Assembly (NCBI GenBank): GCA_016650365.1
Contig: JAENVV010000099.1
Coordinates: 1-41,556, forward strand
Reading direction: 5' to 3'
DNA: 41,556 bases
Source of the DNA: Acidimicrobiia bacterium
Lineage (GTDB): Bacteria > Actinomycetota > Acidimicrobiia > Spongiisociales > JAENVV01
This document shows, in pieces, positions 1-41,556 of this stretch (the first letter of the stretch is position 1; the number at the start of each line of letters is the position of its first letter). Under the pieces are notes generated by a model. That model did not search any database. It saw only the letters and a program-made list of their open reading frames with translations, and was not told where the DNA came from. Both the position numbers and the translations under genes were made by a program.

Positions 1-195
1 AAGAACACCTTGGCCTTCGCGACCCTGGATCTGCGCGGCGATCATTTTGAAGGCCTCGGTTCGGCCAGCCGCAATCCAATCGACCCGCCGATGCCGGTCG
101 TTGGCGAAGAACTGGCAATCGCCCGGGCTCTGGCAGAACTTCAACAGAAGGTTACTGAAGCCGCAACAACCAAGATCGAACAGTTCCTGAAGTAG
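1..195 (+). CDS. DUF1876-type small protein, C-terminal part
   Basis: The reading frame is open from the first base to a TAG at 193-195, so the 5' end lies outside the window. The visible 64 residues include DLRGDHFEGLGSASRNP and a VGEELAIARALAEL segment. This is the pattern I know from the C-terminal half of the actinobacterial DUF1876 family (about 90 residues, dsRNA-binding-like fold, function unknown), in which a GxGxAxRxPxD stretch is followed by a conserved GDELAVARAL helix. The protein is probably close to complete here, missing about 25 residues. It converges on the IlvG-type gene, with 28 bases between the stops. The family call is from memory of the pattern; no function can be given. 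Confidence 0.65.
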   Translation, partial: KNTLAFATLDLRGDHFEGLGSASRNPIDPPMPVVGEELAIARALAELQQKVTEAATTKIEQFLK

Positions 196-198
196 GGC

Positions 199-214
199 TT
201 GCCCGGGCGGGCAA
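199..214. terminator. Short GC hairpin between convergent genes
   Basis: TTGCCCG and CGGGCAA form a 7-bp inverted repeat around two bases in the 28-base gap between two convergent stop codons. It has no T tract. It could act as a bidirectional terminator; this is weak evidence. Confidence 0.35.
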
Positions 215-223
215 CCGGACTCG

Positions 224-1849
224 TTACTGGCTGTAATTACTCGACACACGCACCGTCTCTGCGAGATGGACGTTGACGAGGGCCGGTAGACCCGAAGCTT
301 CGGCGCGCTCGAGAGCCGGTCGGATTTCGCTGGGATCGGTAACGAACTCCCCATAACCGCCGAGGCCCTCAACCATCTTGTCGTAACGACGAACCCCCAG
401 GTCCGTGCCCACGAGTCGGTCGGGGTAGAACGCCCGGTGGAATGTCTTGATGTTGGACCAGACGCCATCGTTTCCGAACACCCCGACGACGGGAAGGCCA
501 TGGCGCACCATCGTGTCATATTCCATACCGTTGAAGCCGAATCCGCCATCACCAAAGACGATTCCGACCCTGCGATCGGGAAAGGCGACCTTGGCGGCAA
601 TTGCATACGGGGCACCGGTGCCGAGAGTCCCGAACGGCCCCGGGTCCAGGACATGGCCCGGATGAGAGACCTGGAGCCACCGAGCCGTCGTGGACACGAT
701 GTCTCCCCCGTCAACCGAGACGATCGCCTCTGACCCGAAAAAGCTCGCCACATCACGACCGAAGCGCTGCGGCATCACCGGCGATGCGTCATCGTCGGCC
801 TGCAGATCGAAGTCGGCTTGTTTACCGAGTTCGATGGAGCGCATCTCCTCGGCCCAGGCCGCCTCGCCGGACAGCCGGTCGGTCAATTCGGCAAGCTGAT
901 GGATGACCGCGGCCGGGTCGGCCTCGAGTCCGATGTGCGCCGGGCGGTTCCAGCCGATCTTGCCGGCGTCCGCGTCGACCTGGATCACAGTCGCCTCGGG
1001 ATGTACTTTGCGGCCATATCCGGTTCGGAAGTCCCAATCAACTCCCAGACCGAGCACGAGGTCGGCGGCGGCGAAGGCCTGCGTACGGGCATGGTTGCCA
1101 AGCAGTGGGTGACCATACGGCAGGGAGCCGCGAGCCCGACTGTTCAGATATACCGGAGCCTGGAGTGCCTCGGCAACGACCCGAAGGGCCTCGGCACCCG
1201 ACGGGTGGAATCCACCCCCGGCAAACAGCACCGGCCGTGAGGCTGCGGCGAGATGGTTGACAATCTCATCCAGGGTGTCAGGTCCGGCCAGGCGGGGCTG
1301 GTTGGCTCGATAGTCGGTGGGCCAGTTGACCTCGGCCTCGTCGACCATGTCGAGGCCAACGTCCATCGGAATATCAAGGAATACCGGACCGCCGCGCCCG
1401 GCGAAAGCTGCCCTGGCGGCGTGAGCTATGTGATCCGCCAGCCGGTTGGTCTCCCAGGCAGTTCCCGCCCAGGCCGTGATTGAATGGAACATCCGAGGAT
1501 GATCCATCTCCTGAAGCCCGCCCATAAGTTCTTGACGTTTCAGATGCCGGCCGCCGAGCAGGAGCATCGGGGTGTTCGAGTAGAAGGCGTTCGCCACCCC
1601 GGTGACCGCGTCGGTTACCCCCGGACCGGCAGTGACCAGGGCCACGCCGAGTTGGCCGGTCAAACGACTGTAGGCCTCCGCACAGTGGGCGGCCGCCTGT
1701 TCGTGGCGGACGTCGATGACCCGGATGCCCTCCTGCATACAGCCGTCAAGGATGGAAATAATGTGCCCGCCCGTCAGGGCGAAGACGGTATCAACTCCTT
1801 CTGCACGGAGCGCCCGGGCAATAACCTGACCGCCGTGGATCTTGACCAC
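224..1849 (-). CDS. IlvG-type thiamine diphosphate-dependent enzyme (acetolactate synthase / 2-hydroxyacyl-CoA lyase family)
   Basis: This 541-residue protein has the three-domain ThDP fold. The N-terminal pyrimidine-binding domain carries RHEQAAAHCAEAY (the conserved Glu) and TAGPGVTDAVTGVANA. The C-terminal domain carries the diphosphate motif GDGGFGFNGMEYDTMVRHG followed by GNDGVW (GDG...N). It closely follows the actinobacterial IlvG pattern (mycobacterial Rv1820 type), which is usually annotated as an acetolactate synthase large subunit although relatives act as oxalyl-CoA decarboxylases or 2-hydroxyacyl-CoA lyases. No small regulatory subunit (ilvN) is nearby, so a role in branched-chain amino acid synthesis is doubtful. 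The start is a GTG five bases after the mrp stop, without a clear Shine-Dalgarno, so the two genes are probably cotranscribed and coupled. Confidence 0.85.
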   Translation of the reverse strand: MVKIHGGQVIARALRAEGVDTVFALTGGHIISILDGCMQEGIRVIDVRHEQAAAHCAEAYSRLTGQLGVALVTAGPGVTDAVTGVANAFYSNTPMLLLGGRHLKRQELMGGLQEMDHPRMFHSITAWAGTAWETNRLADHIAHAARAAFAGRGGPVFLDIPMDVGLDMVDEAEVNWPTDYRANQPRLAGPDTLDEIVNHLAAASRPVLFAGGGFHPSGAEALRVVAEALQAPVYLNSRARGSLPYGHPLLGNHARTQAFAAADLVLGLGVDWDFRTGYGRKVHPEATVIQVDADAGKIGWNRPAHIGLEADPAAVIHQLAELTDRLSGEAAWAEEMRSIELGKQADFDLQADDDASPVMPQRFGRDVASFFGSEAIVSVDGGDIVSTTARWLQVSHPGHVLDPGPFGTLGTGAPYAIAAKVAFPDRRVGIVFGDGGFGFNGMEYDTMVRHGLPVVGVFGNDGVWSNIKTFHRAFYPDRLVGTDLGVRRYDKMVEGLGGYGEFVTDPSEIRPALERAEASGLPALVNVHLAETVRVSSNYSQ

Positions 1850-1854
1850 CCTGG

Positions 1855-2946
1855 CTACCGGATGACCAGTTCGGGATGCGTCCGGACCCGGGGCTTGATC
1901 TTGAGGAGAGCCTCGGCGGCCGCCATAAAACCGCGAGCTGCCTCACTGTCAGGGGCAGCCACCGACACCGGTTGGGCATTGTCGGCTCCTTCTCGCATGG
2001 CCGAGAGGAGCGGAATCTGACCGATAAGCGGGACCCCAAGATCCTCGGCGAGTGCTGCTCCACCGCCAGATCCAAAGATCTCATATCGTTTACCGTCGTC
2101 ACCTTCAAAATAGGACATATTCTCGATGACGGCAACGACCTCTTGGTTCACCTCGGCGGCCATCAAGGCCGACCGGCGCGCCACTCGCTGGGCGGTTGGC
2201 TGGGGGGTCGTCACAAGCAGTAATTGTGCTCTCGGCAAGAACTGCGAGAGGGATATGGCTATGTCCCCGGTCCCTGGCGGCATGTCGACGAGCAGGAAGT
2301 CAGGATCGTCCCACAGGACGTCGGTCAGGAACTGTTCAATCGCCTTATGGAGCATCGGACCACGCCAGATAACGGCCCGATCATCACCGACGAAGTAGTC
2401 CATCGACATGGCTTTCACACCGTACGCCGACGGCGGAATGATCGACTCGTGGATGACCACAGGCGCCGGTCCGGCGCCAAGCATGCGAGGAATCGAGAAT
2501 CCCCAGACGTCGGCGTCTATGACCCCAACGGTATGTCCGAGCTTGGCCAGGGCTACTGCCAGGTTGGTGGTCACGGATGATTTTCCAACCCCTCCCTTGC
2601 CCGAAGCGATTCCGATTACACGGGTGGGACTGGCCGGGCCACCCACCACGGCTTTCCCGGCCGGGAGAACCCTGGCCATCATCGCTTCCCGATCCTCGTC
2701 GCGCATGTCGTTGGTGACGATCTCGACCTTCTTGACGTCATCGATACCGGCCGCAGTGTCCAAAACCGTGGCTTTCAGGTCCCCGTAGTCGACCAATCCC
2801 GGGATCGGAATGGCCAACTCAATCGTCACGAGTCCACGACGACCGACCTCCACCCTGGTCAATACGCCAATGTCGCCGATCGGTCGATGCACGACCGGAT
2901 CGTCGATAGCGCCGATAATGGACTTGATTTCGGAGGCGTCAGACAT
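1855..2946 (-). CDS. mrp: Mrp/ApbC-family iron-sulfur cluster carrier ATPase
   Basis: The 363-residue protein has an N-terminal MIP18/DUF59 domain (about residues 1-85) and a P-loop ATPase with the deviant Walker A GKGGVGKSS. It also has DADVWGFSIPRMLG, the DMPPGTGDIAISLSQ block and VIENMSYFEGDDG, all typical of Mrp/NBP35/ApbC. Family members bind and transfer [4Fe-4S] clusters to apoproteins in the cytosol. The usual CxxC near the C-terminal end of the ATPase domain is not visible: the segment reads NMSYFEGDDGKRYEIFG, as in several actinobacterial Mrp proteins. The ATG has a GAGGA Shine-Dalgarno. The gene is divergent from a SufR-like regulator and leads into the ThDP enzyme gene. Confidence 0.9.
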   Translation of the reverse strand: MSDASEIKSIIGAIDDPVVHRPIGDIGVLTRVEVGRRGLVTIELAIPIPGLVDYGDLKATVLDTAAGIDDVKKVEIVTNDMRDEDREAMMARVLPAGKAVVGGPASPTRVIGIASGKGGVGKSSVTTNLAVALAKLGHTVGVIDADVWGFSIPRMLGAGPAPVVIHESIIPPSAYGVKAMSMDYFVGDDRAVIWRGPMLHKAIEQFLTDVLWDDPDFLLVDMPPGTGDIAISLSQFLPRAQLLLVTTPQPTAQRVARRSALMAAEVNQEVVAVIENMSYFEGDDGKRYEIFGSGGGAALAEDLGVPLIGQIPLLSAMREGADNAQPVSVAAPDSEAARGFMAAAEALLKIKPRVRTHPELVIR

Positions 2947-2975
2947 CGTTCCTCAGGGCAATAGGGACCGGGGAA

Positions 2976-2983
2976 ACTATAGT
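2976..2983. promoter_or_regulatory. Palindromic -10 element serving mrp and the SufR-like gene
   Basis: ACTATAGT is its own reverse complement, so a TATAGT -10 hexamer is present on both strands (2978-2983 plus, 2981-2976 minus) in the 45-base gap between two divergent genes. On the plus strand it ends eight bases before the ATG at 2992, which predicts a leaderless mRNA. On the minus strand it predicts a leader of about 22 nt carrying the GAGGA site of mrp. Divergent transcription from a single symmetric -10 is an inference from the sequence. Confidence 0.55.
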
Positions 2984-2991
2984 GATGGTCA

Positions 2992-3705
2992 ATGACCACT
3001 TATCCGCGTTCCCTCGACGAGACGATTGGCGATCTCACCGCTTCGTTGGGCGACCCCACCCGCCGGGGTATCTACATTGCCGTCCGAGAGTCGGCGGTTC
3101 CGATGACGGTCAGCCGGGTGGCGGAGCTATTCGACATCCATGCCAATGTCGCCCGCCACCACCTCGATCGTCTGGTCGAGGACGACTATCTGCGTACCAC
3201 GAAGGTCGGCCCTCCGGGTGGGGCTGGGCGACCCGCCAAGGGCTATATGGCTACCAGCAAGACGATCGACGTGCACTTCCCATCCGCCAGGCGAGATCTC
3301 CTCAACGAGTTGCTCATCAGACTCATTGGCGAGGTTGATCACCCGGATATCTCCGCGGCAGCCAGGGCGGTTGGCCGCCAATACGGGCTCGAATTGGCAT
3401 CCGAGATCGGAGACACCGGCGACTCAGGATACGGTTCGGCCGTTCGCGCCGTGGCCATGGCCATGACTGGCGTCGGTTTCGGTATCTCACCGTCTCCCGA
3501 CGGTTCCGGGCTGCTCACCAGTCACTGCCCATTCGGTGATGCCGCCAAATCGCATCCCCAGGTGATCTGTTCCCTTGACCAGGGTCTCGTTGACGGCCTC
3601 ATGGAAGCGATAGACCCGGACTGCACCACGACGGTCAAGCCGCACGCCACCGACGACGAGAACTGCGTGACGAGCGTCGAGGTCACGATCAGTCGGGTCG
3701 GGTAG
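2992..3705 (+). CDS. SufR-like winged-helix regulator with four C-terminal cysteines
   Basis: This 237-residue protein has an N-terminal winged helix-turn-helix (about residues 15-85: SLGDPTRRGIY, SRVAELFDIHANVARHHLDRL, then the GRPAKGY wing). The C-terminal half holds Cys179, Cys193, Cys211 and Cys225. The C-x13-C-x17-C spacing resembles the cluster-binding cysteines of SufR, the [4Fe-4S]-sensing repressor of suf genes in cyanobacteria and actinobacteria. It is divergent from mrp, an Fe-S carrier gene, and upstream of acnA, a [4Fe-4S] enzyme. I infer an Fe-S or redox sensor controlling one or both neighbours. The ATG lies eight bases after a TATAGT and has no Shine-Dalgarno, so it is probably leaderless. 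An ArsR-type metal sensor is the alternative. Confidence 0.75.
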   Translation: MTTYPRSLDETIGDLTASLGDPTRRGIYIAVRESAVPMTVSRVAELFDIHANVARHHLDRLVEDDYLRTTKVGPPGGAGRPAKGYMATSKTIDVHFPSARRDLLNELLIRLIGEVDHPDISAAARAVGRQYGLELASEIGDTGDSGYGSAVRAVAMAMTGVGFGISPSPDGSGLLTSHCPFGDAAKSHPQVICSLDQGLVDGLMEAIDPDCTTTVKPHATDDENCVTSVEVTISRVG

Positions 3706-3770
3706 GGACCACCATTCGCGTTTCTTTGCCCGTCAACGCAAGAAAGCCACTTTTTTTCGAATACAAGCGA

Positions 3771-3800
3771 TTCCGGGTGCCAAGGGCCGGTGTCTACAAT
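3771..3800 (+). promoter_or_regulatory. Candidate acnA promoter
   Basis: TTCCGG (3771-3776) and TACAAT (3795-3800) are 18 bases apart in the 119-base gap before aconitase. They predict a short leader containing a GAGG site at 3820-3823. The -35 match is weak. Confidence 0.35.
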
Positions 3801-3824
3801 CGCTCCCAGAACAAGAAATGAGGC

Positions 3825-6572
3825 ATGACCCACATGAAACCCGACCCGTTCCTAGCTAAGGCGACCATTTCTACGCCCCTCGGCGAACGTACCATCTATC
3901 GACTCGACGCCCTCAAAGACATCGGTGACATCGAAACGATCCCGTACTCGATCAAGGTCTTGCTCGAATCGGTGCTCCGTAACTACGACGGCCACATCGT
4001 CCAGGACGAGGACGTGCGCGCTCTGGCCTCATACAACGCCACGAAGGTCGGGGAGACCGAGATTCCCTTCACCCCAGGACGGGTAGTGCTCCAGGATTTC
4101 ACCGGCGTCCCGGCCGTCGTCGATTTGGCCGCCATGCGCTCGGCAATGGTTCGCATGACCGGGGACGAAGCCGCCGCCCAGAAAGTCAATCCCCTGGTCC
4201 AGTGCGACCTGGTTATCGACCACTCGGTGCAAGTTGATGCCTTCAACTCGGGCATGGCCCTCCAAATCAACGCCCGGCACGAGTTTGAGCGGAACCAGGA
4301 GCGCTACGAGTTTCTGAAATGGGGTCAGTCGGCCTTCTCGAATTTCCGGGTCGTACCGCCGGCGACCGGCATCGTCCACCAGGTGAACCTGGAGTACCTC
4401 GCCAACGTCGTCTGGGACAATGGAACCGAGCTTTATCCCGACTCCCTGGTGGGAACCGATTCGCACACGACCATGATCAACGGGATCGGCGTGGTCGGAT
4501 GGGGCGTGGGCGGCATCGAGGCCGAAGCGGTCATGGTCGGCCAGCCTATCTACATGCTCATACCGGAGGTAGTCGGTTTTAAGCTGACCGGTCGTTTGGC
4601 CGAAGGGGCCACCGCCACCGACATGGTCTTGGCGGTGACCCAGATGCTCAGGGAACACGGAGTGGTCGGCAAGTTCGTCGAGTTCCACGGGCCCGGCCTG
4701 GCCGACATGCCGCTCGCCAATCGGGCGACAATTGCCAATATGGCCCCCGAATACGGCGCAACGGTCGGCTTCTTTCCCGTCGACGAACAAACCCTCACCT
4801 ACCTACGACTCACCGGGAGGGACGAAGCCCTCGTTGAGACGGTCGAGATGTATTACAAGGAGCAGGGCCTGTGGCGCGATGAGTCCCGCACCATCGTGTA
4901 TTCCTCGGGACTGGAACTCGATCTATCCACGGTCGAACCGGCGCTCGCTGGACCAAAACGCCCCCAGGACCGCATCCTCTTGTCCGGTATGAAGTCACAA
5001 TGGGAACAGGATCTCGTCAACACGTTCCATAAGGCCGGACCGAGCGCTATTGGCACCGTTGAAACGATGGCCGATGAAGGCGGGCCAGCCGCCCAACTCG
5101 ATGCAGGTCCGGTGGGATCGCCGGTCAGTTACGACGGTGAGAACTTCGAGTTGAACCACGGTGACGTGGTTATCGCCGCCATTACGTCATGCACGAACAC
5201 GTCCAACCCGGCTGTCATGGTCGGCGCCGGACTGGTCGCTCGAAAGGCCCGGGCCGCTGGATTGACCCGCAAACCATGGGTCAAAACCTCGCTGGCCCCC
5301 GGCTCGAAAGTTGTCACCGAGTATCTCGACACCGCCAACCTCTCTGAAGACCTCGAGGCCATCGGCTTCTATACCGTCGGCTACGGGTGCACGACCTGCA
5401 TCGGAAACTCAGGGCCACTTCCCGAGCCGATCGCGGCGGCGGTCGACGAAGACGATCTAGTCGTCACATCGGTGCTGTCGGGAAACCGCAACTTCGAGGG
5501 GCGAATCTCTCCGCACGTCAAAGCAAATTATCTTGCCTCCCCTCCCCTGGTGGTCGCGTACGCGCTGGCGGGAACGGTCGATATCGACCTCACCACCGAA
5601 CCACTCGGAACCGATCAGAACGGACAACCGGTCTACCTGCGGGACCTCTGGCCGACCCAGAGCGAAATCGACGAGATCGTTAGAACTGCGGTCACCCGCG
5701 AGCAATTCATCGAACAGTACGGCAACGTTTTTTACGGTCCGGACGAGTGGCGGGAAATCGAGACAGTCGGAACCGCCATTTACGCATGGAACGATGCGTC
5801 GACCTACATTCAGGAGCCGCCGTTTTTCGAGGGATTGACGACCGAGCCGGGCACCATCGAACCGATTTCCGGGGCTCGAGTGCTCGTCAAGGTCGGCGAC
5901 TCGGTCACCACCGACCACATTTCTCCGGCTGGTTCCATCGCCGCCGATGGTCCGGCCGGTCAGTACCTCACCGAACACGGTGTGGAGCGGCGCCTCTTCA
6001 ACAGCTACGGGTCACGTCGGGGCAACGATCGGGTCATGACGAGAGGCACCTTCGCCAACATCCGGGTCCGAAACCAAATCGCCCCGGGCACCGAGGGCGG
6101 ATGGACCACCGACTTCACCGATGGAACCGTAAAGAGCATTTACGACGCCAGCCTGTCATACAAGGCTGCCGCGGTGCCGCTCGTGGTTCTGGCCGGCAAG
6201 GACTATGGCATGGGGTCCTCGCGGGACTGGGCCGCCAAGGGCACGTTCCTGCTGGGCGTCAAGGCGGTCATCGCCGAATCGTATGAGCGGATCCATCGTT
6301 CCAACCTGGTCGGGATGGGCGTGCTCCCACTCACGTTCCGCCCTGGACAGAAGGCCGAGACGCTCGGCCTGGACGGTACCGAGACCTTCTCGATTGTGAT
6401 CGATGACAGTCTCGAACCGCGCCAGGATGTCGAGGTAACCGCCGCCAGGACAGACGGTTCTGTAATCAGCTTCACCACGATCTGTCGGATCGACACACCG
6501 GTTGAGGTCGACTACTACCGCAACGGCGGCATCCTGCACACTGTGCTCAAAGCGATGGCGGCTGCTCACTAG
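3825..6572 (+). CDS. acnA: Aconitate hydratase A
   Basis: The 915-residue protein is a full-length AcnA/IRP-type aconitase, interconverting citrate and isocitrate in the TCA cycle. Cluster ligands are visible as Cys456 in [10 protein letters not shown] and Cys522/Cys525 in GCTTCIG. The swivel domain carries [13 protein letters not shown] and the active-site segment [16 protein letters not shown]. The ATG at 3825 has its GAGG only one base upstream. The in-frame ATG at 3834 (MKPDPF) has the same GAGG ten bases upstream and may be the true start. The gene follows the SufR-like regulator on the same strand, but its own promoter-like sequence in the gap suggests separate transcription. Confidence 0.97.
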
Positions 6573-6612
6573 TCGCGATTGGGGAACGTGGTCGGCGGCT
6601 ACCGTACCGGTC

Positions 6613-7170
6613 ATGGAACAACCGCTCGTATGGATCGATCTTGAGATGACGGGCCTTGACGTCGAACGCGACGCCATCCTCGAGATCGCCGTAATCATCA
6701 CGGACGGGAATCTTGAAAACGGCATCGAAGGGCCTGATCTGGTGATCTCTGCCTCAAAGTCCCAGCTCGATGGCATGGTTCCGATTGTCAAACACATGCA
6801 CGCCAAATCTGGCCTATCGGAGCGGGTCCTGGCGGCGACCCTCACCGTTGAGGATGCCGAGCGGCAAGTTCTGGCCTTCGTCAAGCAGCACATCCCCGAA
6901 CCGGGGGTGGCCCCTCTGGCGGGAAACAGCATCCATACGGATCGGTCATTCCTCGTCAAACACATGCCGAAGCTGGTCGATCATCTCCACTACCGCATCG
7001 TCGACGTATCCACCCTCAAAGAATTGGCTCGCCGTTGGATGCCCGACCGCCTCACCGATGCTCCGGTGAAGGGTGGAGGACATCGAGCGTTGGTTGACAT
7101 CCAGGAGTCGATTGAAGAACTCCGCTACTACCGGACGGCCCTGTTTCAGGAACCTCAGCTGCCCCAATAA
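6613..7170 (+). CDS. orn: Oligoribonuclease
   Basis: The 185-residue 3'-5' exoribonuclease degrades 2-5 nt RNA oligomers (and pGpG in c-di-GMP turnover) to mononucleotides. DEDDh motifs are clear: WIDLEMTGLD, the GNSIHTDRSFLVKHMP block, YRIVDVSTLKELARRW and GGGHRALVDIQESIEELRYYR. I start at the ATG at 6613, where similarity begins. The frame is open further upstream but overlaps the acnA end and codes for nothing recognisable. TACCGT (6600-6605) lies seven bases before this ATG and there is no Shine-Dalgarno, so the gene is probably leaderless. Its last 16 bases overlap the 3' end of the convergent oxidoreductase gene. A pGpG hydrolase fits with the HD-GYP genes further along, though they are not linked. 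Confidence 0.95.
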   Translation: MEQPLVWIDLEMTGLDVERDAILEIAVIITDGNLENGIEGPDLVISASKSQLDGMVPIVKHMHAKSGLSERVLAATLTVEDAERQVLAFVKQHIPEPGVAPLAGNSIHTDRSFLVKHMPKLVDHLHYRIVDVSTLKELARRWMPDRLTDAPVKGGGHRALVDIQESIEELRYYRTALFQEPQLPQ

Positions 7171-7766
7171 CGTTGCTCTTTGAACGGATCACCGTACATG
7201 TGATATCCGTTGCGCTCCCAGAAACCAGGCTGATCGGCGGCCAAAAAGGTCAAGGACCTGACCCACTTCACCGACTTCCAGAAGTAGAGATGGGGAACGA
7301 CCAGACGCAACGGCCACCCGTGCTCCAACTCCAGCTCGGTACCGCCAAACTCCCAGGCCAGCAGGTTGTCCGGTAGAACCAAATCGGCGATCGGCAGGTT
7401 GGCCGTGAACCCATGTTCAGCACCGATCAGGACATGCGTGGCTTGCGGGGCCACCTCCACGTTCGCAAGAAAGTCGGCCACCCGAACCCCGTGCCAGTTC
7501 GTGTCGAGCTTGGACCATTTTGTTACACAATGAATGTCCGTCGTGACGTCGACTGTCGGCATCGCCTTGATCTGCGCCAGTGAAAAAGACGTCGTCTCAG
7601 CGACCAGGCCATCGACCCTGAAATCCCAGTGTTCGAGATCAATTGTCGGCACGATCCCGGCATGGAGGACCGGGAATCGATCAGTCACATACTGCCCGGG
7701 CGGGACCCGGGCGGGATCTATCCCCTCTTTGGCAATGTCGACCTTCCCCGGTTTGAACAAGCTCAT
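7155..7766 (-). CDS. Sulfite oxidase-like molybdopterin oxidoreductase (MsrP/YuiH-like)
   Basis: This 203-residue protein is a compact version of the sulfite oxidase molybdopterin domain. It has WDFRVDGLV near the N-terminus, the molybdenum-ligand Cys80 in DIHCVTKWS, GWPLRLVVPHLYFWKSVKW and a C-terminal GYHMYGDPFKEQRYW. Unlike MsrP of proteobacteria it has no Tat signal peptide, so it is probably cytoplasmic. No membrane haem partner is nearby and the substrate is unknown. The minus-strand TAGACT (7778-7773) sits six bases before the ATG with no Shine-Dalgarno, suggesting a leaderless mRNA. It overlaps orn tail to tail by 16 bases. Confidence 0.85.
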   Translation of the reverse strand: MSLFKPGKVDIAKEGIDPARVPPGQYVTDRFPVLHAGIVPTIDLEHWDFRVDGLVAETTSFSLAQIKAMPTVDVTTDIHCVTKWSKLDTNWHGVRVADFLANVEVAPQATHVLIGAEHGFTANLPIADLVLPDNLLAWEFGGTELELEHGWPLRLVVPHLYFWKSVKWVRSLTFLAADQPGFWERNGYHMYGDPFKEQRYWGS

Positions 7767-7806
7767 CGAAAAAGTCTAACGACGAACCACCGGTAGCATT
7801 GACTAG

Positions 7807-8364
7807 ATGGAACCAGGTGCCGAGAAACGAACTACGAACCGGATTGGTTTGGTCGTGTTGATGGCCGTCGCCCTGGTGGGAGCCGTCGCGGCAATCATGG
7901 TGTTCACGAATCGCGGGGAACCGGTCGCCAACGTCCCACCTAGCGGATCGTCACTTGCCCCGGACTTCACCGTGACACTCTTCGACGGCTCAACGTTCCA
8001 CCTTGCCGAGCACCTGGCAACCGACGGCCGACCGGTGATTTTGAACCTTTGGGCCTCATGGTGCGCTCCTTGCCGGGCGGAGATGCCAGACTTCGATCAA
8101 TTTCAGGTCGAACAGCCCGGCATCATGGTGATCGGCGTGGCGGTCAGCGATCGGGAAGAGCCGGCGCGCTCTTTGGCCGACGAGCTCGGCGTGTCGTACG
8201 CGCTCGGGTTCGATGCGCCTGAGACGGTGGCGGCTAGCTACCCGCCGCTGGGGATGCCGTCGACCTGGTTCATCGGTCAAGACGGAACCGTCAAGAAGCA
8301 AGTAACCGGACAGATTTCTTTGGAAAAGCTTCGTGAGCTCTCAGCCGGATCGTTTGGATTCTAA
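7807..8364 (+). CDS. TlpA-family membrane-anchored thiol-disulfide oxidoreductase
   Basis: The 185-residue protein has an N-terminal membrane anchor (about residues 13-33), a short linker and a thioredoxin-like domain. The redox motif WASWCAPC places Cys86 and Cys89, and a cis-proline loop is seen in LGMPSTWFIG. This is the TlpA/ResA architecture with the domain outside the membrane, reducing disulfides in apocytochromes or other envelope proteins; its partner cannot be told. TAGCAT (7794-7799) lies seven bases before the ATG and there is no Shine-Dalgarno, so it is probably leaderless. It is divergent from the molybdopterin oxidoreductase, with 40 bases between the starts. Confidence 0.9.
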   Translation: MEPGAEKRTTNRIGLVVLMAVALVGAVAAIMVFTNRGEPVANVPPSGSSLAPDFTVTLFDGSTFHLAEHLATDGRPVILNLWASWCAPCRAEMPDFDQFQVEQPGIMVIGVAVSDREEPARSLADELGVSYALGFDAPETVAASYPPLGMPSTWFIGQDGTVKKQVTGQISLEKLRELSAGSFGF

Positions 8365-8402
8365 GGAACCGTTCGCACCATCCCCGACGTTAAAGAGTCA
8401 AT

Positions 8403-8466
8403 GACGTAGGGCCGGAGTCAACTCACCGGTTCGTCCGCCCTAGACCCGAAGACCCGGCCCTACGTC
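8403..8466. repeat. 13-bp perfect inverted repeat
   Basis: GACGTAGGGCCGG at 8403-8415 is the exact inverse of 8454-8466, with 38 bases between. The right arm encodes part of the C-terminus of the small membrane protein and the left arm lies beyond its stop. It sits between two convergent genes and probably acts as a bidirectional terminator, despite the long loop and the lack of a T tract. Confidence 0.45.
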
Positions 8467-8622
8467 TACCCAAGCTCCGATCACGCCACCGTCGTCGAGG
8501 AACGTGCCGGCCCACTCAAAAAGCGGTATGAGCAGTATGAACATCGCTGCGGCGAGGACGAGCAGAATCAAGACCCGGATCGGAGCCGGACCGGGTAGAC
8601 GGTTATAGAGCTTCCTCATCAC
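8440..8622 (-). CDS. Small single-span membrane protein coupled to sortase
   Basis: The product is 60 residues from the GTG at 8622, or 59 from the following ATG. The N-terminus is basic (MRKLYNRLPGPAP), followed by one strongly hydrophobic span (IRVLILLVLAAAMFILLIPL) and a short acidic tail. GTG overlaps the sortase TGA by four bases (GTGA), indicating translational coupling. I do not recognise the family. No sorting signal (LAXTG/LPXTG) is present, so it is unlikely to be a substrate. An accessory or regulatory subunit of the sortase is a reasonable guess from linkage only. Confidence 0.6.
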   Translation of the reverse strand: MMRKLYNRLPGPAPIRVLILLVLAAAMFILLIPLFEWAGTFLDDGGVIGAWVDVGPGLRV

Positions 8623-9347
8623 GATGCCTCCGAGTCGGTCGTTTGGCTCTGAACAAATGGGAAATTGGGACCATCGACCAGCTCGGCGTGAATAACCAAC
8701 CGCTGGGCGGCCGAGTACACGGGATGGCAGGTGGTGAGGGTTAGCCAGGCGCCTTCTCTGAACTCGGTGACCTCAACGGCTGTCGGGTCGACGATGAGAA
8801 TCTCGCGCACTTCATAGACGTGCGATCCGGTGGCCGTCTCAACCGTGATGCTGTCGCCGACCACCAGTTCGTCGAGTCTGAAGAACGGGGCCCCATGGGT
8901 CGTCCTATGCCCGGAAATAACCGAGTTACCCGGTTGGCCGGGCAGCGTCGTCCACGGCATATGACCTGGCCCATTCTTGAGGTCTTCCCGGTCAACGCCT
9001 TCCCACACGACCCGGTCGAGTTCAATTGCTGGGATCAGAATTCGAGCGAATGGCTGGCCCGCTACCGGAACCGGCTCTGGGAAGAGCGTCGGAACTACGA
9101 CGATCGGGCCGGTCGGATCGGTCGGATCGGTCGGATCGGTCGGATCGGTCGGATCGGTCGGGATTGTAACTCCGGTGGCGGCCAGTTCTTCGATCGAGGC
9201 TTCAAAGATCGTATCGAGCTGCTCTCCGGCCTCAACCTGGGCGCGATTGGTAGCAATCGACGTTCCGAACAGCTGATACGCCAGGAACGCGAAGATGAGG
9301 ACCCCGGCCCAGATCATGGTCCATCCGGCAGCTCGCAACAGTTTCAT
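8619..9347 (-). CDS. Class E sortase
   Basis: The 242-residue protein has an N-terminal membrane anchor (about residues 7-28), a linker and a sortase domain. Catalytic residues are visible: His147 in SGHRTT, Cys207 in LTLTTCHPVY and Arg216 in AAQRLVI. The TLTTCHP form and the anchored N-terminus match class E sortases of actinobacteria, which covalently attach secreted proteins with an LAXTG-type signal to peptidoglycan. The linker contains a (TDP)n run encoded by a 9-bp tandem repeat. TAGGTT (9362-9357) lies nine bases before the ATG. I found no obvious substrate in the window. Confidence 0.9.
   Translation of the reverse strand: MKLLRAAGWTMIWAGVLIFAFLAYQLFGTSIATNRAQVEAGEQLDTIFEASIEELAATGVTIPTDPTDPTDPTDPTDPTGPIVVVPTLFPEPVPVAGQPFARILIPAIELDRVVWEGVDREDLKNGPGHMPWTTLPGQPGNSVISGHRTTHGAPFFRLDELVVGDSITVETATGSHVYEVREILIVDPTAVEVTEFREGAWLTLTTCHPVYSAAQRLVIHAELVDGPNFPFVQSQTTDSEAS
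9111..9162. repeat. 9-bp tandem repeat in sortase linker
   Basis: GGTCGGATC occurs five times without a break (9111-9155), followed by a partial sixth copy. On the coding (minus) strand it writes the TDP repeats between membrane anchor and catalytic domain. It should be prone to copy-number slippage in whole codons, changing the linker length without breaking the frame. Confidence 0.9.
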
Positions 9348-9378
9348 ACGGCAGCCAACCTATCACCTTCCTGCGTAA

Positions 9379-10140
9379 TCACCGGCCGGTGAAGTTGGCA
9401 GGGCGTTTCTCGACGAACGCCCTCGTACCCTCTCTGGCATCTTCGGTAAGCGCCACGGCAGTTAGACCGCCCGCCAACAAGTCGAGGGCAGCGTCGAACC
9501 CCATATCAACGGTCGAATAGAAGCTGGCTTTCCCGAGCGCCAGGACGGCCGGCGACTTCTCCAACAGCGAAGCAACCAGTTCTTCGACGGTCATGACAAG
9601 ATCGGCGCCCGGCACCACCCTCGAGACGGCACCAGCTGCCAAGGCTTCAGAAGCAGTCATCCGCCGACCCGACATCATGAGTTCGAAAGCGAGCTTCTGG
9701 GGAAGGGTCTGATGAACCAGCGCTGAAATCATCATGGGCCACAAGCCAACATTGATCTCTGGCATTCCGAACGTGGCGTGGTCGGCGGCAACGGCCATGT
9801 CGCACGCCAACATGAGACCGAACCCCCCGGCCAGGGCGTGCCCGTTCACCCGGGCCACAATAGGTTGCCTGGCCAGACGCATCGATCGGAATAGCTCTGC
9901 AAGACCCCCGCGCTGGCGATGGGTCTCTATGGGGTTCTCGAAGAAGCCGCCCGCCAGATCACCGCCGGCACAGAACGCCTTCTCTCCTGTCCCAGTCACG
10001 ACGATCACCCGGACCGATTCTCCGGCGGACCCGATGGCCTCGGTCATACTTTCAACAACTTCATTGGTGAGCGGGTTGCGCCGCTCCGGATCATTGATGG
10101 CCAGCGTGAGCACCGGTCCGGCTTGCTCTGTCAGCAGCAT
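9379..10140 (-). CDS. Enoyl-CoA hydratase/isomerase family protein
   Basis: The 253-residue crotonase-fold protein has the first oxyanion-hole segment AFCAGGDL, the second NGHALAGGFGLMLACD and FGMPEINVGLWP with a Glu at the place of a catalytic acid. Such enzymes hydrate or isomerise acyl-CoA substrates; the exact reaction cannot be told. I start at the ATG at 10140, which has a GAGGAGAG Shine-Dalgarno (10150-10143 on the minus strand), rather than eight codons upstream. It stands alone, with no acyl-CoA dehydrogenase or thiolase beside it, and is divergent from the DUF5317 gene. Confidence 0.9.
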   Translation of the reverse strand: MLLTEQAGPVLTLAINDPERRNPLTNEVVESMTEAIGSAGESVRVIVVTGTGEKAFCAGGDLAGGFFENPIETHRQRGGLAELFRSMRLARQPIVARVNGHALAGGFGLMLACDMAVAADHATFGMPEINVGLWPMMISALVHQTLPQKLAFELMMSGRRMTASEALAAGAVSRVVPGADLVMTVEELVASLLEKSPAVLALGKASFYSTVDMGFDAALDLLAGGLTAVALTEDAREGTRAFVEKRPANFTGR

Positions 10141-10216
10141 GGCTCTCCTCAACAACAAGGACATTTCTAGCCATGAAGATAGTGGTTATGCGCTCAGAGT
10201 GGTACCGTGCGAATTA

Positions 10217-10825
10217 ATGTCTGAAGGTGGATTGTGGCTCGTCATCGTCGTGGTTGTCGCTATCGCGGTTGCCATCATTCGGGGCGGTCGCCTCGCAAAT
10301 CTCGGTGAAATCGAACTGCGGCTGTGGCCGCTTCTCATCATCGGCTTCGTCGTTCAAACGGGTTCGAGCTTTATTCCAAGTGGTCGGTCGTGGTCGGCAG
10401 GGGCTGCGGTTGCGTTGCTCCTTGTCTCCTACCTGTTCATCCTGAGCGTCGTGATCGCCAATCGGTCACGACCCGGCATGTGGTTGGCCGGATTCGGGAT
10501 TCTTATGAACTTTTCCGTGATCGCGGCAAACGGGGCCATGCCGGTCCTGGAGGCGGCTGCGACGGCCGCCAGCGGCTTCAATGCCCAGATCGTCATCAAC
10601 GACTTCAAGCACGTCATACTCGGCCCCGAGACTCGCCTCATGTTCCTGGCAGACGTGATTCCGGTCCGATTCTTTTGGGGTAACGGAACGGTCGTTTCGC
10701 TCGGTGACGTCTTCCTCGCCGTGGGCCTTGGCCGATTTCTCGAGTCAGAGTTGCGCCGTCCGATCCGTTGGTTCAAACACGGGGTACCGTCAACCACGCC
10801 GACCGGATCGGCCAACAGAACCTAG
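10217..10825 (+). CDS. DUF5317 integral membrane protein
   Basis: The 202-residue protein is mostly hydrophobic, with about five predicted spans. It carries the segments LANLGEIELRLWPLLIIGF, GMWLAGFGILMNFSVIAANG and AMPV that I associate with DUF5317, an actinobacterial and firmicute membrane family of unknown function. The start at 10217 (MSEGGLWLV) is chosen because the first span begins there and TACCGT (10203-10208) lies eight bases before it without a Shine-Dalgarno. The open frame upstream is antisense to the enoyl-CoA hydratase gene. Its stop shares CTAG with the stop of the convergent HD gene. Confidence 0.75.
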   Translation: MSEGGLWLVIVVVVAIAVAIIRGGRLANLGEIELRLWPLLIIGFVVQTGSSFIPSGRSWSAGAAVALLLVSYLFILSVVIANRSRPGMWLAGFGILMNFSVIAANGAMPVLEAAATAASGFNAQIVINDFKHVILGPETRLMFLADVIPVRFFWGNGTVVSLGDVFLAVGLGRFLESELRRPIRWFKHGVPSTTPTGSANRT

Positions 10826-12033
10826 CTTTGAGGCTCACCCAACATGACGATGTGGCGGATGCCTTCAACCACGTCAGGATCGAAGTCGTAGGCAGCCCCT
10901 CGGTGCAGGACCTCCAACGCTTCGAGGGTCGAAAACCCCAGTTCAGACGTCGCATGGTCGTAGGCAGAGGCCGCCTTGATGATCTTGGACGGGATGGGCA
11001 GATCCGGATCCTTTCGCTCCCCTGGTCTGCGATATGGATCGTGTTGCTGTCGAACGAGAGCTGCCACCTCCGTTAGAAACGGTGCTTCCGAAATGATCTC
11101 AGAACCCCACCTGGCGATGTCATCATCGGTAAAACCGACCTTGATGATGTTGAGTTCGTTGAGGGTAATGCGCCCGATATCGTGAAGCCGGGCCGCGTAC
11201 TCGACCATCCGGACCTCGTGGGGATTGAGACCCAGTTCGGTGGCGACCGCCACCGACAGGTCAGCGGTCCGGTCAGAGTGGCCGTCCGGGGATAGGCCGG
11301 CGACCTCAGGGATCCGGGCCAGGGAACGAATCGTCTGGCTATAGGTCACCCTGGCGAGGTGCGATCGGTAGAACGCGATGTGAGCAAACGAGTAGGGCAA
11401 CAACGCCACCACCGGGGCCCACCAGCCCAGCTCAGGTAGGACGTAGGCGAACAGAGCCCCAACCGCGAACAGGCTGAAGGCAACCGGCCAATCCTCAACC
11501 GCCAGCCTCAGCAGGTACCGGCGCGACACGCGATCGTACGTCGTCATAGCCCAGGCTCCGGTCTCAAATCCGAACCAGACCAGGGCAGCCGCAACCGCCG
11601 CCACCAGGTTGGCGCCGGCCGGTCCGATCCACAGACCGGCCGCACCCTCCAGGGCCACGTAGAAAGCCGCGAATAGAAATGCCCCAAACGATTGCCGCAA
11701 AAAGTCGCTGTCGGCCGTGGCGGTTTGTTCGTCCGACCCGAAGAGTTGCAGGACAACCCATCCGGACAGAAACCCGACCGCCACCGCACCGATCGCTCCT
11801 CCAAAGTCGAAAATGGGTCCGATGAGGAGCGGCACCGCCGTAGCGGCCGCCAGGGCGAGAGAGAAACGATTGCCACTCGAGGCAGGGACGGTTATCAGGG
11901 CCGCTCCCGCAATGAGCACGCCGGCGATTGACACGGCCACGAGCGAGGAATCGGACTGTCCGACTCCGATAAAGGCAATTCCGAGCATGGTAAGCGCCCA
12001 TAGGACCGGTTCCAGGTGCCGAAGACGAGTCAC
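10822..12033 (-). CDS. Membrane HD-domain protein with degenerate HD-GYP motif
   Basis: The 403-residue protein has about seven to eight hydrophobic spans (residues 10-220), then a cytoplasmic HD domain with YAARLHDIGRITL. At the place where HD-GYP proteins read HHxRxDGxGYP it reads QQHDPYRRPGERKDPDLP, so the GYP signature is lost while some metal-binding His/Asp residues remain. Catalytic c-di-GMP hydrolysis is therefore uncertain and it may be a sensor or partner subunit. Its GTG start overlaps the TGA of the upstream HD-GYP gene by four bases (GTGA), so the pair is coupled. The gene ends in a four-base stop overlap with DUF5317. Confidence 0.8.
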   Translation of the reverse strand: MTRLRHLEPVLWALTMLGIAFIGVGQSDSSLVAVSIAGVLIAGAALITVPASSGNRFSLALAAATAVPLLIGPIFDFGGAIGAVAVGFLSGWVVLQLFGSDEQTATADSDFLRQSFGAFLFAAFYVALEGAAGLWIGPAGANLVAAVAAALVWFGFETGAWAMTTYDRVSRRYLLRLAVEDWPVAFSLFAVGALFAYVLPELGWWAPVVALLPYSFAHIAFYRSHLARVTYSQTIRSLARIPEVAGLSPDGHSDRTADLSVAVATELGLNPHEVRMVEYAARLHDIGRITLNELNIIKVGFTDDDIARWGSEIISEAPFLTEVAALVRQQHDPYRRPGERKDPDLPIPSKIIKAASAYDHATSELGFSTLEALEVLHRGAAYDFDPDVVEGIRHIVMLGEPQS

Positions 12034-13343
12034 GGCCTGCCCTTGCCTTCGGCGATCAGCCTGGCTGCTTCCTCTGATCCCAGGTTCGGCGACCCGTACC
12101 GTTCGCCAGTCTCGACGACACTCTGAACCAGCGCTTCGACGACCTCCGGATCGAACTGGGTGCCGGCGTTCGCCCGCAGCTCCTGGAATGCAAATTCCTG
12201 GCTAAGGGCCACCCGATAGGATCGGGTCGAGGTCATCGCGTCAAACGCGTCGGCCACCGCAAGAATCCGAGCTTCCTGGGACGGAGGATTGCCATGGGCG
12301 TGCCCGGTGCCTCCATAGCCGCCTCCGTCGAAACGTGAGTGGTGTCCTGAGGCAATCTCCACCATTGGCCGCAGGAACTCGACCTCTGCCAGTAGGTCCT
12401 CAACCACATGCGCATGCACTTGCAGCTGTTGGTACTCGCCGTCTTCAAGACGACCGCGCTTTCGGATGAGGTCTCGCGGCACCGCCAACTTCCCGACATC
12501 GTGGATGAGGGCAGCCCAGCGCACCCGCTCCAACCTCGTGCCTCGATAGTTCATCCGCTCGGCAATCAGCTGACTGAAATAGGCCACCCGTTCGGTGTGT
12601 CCACGGGTATAGAGATCCTTGGCTTCGAGCGCCTTGATGAACCCTCGCAGCGTGGCCTCCTGGGCTTCTCGCAGTTCACTTAGCGACGAAAACGCCAGAT
12701 AACCAACCCCGAACAGAGCGAATATGAAGGGCAAGGCCACCGGCACAAGATGGTAGGTCGCTCCGAGCAAGCCGCCGACAAACCCCATCACGACCGTTGA
12801 TCGGAGAATCGATCCCATACGTGACCAAGGCCGTACTTCTCGCTTCCGATACACAATCCGTACCGCCAGGCTCACCAGACCCCAGTTCACGAGGTGATAC
12901 ACCATGGAAGCCAACATGGCGCCGACCGCCACCAGCGGAAAGTCCCGTTGGCTCCAAGCACCGGCGGGAAAGAACGGTTCGAGCACAAAACCGGCCAGGA
13001 CCGCCGCCACGACGGTTTGGCCCCAGTTGATGACGGACAGGGCAACTCGACGTTCGGCGATGTCCGACTTGGTTACCGGACTGACCGCCGAAATGGCAGC
13101 GGCTCCGAGTGCGGCGTGGCCAGCCCCGAAGGCGACCGCCGTCGCCAGGAAGATCATGGCGGCTGGTGAGGCAGTGAGGTGATCGTTGACCTCAACGGCG
13201 TGATAGACCGTCAGGAAGGCCACTACGGCGAACGGCGCCCAATCTCGTAACGGCGGAAACTCCTGGGTTGCCACAGCGACGCCAAGCGCCACCGCCCCCA
13301 AGCCCGCATATGCGATGGCCAATCTGACCTTCACCGCCTGCAA
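12030..13343 (-). CDS. Membrane HD-GYP phosphodiesterase-like protein
   Basis: The protein (437 residues from the chosen start) has about seven hydrophobic spans, then an HD-GYP domain from about residue 230. Motifs are RGHTERVAYFSQ, AALIHDVGKLAVP, HAHVVEDLL, GHHSRFDGGGYGG and AVADAFDAMTSTRSYR. HD-GYP enzymes hydrolyse c-di-GMP to pGpG or GMP; here the last letter of the GYP triplet is G, a common variant. I prefer the TTG at 13343, which has GGGGAGG seven bases upstream, over the GTG or longer starts. It is the first gene of a coupled pair with the degenerate HD protein, behind an unusual hairpin-rich leader region. Confidence 0.88.
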   Translation of the reverse strand: MQAVKVRLAIAYAGLGAVALGVAVATQEFPPLRDWAPFAVVAFLTVYHAVEVNDHLTASPAAMIFLATAVAFGAGHAALGAAAISAVSPVTKSDIAERRVALSVINWGQTVVAAVLAGFVLEPFFPAGAWSQRDFPLVAVGAMLASMVYHLVNWGLVSLAVRIVYRKREVRPWSRMGSILRSTVVMGFVGGLLGATYHLVPVALPFIFALFGVGYLAFSSLSELREAQEATLRGFIKALEAKDLYTRGHTERVAYFSQLIAERMNYRGTRLERVRWAALIHDVGKLAVPRDLIRKRGRLEDGEYQQLQVHAHVVEDLLAEVEFLRPMVEIASGHHSRFDGGGYGGTGHAHGNPPSQEARILAVADAFDAMTSTRSYRVALSQEFAFQELRANAGTQFDPEVVEALVQSVVETGERYGSPNLGSEEAARLIAEGKGRP

Positions 13344-13394
13344 ATTGCATCCTCCCCTAAAAGAAGGTCCGCTGCCCAAGCGTCGTACTGTTTC

Positions 13395-13484
13395 TTAGCT
13401 AATCCGCAATGACGCGCTGCCGGCAAGAATCATTGCTGCCAAACCACTGGCAGCAGCGACCATCCGTGCAATCTTGATCTTCAT
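13395..13484 (-). CDS. Possible 29-codon leader peptide
   Basis: A minus-strand ATG at 13484 opens a 29-residue frame beginning MKIKIARMVAAASGLAAMIL and ending LAGSASLRIS before TAA. It resembles a short secretion signal or membrane peptide: basic start, hydrophobic core and an A-G-S-A-S cleavage-like end. An in-frame ATG three codons upstream is also possible. The Shine-Dalgarno is weak. It contains an 8-bp inverted repeat (13434-13441 and 13448-13455). It ends about 50 bases before the HD-GYP start, so it could be a leader peptide or chance. Confidence 0.35.
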   Translation of the reverse strand: MKIKIARMVAAASGLAAMILAGSASLRIS

Positions 13485-13603
13485 CGGGGACATCACCCAG
13501 TTCTTGAGTTTTTTGGCGCGTCACGCTAGATGGACGGCCAGAAATTCCGCTTCGCTGGGGGTTGTTAAGTCCAGGGACTAATCGGGCTTGGGCAGCAGAC
13601 TCC

Positions 13604-13737
13604 TTTTCCCCTCGTTTCCGAGGAAACCTCATCGAACATATTCGATTCAGTGGCTCCCATTAGCCCGCACCGAGCCTGGAACAGGGTCAGCATCCTGTCG
13701 AATCCAGCTCACCCACCGAGGTCCAACCACGGTGGGT
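13604..13737 (-). other. Hairpin-rich non-coding stretch, possible structured RNA
   Basis: The region 13485-13818 has no convincing gene. Within it I see four stem-loops. At 13605-13626 the minus strand reads CCTCG-GAAA-CGAGG, a stem closed by a GNRA tetraloop. At 13631-13646 ATCGAA pairs with TTCGAT around CATA. At 13676-13707 CTGGA/TCCAG and ACAGG/CCTGT form a two-part stem with a CGAA bulge. At 13711-13737 ACCCACCG pairs with CGGTGGGT around 11 bases. The GNRA loop favours transcription on the minus strand, toward the HD-GYP pair. I could not match it to GEMM, ydaO, tmRNA, RNase P or 6S RNA. Confidence 0.4.
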
Positions 13738-13818
13738 ACAAAATAATGTAGCAGTTACCCATTCAAGAACCCAAGGACAAACCACAGAAAGTGCCACCAT
13801 CACGGCTAAGTTTGCGGC

Positions 13819-14436
13819 ATGCGTTACGCCGAACTTGAAGAATCTTTGTGCCGACTGACCACTGTCGATGCCGTTCGAGTGGTGGGAGACCGAAACACTA
13901 TCGCCGAAGTCCACGTCCTCGCCACTCCGGGCAAGCCGGCCAAACAAGTCGTGCGAGACGTCCAAAGCCTGGCGATGGCTTCTTTTGGAATAACGATCGA
14001 TCGGCGGATCGTGTCAGTCGTCCAGATCGAGAACGACGAGATGGGCCGGAGCGATCGGCCGGCCGTAATCGACATCACCGAACGCCCCGAAGGGGCCAAG
14101 TCCCAGGTTGAAGTCACCCTCGCCTGGAAGAACGAAGTGTATGTCGGGTCGGCGAGCGGACCGGTCGGTCCGACGTCGCGCGTTCGGATCGTCGGGGAGG
14201 CAACGCTGGGAGCGGTCGAGCAGGCCCTCGGTGAGGACTTTGCTCTCGCACTGGCCGCCCTGGAAACCCCGACCATCGGATCCCGGCCGGTGGCCATCGC
14301 CCAGGTCGTGATGGTCTCAGGGGGCGAGGAACGACTTCTGGTCGGTTGTGCTTTGGTCGGCCCTGACGAAGCTCAAAGTGCGGTCAGGGCCACCCTCGAC
14401 GCGATCAATCGAGTTGTACCGCAGCTCAAGCGGTGA
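13819..14436 (+). CDS. Conserved protein of unknown function, coupled to GGT
   Basis: This 205-residue soluble protein is not one I recognise. It looks like two alpha/beta halves. The first half includes AEVHVLATPGKPAKQVVRDV and an RIVSVVQI strand. The second (from about residue 100) has alternating strands and helices, VEVTLAWKNEVYVGSASG and ERLLVGCALVGPDEAQSAV. TAAGTT (13807-13812) lies six bases before the ATG and there is no Shine-Dalgarno, so it is probably leaderless. Its TGA overlaps the GTG start of the gamma-glutamyltransferase gene by four bases, so the two are translated together; a functional link is inferred from this alone. Confidence 0.7.
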   Translation: MRYAELEESLCRLTTVDAVRVVGDRNTIAEVHVLATPGKPAKQVVRDVQSLAMASFGITIDRRIVSVVQIENDEMGRSDRPAVIDITERPEGAKSQVEVTLAWKNEVYVGSASGPVGPTSRVRIVGEATLGAVEQALGEDFALALAALETPTIGSRPVAIAQVVMVSGGEERLLVGCALVGPDEAQSAVRATLDAINRVVPQLKR

Positions 14437-15989
14437 ACCGGCAAACCTTCGGCGACATTGTCGTCACCTCTCACGAACTGGCTACTCAGGCTGGTTTGGA
14501 GATGCTTGGCAAAGGTGGCAATGCTGTCGACGCCGCCATCGCCGCCAACGCCACGCTGGGAGTCGTTGCTCCCGAGACCTGCGGAATCGGCGGCGATCTG
14601 TTCGCCCTGGTCCACCGGTCTGGCGACAAGAAGCCAGTCGGCCTCAACGCCTCAGGCTGGGCCGGATCAGGTGCGAACGCCGATCATCTGACCGGCTACG
14701 TCATCCCGATCACGGACCCGGTGTCAGTCACGATCCCTGGCTGTGTACGGGGCTGGGAATGGTTGTCACGGGACCTCGGAGCGCTTCCTCTTGACGTAGT
14801 TCTTGGACCGGCGATCTTCTATGCCCGAAACGGGTTCCCGGTCAGCGTCGAACTCAGCAAAGCCCTCACCGATCGTTCCGAACAACTGGTTCCACAGTCG
14901 GCCTCTCGACCTCTGTACCGGGAAGGGTCGGCACCGCCGCCAGGCACGTGGATCAACCGACCCCAACTCGCAACGACCCTCACCCGTATTGCGTCCGAGG
15001 GAGCCAGCGCTTTCTATGAGGGAACCGTGGCGGCTGACATATCCGCTGCGGTACACAGGTACATCACGATCGAAGATCTTGCCGGCTATCAACCAGATTG
15101 GGTTGAGCCAATGTCACTTGATGTCTTCGGGCATAGAGCATGGACGATCCCACCGAATAGTCAGGGCTACCTCACCCTGGCGGCGGCCCGCATCTTCGAA
15201 TTGTGTGAACCGCCAACCGATCCCGGCGATCCGGATTACGTCCATCTCACGATCGAGGCCTATCGGTCGGTTGCGGGCGGGCGGGACGCTCTACTGTCCG
15301 ACCCGTCGACGGCGGCCGGCCATGAGGAGCTGCTCGGCACTCATCTGCTGGAAGCCGCGGCCGCCCGGATCGATCGATCCCGAGCAGGCAGTTGGAACCA
15401 TCCTTCGCCCGGCCCGGGTGGGACCACCTATCTATCGGTCGTCGACCGGTCAGGGATGGGGGTGTCGCTCATCCAATCGAACTTCCATGGCATTGGAAGC
15501 GGCATCGGGGCCGGCGAGTCCGGCTTCTTCTTGCACAACCGGGGGGCGGGTTTCACGCTCGAAAAAGGACACCGCAACGAGCTGGTCCCCGGGCGACGAC
15601 CGGCTCACACGCTGGCCCCTTCCCTGTGGACCCAAAGCGACGCGTTGTCGCTCATTCTCGGAACCCGGGGGGGTAATCAGCAACCCCAGATTCTGACCCA
15701 GATGGCCGCCCACCTACTCCACGCCGGACTCTCCCCATCAGCGGCACAACAGGAGCCGAGGTGGACAACCAAGTCGCTCGTACCCGGCCACCCGTCGACG
15801 TTGAGCGTCGAGTCGCGAATGCTCCCGGCAGTCGTGGACGAGCTGAGAGCCCGCGGACACCACATCGAAATGGGGGCGCCTCTGGAGGCCGGTTGGGGCC
15901 CCGTATCGGCCATTCGCGTCAACGCCTCCGGTCTTCGAGTTGGCGCCGGTGACCCGCGGGTGGGAACCGCCAGCGCCGCCGTCCGGTAG
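14433..15989 (+). CDS. Gamma-glutamyltransferase family Ntn-hydrolase
   Basis: The 518-residue protein begins directly with the GGT core (VVTSHELATQAGLEMLGKGG, NAVDAAIAANATLGVV). The autoprocessing site is GGTTYLSVVD, with Thr331 as the likely nucleophile, which would give a small subunit of about 188 residues. Later there is ESGFFLHNRGAGF and a RRPAHTLAPSLW segment, matching the family. GGT-like enzymes cleave gamma-glutamyl bonds of glutathione or related compounds, and some act as cephalosporin or capsule hydrolases. No signal peptide is seen, so it is probably cytoplasmic. The GTG start overlaps the previous TGA. The partner protein upstream is unknown. Confidence 0.88.
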   Translation: MNRQTFGDIVVTSHELATQAGLEMLGKGGNAVDAAIAANATLGVVAPETCGIGGDLFALVHRSGDKKPVGLNASGWAGSGANADHLTGYVIPITDPVSVTIPGCVRGWEWLSRDLGALPLDVVLGPAIFYARNGFPVSVELSKALTDRSEQLVPQSASRPLYREGSAPPPGTWINRPQLATTLTRIASEGASAFYEGTVAADISAAVHRYITIEDLAGYQPDWVEPMSLDVFGHRAWTIPPNSQGYLTLAAARIFELCEPPTDPGDPDYVHLTIEAYRSVAGGRDALLSDPSTAAGHEELLGTHLLEAAAARIDRSRAGSWNHPSPGPGGTTYLSVVDRSGMGVSLIQSNFHGIGSGIGAGESGFFLHNRGAGFTLEKGHRNELVPGRRPAHTLAPSLWTQSDALSLILGTRGGNQQPQILTQMAAHLLHAGLSPSAAQQEPRWTTKSLVPGHPSTLSVESRMLPAVVDELRARGHHIEMGAPLEAGWGPVSAIRVNASGLRVGAGDPRVGTASAAVR

Positions 15990-16025
15990 GTCTTCGCCAA
16001 TTTCCATTATTTGGATGTAAGTGGC

Positions 16026-16082
16026 TTGCTTAGTCATACCCCGAACCTCTATCCTGTGGTAGCTCCTCGCTGGGAGCCTTTT
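16026..16082 (+). promoter_or_regulatory. Promoter and short hairpin before the transglycosylase-like gene
   Basis: TTGCTT (16026-16031) and TATCCT (16050-16055) are 18 bases apart. Directly after comes a small hairpin (GCTCC 16062-16066, GGAGC 16073-16077) followed by CTTTT. The hairpin may terminate the upstream GGT transcript or lie at the very start of the new one. Both readings are tentative. Confidence 0.4.
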
Positions 16083-16105
16083 AATGTCAAGGGCGGATTG
16101 TTAAA

Positions 16106-16828
16106 TTGCGACTTATTCGATTGGGCGCTTTCGTGGGCTGGGCTGCGATGGCATCATTTGCAGTAGCTGGCTTTGCTGCGTTCGCCCCTACCACTGGGCC
16201 AGCCGTTTCGATTGAGGCAGTGGCCGCGGTTGGGCCACAAAACGAAACCGGCGCCGTCGTTAGCGACTCGATTGTGAGCCAAGCCGACACATCAGTCGGA
16301 CTGTTGGCCGGCCGGGTGGCTGCCATGAACTTCGCCCCGGAAGTAGACCTGACCGACAGCACTGTTGCGAAGTCCCCTGACGTGAGCGCCCTGATCTCGG
16401 CCCAGGCTGCCAGCAACCGAACAACAACCACAGTCGCCTCAGCCGCCCCCCGCACGAAATTGACGACAGTCAAGGCGCCGATCACGACCGTCCCGGCGTC
16501 GTCTCCTCGTGAATACAGCAACATCCCCGCCGATGCCGCTCCGTGGCGCAGCCTGGTTGAGGCGTATTTCTCACCGGCGGACGTCGATCGAGCACTGTGG
16601 GTTATTCATTGTGAAAGCAGCGGCGATCCCAATGCCGTCCATGGTGCGTCGAACGCCTCGGGATTGTTTCAGCATCTTCCTAAATTCTGGGAAGATCGGT
16701 CGGCCAAAGCCGGGCTTGCCGGTGCCAACATCCTGGACCCCGACTCGAACGTGGCCGTCGCAGCCTGGCTGGTCTACAGCGGTGGTGGTTGGCGCCACTG
16801 GAATCCATCCGCCCATTGCTGGGGTTAG
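16106..16828 (+). CDS. Secreted transglycosylase-like (SLT/Rpf-like) protein
   Basis: The 240-residue protein has a signal peptide (about residues 1-30), a low-complexity Thr/Ala-rich linker to about residue 140 and a C-terminal lysozyme-like domain. The core reads ALWVIHCESSGDPNAV, with Glu170 the expected catalytic acid, followed by ASGLFQHLPKFW and a C-terminal GGWRHWNPSAHCWG. Cys169 and Cys238 could form a disulfide. Such domains cleave peptidoglycan glycan strands during growth or resuscitation. The start is a TTG at 16106 with only a weak AGGGCGG upstream, so the exact start is uncertain. It is followed four bases later by the helix-hairpin-helix gene. Confidence 0.8.
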   Translation: MRLIRLGAFVGWAAMASFAVAGFAAFAPTTGPAVSIEAVAAVGPQNETGAVVSDSIVSQADTSVGLLAGRVAAMNFAPEVDLTDSTVAKSPDVSALISAQAASNRTTTTVASAAPRTKLTTVKAPITTVPASSPREYSNIPADAAPWRSLVEAYFSPADVDRALWVIHCESSGDPNAVHGASNASGLFQHLPKFWEDRSAKAGLAGANILDPDSNVAVAAWLVYSGGGWRHWNPSAHCWG

Positions 16829-16832
16829 CGAG

Positions 16833-17180
16833 ATGCATTTAGCAAAAGCGGCCCGCATTATTGGCATAGTCGGTGGTATCGGCGCGGTTGCCTGGGCAAT
16901 GCGCGATCGGTTCGTAACTCTGGCGCTCAGCCGGGAGCCTGAACACCCGACCTTCACCCTGCCACCCGAGCCGCCAGACTCGGTGGCGACTGATCCTGAC
17001 GACCTAACGGTGATCGGCGGCATCGGCCCTGTGTTCGCACGGCGCCTCATGGAAGTCGGGATCGCCACCTACGAGAACCTGGCAGGGGCCACCCCGGGGC
17101 GATTGGCGGGGATCATCAACGTCACCGAAGCCCGGGCTGGCAAATGGATTGAGGATGCCGCCCGCCTCGTCAACGCCTGA
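16833..17180 (+). CDS. Membrane-anchored helix-hairpin-helix protein
   Basis: The 115-residue protein starts at the ATG at 16833, four bases after the transglycosylase stop, with a GGGG-rich stretch upstream. Residues 8-22 (RIIGIVGGIGAVAWA) may form a membrane segment. The C-terminal half carries DDLTVIGGIGPVFARRLMEV followed by a second helical pair (ATPGRLAGIINVTEARAGKW), resembling the tandem helix-hairpin-helix folds of Rad51 N-termini and DUF4332-like proteins that bind DNA or partners non-specifically. The role is unknown. The last codon and TGA are the first bases of a tandem hairpin repeat shared with the convergent permease. Confidence 0.7.
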   Translation: MHLAKAARIIGIVGGIGAVAWAMRDRFVTLALSREPEHPTFTLPPEPPDSVATDPDDLTVIGGIGPVFARRLMEVGIATYENLAGATPGRLAGIINVTEARAGKWIEDAARLVNA

Positions 17181-17231
17181 TCTACAAGATCAGGTCAAAG
17201 CCTGATCTACAAGATCAGGTCAAAGCCTGAT
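17176..17231. terminator. Tandem 25-bp repeat with two hairpins, bidirectional terminator
   Basis: A 25-bp unit occurs twice back to back (17176-17200 and 17201-17225), followed by the first six bases of a third. Each unit holds the perfect hairpin CCTGATCT-ACA-AGATCAGG. The plus-strand TGA (17178-17180) is in the first copy. The minus-strand permease TGA (17222-17220) is in the tail of the second. The structure probably terminates both genes. Confidence 0.8.
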
Positions 17232-18602
17232 ATGGGAAACCGACTCCCACTCCTCGATCTTCCATCTACCCAAACCTGAATACAAACCAAAGCCGACCAA
17301 CAGGCTGACGATCATGGCCGGGACCCCGGCCGTCCCCCAGGTTCCGGCCGCCGGAATCCGCTCCACAATCTCAATCCATGGGACCGGACCGGACGGATTG
17401 ATCCACTGTTGGATCGCAAATGCCACCACGAACGACAGCAGACCGTAGAGGTTCACCTTGCCGTATGGTCCCCCATCTGACTGGAACAAACCGTCCGTCA
17501 GGTAACGGCGGCGCCTCACCACGAAGAAGTCCGCCATAAGAATGGCGAGAAGGGGGACAAACATCGCCAGCAGAAACTTACCCACGCCGAGCAACGAACT
17601 GGCGCTGGCCAGTGACGAGGTGACGCCACCCAACCCCACTACGAGCAGAGACAGCCAGAGTGGAGCCCGGCGTAGGGTGGTGGTCGCCAGCGCCGTCGAC
17701 GCACCATATACAAACCCGAACGGTTGATCGATCTCGCCGGCCAACAGCCACGCGACCCCGATCAACAAGACCAATGGCCCGGCCGTGCCGACCAGAAAAT
17801 CGATCGAACCAGTCATCGTTCCGTCCATCTCTCCTGCCAGCCCCACGATTGCTCCCACCAGGAGCATGACGCCGAAACCAATACCAAAACCAAACCCGAC
17901 GCCCGACGTCGCGGCACTGGTGTCCTTGGCGAATCGGGCCGTATCACCGGCCAGTGGAACCCACAGCATGGTGAACATCACCACCATGTCGATCGCCAGC
18001 CAGAACTGACTCTGATCAGGAACCCGGTCGCTTAAACCTGCCAGATCGGCGCCGGAGACGACATCGACCACCATCCAGATAACCACCGCCAGAGCGATCC
18101 AGAACGTAACTCGTCGGATGAGAACCCCCGAAACCCATGACATGCCCATCCACACCAACCCGGCAACCAGGGTCGTCGCAATGGTGATCGCGACACCGGT
18201 CGAGATTGGATAGTCCACCTCACTGGCTACTCGCTCGAGGAACGCCGCCCCGATCTGAATCTCAAGAGCGGTCCAACCAATGTAAAGAAGTGCCTGAAAG
18301 GCGGAGGCCGCCCACGAGCCAACCATTCCAAGGCTCGGCCGGAACAGCAGGCCGGTCGGTACGCCCATGTCGGCGGCCATCCACCCAACCGCCGAGATAA
18401 TCGCCCCGCCGATGAGTAACCCGATCGGGACCACCAGCAATACCTGAATATAGGTAAGGCCCATCGCCTGGTCAGAACCGAGTCTGGCTCCAACGGCGAC
18501 CGCGGGAAGCCCCATACCGAGCGAGGCCCAGAGCGCCACGAAACCGGGGTTGGTGAAAAACCGCTCGCGGTTCGAGACCGGTGATAGTTCCCTACTCTCC
18601 AT
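17220..18602 (-). CDS. NCS1-like purine/cytosine permease family transporter
   Basis: The protein (460 residues from the chosen start) has about twelve membrane spans. Its features fit the nucleobase:cation symporter-1 (CodB-like) group: N-terminal FFTNPGFVALWASLGMGLPAV, GVPTGLLFRPSLGMVGSW, a Trp-rich third span and the ADFFVVRRRRYLTDGLF segment between late spans. The substrate (cytosine, purine, thiamine precursor or hydantoin) cannot be told. The ATG at 18602 is chosen because TAGGAT (18615-18610, minus) ends seven bases before it, the same arrangement as at the response-regulator gene; an ATG three codons upstream overlaps that -10. It is divergent from rlmN, the starts being 44 bases apart. 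Confidence 0.82.
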   Translation of the reverse strand: MESRELSPVSNRERFFTNPGFVALWASLGMGLPAVAVGARLGSDQAMGLTYIQVLLVVPIGLLIGGAIISAVGWMAADMGVPTGLLFRPSLGMVGSWAASAFQALLYIGWTALEIQIGAAFLERVASEVDYPISTGVAITIATTLVAGLVWMGMSWVSGVLIRRVTFWIALAVVIWMVVDVVSGADLAGLSDRVPDQSQFWLAIDMVVMFTMLWVPLAGDTARFAKDTSAATSGVGFGFGIGFGVMLLVGAIVGLAGEMDGTMTGSIDFLVGTAGPLVLLIGVAWLLAGEIDQPFGFVYGASTALATTTLRRAPLWLSLLVVGLGGVTSSLASASSLLGVGKFLLAMFVPLLAILMADFFVVRRRRYLTDGLFQSDGGPYGKVNLYGLLSFVVAFAIQQWINPSGPVPWIEIVERIPAAGTWGTAGVPAMIVSLLVGFGLYSGLGRWKIEEWESVSHIRL

Positions 18603-18646
18603 GACTGTCATCCTAGGGCCACCGGTGCGACGCCTACTATGGAAGC

Positions 18647-19711
18647 GTGCCCTATTTGGTCGACCCGGACGATCTGGGAAGTCTGTTCCCCAATGAGCCC
18701 TCATACCGGGCCGACCAGTTGCGCTCATGGCTCTATGAGCACCCCGTCCTCTCGGCCGATCAGATGACGAACCTTCCGGCACACATGCGAGATGAGATTT
18801 CCGAAAAGCTCTTCCCATTCTCGGTTGAGACCGAGCAAACTGCCGACAACGGGACGACCGTGAAGTGGCTGTTCAGAGCACCTGACGGAAACGCCATCGA
18901 GGCAGTTCTCATGGGATACCCGAAGCGCAACACCCTATGCATTTCAAGTCAAGCGGGTTGTGCGCTCGGCTGCACGTTCTGCGCAACCGGACAATTCGGA
19001 TTCGACCGGCACCTCGAACCCGGTGAGATCTATGCCCAGGTCGCATACGCCTCTGCCTACCTGGCAGCATCGCCGCTTGAGGGTTGCCCTGATCATCTGA
19101 CCAACATCGTCTATATGGGGATGGGTGAACCCCTCGCCAACTACACCCGGGTTCGGGAGTCCCTGAGAAGAATCATCGAGGTCCGGGGACTTGGCGCACG
19201 ATCCATCACGGTATCGACGGTTGGGGTGGTCCCTGGCATGCTCCGTTTGGCAGAGGAACCCTGGCAGGTAACGCTGGCCGTGAGCCTGCACGCCGCCGAC
19301 GACGAACTTCGATCCACCCTGGTGCCCCTGAACAAGCGCTATCCGATCGCCGAAGTCGAGGCGGCCGCCGCCAAGTTCTTTGACGCCAAGGGCCGACGGG
19401 TCTCTCTTGAGTGGACGCTCATCGACGGCGTGAACGATACCCTTGAGCAGGCCCGCAAACTTGCCCCGATCGCCGAACGCCTGCAATCACACGTCAACGT
19501 CATCGCCCTCAATCCCACCCCGCTCAGCCCGGACCGTCCGTCCCGACCGGAGCGAATCGAGTCCTTCATGTCGGAACTCAACCGATTGGGTGTGAATAGC
19601 ACCTTGCGCCACATGCGAGGTCAGGACATCGACGCGGCCTGCGGACAACTCCGGGCCCGGTCTGAACCCAAACGCGGCTCGGCACAACGAGTCGAAATTG
19701 GCAAGCGCTGA
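18647..19711 (+). CDS. rlmN: 23S rRNA (adenine2503-C2)-methyltransferase RlmN
   Basis: The 354-residue radical SAM enzyme methylates A2503 of 23S rRNA (and A37 of some tRNAs). The [4Fe-4S]-SAM cysteines are Cys105, Cys109 and Cys112 in GCALGCTFCATGQFGF. Downstream are NIVYMGMGEPLANY, STVGVVPGM, LAVSLHAADDELR and the C-terminal RHMRGQDIDAACGQL, whose Cys is the residue methylated during catalysis in this family. The start is a GTG six bases after TACTAT (18635-18640), without a Shine-Dalgarno, so it is probably leaderless. Promoter elements for this gene and the divergent permease lie within the same 44 bases. Confidence 0.96.
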   Translation: MPYLVDPDDLGSLFPNEPSYRADQLRSWLYEHPVLSADQMTNLPAHMRDEISEKLFPFSVETEQTADNGTTVKWLFRAPDGNAIEAVLMGYPKRNTLCISSQAGCALGCTFCATGQFGFDRHLEPGEIYAQVAYASAYLAASPLEGCPDHLTNIVYMGMGEPLANYTRVRESLRRIIEVRGLGARSITVSTVGVVPGMLRLAEEPWQVTLAVSLHAADDELRSTLVPLNKRYPIAEVEAAAAKFFDAKGRRVSLEWTLIDGVNDTLEQARKLAPIAERLQSHVNVIALNPTPLSPDRPSRPERIESFMSELNRLGVNSTLRHMRGQDIDAACGQLRARSEPKRGSAQRVEIGKR

Positions 19712-19725
19712 ATCCCGCTCAAAGC

Positions 19726-19784
19726 TTGAATTACAAACTTGTGAGACGATAGGGTACGAGGGAAGCGGGCGGTGCTTCAGGAGA
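19726..19784 (+). promoter_or_regulatory. Promoter and Shine-Dalgarno of the LysM/M23 gene
   Basis: TTGAAT (19726-19731) and TAGGGT (19750-19755) are 18 bases apart. An AGGAGA site (19779-19784) lies seven bases before the ATG at 19792. This is a leadered gene, in contrast with its leaderless neighbours. Confidence 0.5.
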
Positions 19785-19791
19785 CAAGTTC

Positions 19792-20763
19792 ATGCTCGCA
19801 TACCTCAAACGGCTGATCGTTGATCGCCGTCCCGTTGCCGCTTTCATAGTGCTGTGCCTGTCGGTTCTGGCCGCTGCGTCCGGGTACACAGTTAGAGCCG
19901 GCGACACGTTGTCGCAGATCGCCTCAAGCAACGGCGTGACCACGGCTGCCCTGGCATCGGCAAATGGTATCAGCGACCCGAACAAGATCTGGGTCGGGCA
20001 AGTCCTCCAGGTGCCGACGAGTTCGGCCAATTCGAGCGCCGCGGCGGTCGTGTACGTCGTGCAACCAGGCGAATCGCTCGGCGAGATCGCCCGGAAGTTC
20101 AAGACCACGGTGTCAGCAATCAGCACACTCAACGGCATCACCAACCCGAATGTCGTCTACGCCGGCACTCGCCTGAGGGTAAGTGGAGAACCCGTCGTGG
20201 CGGCACCTTCCCCGACCGCCACCAGTTCTGCCACCCACACTGTCAAGGCGGGCGAAAGCCTCTCCCAGATCGCCGCCAAGTACAGTATGAAATCCAGTGA
20301 CCTTGCCAGCACCAACGCGATTACCAACCCGGACCGCATCTACGTTGGTCAGGTTCTCAAGGTAAGCGGCACCGGAGGGTTTGTATGCCCCGTCCCCGGT
20401 GCAACGTTCTTCAATGACTGGGGTTTTCCCCGCTCAGACAGTCGTTACCACGAGGGAAACGACTTGTTCGCGCCCCGCGGAACTCCGGTTCTGGCACCGG
20501 TCAGCGGATTTGTCCATCAAATCGAGGGGACCATCGGCGGCATTCAGTTCAGACTCGAAGGCGATAACGGGAATAGGTACATCGGAACGCACATGGACAG
20601 CTTCGGCAAGTCAGGCCAGGTCGTAGCCGGCGAGGTCATCGGATACGTTGGCGACTCCGGCAACGCCAAGGGCTCCAACCCCCACCTGCACTTCGAGATC
20701 GCCCTGAACCGCACCGAAACCGTCAACCCGTATCCCTATCTGGTACCAGCCTGTAAGGGGTAG
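19792..20763 (+). CDS. Secreted LysM/M23 peptidoglycan endopeptidase
   Basis: The 323-residue protein has a signal peptide (about residues 1-35). Three LysM peptidoglycan-binding modules follow, each beginning (Y/H)xVxxGxxLxxIA: about residues 38-82, 85-131 and 148-191. A C-terminal M23 metallopeptidase domain has HEGNDLFAPRGTPV and NPHLHFEIAL. The zinc ligands expected for the family (His and Asp of HxxxD, His of HLHFE) are present, so it should be active against cell-wall cross-bridges. It has a strong Shine-Dalgarno and its own promoter-like sequence. It could take part in daughter-cell separation or wall growth. Confidence 0.93.
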   Translation: MLAYLKRLIVDRRPVAAFIVLCLSVLAAASGYTVRAGDTLSQIASSNGVTTAALASANGISDPNKIWVGQVLQVPTSSANSSAAAVVYVVQPGESLGEIARKFKTTVSAISTLNGITNPNVVYAGTRLRVSGEPVVAAPSPTATSSATHTVKAGESLSQIAAKYSMKSSDLASTNAITNPDRIYVGQVLKVSGTGGFVCPVPGATFFNDWGFPRSDSRYHEGNDLFAPRGTPVLAPVSGFVHQIEGTIGGIQFRLEGDNGNRYIGTHMDSFGKSGQVVAGEVIGYVGDSGNAKGSNPHLHFEIALNRTETVNPYPYLVPACKG

Positions 20764-20783
20764 CCGGGTAGGCTGGCTGCCAG

Positions 20784-21836
20784 ATGGCCGCACAAGAACT
20801 CATCCCGGTTCGGACCGACGAACGCTTCGACACCGCAGTGGTCGCGGCGTATCTGTCAGATCGACTTGATATCGATCACGGTGAACTGACGGTTCGCCAA
20901 TTCGCCGGCGGCCATGCCAACCTGACCTATCTGCTGCGCTATTCCGATGGCGCCGAATACGTGCTTCGACGCCCTCCACTCGGACCGGTCGCTCCCGGCT
21001 CGCACGACATGGCCAGAGAACATGGCGTTCTCAAGGGTCTGTGGAGAGCGTTCCCCCAGGCGCCCCGCAGCTATTTGTTGTGTGAGGACCTGACCATCAT
21101 CGGCAGCCCATTTTTTGTGATGGAGCGCAAGAACGGAATAGTCATTCGCCGCGAAGTCCCTGACGGCTTTGGGGGCGGTCAGGACCCGACCGCCAATCGG
21201 AAGTTATCCGAAGTCGTCATTGACACGCTGGTCGACTTCCATTCGGTGGCACCGGCTGATGCCGGGCTTGCAGATCTTGGACACCCCGAAGGGTTTCTGG
21301 AACGCCAGGTAGAAGGCTGGGCACAACGCTGGCACGGATCCAAGGAACACGACTGGGCTGTGGCCGACGAATTGATCACCTGGCTCCGAGCCGAGTTGCC
21401 TGCCTCTCCTCCGCCAGCCTTGGTCCACAACGACTGGCGCCTCGACAACATGGCCGTCTCGCCGAGCGATCCCGGCGTGTGCGTTGCCGTATACGACTGG
21501 GACATGTGTACTCAGGGAGACCCGCTGGCCGACCTAGGAACGTTGCTGTCGGTTTGGTATGACGAGGACGAAGCCCCCAGCGCCCTCAACCCGATGCCAA
21601 CCGGCGCACCGGGATTCATGGACCGGCGCGCCGCGATTGAGCGGTATGCACGACGGTCTCGAATCGACCCCGACACCGTTGACTATTACGTCGTATTCGG
21701 TTCGTTCAAGATGGCTGTGATCGTCCAGCAAATCTACATTCGATATGTGCGGGGACAGACCAAGGACGATCGTTTCGCGGTCATGGGCGACGCCGCGAGA
21801 CACCTGATGGAGCTAGCCCTCGCCCGCCGAACCTGA
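20784..21836 (+). CDS. APH-family phosphotransferase (ACAD10/11 N-terminal-like)
   Basis: The 350-residue protein has the kinase-like fold of the aminoglycoside phosphotransferase family: FAGGHANLTYLLRYSDGAEYVLRRPP near the N-terminus, the catalytic loop VHNDWRLDNMAV and the metal-binding VYDWDMCTQGDPLADLG. This variant is widespread in actinobacteria and resembles the N-terminal part of ACAD10/11, which phosphorylates 4-hydroxyacyl-CoAs. An antibiotic-resistance role is unlikely. TAGGCT (20769-20774) lies nine bases before the ATG, with no Shine-Dalgarno. The last 24 bases overlap the convergent methyltransferase gene. Confidence 0.85.
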   Translation: MAAQELIPVRTDERFDTAVVAAYLSDRLDIDHGELTVRQFAGGHANLTYLLRYSDGAEYVLRRPPLGPVAPGSHDMAREHGVLKGLWRAFPQAPRSYLLCEDLTIIGSPFFVMERKNGIVIRREVPDGFGGGQDPTANRKLSEVVIDTLVDFHSVAPADAGLADLGHPEGFLERQVEGWAQRWHGSKEHDWAVADELITWLRAELPASPPPALVHNDWRLDNMAVSPSDPGVCVAVYDWDMCTQGDPLADLGTLLSVWYDEDEAPSALNPMPTGAPGFMDRRAAIERYARRSRIDPDTVDYYVVFGSFKMAVIVQQIYIRYVRGQTKDDRFAVMGDAARHLMELALARRT

Positions 21837-22640
21837 AGCCAGACGCACCCTGGCGATCGCCACGGCCTCCTCGTTCGTATCGACATACAAGAACTCCCGG
21901 CCGAGTTGTTGAGTAGCGACGGCCGTGGTCCCCGATCCGCCGAAAAAGTCGGCCACCAGGTCACCTTCGTTTGAGGACGCACGGATGATTCGCTCCACAA
22001 GTCCGAGAGGCTTCTGAGTGGGATAGCCAGTACGTTCCTTCGAGCTCGTTGGCACAATCGTCATCCACCACACGTCGGTGGGAAGTTTGCCGATGGCAGC
22101 CTTCTCGGGTCCGACCAGGCCCGGAGCCATATACGGAATCCGGTCGATGTCATGGCGATTGAACGTCCACGTCGACCCCTTGGCATACCAGAGAATGTTG
22201 TCATGCTTTCGAGGCCATCGGTCCCTGTGACGCCCGCCATAGTCATACGCCCAGATGATCTCGTTGAGAAATCGTTCGGCGCCGAATATCTCATCCATCA
22301 TCAGCCGGATGTGGTGGACGGCATGGAAGTCAACATGGACGTATATCGAACCGTCGGGCGCCAGGACGCGGTGCATCTCAATGAGACGAACTCGCAAGAA
22401 GGCAAGGTAATCGTCGAGGGGCATGTCATCGCGGTACGCCAGCTCGGAAACGGTTTCATACTGGTAGGTCCGACCACCGAAGCCCGAGCGAGTTGCCTCG
22501 CCAGACCCCGTCTTGATCCGTCGATGAGTACGAACCTGCCCGGTCCCGAAGGGTGGGTCGATATAGATGAGGTTAATCGAACCGTCAGGTAGCGATTCAA
22601 GAACGGCGAGGTTCTCGCCATGAATAATCTTACCGGCCAT
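21813..22640 (-). CDS. Orphan beta-class DNA methyltransferase
   Basis: The 275-residue protein has the catalytic motif IYIDPPFGTG near the N-terminus and the SAM-binding motif VADFFGGSGTTAVAT near the C-terminus, the order of beta-class adenine-N6 or cytosine-N4 methyltransferases; DPPF favours N6-adenine. TGYPTQKPLGLVERII before the second motif is also typical. No restriction enzyme is near, so it is a solitary methyltransferase, perhaps with a regulatory or cell-cycle role. Its target is unknown. It follows infA by 24 bases on the same strand, and CATACT (22654-22649) lies eight bases before the ATG. It overlaps the phosphotransferase gene by 24 bases tail to tail. Confidence 0.88.
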   Translation of the reverse strand: MAGKIIHGENLAVLESLPDGSINLIYIDPPFGTGQVRTHRRIKTGSGEATRSGFGGRTYQYETVSELAYRDDMPLDDYLAFLRVRLIEMHRVLAPDGSIYVHVDFHAVHHIRLMMDEIFGAERFLNEIIWAYDYGGRHRDRWPRKHDNILWYAKGSTWTFNRHDIDRIPYMAPGLVGPEKAAIGKLPTDVWWMTIVPTSSKERTGYPTQKPLGLVERIIRASSNEGDLVADFFGGSGTTAVATQQLGREFLYVDTNEEAVAIARVRLASGSAGEG

Positions 22641-22664
22641 AGCCGGGCAGTATGGCAGACAGGC

Positions 22665-22889
22665 TTACTTGTAACGCCAGACGATCCGACCGCGGGTCGG
22701 GTCATAGGCAGACAGCTCTACGTCGACACGGTCTCCTGGCAGAATCCTGATGTAACGACCCCGACGCATTTTGCCTGCGGCCCGCGCCAAGACTTCGAGT
22801 CCACCGTCGACTTCAACCCGAAACGTCGCGTTGGGCAGTGTCTCCACGACCACACCCTGGACCCGAATTACGTCTTCTTGCTTTGCCAC
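22665..22889 (-). CDS. infA: Translation initiation factor IF-1
   Basis: The 74-residue single OB-fold protein begins [20 protein letters not shown] and ends with [11 protein letters not shown], matching IF-1, which binds the ribosomal A site during initiation. The start is GTG at 22889 with GGAG five bases upstream. It is not in the usual ribosomal-protein (rpmJ-rpsM) cluster here. It sits between an LppM-like lipoprotein and an orphan methyltransferase on the same strand. Confidence 0.96.
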
Positions 22890-22915
22890 TCATGCTCCAG
22901 AAAATTGATTGCAAC

Positions 22916-23641
22916 CTATATGGTAGGTGATTCGAACGGGCCGTCCGCCGGTGGGGCGTCCGGCGAGGGTTTCGACATGCGATTCCGCACAAGCACTACC
23001 CCACCTCCAAGGAGGGCCAGTAACAGAATCACGCCAATCGTCACCGGAGCCCAATCCGTCGCAACCCGTGAGGTCGCTGAAATGGTCTTGCCTGAGTCAT
23101 CGATGCCGATCTCCCACACGAGGGTGCCATCTTCACGCACCACATCGGCATTGTTGTCCACGACGTCGCCTGGCATATGGACCGCAAGGACAATATCAAA
23201 GAAGTCGTCGAACGTATCCGCGGTTATGAACCCACCCAGACCTTCGGCGGCCGCGCTGAGATCGCCAATTGTGGCTGTGTAGCGATACTCGTTGCCTTCT
23301 CGAACGACGGTCACGTCGGTCGCCAGGCCGGCGGCGGTCGCATCTTGAAGGACCGTATTCAGTTCATCGATATCGGCGAAGTCTCGGACCGCTCTGGCAC
23401 CGGCCAGATCGTCTACGACGAGATCCTCCACGACAAATCCCTCCGGAACTCCCCCGGCCAGTTCAAACGCGCCGGCAGCGTCCTCGAATCCCGTAAGAGT
23501 TCTCAGTTCTTCGTCGAGTAGGACATCGAGAACGATTTGGCCGGAGCCGTCGTCCTCGATCCGGGTGGTTTGATCGACCTTCACCTGACACGCTGATCCG
23601 AGGAGAGCAAGCAGAAGGAGAGGCAAAAGAGTTCGGCGCAT
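22916..23641 (-). CDS. LppM-like exported protein with C-terminal membrane span
   Basis: The 241-residue protein has a secretion signal ending LLLLALLGSAC, with Cys18 a possible lipidation site; the -3 residue is Gly, so the lipobox is not ideal. A beta-rich domain (residues 19-185) opens with KVDQTTRIEDDGSGQIVLDV. A single span (about residues 192-213) and a Pro-rich tail follow. This layout matches the LppM (DUF3153) family of actinobacteria, linked in mycobacteria to phosphatidylinositol-mannoside surface properties. TAACTT (23653-23648) lies six bases before the ATG. The family call rests on architecture and the DGSG start. Confidence 0.7.
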   Translation of the reverse strand: MRRTLLPLLLLALLGSACQVKVDQTTRIEDDGSGQIVLDVLLDEELRTLTGFEDAAGAFELAGGVPEGFVVEDLVVDDLAGARAVRDFADIDELNTVLQDATAAGLATDVTVVREGNEYRYTATIGDLSAAAEGLGGFITADTFDDFFDIVLAVHMPGDVVDNNADVVREDGTLVWEIGIDDSGKTISATSRVATDWAPVTIGVILLLALLGGGVVLVRNRMSKPSPDAPPADGPFESPTI

Positions 23642-23709
23642 GCCCTCAAGTTAGCCGGACGAACCCTGGTTGGGAGATTGCCAGAGGCTGACGGCCGGAT
23701 GCTCGAATG

Positions 23710-23721
23710 ATGACTAGTCAT
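23710..23721. promoter_or_regulatory. 12-bp palindrome upstream of the subtilase
   Basis: ATGACTAGTCAT is perfectly self-complementary and lies 47 bases before the subtilase ATG. The inner ten bases recur at 25621-25630, at the start of the subtilase remnant. It may be a regulator site or a relic of duplication. Confidence 0.35.
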
Positions 23722-23768
23722 TGTGCGTTGCTCAAGGATGGTTCGCGGGAGATCGCGGAGAGTGACCG

Positions 23769-25550
23769 ATGAGAGACCAAAGAACACTGGGACCTTCCAA
23801 AGGACAACTCGTGAGCATCACCTCAGCTTTAACGAAAGGACGAGCCATCGGGCTCGTTCTCGTTTTTGCCCTGTTCGGATCGCTGCTGGCCGCACCAGCC
23901 GCCACGCCGTCAACCGATTTGGTCAAGGTCATCATCCGGACCATGGAGGGTGCATCCGTCGCTTCCACCATTGAGGATATGGGCGGCACCATCACCGGCA
24001 CCATGACAGCCATCGATTCGGTCACGGCCCAAGTACCAGCCAGCTCGATCGGTCGTCTCGAAGCCCATCCGAGCGTCATTTCGGTCACTCAGGACTCGAG
24101 CGTCGACCTCTCCGGTGGCGGTTGGGACAACGGCAAAGACGTCACGAACCTCGCCGAAGTAGCCAACGTCACCCAGGCCGGCAGCGCATGGGACAACGGA
24201 GCAACCGGTAATGGCGTCACCGTGGCACTCATCGACTCCGGCGTCACCCCCGTTGAGGGACTGGCCACGGCCGGCAAGATCATCAACGGTCCCGACCTTT
24301 CGTTCGACTCACAATACGCCGGCATGCAGTACCTCGACGCCTACGGCCATGGCACACATATGGCTGGCATTATCGCCGGTCGGGCTTCGGGCGTTGGTCA
24401 GGTTTACTCTCACCTCGCCAAAAAGAGCTTTCTCGGTGTCGCTCCTGACGCGCGAATCCTCAACGTCAAAGTCGGAGCCGCCAACGGTGCCGTCGACGTC
24501 AGCCAGGTCCTAGCCGGCATCAACTGGGTCATCGAACACCGCAATGACAACGGCATGAACGTTCGTGTCCTAAACCTGTCGTTCGGCACGAACTCTTCAC
24601 AGGCCTACACCATCGACCCACTCTCCTACGCCGTTCAGGTTGCCTGGAAGAACGGCATCGTGGTAGTCGTCGCCGCTGGCAACGACTCCAACGGCTCCGC
24701 ATTGCGCTCGCCAGCCACCAACCCGTACGTCATCGCGGTCGGCGCCGACGCCACCGGTGGAACCACCCGCACCAACGACGATTATGTCCCCGATTGGTCA
24801 AACTGCGGTACCTTGAGCCGCTCTGTCGACGTGGTTGCTCCCGGCAAGACGATCGCCTCGTTGCGAGTCCCGGGTTCATACGCCGACGTGAACTATCCCG
24901 GTGCCCGACTTGACAACAACCTGTTCAAAGGATCCGGCACCAGCCAAGCGGCTGCCGTTGTCTCAGGTATTGCGACTCTCGTGCTCGATGCCCACCCGGA
25001 GTACACCCCAGATCAGGTCAAGCGGGTCATCACCGGCACCTCCAAGAGCCTTTGGGGCATCCTGTCCACGTGCCAAGGATCCGGACTGGTTACCGCCTTC
25101 CAGTCTGTCACCAGCACCAGTCCTGGCACCGCCATCCAACAGGTCTGGGCACCGGCAACCGGGCTTGGCTCGCTTGAGGCGGCCCGTGGCTCCGATCACC
25201 TCGCCGACAATGGCGTGGCCCTCCAAGGCGAGATCGACATCTTCGGTCAGCCGTTCAGTTCGCCGGTGTGGGCTGGCAGCACCTGGTCCGGCAGCACCTG
25301 GTCCGGCGGCACCTGGAACGGATCCACGTGGTCGGGCAGCACCTGGTCCGGATCGACCTGGTCCGGCAGCACCTGGAGCGGCAGCACCTGGTCAGGGTCA
25401 ACGTGGAGCGGCAGCACCTGGTCCGGTGCCAACTGGAACGGATCGACCTGGTCCGGCGGCACCTGGAACGGATCCACGTGGTCGGGCAGCACTTGGTCCG
25501 GTAAGAACTGGACCGGCCTCACCTGGGACCACGGAAAGCGTATCCGCTAG
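23769..25550 (+). CDS. Secreted S8 (subtilisin-like) peptidase with WSG-repeat tail
   Basis: The 593-residue protein has a signal peptide (hydrophobic core about residues 27-43), an inhibitor-I9-like propeptide (VKVIIRTMEG through PSVISVTQDSS) and an S8 domain with Asp156 (VALIDSG), His194 (GHGTHMAG) and Ser392 (GSGTSQAA). After a GSLEAARGSDHL / GEIDIFGQPF junction comes a tail of 18 Trp-centred units, mostly STWSG, ending NWTGLTWDHGKRIR. Such tails are common in subtilases of Acidimicrobiia-like actinobacteria and may bind the wall or surface polymers. Two starts are possible: ATG 23769 (GGAG eight bases upstream) and GTG 23811 (AAAGGA seven bases upstream), the latter giving a more usual signal peptide. 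Confidence 0.92.
   Translation: MRDQRTLGPSKGQLVSITSALTKGRAIGLVLVFALFGSLLAAPAATPSTDLVKVIIRTMEGASVASTIEDMGGTITGTMTAIDSVTAQVPASSIGRLEAHPSVISVTQDSSVDLSGGGWDNGKDVTNLAEVANVTQAGSAWDNGATGNGVTVALIDSGVTPVEGLATAGKIINGPDLSFDSQYAGMQYLDAYGHGTHMAGIIAGRASGVGQVYSHLAKKSFLGVAPDARILNVKVGAANGAVDVSQVLAGINWVIEHRNDNGMNVRVLNLSFGTNSSQAYTIDPLSYAVQVAWKNGIVVVVAAGNDSNGSALRSPATNPYVIAVGADATGGTTRTNDDYVPDWSNCGTLSRSVDVVAPGKTIASLRVPGSYADVNYPGARLDNNLFKGSGTSQAAAVVSGIATLVLDAHPEYTPDQVKRVITGTSKSLWGILSTCQGSGLVTAFQSVTSTSPGTAIQQVWAPATGLGSLEAARGSDHLADNGVALQGEIDIFGQPFSSPVWAGSTWSGSTWSGGTWNGSTWSGSTWSGSTWSGSTWSGSTWSGSTWSGSTWSGANWNGSTWSGGTWNGSTWSGSTWSGKNWTGLTWDHGKRIR
25265..25535 (+). repeat. 15-bp tandem repeats encoding W-S-G units
   Basis: Eighteen TGG codons occur about every 15 bases; the commonest unit reads ACCTGGTCCGGCAGC with synonymous variation. 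The period is a multiple of three, so copy number can change without breaking the frame. This is coding sequence, not a CRISPR array. Confidence 0.9.
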
Positions 25551-25571
25551 CCGACAAATAAAGAAGGTCAG

Positions 25572-25597
25572 CTGAGCCTCGCCTCGTCGGGGCTCAG
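25572..25597. terminator. Hairpin after the subtilase gene
   Basis: CTGAGCC pairs with GGCTCAG and the stem extends by three more pairs (one G-T) to a six-base loop, 22 bases after the subtilase stop. It has no strong T tract. It lies between the subtilase and the remnant gene. Confidence 0.65.
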
Positions 25598-25619
25598 TCA
25601 CGTTTGAAGGAGATCAGCA

Positions 25620-26235
25620 GTGACTAGTCAGTTAGGTGCCGAAGAGTTTGGTTCCCAACTAACCACTCAGAGTGACGATATGACTTGCAAGAGCATTGGG
25701 GACCAGGTAAAGGCCGCACTCATCGCGACCGCCTCCCCGGTGTCAGGCTCGACAACCTGCCAGGGGGAGGCATGATCGACATCGGGGCGGCTGCCGGATG
25801 GACCGCCGAAGGTGACCCGACTCAGAACTTCGCTCCAGCAACCGGTACCGGGTCACTGGAAGCCGCCCGCGGGACGGACCACCTCGAGAATGCCGGGATC
25901 GTCCTCAATGGGGAGATGGACATCTTCGGCATGGCGTTCGACGGCTCGACCTGGTCAGACAGCACGTGGTCAGGATCAACGTGGAGCGGTGGGGTATGGA
26001 ATGGCTCTACGTGGTCGACAGCACCTGGTCAGGGAGTACCTGGTCAGGGTCTACATGGTCCGGAAGCACCTGGTCGGGTTCGACGTGGTCAGGATCCACG
26101 TGGTCAGATGCCTACTGGACCGGCTCTGCCTGGTCACGCAGCACCTGGTCGGCGAGTAGATGGACTGGCAATTCCTGGACGGGTTCAAACTGGACAGGAC
26201 TCACTTGGGATCACGGCAAGCGACACGCTCAGTAG
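25620..26235 (+). pseudogene. Remnant of a second WSG-tail subtilase, two frameshifts
   Basis: A GTG at 25620 with AAGGAG seven bases upstream opens a frame that reaches DQVKAALIATASPVSGSTTCQG and stops at 25773-25775. The next frame continues with GGGMIDIGAAAGW, NFAPATGTGSLEAARGTDHL, GEMDIFGMAFDG and W-S repeats to about 26018. The third frame then carries further STWSG units to SNWTGLTWDHGKRHAQ and a TAG. Each switch is explained by one missing base, the first in a run of five G (25762-25766). The parts align with the last third of the intact subtilase upstream (DQVK...STCQG, GSLEAARGSDHL, TGLTWDHGKR), but the catalytic Asp, His and Ser region is absent. It is a decayed tandem duplicate, unless the frameshifts are assembly errors. 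Confidence 0.8.
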
Positions 26236-26249
26236 AGCTCACACAACCA

Positions 26250-26288
26250 AGAATGGCGGGGGTCCGTAGTGGGAACCCCCGCCATTCT
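26250..26288. terminator. Strong 14-bp hairpin between remnant and pirin gene
   Basis: AGAATGGCGGGGGT (26250-26263) is the exact inverse of 26275-26288, with an 11-base loop. It sits between two convergent genes and would form a very stable hairpin on either strand. No T tract follows. Confidence 0.75.
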
Positions 26289-26313
26289 CCGGTTCAACGC
26301 CTCGGCAACCAGG

Positions 26314-27267
26314 TCAATGTTGTGCAGGAATTATCCCGAGCAGACCGGCCTCATAATCGGCATACGCCGTCACCAATTCGTCCCGGGTGTTCATAACAAA
26401 CGGCCCACTCCACGCCACCGGCTCACGAATCGGCCGGCCGCCCAGAATGAGCACATCCATATCAGGGCTCCGGGTCTCCTGGATGGAGTCAGCGGTAACG
26501 ACGATTGAATCGCCCGGTCCGAACAGGGCTAGCTGACCACTGACAATCGGGCGACGCTCGATACCAACCGATCCCTTTCCGCCAAGGACGTAGGCGAGAC
26601 CGTTGAAGTCCGGACGCCAGGGTACCTCCAACCGGGAACCGGGATGAAGGGTGCAGTGCGCCATCGTGATCGGCGTGTGCGTCGAGCCAGGACCTCGAAC
26701 GTCGCCAATTTCTCCGGCGATCAGCCTGATGATCGCTCCGCCATCTTGGGACGTCAGCAACGCGACGTCACCACCTCGAAGATCTTGATAGCGCGGAGCA
26801 ATGAACTTGTCTGCGGACGGCAGATTCACCCACAACTGGAATCCGTGAAACAGACCACCCGACATGACCAAATGCTCGGGTGGTGTTTCAATGTGGAGCA
26901 GGCCCGAGCCGGCTGTCATCCACTGGGTGTCGCCGTTGGTGATGACTCCCCCACCACCGTTGGTGTCCTGGTGTTCCATGATCCCGTCGATCATGTAGGT
27001 GACCGTTTCAAACCCGCGATGCGGATGCCAGGGCGTTCCTTTCGGCTCCCCCGGCGCATATTCGACTTCGCCCATCTGGTCCAGATGGACGAACGGATCC
27101 AGGTCGACGAGGTCGACTCCTTCAAACGCACGATGTACCGGGAAACCTTCCCCTTCAAAACCGCGCGGAGCCGTCGTGACAGACCGCACCGGACGAGGTA
27201 TGGATTGGACCGGCAGGGTCTGCACCCTTGGTAGGGATAGAAGGTCATCGACGTTGACGGCAGGCAC
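26314..27267 (-). CDS. Pirin family protein
   Basis: The protein (317 residues from the chosen start) is a bicupin of the pirin family. Metal ligands expected for the N-terminal cupin are seen in WHPHRGFETVTYMIDG and in GSGLLHIE, and GLFHGFQLWVNLP is a family hallmark. Bacterial pirins have been reported as quercetin 2,3-dioxygenases or as redox-sensing partners of other enzymes; the role here is unknown. I choose the GTG at 27267, with AGGAG five bases upstream. The frame is open for 35 more codons, but those residues do not look like pirin. It is divergent from the IPVD-repeat protein gene. Confidence 0.9.
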   Translation of the reverse strand: MPAVNVDDLLSLPRVQTLPVQSIPRPVRSVTTAPRGFEGEGFPVHRAFEGVDLVDLDPFVHLDQMGEVEYAPGEPKGTPWHPHRGFETVTYMIDGIMEHQDTNGGGGVITNGDTQWMTAGSGLLHIETPPEHLVMSGGLFHGFQLWVNLPSADKFIAPRYQDLRGGDVALLTSQDGGAIIRLIAGEIGDVRGPGSTHTPITMAHCTLHPGSRLEVPWRPDFNGLAYVLGGKGSVGIERRPIVSGQLALFGPGDSIVVTADSIQETRSPDMDVLILGGRPIREPVAWSGPFVMNTRDELVTAYADYEAGLLGIIPAQH

Positions 27268-27415
27268 GGAGGCTCCTAGGTGGTTGATTCGTACCGGTCC
27301 AACCATAGAGGCCAACCGTTGTATTCCCCCGGCACCAGGCGTCTGAACCCCGGGCAGCCTTCGAATAGCCACCTAGTCCGTCTACGATCCAACCACCCCC
27401 ACCAGGAGACCAGAC

Positions 27416-28045
27416 GTGAAGCAAGCCTATATCGCAGTTTCGGCAGCTCTCGTGTTGTCTTTGGTTTTCGGGGCCGTCCTCTTCGGGCGAGTCCGCCAGG
27501 CAGAAGCGAGGGTGGAGGAACTGAGCAACCAACTCACCGAGGTCGAATCTGGAGCTGCATTCGCACTAGCTCAGTTGAGTGTCTTCGAAGCCGCACTTGG
27601 TGACCTTGGCCCGGAGACCAGCACATCGTTGAACGATGCAATCAACGGGCTAGACGCATTTGCCACCTCGACAATCACGATGGACATCAAATTCGACGAG
27701 TCAGTCCCGATCCGCACCGAGTTCCTGCTGCAACGTGACCTGATCGTTCCCATCAAAACGAATTTTCCAATCAATCAGACCATCGATACGACGATCACGA
27801 TCGATGGCCCGCTCGGAACCGCCATACCCCTGGACATTTCGGTACCGGTTGACATCGTCATCCCGGTTGATATCGAGGTTCCGATCGCGGTGAACGAAAC
27901 GATACCGATCGACACCGAAGTCCCCATCTCGCTGGCCGTTCCCGTGCAGATAGACGTCGCCGGTACAGAACTGGCGGTATTCGCCGAATCACTCCGGGAA
28001 GGGCTTGAGGCGCTCCGTGACGCGCTTGCCCAACTGGGGGGCTAG
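27416..28045 (+). CDS. Membrane-anchored protein with repeated V-P-[VI]-D beta segments
   Basis: The 209-residue protein has an N-terminal membrane span (about residues 5-23), a coiled coil (VRQAEARVEELSNQLTEVES), a hydrophobic/charged alternating region and a C-terminal amphipathic helix (ESLREGLEALRDALAQL). The middle, about residues 95-180, repeats short units such as ISVPVDIVIPVDIEVPI and IPIDTEVPISLAVPVQIDV, which should form a regular beta structure. I do not recognise a characterised family. It starts with GTG, with AGGAG seven bases upstream. It probably sits outside the membrane, and a scaffold or envelope-spacing role is only a guess. Confidence 0.7.
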   Translation: MKQAYIAVSAALVLSLVFGAVLFGRVRQAEARVEELSNQLTEVESGAAFALAQLSVFEAALGDLGPETSTSLNDAINGLDAFATSTITMDIKFDESVPIRTEFLLQRDLIVPIKTNFPINQTIDTTITIDGPLGTAIPLDISVPVDIVIPVDIEVPIAVNETIPIDTEVPISLAVPVQIDVAGTELAVFAESLREGLEALRDALAQLGG

Positions 28046-28069
28046 CCGGGAGCCTTCCGACCGATCCGC

Positions 28070-28456
28070 CTAAACGAATGCCACTTCGGAGGTAGCCGCC
28101 GTCACCACAAACACCCGGTCGTTGTTACATTTCGGGTCCGCCGGAAAGACAAAGAACGCCCTCCGATCGGGTGAATAGCCGGACGTATATCCAATCATGG
28201 TCTCTCCATCTTTGAAGTCGACCTTGATTTTCTTGCCGAGACCGAACCGATCTACGTCAGCTCGGCCACGCTCATCTGGATTGCCTTCAAAGCTGTTGAC
28301 AAAAAAGACCCCCTTGAGATCGTCGACCTCAACGGCCGCCACGCCAGCTTGATCGATCGGCTGCAAATGAAATCGATCCCGGGTGGGGACGAAATCTGAC
28401 GAGGTTCCCTTCAGGACCGTCCCGTCCTGAAAACGAGCAACAATATGGTGTTTCAT
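28070..28456 (-). CDS. Small conserved protein (DUF6982-like)
   Basis: The 128-residue soluble protein begins MKHHIVARFQDGTVLKGTSS and contains DFVPTRDRFHL, VEVDDLKGVFFVNSFEGN, KKIKVDFKDGETMIGYTSGY and NNDRVFVVTAA. The two halves look alike: a beta strand with DG(T/E)xxxG(T/Y)(T/S), then a hydrophobic strand. I associate it with a small domain of unknown function (DUF6982), with moderate certainty. The ATG at 28456 has GGGAGAGA just upstream; the frame open beyond it is not similar to anything known to me. It lies between the IPVD-repeat gene and a divergent ABC exporter. Confidence 0.7.
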   Translation of the reverse strand: MKHHIVARFQDGTVLKGTSSDFVPTRDRFHLQPIDQAGVAAVEVDDLKGVFFVNSFEGNPDERGRADVDRFGLGKKIKVDFKDGETMIGYTSGYSPDRRAFFVFPADPKCNNDRVFVVTAATSEVAFV

Positions 28457-28611
28457 CGGTCTCTCCCATGAGCCTGCACCACCAAGCGTAGCGAAGAAAA
28501 ACGCCCCGGGCTGAGAACAGGAGACCACCTCCGATGATTCCTGCGGCCGGTGATCGGCAGCAGAAACGACCCGACTTCGCCCGGTAATCCGCCAGGACCT
28601 AGCATCGCCTG

Positions 28612-30480
28612 ATGCTTCGCAACCCACGGCGCCCTTCGACAGAGGCAGACGATCGTCCCCGGATCGATCGACAAGGCCTCCAAGAAGTGGCCAGACTCAT
28701 GCGTTTCGTGCGCCCTTACCGCACGTATCTTCTGGTCGCGACGTTTGGGACGGTCGTGGCGAGCGGTCTCGGCCTCGTATTCCCACAGATCGTCGGGGAT
28801 CTCGTTGATCAAGCCATCTCAAACGCGGCAGGCACCAGCCAACTCGACCGGGTTGCTCTCCTGCTCATCGGTGTTTTCGCCGCACAGGCAGCATTCAACT
28901 TTCTCCGGTCGTACTACATAACTCTGACCGGCGAGGGCGTGGTTGCCGACCTGCGACGGGCCGTGTACAGCAAGGTCATGACCCTGCCGGTCCGGTTTTT
29001 CGACAATCGAAAAACCGGGGAAATCACCTCACGGCTGACATCTGATGTGGCCGTCGTGCAGACAACCGTTTCACAATCCGTCGCCCAGACACTTGCCCAG
29101 GCTGTCACGCTCATCGGTGGCGTCGTCCTGATGATCGTCATGAGCATCTCCCTTTCACTCGCCGTTCTATCGTTCTTACCAATAGCCATCGTCGCCGCGG
29201 CCGTCTTCGGTAGACGTTTGCGCCGCATCTCGACGGATTTTCAGGATCGGGTCGCCGAAGCAAACAGCTACGCCGAAGAAGCCATCGCCGCCAATCGAGT
29301 CGTGAAGTGGTTTACCGCCGAACAGGTGGAGGCGGAGCGGTATGGGACCGCGGTCAATGAGTCGTACCTGGTGGCCAGGCGCCGAGCCAAGTTGCGAGCC
29401 ATCTTCATTTCGATTGTCACCTTTGTGGCTTTTGGAACCCTGGCGGTGGTCGTCTGGCTGGGCGGCCGGCAGGTTCTGGCCGGTCAACTTACTGGTGGCG
29501 AACTGATCAGTTTCTTGCTCTATACGCTGGCGGTGGCCGGCGCCATCGGGACGTTCACCGGACTGTACAGCCAACTCCAGGAAGCCCTCGGAGCCTCGCG
29601 TCGCATCTTCGACCTGCTGGAAGAGACCAACGAAATCGCCGAACCTGACAGTCCGGTGGCCATGCCCGCGGTGCTGGGAAAGGTCACCCTCGAAGACGTC
29701 AACTTCTCGTATACGGACCGCGATGTCACGGTCCTCAGGAACATCAATCTAGTTGTCGAACCAGGTGAGAGACTTGCCATCGTCGGACCAAGCGGGGCCG
29801 GCAAGTCGACCCTGGTGCAGCTGGTCCCTCGCTTCTACGATCCGGCCTCCGGCCGGATCCTGATTGATGACGTCGATGTTCGCCAGATTGGCGTTCGAGA
29901 ACTCCGCCAGCACATGGCGGCCGTCCCCCAGGAAACCCAGCTATTCAGCGGGACCATCGCCGAAAACCTCCGGATTGGGAATCCGGACGCGACCGATGAA
30001 GAGTTGATCGACGCGGCGCACGCTGCCCACGCCGACGAGTTCATTTCGGCCTTCCCGAACGGGTACCAGACAATTGTCGGTGAGCGGGGGGTAAAGCTTT
30101 CCGGTGGCCAAAGGCAGCGAGTAGCCATCGCCAGAGCCCTGTTGAAGGACCCGCGCATTCTCATCCTCGATGAGGCCACCAGCTCACTAGACAGCGAGTC
30201 AGAGGGCCTGGTCCAGGATGCCCTTGAGGCACTGATGGTCGGGCGAACGACCCTCGTCATCGCTCATCGCCTGAGCACGATCCGCGACGCCGACCGCATC
30301 ATCGTGATTGACGAAGGGCGAATCGTCGAGGAAGGGACCCATGATCGGCTACTGGCTTCCCGGGGCCTGTACGCCAGCCTCTACGCGGCCCAGTTTGACG
30401 AACCAACCGGGGCCCAGTTTGACGAACCAACCGGGGCCCAGTTCGGACTCGAATCGTCAGGCGATTCTGACGACCGGTAA
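28612..30480 (+). CDS. ABC exporter, fused permease and ATPase (MsbA/MDR type)
   Basis: The 622-residue protein has a six-span type IV exporter domain (about residues 35-330) and a nucleotide-binding domain with Walker A GPSGAGKST (about 392-400), Q-loop PQETQLFSG, signature LSGGQRQRVAIARALL, Walker B ILILDEATSSLD and the H-loop VIAHRLSTI. It acts as a homodimer or heterodimer half exporting lipids or drugs; the substrate is unknown. The C-terminus carries two tandem AQFDEPTG units. TAGCAT (28600-28605) lies six bases before the ATG, so it is probably leaderless. Its last 24 bases overlap the convergent rhodanese gene. Confidence 0.93.
   Translation: MLRNPRRPSTEADDRPRIDRQGLQEVARLMRFVRPYRTYLLVATFGTVVASGLGLVFPQIVGDLVDQAISNAAGTSQLDRVALLLIGVFAAQAAFNFLRSYYITLTGEGVVADLRRAVYSKVMTLPVRFFDNRKTGEITSRLTSDVAVVQTTVSQSVAQTLAQAVTLIGGVVLMIVMSISLSLAVLSFLPIAIVAAAVFGRRLRRISTDFQDRVAEANSYAEEAIAANRVVKWFTAEQVEAERYGTAVNESYLVARRRAKLRAIFISIVTFVAFGTLAVVVWLGGRQVLAGQLTGGELISFLLYTLAVAGAIGTFTGLYSQLQEALGASRRIFDLLEETNEIAEPDSPVAMPAVLGKVTLEDVNFSYTDRDVTVLRNINLVVEPGERLAIVGPSGAGKSTLVQLVPRFYDPASGRILIDDVDVRQIGVRELRQHMAAVPQETQLFSGTIAENLRIGNPDATDEELIDAAHAAHADEFISAFPNGYQTIVGERGVKLSGGQRQRVAIARALLKDPRILILDEATSSLDSESEGLVQDALEALMVGRTTLVIAHRLSTIRDADRIIVIDEGRIVEEGTHDRLLASRGLYASLYAAQFDEPTGAQFDEPTGAQFGLESSGDSDDR
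30388..30443 (+). repeat. 24-bp tandem repeat at the ABC exporter C-terminus
   Basis: Two identical 24-bp copies (30388-30411 and 30412-30435) encode AQFDEPTG twice and are followed by a third partial copy (AQF). The exact identity, with no synonymous changes, points to a recent duplication. Confidence 0.9.
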
Positions 30481-30849
30481 TCCAGCAGCCGACCAGGCAC
30501 GAAACCCACCTGCCAGATCCATGGGGTGGGAGAATCCGAGATCGAGGAGCGTTGCCGCCGCCCAGCTCGACGAGTAACCGTCACTGCACACAATCACCAC
30601 CGGCTTATCGAGATCATTGATCTGTGGATCTGAGTACTCAGCCACCGGATCAACCCTCCACAAGAGCAACGACAGCGGCACGTGAAAGGATCCCGCGATC
30701 GTTCCCTCACGGATACGATCACCTCCGCTTCGCGTGTCAAGCACCACCGCCCCCGAGGCCATCGCGTCTTGGAGTTCTAGGGGTGACAACCTGACGATAC
30801 GAGACCGTGCATCAGCCAGAAACTGATTGACATCGTATCGTCCAGGCAT
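30457..30849 (-). CDS. Rhodanese-like domain protein
   Basis: The 130-residue single rhodanese domain has VVLDTRSGGDRIREGTIAGS and the active-site loop VCSDGYSSSWAA with the catalytic Cys. It ends with DLAGGFRAWSAAGLPV, typical of single-domain sulfurtransferases. It probably transfers sulfane sulfur; the acceptor is unknown. It starts seven bases after the ahcY stop, with AGGTGG upstream, so it belongs to an ahcY operon. A link to homocysteine or sulfur recycling is plausible. Confidence 0.9.
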   Translation of the reverse strand: MPGRYDVNQFLADARSRIVRLSPLELQDAMASGAVVLDTRSGGDRIREGTIAGSFHVPLSLLLWRVDPVAEYSDPQINDLDKPVVIVCSDGYSSSWAAATLLDLGFSHPMDLAGGFRAWSAAGLPVVRIA

Positions 30850-30856
30850 TTACCAC

Positions 30857-32290
30857 CTAGTAGCGGTAGTGATCGGGTTTGTAGGGTCCCTCAACGGCAA
30901 CGTCGAGGTAAGCAGCTTGAGCCTCGGTAAGGGTCGTTAGCTTGACTCCGAGGGCGTCGAGGTGGAGCCTAGCGACCTTCTCATCGAGGTGCTTGGGCAA
31001 CGTTATGACGTCGATGTCCAGATCATTCCGATACAACTCAATCTGGGCAAGCACCTGGTTGGAGAAGCTGCATGACATCACAAAACTGGGATGTCCGGTG
31101 GCATTACCAAGGTTCAGAAGTCGGCCTTCCGACAACAAGATGATCGAGTGGCCATCAGGGAATGTGAGCTCATCCACCTGAGGTTTGATTGTCGTACGGA
31201 CGATGCCTGGTAGGGCATACACGCCGGCGACATCGATCTCGTTGTCGAAGTGACCGATGTTGCCGACAATAGCCTGATGCTTCATTTTCTTCATGTCTTC
31301 GGCCGTGATGATGTCGCGGTTGCCGGTGGTCGTAATGAAAATGTCGCCCCGCTCAATCACGTCTTCGAGCAGCACGACCTCAAACCCTTCCATGGCGGCT
31401 TGCAGGGCACAAATGGGATCGATCTCGGTGATGACCACCCGGGCGCCTTGACCCCGCAACGACTGCGCCGATCCTTTACCGACATCACCAAATCCGCAGA
31501 CCACGGCCAGCTTCCCGCCCATCATCGTATCGGTTGCCCGGTTGATGCCGTCGATGAGTGAATGGCGAACCCCATACAGGTTGTCGAACTTCGACTTGGT
31601 GACGGCATCGTTGACATTGACAGCCGGGAACAAAAGGCTGCCGGCTTCCAACATCTGATAGAGACGATGGACACCGGTGGTGGTCTCCTCCGAGACGCCC
31701 CGGATTCCTGCGGCGATCTCCGTCCAGAACTCCGGATCCTCATCCAGAATGGCCCGCAACTGGTCGAGGAAGATTCCCCATTCCTCTGAGTCGCCTTCAT
31801 CAGGTTTTGGCACTTCGCCGGCTTCCTGAAACTCAAGACCTTTGTGAACCATCATCGTGGCGTCACCGCCATCATCAAGGATCAAATTGGGTCCCTTACC
31901 GTCGGCCCAGCGAAACAGCTGATAGGTAGCCCACCAATATTCCTCGAGTGACTCGCCCTTCCAGGCAAACACGGGGACCCCATTCGGGGAATCAGGAGTC
32001 CCGTCGCCGACCGCAATCGCCGCGGCCGCCTCATCCTGCGTCGAGAAGATGTTGCACGAGACCCATCGGACATCGGCTCCCAGGGCAGTCAAGGTCTCGA
32101 TCAGAACCGCGGTTTGAACCGTCATGTGAAGCGAGCCGGCAATCCGGGCACCCTTGAGCGGTTGAGAATCGGCATACTCGGCACGAAGCGCCATCAGCCC
32201 GGGCATTTCGTGCTCGGCGAGTCGGATTTCATGGCGGCCCAGTTCGGCCAGGGACAGATCGGCAACCTTGAAGGCATTAACGGAAAGCAT
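30857..32290 (-). CDS. ahcY: S-adenosylhomocysteinase
   Basis: The protein (477 residues from the chosen start) hydrolyses S-adenosylhomocysteine to adenosine and homocysteine with bound NAD, keeping SAM-dependent methylation going. Visible are [19 protein letters not shown], the [14 protein letters not shown] region with the insertion of the long bacterial form, NAD-binding [20 protein letters not shown] and the C-terminal YKPDHYRY. The ATG at 32290 ([14 protein letters not shown]) is where family similarity begins; no Shine-Dalgarno is evident. TAATAT about 30 bases upstream may be its -10. It heads an operon with the rhodanese gene. Confidence 0.96.
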
Positions 32291-32365
32291 CGTGAATCCA
32301 ATCGAAAAGGCGAGAGATCGCAATATTAGCCAGGCCGGACCACAACTCGTAAGCCGCCCCTCGAC

Positions 32366-32989
32366 CTACTCTTCGACGGTGACCGCCAACTTGCCGGATA
32401 CCCACTCCGCCTGAAACTTGGAGTGCGAGCCATCTTTGTTGAATTCGACCCGAACGCGGTCGGGTCCAACGTCTTTTACATCGGTCGTATAACCACTTTG
32501 TGGAACCGCTGCCTTGAAGTTCACGACCCCCGGGGCGAAGCTGATGGTGACGCTACCGCCGCTCAATTGATAGGTCTTGGTCGTCAATGCCTGGCTGACC
32601 GTGGTGCTGGTAGTCGACGAGGTAGAGGTACTCGTCGACGACGAACTCGTCGGAGAGCTGATCGCAGTGGTCGAACTGGTTCCGGTCGAGGCCCTGGTTG
32701 TGAGTGGGGTCGGTGGAGCCGATGTTGGTGCAGTGTCTCGTGTAGTCGAGCTGGGATCGGGCGCCGAATCAATGGTCCCAGGAATGTCGACGGACACCGA
32801 AGATGAAGAAGTCGACGGCAGGGACGAGCCGATACTCGTCGTCTCACTCGCGTTGGGAACGGTGCGGCGTACGGCCCCGCTCGTTTCGATGACCCCTCCC
32901 CGGACCATCGAAACGGCTCCCCACGAGAGCGCCAACGCCACAATCAAAGCGAGAATCCATCCACCGATAAGTCGAGTCCATGCGGGCAT
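32366..32989 (-). CDS. Membrane-anchored Ser/Thr-rich protein with shared C-terminal beta domain
   Basis: The 207-residue protein has a short cytoplasmic start, one membrane span (about residues 7-29), a long Ser/Thr/Pro-rich linker (to about residue 135) and a C-terminal domain of about 70 residues. That domain (TYQLSGGSVTISFAPG... RVRVEFNKDGSHSKFQAEW...) aligns with the middle of the secreted protein at 35131-35844 (TYMVGEAGSVTINYDG... EIEVNFSNGNREIKFNAEL). I do not know a named family. CATACT (33001-32996) lies six bases before the ATG, giving a leaderless start. It is divergent from the response regulator and carries a repeat box upstream shared with the 35131 gene. Confidence 0.75.
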   Translation of the reverse strand: MPAWTRLIGGWILALIVALALSWGAVSMVRGGVIETSGAVRRTVPNASETTSIGSSLPSTSSSSVSVDIPGTIDSAPDPSSTTRDTAPTSAPPTPLTTRASTGTSSTTAISSPTSSSSTSTSTSSTTSTTVSQALTTKTYQLSGGSVTISFAPGVVNFKAAVPQSGYTTDVKDVGPDRVRVEFNKDGSHSKFQAEWVSGKLAVTVEE

Positions 32990-32995
32990 ACCGGA

Positions 32996-33052
32996 AGTAT
33001 GCCACCACCCGTCTTCAGAAACTCTCTGGCCAAGGTTAGGAATTGGTAAACC
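32996..33052 (-). promoter_or_regulatory. Direct-repeat box and -10 upstream of the 32989 gene
   Basis: On the minus strand, TTTACCAATTCCTAACCTT (33050-33032) contains two ACC half-sites 11 bp apart. After exactly 30 bases comes CATACT (33001-32996) and, six bases on, the ATG. The same order and the same 30-base spacing occur before the 35131 gene. An OmpR-family regulator site is the natural reading, with the adjacent regulator as the candidate. Confidence 0.55.
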
Positions 33053-33100
33053 GACCCAACGATCCAGGATCGCCCCTCCCCCGCCGATAGGATGACCGGT

Positions 33101-33784
33101 ATGCCCTCTGTTCTCCTCGTCGAAGATGACCAAGCCATCCGCCAACGCCTGAGCGAGTATCTCACGGACCGCGGGTTCAGCATCGAGACGTCGGCCACCG
33201 GTATGGACGCCGTCCATCGAGCCACGTCCTCGGCCTTCGATATCATTGTTCTGGACCTCGGGTTGCCTGACGTCGATGGGACTCAGGTCCTAAAGATGAT
33301 CCGGGCCGTGAGCGACGTGCCGATCGTCGTAGCCACCGCCCGAGACGACGAAGCACAGATCGTGGCTGTCCTCGGAGCCGGGGCCGACGACTATGTCGTC
33401 AAGCCGTTCTCCGGAGCTCAGATCGACGCAAGGATCACCGCGATCCTGCGCCGCATCAACTCGGGAGCGACTGCCGGCCCGATCAAGGTTGGGGCGCTGA
33501 CAATCGATACGGGGAAACGGGAGGCTTCGATGGCCGGCAGCGTGATCGATCTCACCCGCAAGGAGTTCGACTTCCTTGCCTTTCTTGCCGAACGAGTTGG
33601 CGTGGTCGTTTCCAAACGGGACCTATTGGCAGAAGTGTGGCGCCAGCCCTATGGGGGCGCCGACAAAACGATCGACGTTCATCTCAGCGTGCTTCGCCGC
33701 AAGCTCGGCGAAAGCGCTGCCGAACCGCGCTATTTGCAAACCGTCCATAGCGTTGGCATCAAGCTGGTCGATCCGACCTCGTGA
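33101..33784 (+). CDS. OmpR-family response regulator
   Basis: The 227-residue protein has a receiver domain (phosphoacceptor Asp52 in IIVLDLGLPD, Lys101 in VVKPF) and a C-terminal winged-helix output domain (LTRKEFDFLAFLAERVG, DKTIDVHLSVLRRKLGE, LQTVHSVGIKL). I start at the ATG at 33101 (MPSVLLVEDD): TAGGAT (33088-33093) ends seven bases before it, whereas the ATG at 33092 overlaps that -10. Its TGA overlaps the GTG of the histidine kinase gene. It is the likely regulator of the two flanking exported-protein genes. Confidence 0.92.
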   Translation: MPSVLLVEDDQAIRQRLSEYLTDRGFSIETSATGMDAVHRATSSAFDIIVLDLGLPDVDGTQVLKMIRAVSDVPIVVATARDDEAQIVAVLGAGADDYVVKPFSGAQIDARITAILRRINSGATAGPIKVGALTIDTGKREASMAGSVIDLTRKEFDFLAFLAERVGVVVSKRDLLAEVWRQPYGGADKTIDVHLSVLRRKLGESAAEPRYLQTVHSVGIKLVDPTS

Positions 33785-35046
33785 GACGATGGCTGGGCCT
33801 GTCGGCGGTGGCGACCACCTCGATCGTGGTGTTGGCCTTTCTTATTCCTTTGGCTGCGATGATCAGGGATCTCGCCGCCGACCGGGCACTGGCATCGGCC
33901 GAAAGGGATGCTCAGACCGTCGCCCAGCTAGCTTCCATCTTGGACGACAGCCCCGAAGCGATCCGCACGTTAAACCTCTCACTCCCTCCCAATGTCTCGC
34001 TTGAGCTGGCCCCCGGAGAGATCATCGGTGCTGCCCTGCCATCCGGCCTTGACCTGACTGAGGCTGCAACGCTCGGCGAGGCATCACGACAACCGATTGA
34101 TGGCGGCCAGGCCGTCGTGGTTCCGGTCTTGAAACAGACGGGCTCCTGGATCGTGGTGGTGACCGTTCCAACCGCCGCCCTTATGGAGAATGTCGTTACG
34201 TCGTGGGTCGTCCTAGCCGCTCTCGGGTTGGCACTCATCGCCGTCGCGGCACTCGTGGCCGATCGTTTGGGGCGATCGGTGGTTCAGCCAATCGAAGATC
34301 TCGTCAGGGCCACCGAACGGTTGGGGTCTGGAGAACTCGATGCTTCAGTAACCCCCTCAGGGCCAGCCGAGCTCGTACAGGTCGGCGCTGCCTTCAACCA
34401 CCTAAGCCACCGGGTAGCTCAACTTCTCGCCGGTGAACGAGAGGCGATCGCAGACCTATCACATCGCCTCCGTACCCCTCTGACGGCTCTCAAGCTCGAT
34501 GTAGAAGCGCTTGAGCCGGCAGTAGACACGTCTCGATTGCAGAACGACATCGATGAGTTAGAACGTACGGTGAGCCATCTGATCAACGAGGCAAGACGAC
34601 CCATCCGCGAAGGAGGCGGGGCAACAACCGACCTCACGACTGTCGTTGGTGCCCGGGCCGAGTACTGGGGGGCCCTCGCCGAGGACCAGGGGCGCCCATG
34701 GCAGGTCGACCTGCCCCCCGTGCCCTGTCGGGTGGCCGGTCGCGACACCGACTTCACCGCCGCGATCGATGCTGTCATCGGCAACATCTTTGCCCATACT
34801 CCCGTCGGTACCCCGTACCGTCTGGCCGTCACCGAGCACGGTGGAATGGCAGTACTGGAGGTGGCCGATGACGGACCCGGCGTCGCAAATCGGGATTTGC
34901 TCGAACGAGGGCGAAGTAGCGGAGACTCCACTGGCCTGGGAATTGACATCGTGAGGAATACAGCCGAAGCCGCCGGTGGCTCGGCGGAATGGTTGTCAGG
35001 CTCCTCCGGAGGCACGACCGTCCGAATCGTGGTCCCCCAGATCTAG
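33781..35046 (+). CDS. Sensor histidine kinase
   Basis: The 421-residue protein has two membrane spans (about residues 8-28 and 140-162) bounding an extracellular sensor of roughly 110 residues, then a HAMP-like linker (VVQPIEDLVRATERLGSGEL). The HisKA domain has His228 in ADLSHRLRTPLTALKL. The ATPase domain shows IGNIFAHTPVGTPYRL, VADDGPGV and GLGIDIVRNTAEAAGG. The extracellular part (SLPPNVSLELAPGEIIGAALP...) has no family I recognise, so the signal is unknown. GTGA overlap with the regulator gene indicates coupling. Confidence 0.92.
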   Translation: MRRWLGLSAVATTSIVVLAFLIPLAAMIRDLAADRALASAERDAQTVAQLASILDDSPEAIRTLNLSLPPNVSLELAPGEIIGAALPSGLDLTEAATLGEASRQPIDGGQAVVVPVLKQTGSWIVVVTVPTAALMENVVTSWVVLAALGLALIAVAALVADRLGRSVVQPIEDLVRATERLGSGELDASVTPSGPAELVQVGAAFNHLSHRVAQLLAGEREAIADLSHRLRTPLTALKLDVEALEPAVDTSRLQNDIDELERTVSHLINEARRPIREGGGATTDLTTVVGARAEYWGALAEDQGRPWQVDLPPVPCRVAGRDTDFTAAIDAVIGNIFAHTPVGTPYRLAVTEHGGMAVLEVADDGPGVANRDLLERGRSSGDSTGLGIDIVRNTAEAAGGSAEWLSGSSGGTTVRIVVPQI

Positions 35047-35119
35047 ACGTTTTCTTAACGTTCGGATGAGGACTCGAAAACCCTGGATAGGGCATTCTGT
35101 TGCCATAGACCACCAGGAG
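35047..35119 (+). promoter_or_regulatory. Direct-repeat box, -10 and Shine-Dalgarno of the 35131 gene
   Basis: ACGTTTTCTTAACGTT (35047-35062) contains ACGTT twice, 11 bp apart. Exactly 30 bases later is CATTCT (35093-35098). AGGAGG (35114-35119) lies 11 bases before the ATG. The box and spacing match those before the 32989 gene, except that this gene has a leader with a ribosome binding site. Confidence 0.55.
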
Positions 35120-35130
35120 GTAGCAAACAC

Positions 35131-35844
35131 ATGTATCGAAGAATGACTCTCATCGGAGTGCTGACCGCAGTTGCCAGCATGCTCGTTTTCGGCATCGCCA
35201 ACGCGATGCCTGCCACAACCAACAATGCCAGGACCGCCATCACCTTCGCCTCGGATACATCAATGCCAGACACGTCAATGCCAGACACATCAACGGTCAC
35301 GACCACCTCATCGTCAGACACGAGCGTTCTGGACGCCGCAGTGGTCGGCCCCACGACCTATATGGTTGGTGAAGCCGGAAGTGTGACGATCAATTACGAC
35401 GGCTCATCGCTAAGGCTCACTTCGGCGGATGCCAATGATCCGTGGACTGCCTTTAGCGAACAGACATCGGGCCAGGAGATCGAAGTCAATTTCTCGAACG
35501 GCAACCGTGAGATTAAATTCAACGCGGAGCTCGAAGACGGCGGGATACGAATCCGGGTTCGGGATCGAATCAACGACGAAACGACGACTGTCACAACAGA
35601 CACGACCATGGTCGAAAACGCCATGACCGACACGTCGACCGTCACCAGCACCACTATCGACGACGACAGTAGCGATGACATCGACAACAACCAGGACGAC
35701 TCATCGATCAATGACTCCGACGACGACCACGATGATGACGACGACTCATCCAACCGGGGCTCTGACGATGACGACGACCATGACGACGATCACGACGATG
35801 ATCACGACGATGATCACGGTGGTGACCACGGCAGCGACGACTAA
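35131..35844 (+). CDS. Secreted acidic protein with Asp/His-rich tail and shared beta domain
   Basis: The 237-residue protein has a signal peptide (likely cut after GIANA, residue 28), a Ser/Thr-rich stretch and a domain of about 70 residues (TYMVGEAGSVTINYDG... EIEVNFSNGNREIKFNAEL) homologous to the C-terminus of the 32989 protein. A long Asp/Ser/His tail follows (from about residue 175: DDDSSDDIDNNQDD, later DHDDDHDDDHDDDHGGDHG). The tail suggests binding of metal ions such as calcium, zinc or nickel. There is no sorting signal or second span. It lies just after the histidine kinase and converges on the helicase gene with a four-base stop overlap (CTAA). Confidence 0.8.
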   Translation: MYRRMTLIGVLTAVASMLVFGIANAMPATTNNARTAITFASDTSMPDTSMPDTSTVTTTSSSDTSVLDAAVVGPTTYMVGEAGSVTINYDGSSLRLTSADANDPWTAFSEQTSGQEIEVNFSNGNREIKFNAELEDGGIRIRVRDRINDETTTVTTDTTMVENAMTDTSTVTSTTIDDDSSDDIDNNQDDSSINDSDDDHDDDDDSSNRGSDDDDDHDDDHDDDHDDDHGGDHGSDD

Positions 35845-38800
35845 CGGAGGTCATCCAGACGGGAGCGGATTCGTTTCTCGCTAACCGGCCCATCGGTTCC
35901 GATGGACTGAGCGAACAGGCTCACCCGGAGTTCCTGAATGGACCAGGCGATATCAACGAGTTCACTCTCCCGACCCGGCCAGTGAACCCCTACTGACGCT
36001 GAGACCGCCGCCAGATCTTCTTCGAGTTCTTGGATCAGACCCATCTGGCGGCGGTCCCGTTCTGGATTACCTTCCAATCTGCTCAGCCGCACGGCGACAG
36101 CTTCGAGGTACCGGCCGATGTGGCCGATTCGTTCAACCGTCAATTCGGCTACGAACCCGGCATAAACCAGCTGATCCAGTTGGTCGGTGATGTCCTTGAC
36201 GGCCTCGCCATAACGGGCCGGGGTCTGGGCGAGCTGTCTGAGGACCGAGCGATACCGTTCCAGCACGACGAGGCTCACATCGACGGTCTCGGTGAGAGCG
36301 TCATCAAGTTGGTCTTTGGCATGATCGATCAGCCCCATGAACGTCGCCTCATCGAAAGGCATCGATCCAAAGTCGAGGAGTATCGATCCGAGCGCCGACA
36401 GGAGGCAGTCGTCGCTCCAAGCCCCGACCGACCGATACGGGCTCGCCGCAATAGCCAGCTTCTCCTCGTTCGTAAGCCTGATGAGCTTGTGAGCCAGCGG
36501 CAGGCTCAGCAACATCAACCGCCTCATGCCGGCCCAGCTGGCTGCCCCTTGCTCGTCGCGACTGGCCACGAGGCGAATACCCACAGTCTCGGCTTGGTCA
36601 ACGATCGCCGGATAGGCGAGGGTTCCGTCACCGAGATCGAGTTCCCTCGGCAACTCGCCGAAGTCCCACGCTGTGACACCGGATCGCTCCAGCGGATGAT
36701 TACTATCGGACATACGGGCGCGGGAACGGCTTCGTAACTCTTCCTTGATCATGGCGAGATCAAATCCCCTGGCGACTTCTCGGCCTTCGTCGTCGCGGAT
36801 ACTGAAGGTGGTCCGGAGCCGATCTGGCAGTGCAGACAAACCCAGGTCGTCGTGCGACACGACCACCCCGGCCCTCGACTGCACCTCCGACCGGACGAAA
36901 GTAGCCAGGTCGGCGTCAGCGATCCGGGCCGCGACCACCATGACCTCGACGGTATCGGCGATGGGCGCAACCACTTTGCGCACACCCTTGGGAAGTCCCC
37001 GAACGATGGAGTCGAGCAATTCCGGCAATAGCCCAGGAACCAGAAATCCGAAAGCCCCCGCTTCGACGCGCTCAAGGGCCGTCAGCGGGATTTCAACCTG
37101 GATTCCTCCGTCCTGGAGGTATTGGATGGGAAGCGAAAGATCTCCGTAAACCCAGGTATGGGGGAAGTCCTGAGCATTCGGCGTCTCGACATCCGGATCC
37201 AGCAAATCGTTGACACTCAGGTGTAGTAGCCGGGGTCGCCGGTGACGCTCATCCTTCCACCAACGATCAAAATGTCGCACCGTCGTCACGTCGCTCGGGA
37301 TGCGGCTGGCGAACCACGCGACCAGCGTTTCATCCGTGACGAGGAGGTCGGTCCGCTGGAAACGACGCTCGAGCTCAAGCGCTTCAGCCATGACCGCATG
37401 ATTGTGCTCGACGAAGTCGTGGGTGGCGGCCCATTCGCCGACGATCAGGGCGTGACGAATGAACAGATCCCGTGCTTGCTCCTGATCGATCCGACCAAAT
37501 TGAACTGGTCGGGTCGTCTGCAAGGGAAGGCCATACAGAGTTACGGACTCATTTGTCAGTGAGGCACCCTGGGTCGAGTCCCACCACGGATCCGAGTGGG
37601 TTCGTTTGACCAGATGACCAGCCGCCCTCTCGATTTCTTCCGGACTGATCCCGGCCACCTGACGGGCCCACATCCGGGCTGTTTCGACAAGCTGGCCCGC
37701 CATCACCCACGCCGGACCGCGCTTGAATAACGTCGACCCCGGGGAAATCGCAAATCTCACCCCGCGCGCCCCGCGGTACTCGTAGCTTTCCGGGTCCTTC
37801 GTGCCGACCTGGGATAGCAACCCGGCCAGCAGTGCTTGATGAATCTGCTCGGGACTCGCCGCAACTTTGACGCGTTTCATCCCGAGATCCTCGGTCGCCC
37901 TGGCTAGTTGGCTGTGGACATCCTGCCATTCACGAACCCGCCGGTAGTTGAGGAACTCCTCGCGACACATCTTGCGGAATTGATTGGAAGATCGGCTCCT
38001 ACGCTCCGCACCGAGGTGGCGCCACAGATTCAACCAGGTCACGAAATCGGACTGCTCATCCCGAAAACGAGCATGCAATTGATCTGCCTTCGCCTCCTCA
38101 CCCGTCGGCCGATCGCGCGGGTCCTGAATCGCGAGCGCCGAAACGATGATGAGGATTTCCTTGAGCGAACCGTTGCGGTCCGCCTCGACCAACATCCTTG
38201 CCAACCGAACGTCAACCGGCAGCCGGGAAAGGGTCCGCCCAACATTTGTGACCCAACGGGTCGTGCCAATGCGGTCCGGGTCAACCGCCTGCAGTTCGAC
38301 GAGGAGAGCCACCCCGTCGCGTATGGTGCGGCCGTCCGGAGGGTCCAGGAAAGGGAATGTTTCGATCTCCCCGATGCCAAGCGACGCCATCTGAAGAATG
38401 ACCGACGCCAGCTGGGTCCGCAAGATTTCGGGATCGGTGAATTCCGGACGGCTCTCGAAGTCATCCAGTGAGTACAGCCGGATGGCAACGCCCGGACCGA
38501 GCCGCCCACACCTTCCGGCCCGCTGGGAAGCAGACGCCTGTGAGATGGGCTCGATCGGGAGCCGTTGCACCTTGGTTCGTTTTGAAAAGCGCGACACCCG
38601 GGCAGTTCCACAATCGACGACGAATCTGATCCCCGGCACCGTGAGCGAGGTCTCGGCAACGTTGGTGGCGACAACGATCCGGCGACCGGTGTGCGCTTCG
38701 AAGACCCGATGCTGTTCGGCCGCCGACAGCCGACCGAACATTGGAACGACCTCGGTGTGAGACAGATCGAGTTCCTCAAGGGCATCCACGGCGTCGCGGA

Positions 38801-39503
38801 TCTCTCGCTCGCCGGCACAGAACACCAGTATGTCTCCGTCCCCTTCGGCGACGAGCTCGACGACCGCGTCACAGATCCCCTCAGGTTGATCACGGACCTC
38901 GTCGCGGCCGGGGTCGTCGAGTGGCCGATATCGAACCTCAACCGGGTACATGCGACCGGATACCTCCACGACCGGAGCCCCATTGAAGTGAGCCGAGAAT
39001 CGCTCGGTATCAATGGTGGCCGACGTGATGATGACCTTCAGGTCCGGTCGTTTGGGAAGCACGGTTTTGAGATAGCCGAGCAAGAAGTCGATGTTGAGGC
39101 TGCGCTCATGCGCTTCATCGATGATGATCGTGTCGTACCTGGACAGCAAGCGGTCGCGATGGGTCTCATTGAGGAGGATCCCATCGGTCATGACTTTGAC
39201 CCGGGTGGCATCTCCCACCTGATCCGTAAACCGCACCGTATATCCGACGAGGTCACCGAGCTGAGAGCCGAGTTCTTCCGCCACCCGTTCAGCGATCGAA
39301 CGAGCCGCTATTCGACGGGGCTGGGTGTGCCCGATGAGACCTTTTTGCCCGCGACCGAGTTCCAGGCAGAGTTTCGGAAGCTGGGTGGACTTTCCGGACC
39401 CGGGCTCCCCCGCCACCACGACGACCTGATGGTCACGGATGGCCGCCAAAAGCTCGTCGCGCCGGTTGGTGATCGGTAGATCGGGGTAGGTGATGTCGAG
39501 CAT
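35841..39503 (-). CDS. hrpA: HrpA-type DEAH-box RNA helicase
   Basis: The protein (1220 residues from the chosen start) is a full-length bacterial HrpA: Walker A GEPGSGKST (residues 32-40), DEAH at 129-132 (IIIDEAHERSLN), SAT in ITSATID, then VATNVAETSLTVPGI and QRAGRCGRLGPG of helicase domain 2, the HA2/OB region and a long C-terminal DUF3418-type domain. HrpA helicases act on structured RNA or stalled ribosomes. The ATG at 39503 (MLDITYPDLP) is preferred: the minus-strand CATCAT lies six bases before it, suggesting a leaderless start, whereas the GGAG is too close to act. Confidence 0.93.
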   Translation of the reverse strand: MLDITYPDLPITNRRDELLAAIRDHQVVVVAGEPGSGKSTQLPKLCLELGRGQKGLIGHTQPRRIAARSIAERVAEELGSQLGDLVGYTVRFTDQVGDATRVKVMTDGILLNETHRDRLLSRYDTIIIDEAHERSLNIDFLLGYLKTVLPKRPDLKVIITSATIDTERFSAHFNGAPVVEVSGRMYPVEVRYRPLDDPGRDEVRDQPEGICDAVVELVAEGDGDILVFCAGEREIRDAVDALEELDLSHTEVVPMFGRLSAAEQHRVFEAHTGRRIVVATNVAETSLTVPGIRFVVDCGTARVSRFSKRTKVQRLPIEPISQASASQRAGRCGRLGPGVAIRLYSLDDFESRPEFTDPEILRTQLASVILQMASLGIGEIETFPFLDPPDGRTIRDGVALLVELQAVDPDRIGTTRWVTNVGRTLSRLPVDVRLARMLVEADRNGSLKEILIIVSALAIQDPRDRPTGEEAKADQLHARFRDEQSDFVTWLNLWRHLGAERRSRSSNQFRKMCREEFLNYRRVREWQDVHSQLARATEDLGMKRVKVAASPEQIHQALLAGLLSQVGTKDPESYEYRGARGVRFAISPGSTLFKRGPAWVMAGQLVETARMWARQVAGISPEEIERAAGHLVKRTHSDPWWDSTQGASLTNESVTLYGLPLQTTRPVQFGRIDQEQARDLFIRHALIVGEWAATHDFVEHNHAVMAEALELERRFQRTDLLVTDETLVAWFASRIPSDVTTVRHFDRWWKDERHRRPRLLHLSVNDLLDPDVETPNAQDFPHTWVYGDLSLPIQYLQDGGIQVEIPLTALERVEAGAFGFLVPGLLPELLDSIVRGLPKGVRKVVAPIADTVEVMVVAARIADADLATFVRSEVQSRAGVVVSHDDLGLSALPDRLRTTFSIRDDEGREVARGFDLAMIKEELRSRSRARMSDSNHPLERSGVTAWDFGELPRELDLGDGTLAYPAIVDQAETVGIRLVASRDEQGAASWAGMRRLMLLSLPLAHKLIRLTNEEKLAIAASPYRSVGAWSDDCLLSALGSILLDFGSMPFDEATFMGLIDHAKDQLDDALTETVDVSLVVLERYRSVLRQLAQTPARYGEAVKDITDQLDQLVYAGFVAELTVERIGHIGRYLEAVAVRLSRLEGNPERDRRQMGLIQELEEDLAAVSASVGVHWPGRESELVDIAWSIQELRVSLFAQSIGTDGPVSEKRIRSRLDDLR

Positions 39504-39533
39504 GTCTCCATGATGGTCGATGGGCAGACACAA

Positions 39534-39562
39534 GAGAATCCCGGGCCAGGCCCGGGATTCTC
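39534..39562. terminator. Perfect 14-bp hairpin between 39586 gene and helicase
   Basis: GAGAATCCCGGGCC (39534-39547) and its exact inverse (39549-39562) flank a single base. The practical stem is 12 bp with a five-base loop. It lies 23 bases past the stop of the two-TM protein gene on the minus strand and should terminate it before hrpA. Confidence 0.75.
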
Positions 39563-39585
39563 ACTAGCGGGATCGCGAGACGTCG

Positions 39586-40275
39586 TTAGACGCCTGAACC
39601 AGCCAGAACTCGTGGCTCTACGATCTCTTTCTTGCCCTCTTCCTTGGCAACCCAGACCAGGCCGAAACCGGTCAGCATCGAAACCAACCCAACGCCGGCG
39701 AACAAGCCAGCCAGAGCGGTGGCAAGTTGTAGCGCCGATGCCGTCACGGTGCCTACGCCAAGTTCAGCGATCAAGCCGTGAGCCGTACCCGTCCATACCG
39801 CGGCACGGGCCGGTCCTTCGAGCGGGTGCTCCCGGTCGAAATCGGTCCAGTACTTGCCTTCGGTGGGAACGTCGTACGTACCAGCTTTGAAGGTCTCGCC
39901 GTTGTACTCAACATCCTCGTCCAGGACAATCGTGGTCGAGCCATGCAACGTGTGATACCCAATGGTGGCCATCTGGTACATGTACTCGCTCGGCGTATTG
40001 ACGAGCGGGTCGGCTGGGTCTAGCTGCGACATGACGACCGGGTAGCCCCAGTCATCGGTGAGCAACGTCATGATGGCGTCTGCGCCTTCGGTGGCGCCCC
40101 GGTCGACTAGCTGACCCTCTTCGTTGTAGCTCAGGGTTACGTTCTGGGCCTCGGCGAATTTCTGCAAAGAGCGATTCCCGGCCATGGTCATGTTCAAAGC
40201 GACTCCCGCTCCGATCAAAAATCCTAGGCCGACGACTGCCAGCACATAACCTAACTTCTTCATGCGGCTGTTCAT
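39586..40275 (-). CDS. Two-span membrane protein with extracytoplasmic domain
   Basis: The protein (229 residues from the ATG at 40275) has an N-terminal span (about residues 8-30), an extracytoplasmic domain of about 150 residues and a second span (about 190-215) followed by a short charged tail. Domain features include NVTLSYNEEGQLVDRG, DDWGYPVVMSQLDP, SEYMYQMATIGYHTLHG and VEYNGETFKAGTYDVP. I have seen this conserved actinobacterial pattern only as a hypothetical protein and assign no function. AAAGGA seven bases before the ATG supports the start. A perfect CRP/GlxR-like palindrome lies 50 bases upstream and a strong terminator follows. Confidence 0.7.
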   Translation of the reverse strand: MNSRMKKLGYVLAVVGLGFLIGAGVALNMTMAGNRSLQKFAEAQNVTLSYNEEGQLVDRGATEGADAIMTLLTDDWGYPVVMSQLDPADPLVNTPSEYMYQMATIGYHTLHGSTTIVLDEDVEYNGETFKAGTYDVPTEGKYWTDFDREHPLEGPARAAVWTGTAHGLIAELGVGTVTASALQLATALAGLFAGVGLVSMLTGFGLVWVAKEEGKKEIVEPRVLAGSGV

Positions 40276-40324
40276 GGTGCGATCCTTTCCTACCGCTTGC
40301 GATCTACTGTTGAGATCTATGACT

Positions 40325-40342
40325 TTGTGATTTATTTCACAA
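40325..40342. promoter_or_regulatory. CRP/GlxR-like operator
   Basis: TTGTGATTTATTTCACAA is an 18-bp palindrome with 6-bp perfect arms (TTGTGA / TCACAA) and fits the actinobacterial CRP/GlxR consensus TGTGA-N2-TA-N2-TCACA exactly. It lies 50 bases upstream of the ATG at 40275. CATAAT (40353-40348, minus) just upstream would make it a repressor site; a downstream TAGATC (40306-40301) would place it near -41 as an activator site. The direction of control cannot be decided. The rest of 40276-40566 holds no gene that I can support. Confidence 0.65.
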
Positions 40343-40566
40343 GCTGAATTATGCATCATTTACAATCCCAGTACTACGCCAAAACGGCCCAGGTCGTAAG
40401 GCCAAAGGACCTATGCGTACATCCGCATATACGGCTACCCGGGCAGGAAATGCCATGGTCACCTCTCCCGGAAGTGCCTCATTGCCCTAAAGGGCCGCGG
40501 GTTTCGGCCGAACGGCGAGTCGCCGAAAGACACCGACGGCGCTCTTCGCAGGCGTACGCTATGTCC

Positions 40567-40902
40567 ATGAAACGATGCCTTCTGATCACCGCCGTCGTCT
40601 TGGCCGCCTGTTCGAACTCACCGGCAGCCGGACCATCAGATGTCGACCGGGCTTCGTTCTGCAACCCGGTCACGGCCGCCTACGAACAAATCGACCCATC
40701 AGACATCGCCACGGTTCGGGCCGTGGTTGTTTCCATCTCCGAGAACGCATCGGTGCTTGACGAGATCAACCGGGCGACATTCGTGGCATACGGGGCCGAG
40801 CTCCAGGTCACGCTCACCGCGGGAATCTGGTCGACCGCCAAACTCGCCAACGAACTCAACACCCTCTGCGATGTCGACCTACCGATTTGGACGTCACCGT
40901 AG
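40567..40902 (+). CDS. Small lipoprotein of unknown function
   Basis: The 111-residue protein starts MKRCLLITAVVLAACSNSPA, with a lipobox LAAC (Cys15), so it should be lipid-anchored outside the membrane. The mature part (ASFCNPVTAAYEQIDPSDIA ... NTLCDVDLPIW) has two further Cys that could pair and looks alpha-helical. I do not recognise a family. TACGCT (40555-40560) ends six bases before the ATG at 40567, so the two-codon-longer start overlapping it is less likely and the frame open far upstream is not real. Confidence 0.75.
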   Translation: MKRCLLITAVVLAACSNSPAAGPSDVDRASFCNPVTAAYEQIDPSDIATVRAVVVSISENASVLDEINRATFVAYGAELQVTLTAGIWSTAKLANELNTLCDVDLPIWTSP

Positions 40903-40958
40903 AGCCATGACCGATAAGCGCTCAGCTATGCCCGAGAATGGTCGATAATTTCCACAAG

Positions 40959-41556
40959 ATGAGTATGAAAAAGACGCTGGCGATCACTGCCATACCTTCG
41001 ATGCTGTTTGCCTACGGCTGGGCCCGATATCAGAAGGCGGTCGATGAACTCGACCGATATCCGCCTGCGTCGCCCGTCCTCCCCGGAACCCTGCACACGA
41101 TTCCGACCACCTTCGGCACCATCTCCTACCGCACAATCACAGGAGATCCCCATAAACCACCGCTCGTATTGATTCACGGTTGGGGACGGACGGGTGACTC
41201 GGCCTGGTGGACGATCGTCTGGAAGACCGACCGGACGATGGTTCTGGTCGATCTCCCCGGTCATGGTCGCTCGCGGCTCAGAGGGCCCTTCACCCTCGAC
41301 CTGGCCGCCGAGGCCATCATCCGAATCATCAAGCATGCCGAGCTGGACGATCCGGTGCTGGTCGGGCATTCGATGGGCGGGGCCATAGCCTTATTGGTCG
41401 GCCGCAAGCTCGGCAGCCAGGTCTCGCACATCGGGATCCTCGCCTCGTCGGCGTTCTGGGTGAAACCCAAGCTGACGGTCACGTTGGCCGCCGCTCCCTA
41501 CGTCATGGCTCCGAACTCGCCAGTCATCATCCGACGCCAGCATCGCCAGGCAATTC
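40959..41556 (+). CDS. Alpha/beta hydrolase, 5' part
   Basis: The frame opens at the ATG at 40959 (MSMKKTLAITAIPS) and runs off the window, giving 199 residues so far. It has an N-terminal hydrophobic segment, then the alpha/beta hydrolase signs: oxyanion-hole motif LVLIHGWGRTG, the VLVDLPGHGRS strand and the nucleophile elbow VGHSMGGA with the catalytic Ser. The catalytic His lies outside. The substrate is unknown. TAATTT (40946-40951) lies seven bases before the ATG with no Shine-Dalgarno, another leaderless pattern. It follows the lipoprotein gene by 56 bases on the same strand. Confidence 0.88.
   Translation, partial: MSMKKTLAITAIPSMLFAYGWARYQKAVDELDRYPPASPVLPGTLHTIPTTFGTISYRTITGDPHKPPLVLIHGWGRTGDSAWWTIVWKTDRTMVLVDLPGHGRSRLRGPFTLDLAAEAIIRIIKHAELDDPVLVGHSMGGAIALLVGRKLGSQVSHIGILASSAFWVKPKLTVTLAAAPYVMAPNSPVIIRRQHRQAI

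Follow-up and report, generated by a model that had tools for sequence, protein, structure and literature searches.

The window, the whole stretch of 41,556 nucleotides that was analysed, is one entire contig (contig 99) of a 341-contig genome (G000) of 3.49 Mb with a completeness of 97.78%. It carries an intact subtilase gene (copy 1) with a C-terminal tail of WSG repeats. On the same strand follows the remnant of a second such gene (copy 2), and beyond it lies a convergent gene whose product we take to be pirin-like. The features of this locus are collected in Table 1.

Table 1. Features of the tandem subtilase locus (window positions).
Feature	Position	Strand	Basis
Leader motif (ACTAGTC...AGAGTGRC) of copy 1	23713..23766	+	Pattern search
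S8 subtilase copy 1, predicted to be secreted	23769..25550	+	Pfam; triad; AlphaFold2 model matching PDB pro-subtilisins
Linker (SLEAARGSDHL...DIFG) and WSG pentad tail of copy 1	25140..25547	+	Alignments
Candidate hairpin between the copies	25572..25597	+	By eye; G003 and G004 show a comparable one in the corresponding position
Copy-2 leader motif, retained by the remnant	25623..25676	+	Pattern search
Deletion junction, leader fused to last S8-domain helix, GAC on each side	25698..25703	+	Comparison with G003
Remnant of copy 2: S8-domain end, linker, WSG tail, HGKR end	25701..26235	+	Two one-base frame changes
Hairpin between remnant and convergent pirin-like gene	26250..26288		Perfect 14-bp inverted repeat
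Pirin-like gene, synteny anchor	26314..27372	-	Common to G003, G004 and G005, 83.8–96.0% protein identity

Copy 1 is an intact open reading frame (ORF) of 593 amino acids, and both its sequence match and its active-site residues place it in peptidase family S8. It matches the Pfam family Peptidase_S8 (PF00082) with an E value of 4.9e-41 and a score of 141.4 bits, against a cut-off of 21.8, and it contains the triad D156, H194 and S392 as well as the oxyanion residue N305 (ORF numbering; positions assigned by motif). The true start is probably the GTG at 23811, since relatives have an ATG at that position and the leader motif ends at 23766. An AlphaFold2 model, built from an alignment of 40 sequences, has a mean pLDDT of 77.9 and matches subtilisins in the PDB, the first being pro-Tk-SP (3afg, E = 5.9e-26). 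Copy 1 shares with other members of family S8 the triad, the subtilisin fold and an N-terminal domain where the propeptide would sit, but differs from them by its C-terminal linker and some 18 WSG pentads, most of which read STWSG; the remnant retains just the end of the S8 domain. The enzyme would be exported and matured by loss of its N-terminal propeptide, and the tail might serve as a rigid beta-helix spacer or as a surface-attachment piece. The best NCBIfam match of copy 1 is the type VII secretion system (T7SS)-associated mycosin TIGR03921, and we rejected this assignment because its 155.1 bits lie below the equivalog cut-off of 278.75. Mycosins have a membrane helix at the C-terminal position where copy 1 has the WSG tail. 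Finally, a search of phage records with copy 1 returned 49 records, all below 60% identity and none covering 80%.

A reading made from the sequence alone (the sequence-only reading) had described an intact WSG-tail subtilase followed by a decayed copy that lacks the catalytic core, and this description is borne out. The DNA at 25620-26235 aligns with copy 1 with a score of 190.2, compared to a maximum of 31.4 among 50 codon shuffles. It is spread over three frames: one of 51 amino acids that begins with the GTG at 25620 (25620-25775), a second with the linker and the first pentads (about 25766-26017) and a third with the remaining pentads and the DHGKR end (up to 26235). The remnant therefore corresponds, as had been proposed, to the C-terminal part of the intact gene with two single-base frameshifts, one near 25767 and one near 26017. 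The sequence-only reading considered sequencing errors in runs of G and repeats; of the two frame changes, only the first lies in a run of G. None of the three pieces yields an S8 match in Pfam, and the D/H/S triad is deleted.

What the remnant once was can be read from the relatives. Four of the seven genomes of the family contain the tail at an E value of 1e-6. G003 and G004 belong to the same genus as the genome of the window. On contig 58 of G003, two full-length tail subtilases stand in tandem, with ORFs of 616 and 602 amino acids, and contig 62 of G004 carries a full second copy (632 amino acids) downstream of the end of another copy. In both genomes the second full-length gene occupies the place of the remnant, ahead of the same pirin-like gene. 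A second contig of G004 carries two further cores, one truncated where the contig stops; in all, G004 has three cores and G003 two. In G005 one copy is cut by a contig end, and another contig shows a copy-2-type tail end with the core out of view; no core was found in G002, a genome that is 90% complete. The pirin-like flank is present in all three relatives with a copy-2 end, and the gene upstream of copy 1 is common to all three relatives with copy 1 (73.4–96.3% identity); in both cases these are G003, G004 and G005. Moreover, over a 74-amino acid open stretch the remnant reaches 84% and 80% identity with the second copies of G003 and G004, respectively, versus 69% with copy 1 of its own contig. 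In a phylogenetic tree it falls into the copy-2 clade with an ultrafast support of 97, beside copy 2 of G004 (support 93); this tree comprises 13 short sequences of 64 to 75 amino acids, and several of its other nodes are weak (28–71).

Compared to copy 2 of G003, the remnant lacks 1192 bases. In G003 the corresponding segment contains the ribosome site, the start and residues 1–389 of 567, including D153, H189 and S367. A single deletion of about 1.19 kb deprived copy 2 of its start and signal peptide as well as its propeptide and catalytic core, and it may have arisen between a few matching bases, the GAC found on both sides. Neither this deletion nor either of the two frame changes is found in the intact second copies of G003 and G004. 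We conclude, with a probability of roughly 0.9, that two secreted subtilase genes once stood in tandem here and that the remnant is what is left of the second, now a pseudogene; copy 1 would then be the sole working member of the pair. The remnant itself would then be a case of ordinary gene loss, and it is the orthologues that settle the question of pseudogene versus tail-only gene.

To date the loss we counted codons that differ only in the remnant and in which the two intact second copies (G003 and G004) agree. There are 28 such own-branch changes in the 174 codons compared, 23 silent and 5 replacing, in counts that are soft since repeat arrays can exchange units. Neutral expectation is about 73–76% replacing. 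The intact branches together show 40 silent and 10 replacing changes (Fisher P = 1.0 against the own branch), so there is no excess of replacing changes over the intact branches that would indicate relaxed selection on the remnant. As a rough bound, at most 25–29% of the own-branch changes postdate the end of constraint. In the last 62–63 codons, for which G005 could be added, the own branch has 18 silent and 3 replacing changes, and G005 has 7 and 1. Because the substitutions show no sign of neutral decay, the pseudogene claim rests on the lesions. The dominance of silent changes suggests that selection had kept the tail until late, and the loss of copy 2 looks recent. The term recent pseudogene, one of two options offered by the sequence-only reading, is therefore supported both by these changes and by the sister genomes, where the gene stands at full length in the corresponding position.

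The same silent changes can be taken to mean that the deletion created a short tail-only gene that is still translated and selected, and that the frame changes, which are known from the assembly consensus and could be consensus errors, stem from sequencing or assembly. The GTG at 25620 has a GGAG upstream, and core-less tails also occur at two other loci (L102 and L112). We nevertheless regard this as very unlikely. The GTG start attributed to the remnant needs correction: it lies in the old untranslated leader common to G003, and G004 has no GTG there. Since the deletion removed the real ribosome site and start, the frame from this GTG runs through the old leader. It contains no signal-like stretch, as judged by eye, and stops short of the linker and tail. 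Because start and signal are missing, a recent loss is preferred over continued selection on the tail alone.

A search for tail-only genes in related genomes, the check that had been proposed, points in the same direction. At an E value of 1e-5 the tail is present in 32 of the 138 genomes of the order (where a genome had many candidates, 30 were scored). Across at least 56 named loci with the tail, plus the window, there are 67 tail segments; in 53, copy 1 among them, the core is in frame, and in the other 14 it is not. These numbers refer to the window and L071–L126, with loci L001–L010 left out. Two of the 14 belong to this remnant, three are contig-edge pieces (L072, L099 and L122), two are other frames over intact genes (L091 and L120) and two have the core in another frame (L103 and L119, the latter with masked or unknown bases). 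Three lie in two decayed loci (L102 and L112), and the last two are an unrelated-looking frame (L124) and a short piece with a masked stretch (L126). None is shown to be both intact and secreted; the three contig-edge pieces and L126 cannot be judged. Of the decayed loci, L112 has a broken frame itself, and no signal-like start is visible by eye in L102. Another 20 stretches were selected because their frames were short or broken or because they lay in tandem positions. Their core-less members fall at contig edges, have broken or masked frames, or carry a different repeat, and no tail row came from the L070 stretch. The proposed tail-only secreted module is thus not supported: start and signal peptide are deleted, the leader left behind gives rise to no gene in G004, and no intact secreted tail-only homologue appears among the matches listed.

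The two decayed loci have features of their own. At L102 (4001-4249, in an Acidimicrobiia metagenome-assembled genome, MAG) a tail stands without a core, and what looks by eye like a vestige of the subtilase serine motif lies just before it. L112 (1838-2311, on the same contig as L053) consists of linker and tail in a broken frame, again with no core, immediately following a gene that is presumably multicopper-oxidase-like. With these two loci also carrying core-less tails, losses that remove the core and keep the tail seem to recur. The pattern may owe something to search bias, since the tail was the query and core-only remnants would be missed. The nearest thing to a secreted repeat-only gene is at L058 (1806-2570), which encodes a small protein that begins with a signal-like stretch and carries GNTWTG repeats with a different period. 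In the literature, judged by titles among the matches listed, nothing concerns this tail or this loss.

Assemblers struggle with tandem repeats, and contigs of G004 and G005 end in these very tails. The catalytic core of copy 2 might therefore have been lost through misassembly between the tandem copies. We consider such an artefact highly improbable. At the junction, the leader of copy 2 is joined to the tail of copy 2 over a few common bases, and not over a stretch common to both copies, and there are two additional lesions. Furthermore, despite the completeness of the genome, searching it with the copy-1 core gives nothing beyond copy 1 itself at an E value of 1e-30 or better; the S8 genes elsewhere in it, spread over three contigs, are more distant from copy 1.

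The leader around the motif in the remnant is identical to that of copy 2 of G003 at 72 of 79 bases. The pattern ACTAGTCM-N20-45-ARAGTGRC occurs at seven sites in the seven genomes of the family, contributed by four of them. All seven sites precede WSG-tail subtilases or the remnant, and a reversed control gave none. As the pattern was drawn from these leaders, its presence at the genes is built in, and its absence elsewhere is the result. The motif is probably a promoter or a regulator site, and its retention in the remnant may mean that transcription persists. Being exclusive to these genes in the genomes searched, it provides a handle on their regulation. A sigma-70 scan returned one site, in the remnant, versus 0.5 in shuffles. 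The seven leaders fold with one weak long-range stem that shows no changes on both sides, so an RNA switch is not supported, and Rfam gave no match on 23500-26400 at E values up to 1. The hairpin downstream of the remnant, previously called a strong terminator, is shared with the convergent gene, lacks a T run and matches no intrinsic-terminator pattern. G003, G004 and G005 each have a hairpin of different sequence in the corresponding position, next to the convergent pirin-like gene. The candidate hairpin between the copies was not reported by the repeat search at the settings used. That the remnant is kept as DNA or RNA, with its leader or hairpins acting on copy 1 or on the pirin-like gene, is hardly credible despite the conserved leader and the downstream hairpin in three relatives, as the leader belongs to the lost gene and neither covariation nor an Rfam match speaks for a structured RNA.

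The tail that survives in the pseudogene repeats a tryptophan-containing unit of five residues almost perfectly and is found on secreted proteases; that of copy 1 (repeats at 25281-25526) is covered by neither Pfam nor NCBIfam above cut-off. Around 367 tryptophans pooled from 27 relatives, the residues are mostly S/T/A, S/T, W, S and G (38 relatives were given, 11 without the anchor motif were dropped and the window was not counted). With the pentapeptide-repeat proteins (Qnr, MfpA; PF00805, PF13576 and PF13599) the tail shares the period of five, a small residue two before the centre and a G two after it, but it has a central tryptophan where Leu or Phe is usual. By sequence, the tail of copy 1 weakly matches QnrB1 and Qnr in the PDB (E = 0.0038–0.0084) and a thylakoid pentapeptide protein (E = 0.19). 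It stays below the Pfam pentapeptide cut-offs (12.9 bits versus 38, and 14.2 versus 22.4), as do 17 others of the 20 tails. The two that pass Pentapeptide_3 (cut-off 27) are L079 (33.8) and L075 (31.2), and two more reach 24.2 and 24.6. A single-sequence AlphaFold2 model of the tail has strands every five residues, with a mean pLDDT of 69.1 for the best model and 56.3 to 40.6 for the other four. Its listed PDB matches are mostly SV2 luminal domains, which are pentapeptide helices, and pentapeptide proteins (MfpA, alr1298, AlbG and QnrB1), at a best E value of 6.1e-3, none below 0.001, and with an rmsd of 1.1–1.7 in some rows and 4 to more than 13 in others. Against such a helix stands the full-length model of copy 1, in which pLDDT is below 50 across residues 528–593. 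On this weak yet converging evidence we put forward a tryptophan-centred pentapeptide helix as a tentative proposal, at somewhat less than even odds. If true, it might represent a new chemistry for this fold. 

WSG-tail carriers, by record title among the matches listed, include named MAGs and strains of several phyla. It is conceivable, and we would again not call it probable, that a tryptophan-centred version of the pentapeptide-repeat beta-helix forms the tail of these secreted subtilases in Acidimicrobiia, other Actinomycetota, Chloroflexi and Dormibacterota. The family would then grow and shrink through tandem duplication and through losses in which the core goes but the tail stays, with the remnant as one snapshot. 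The genome of the window also contains a different WSG tail (GASWSG), which is cut by the end of contig 78 (L056, 3647-3787); an S8 core near the contig end on contig 236 could be its front part.
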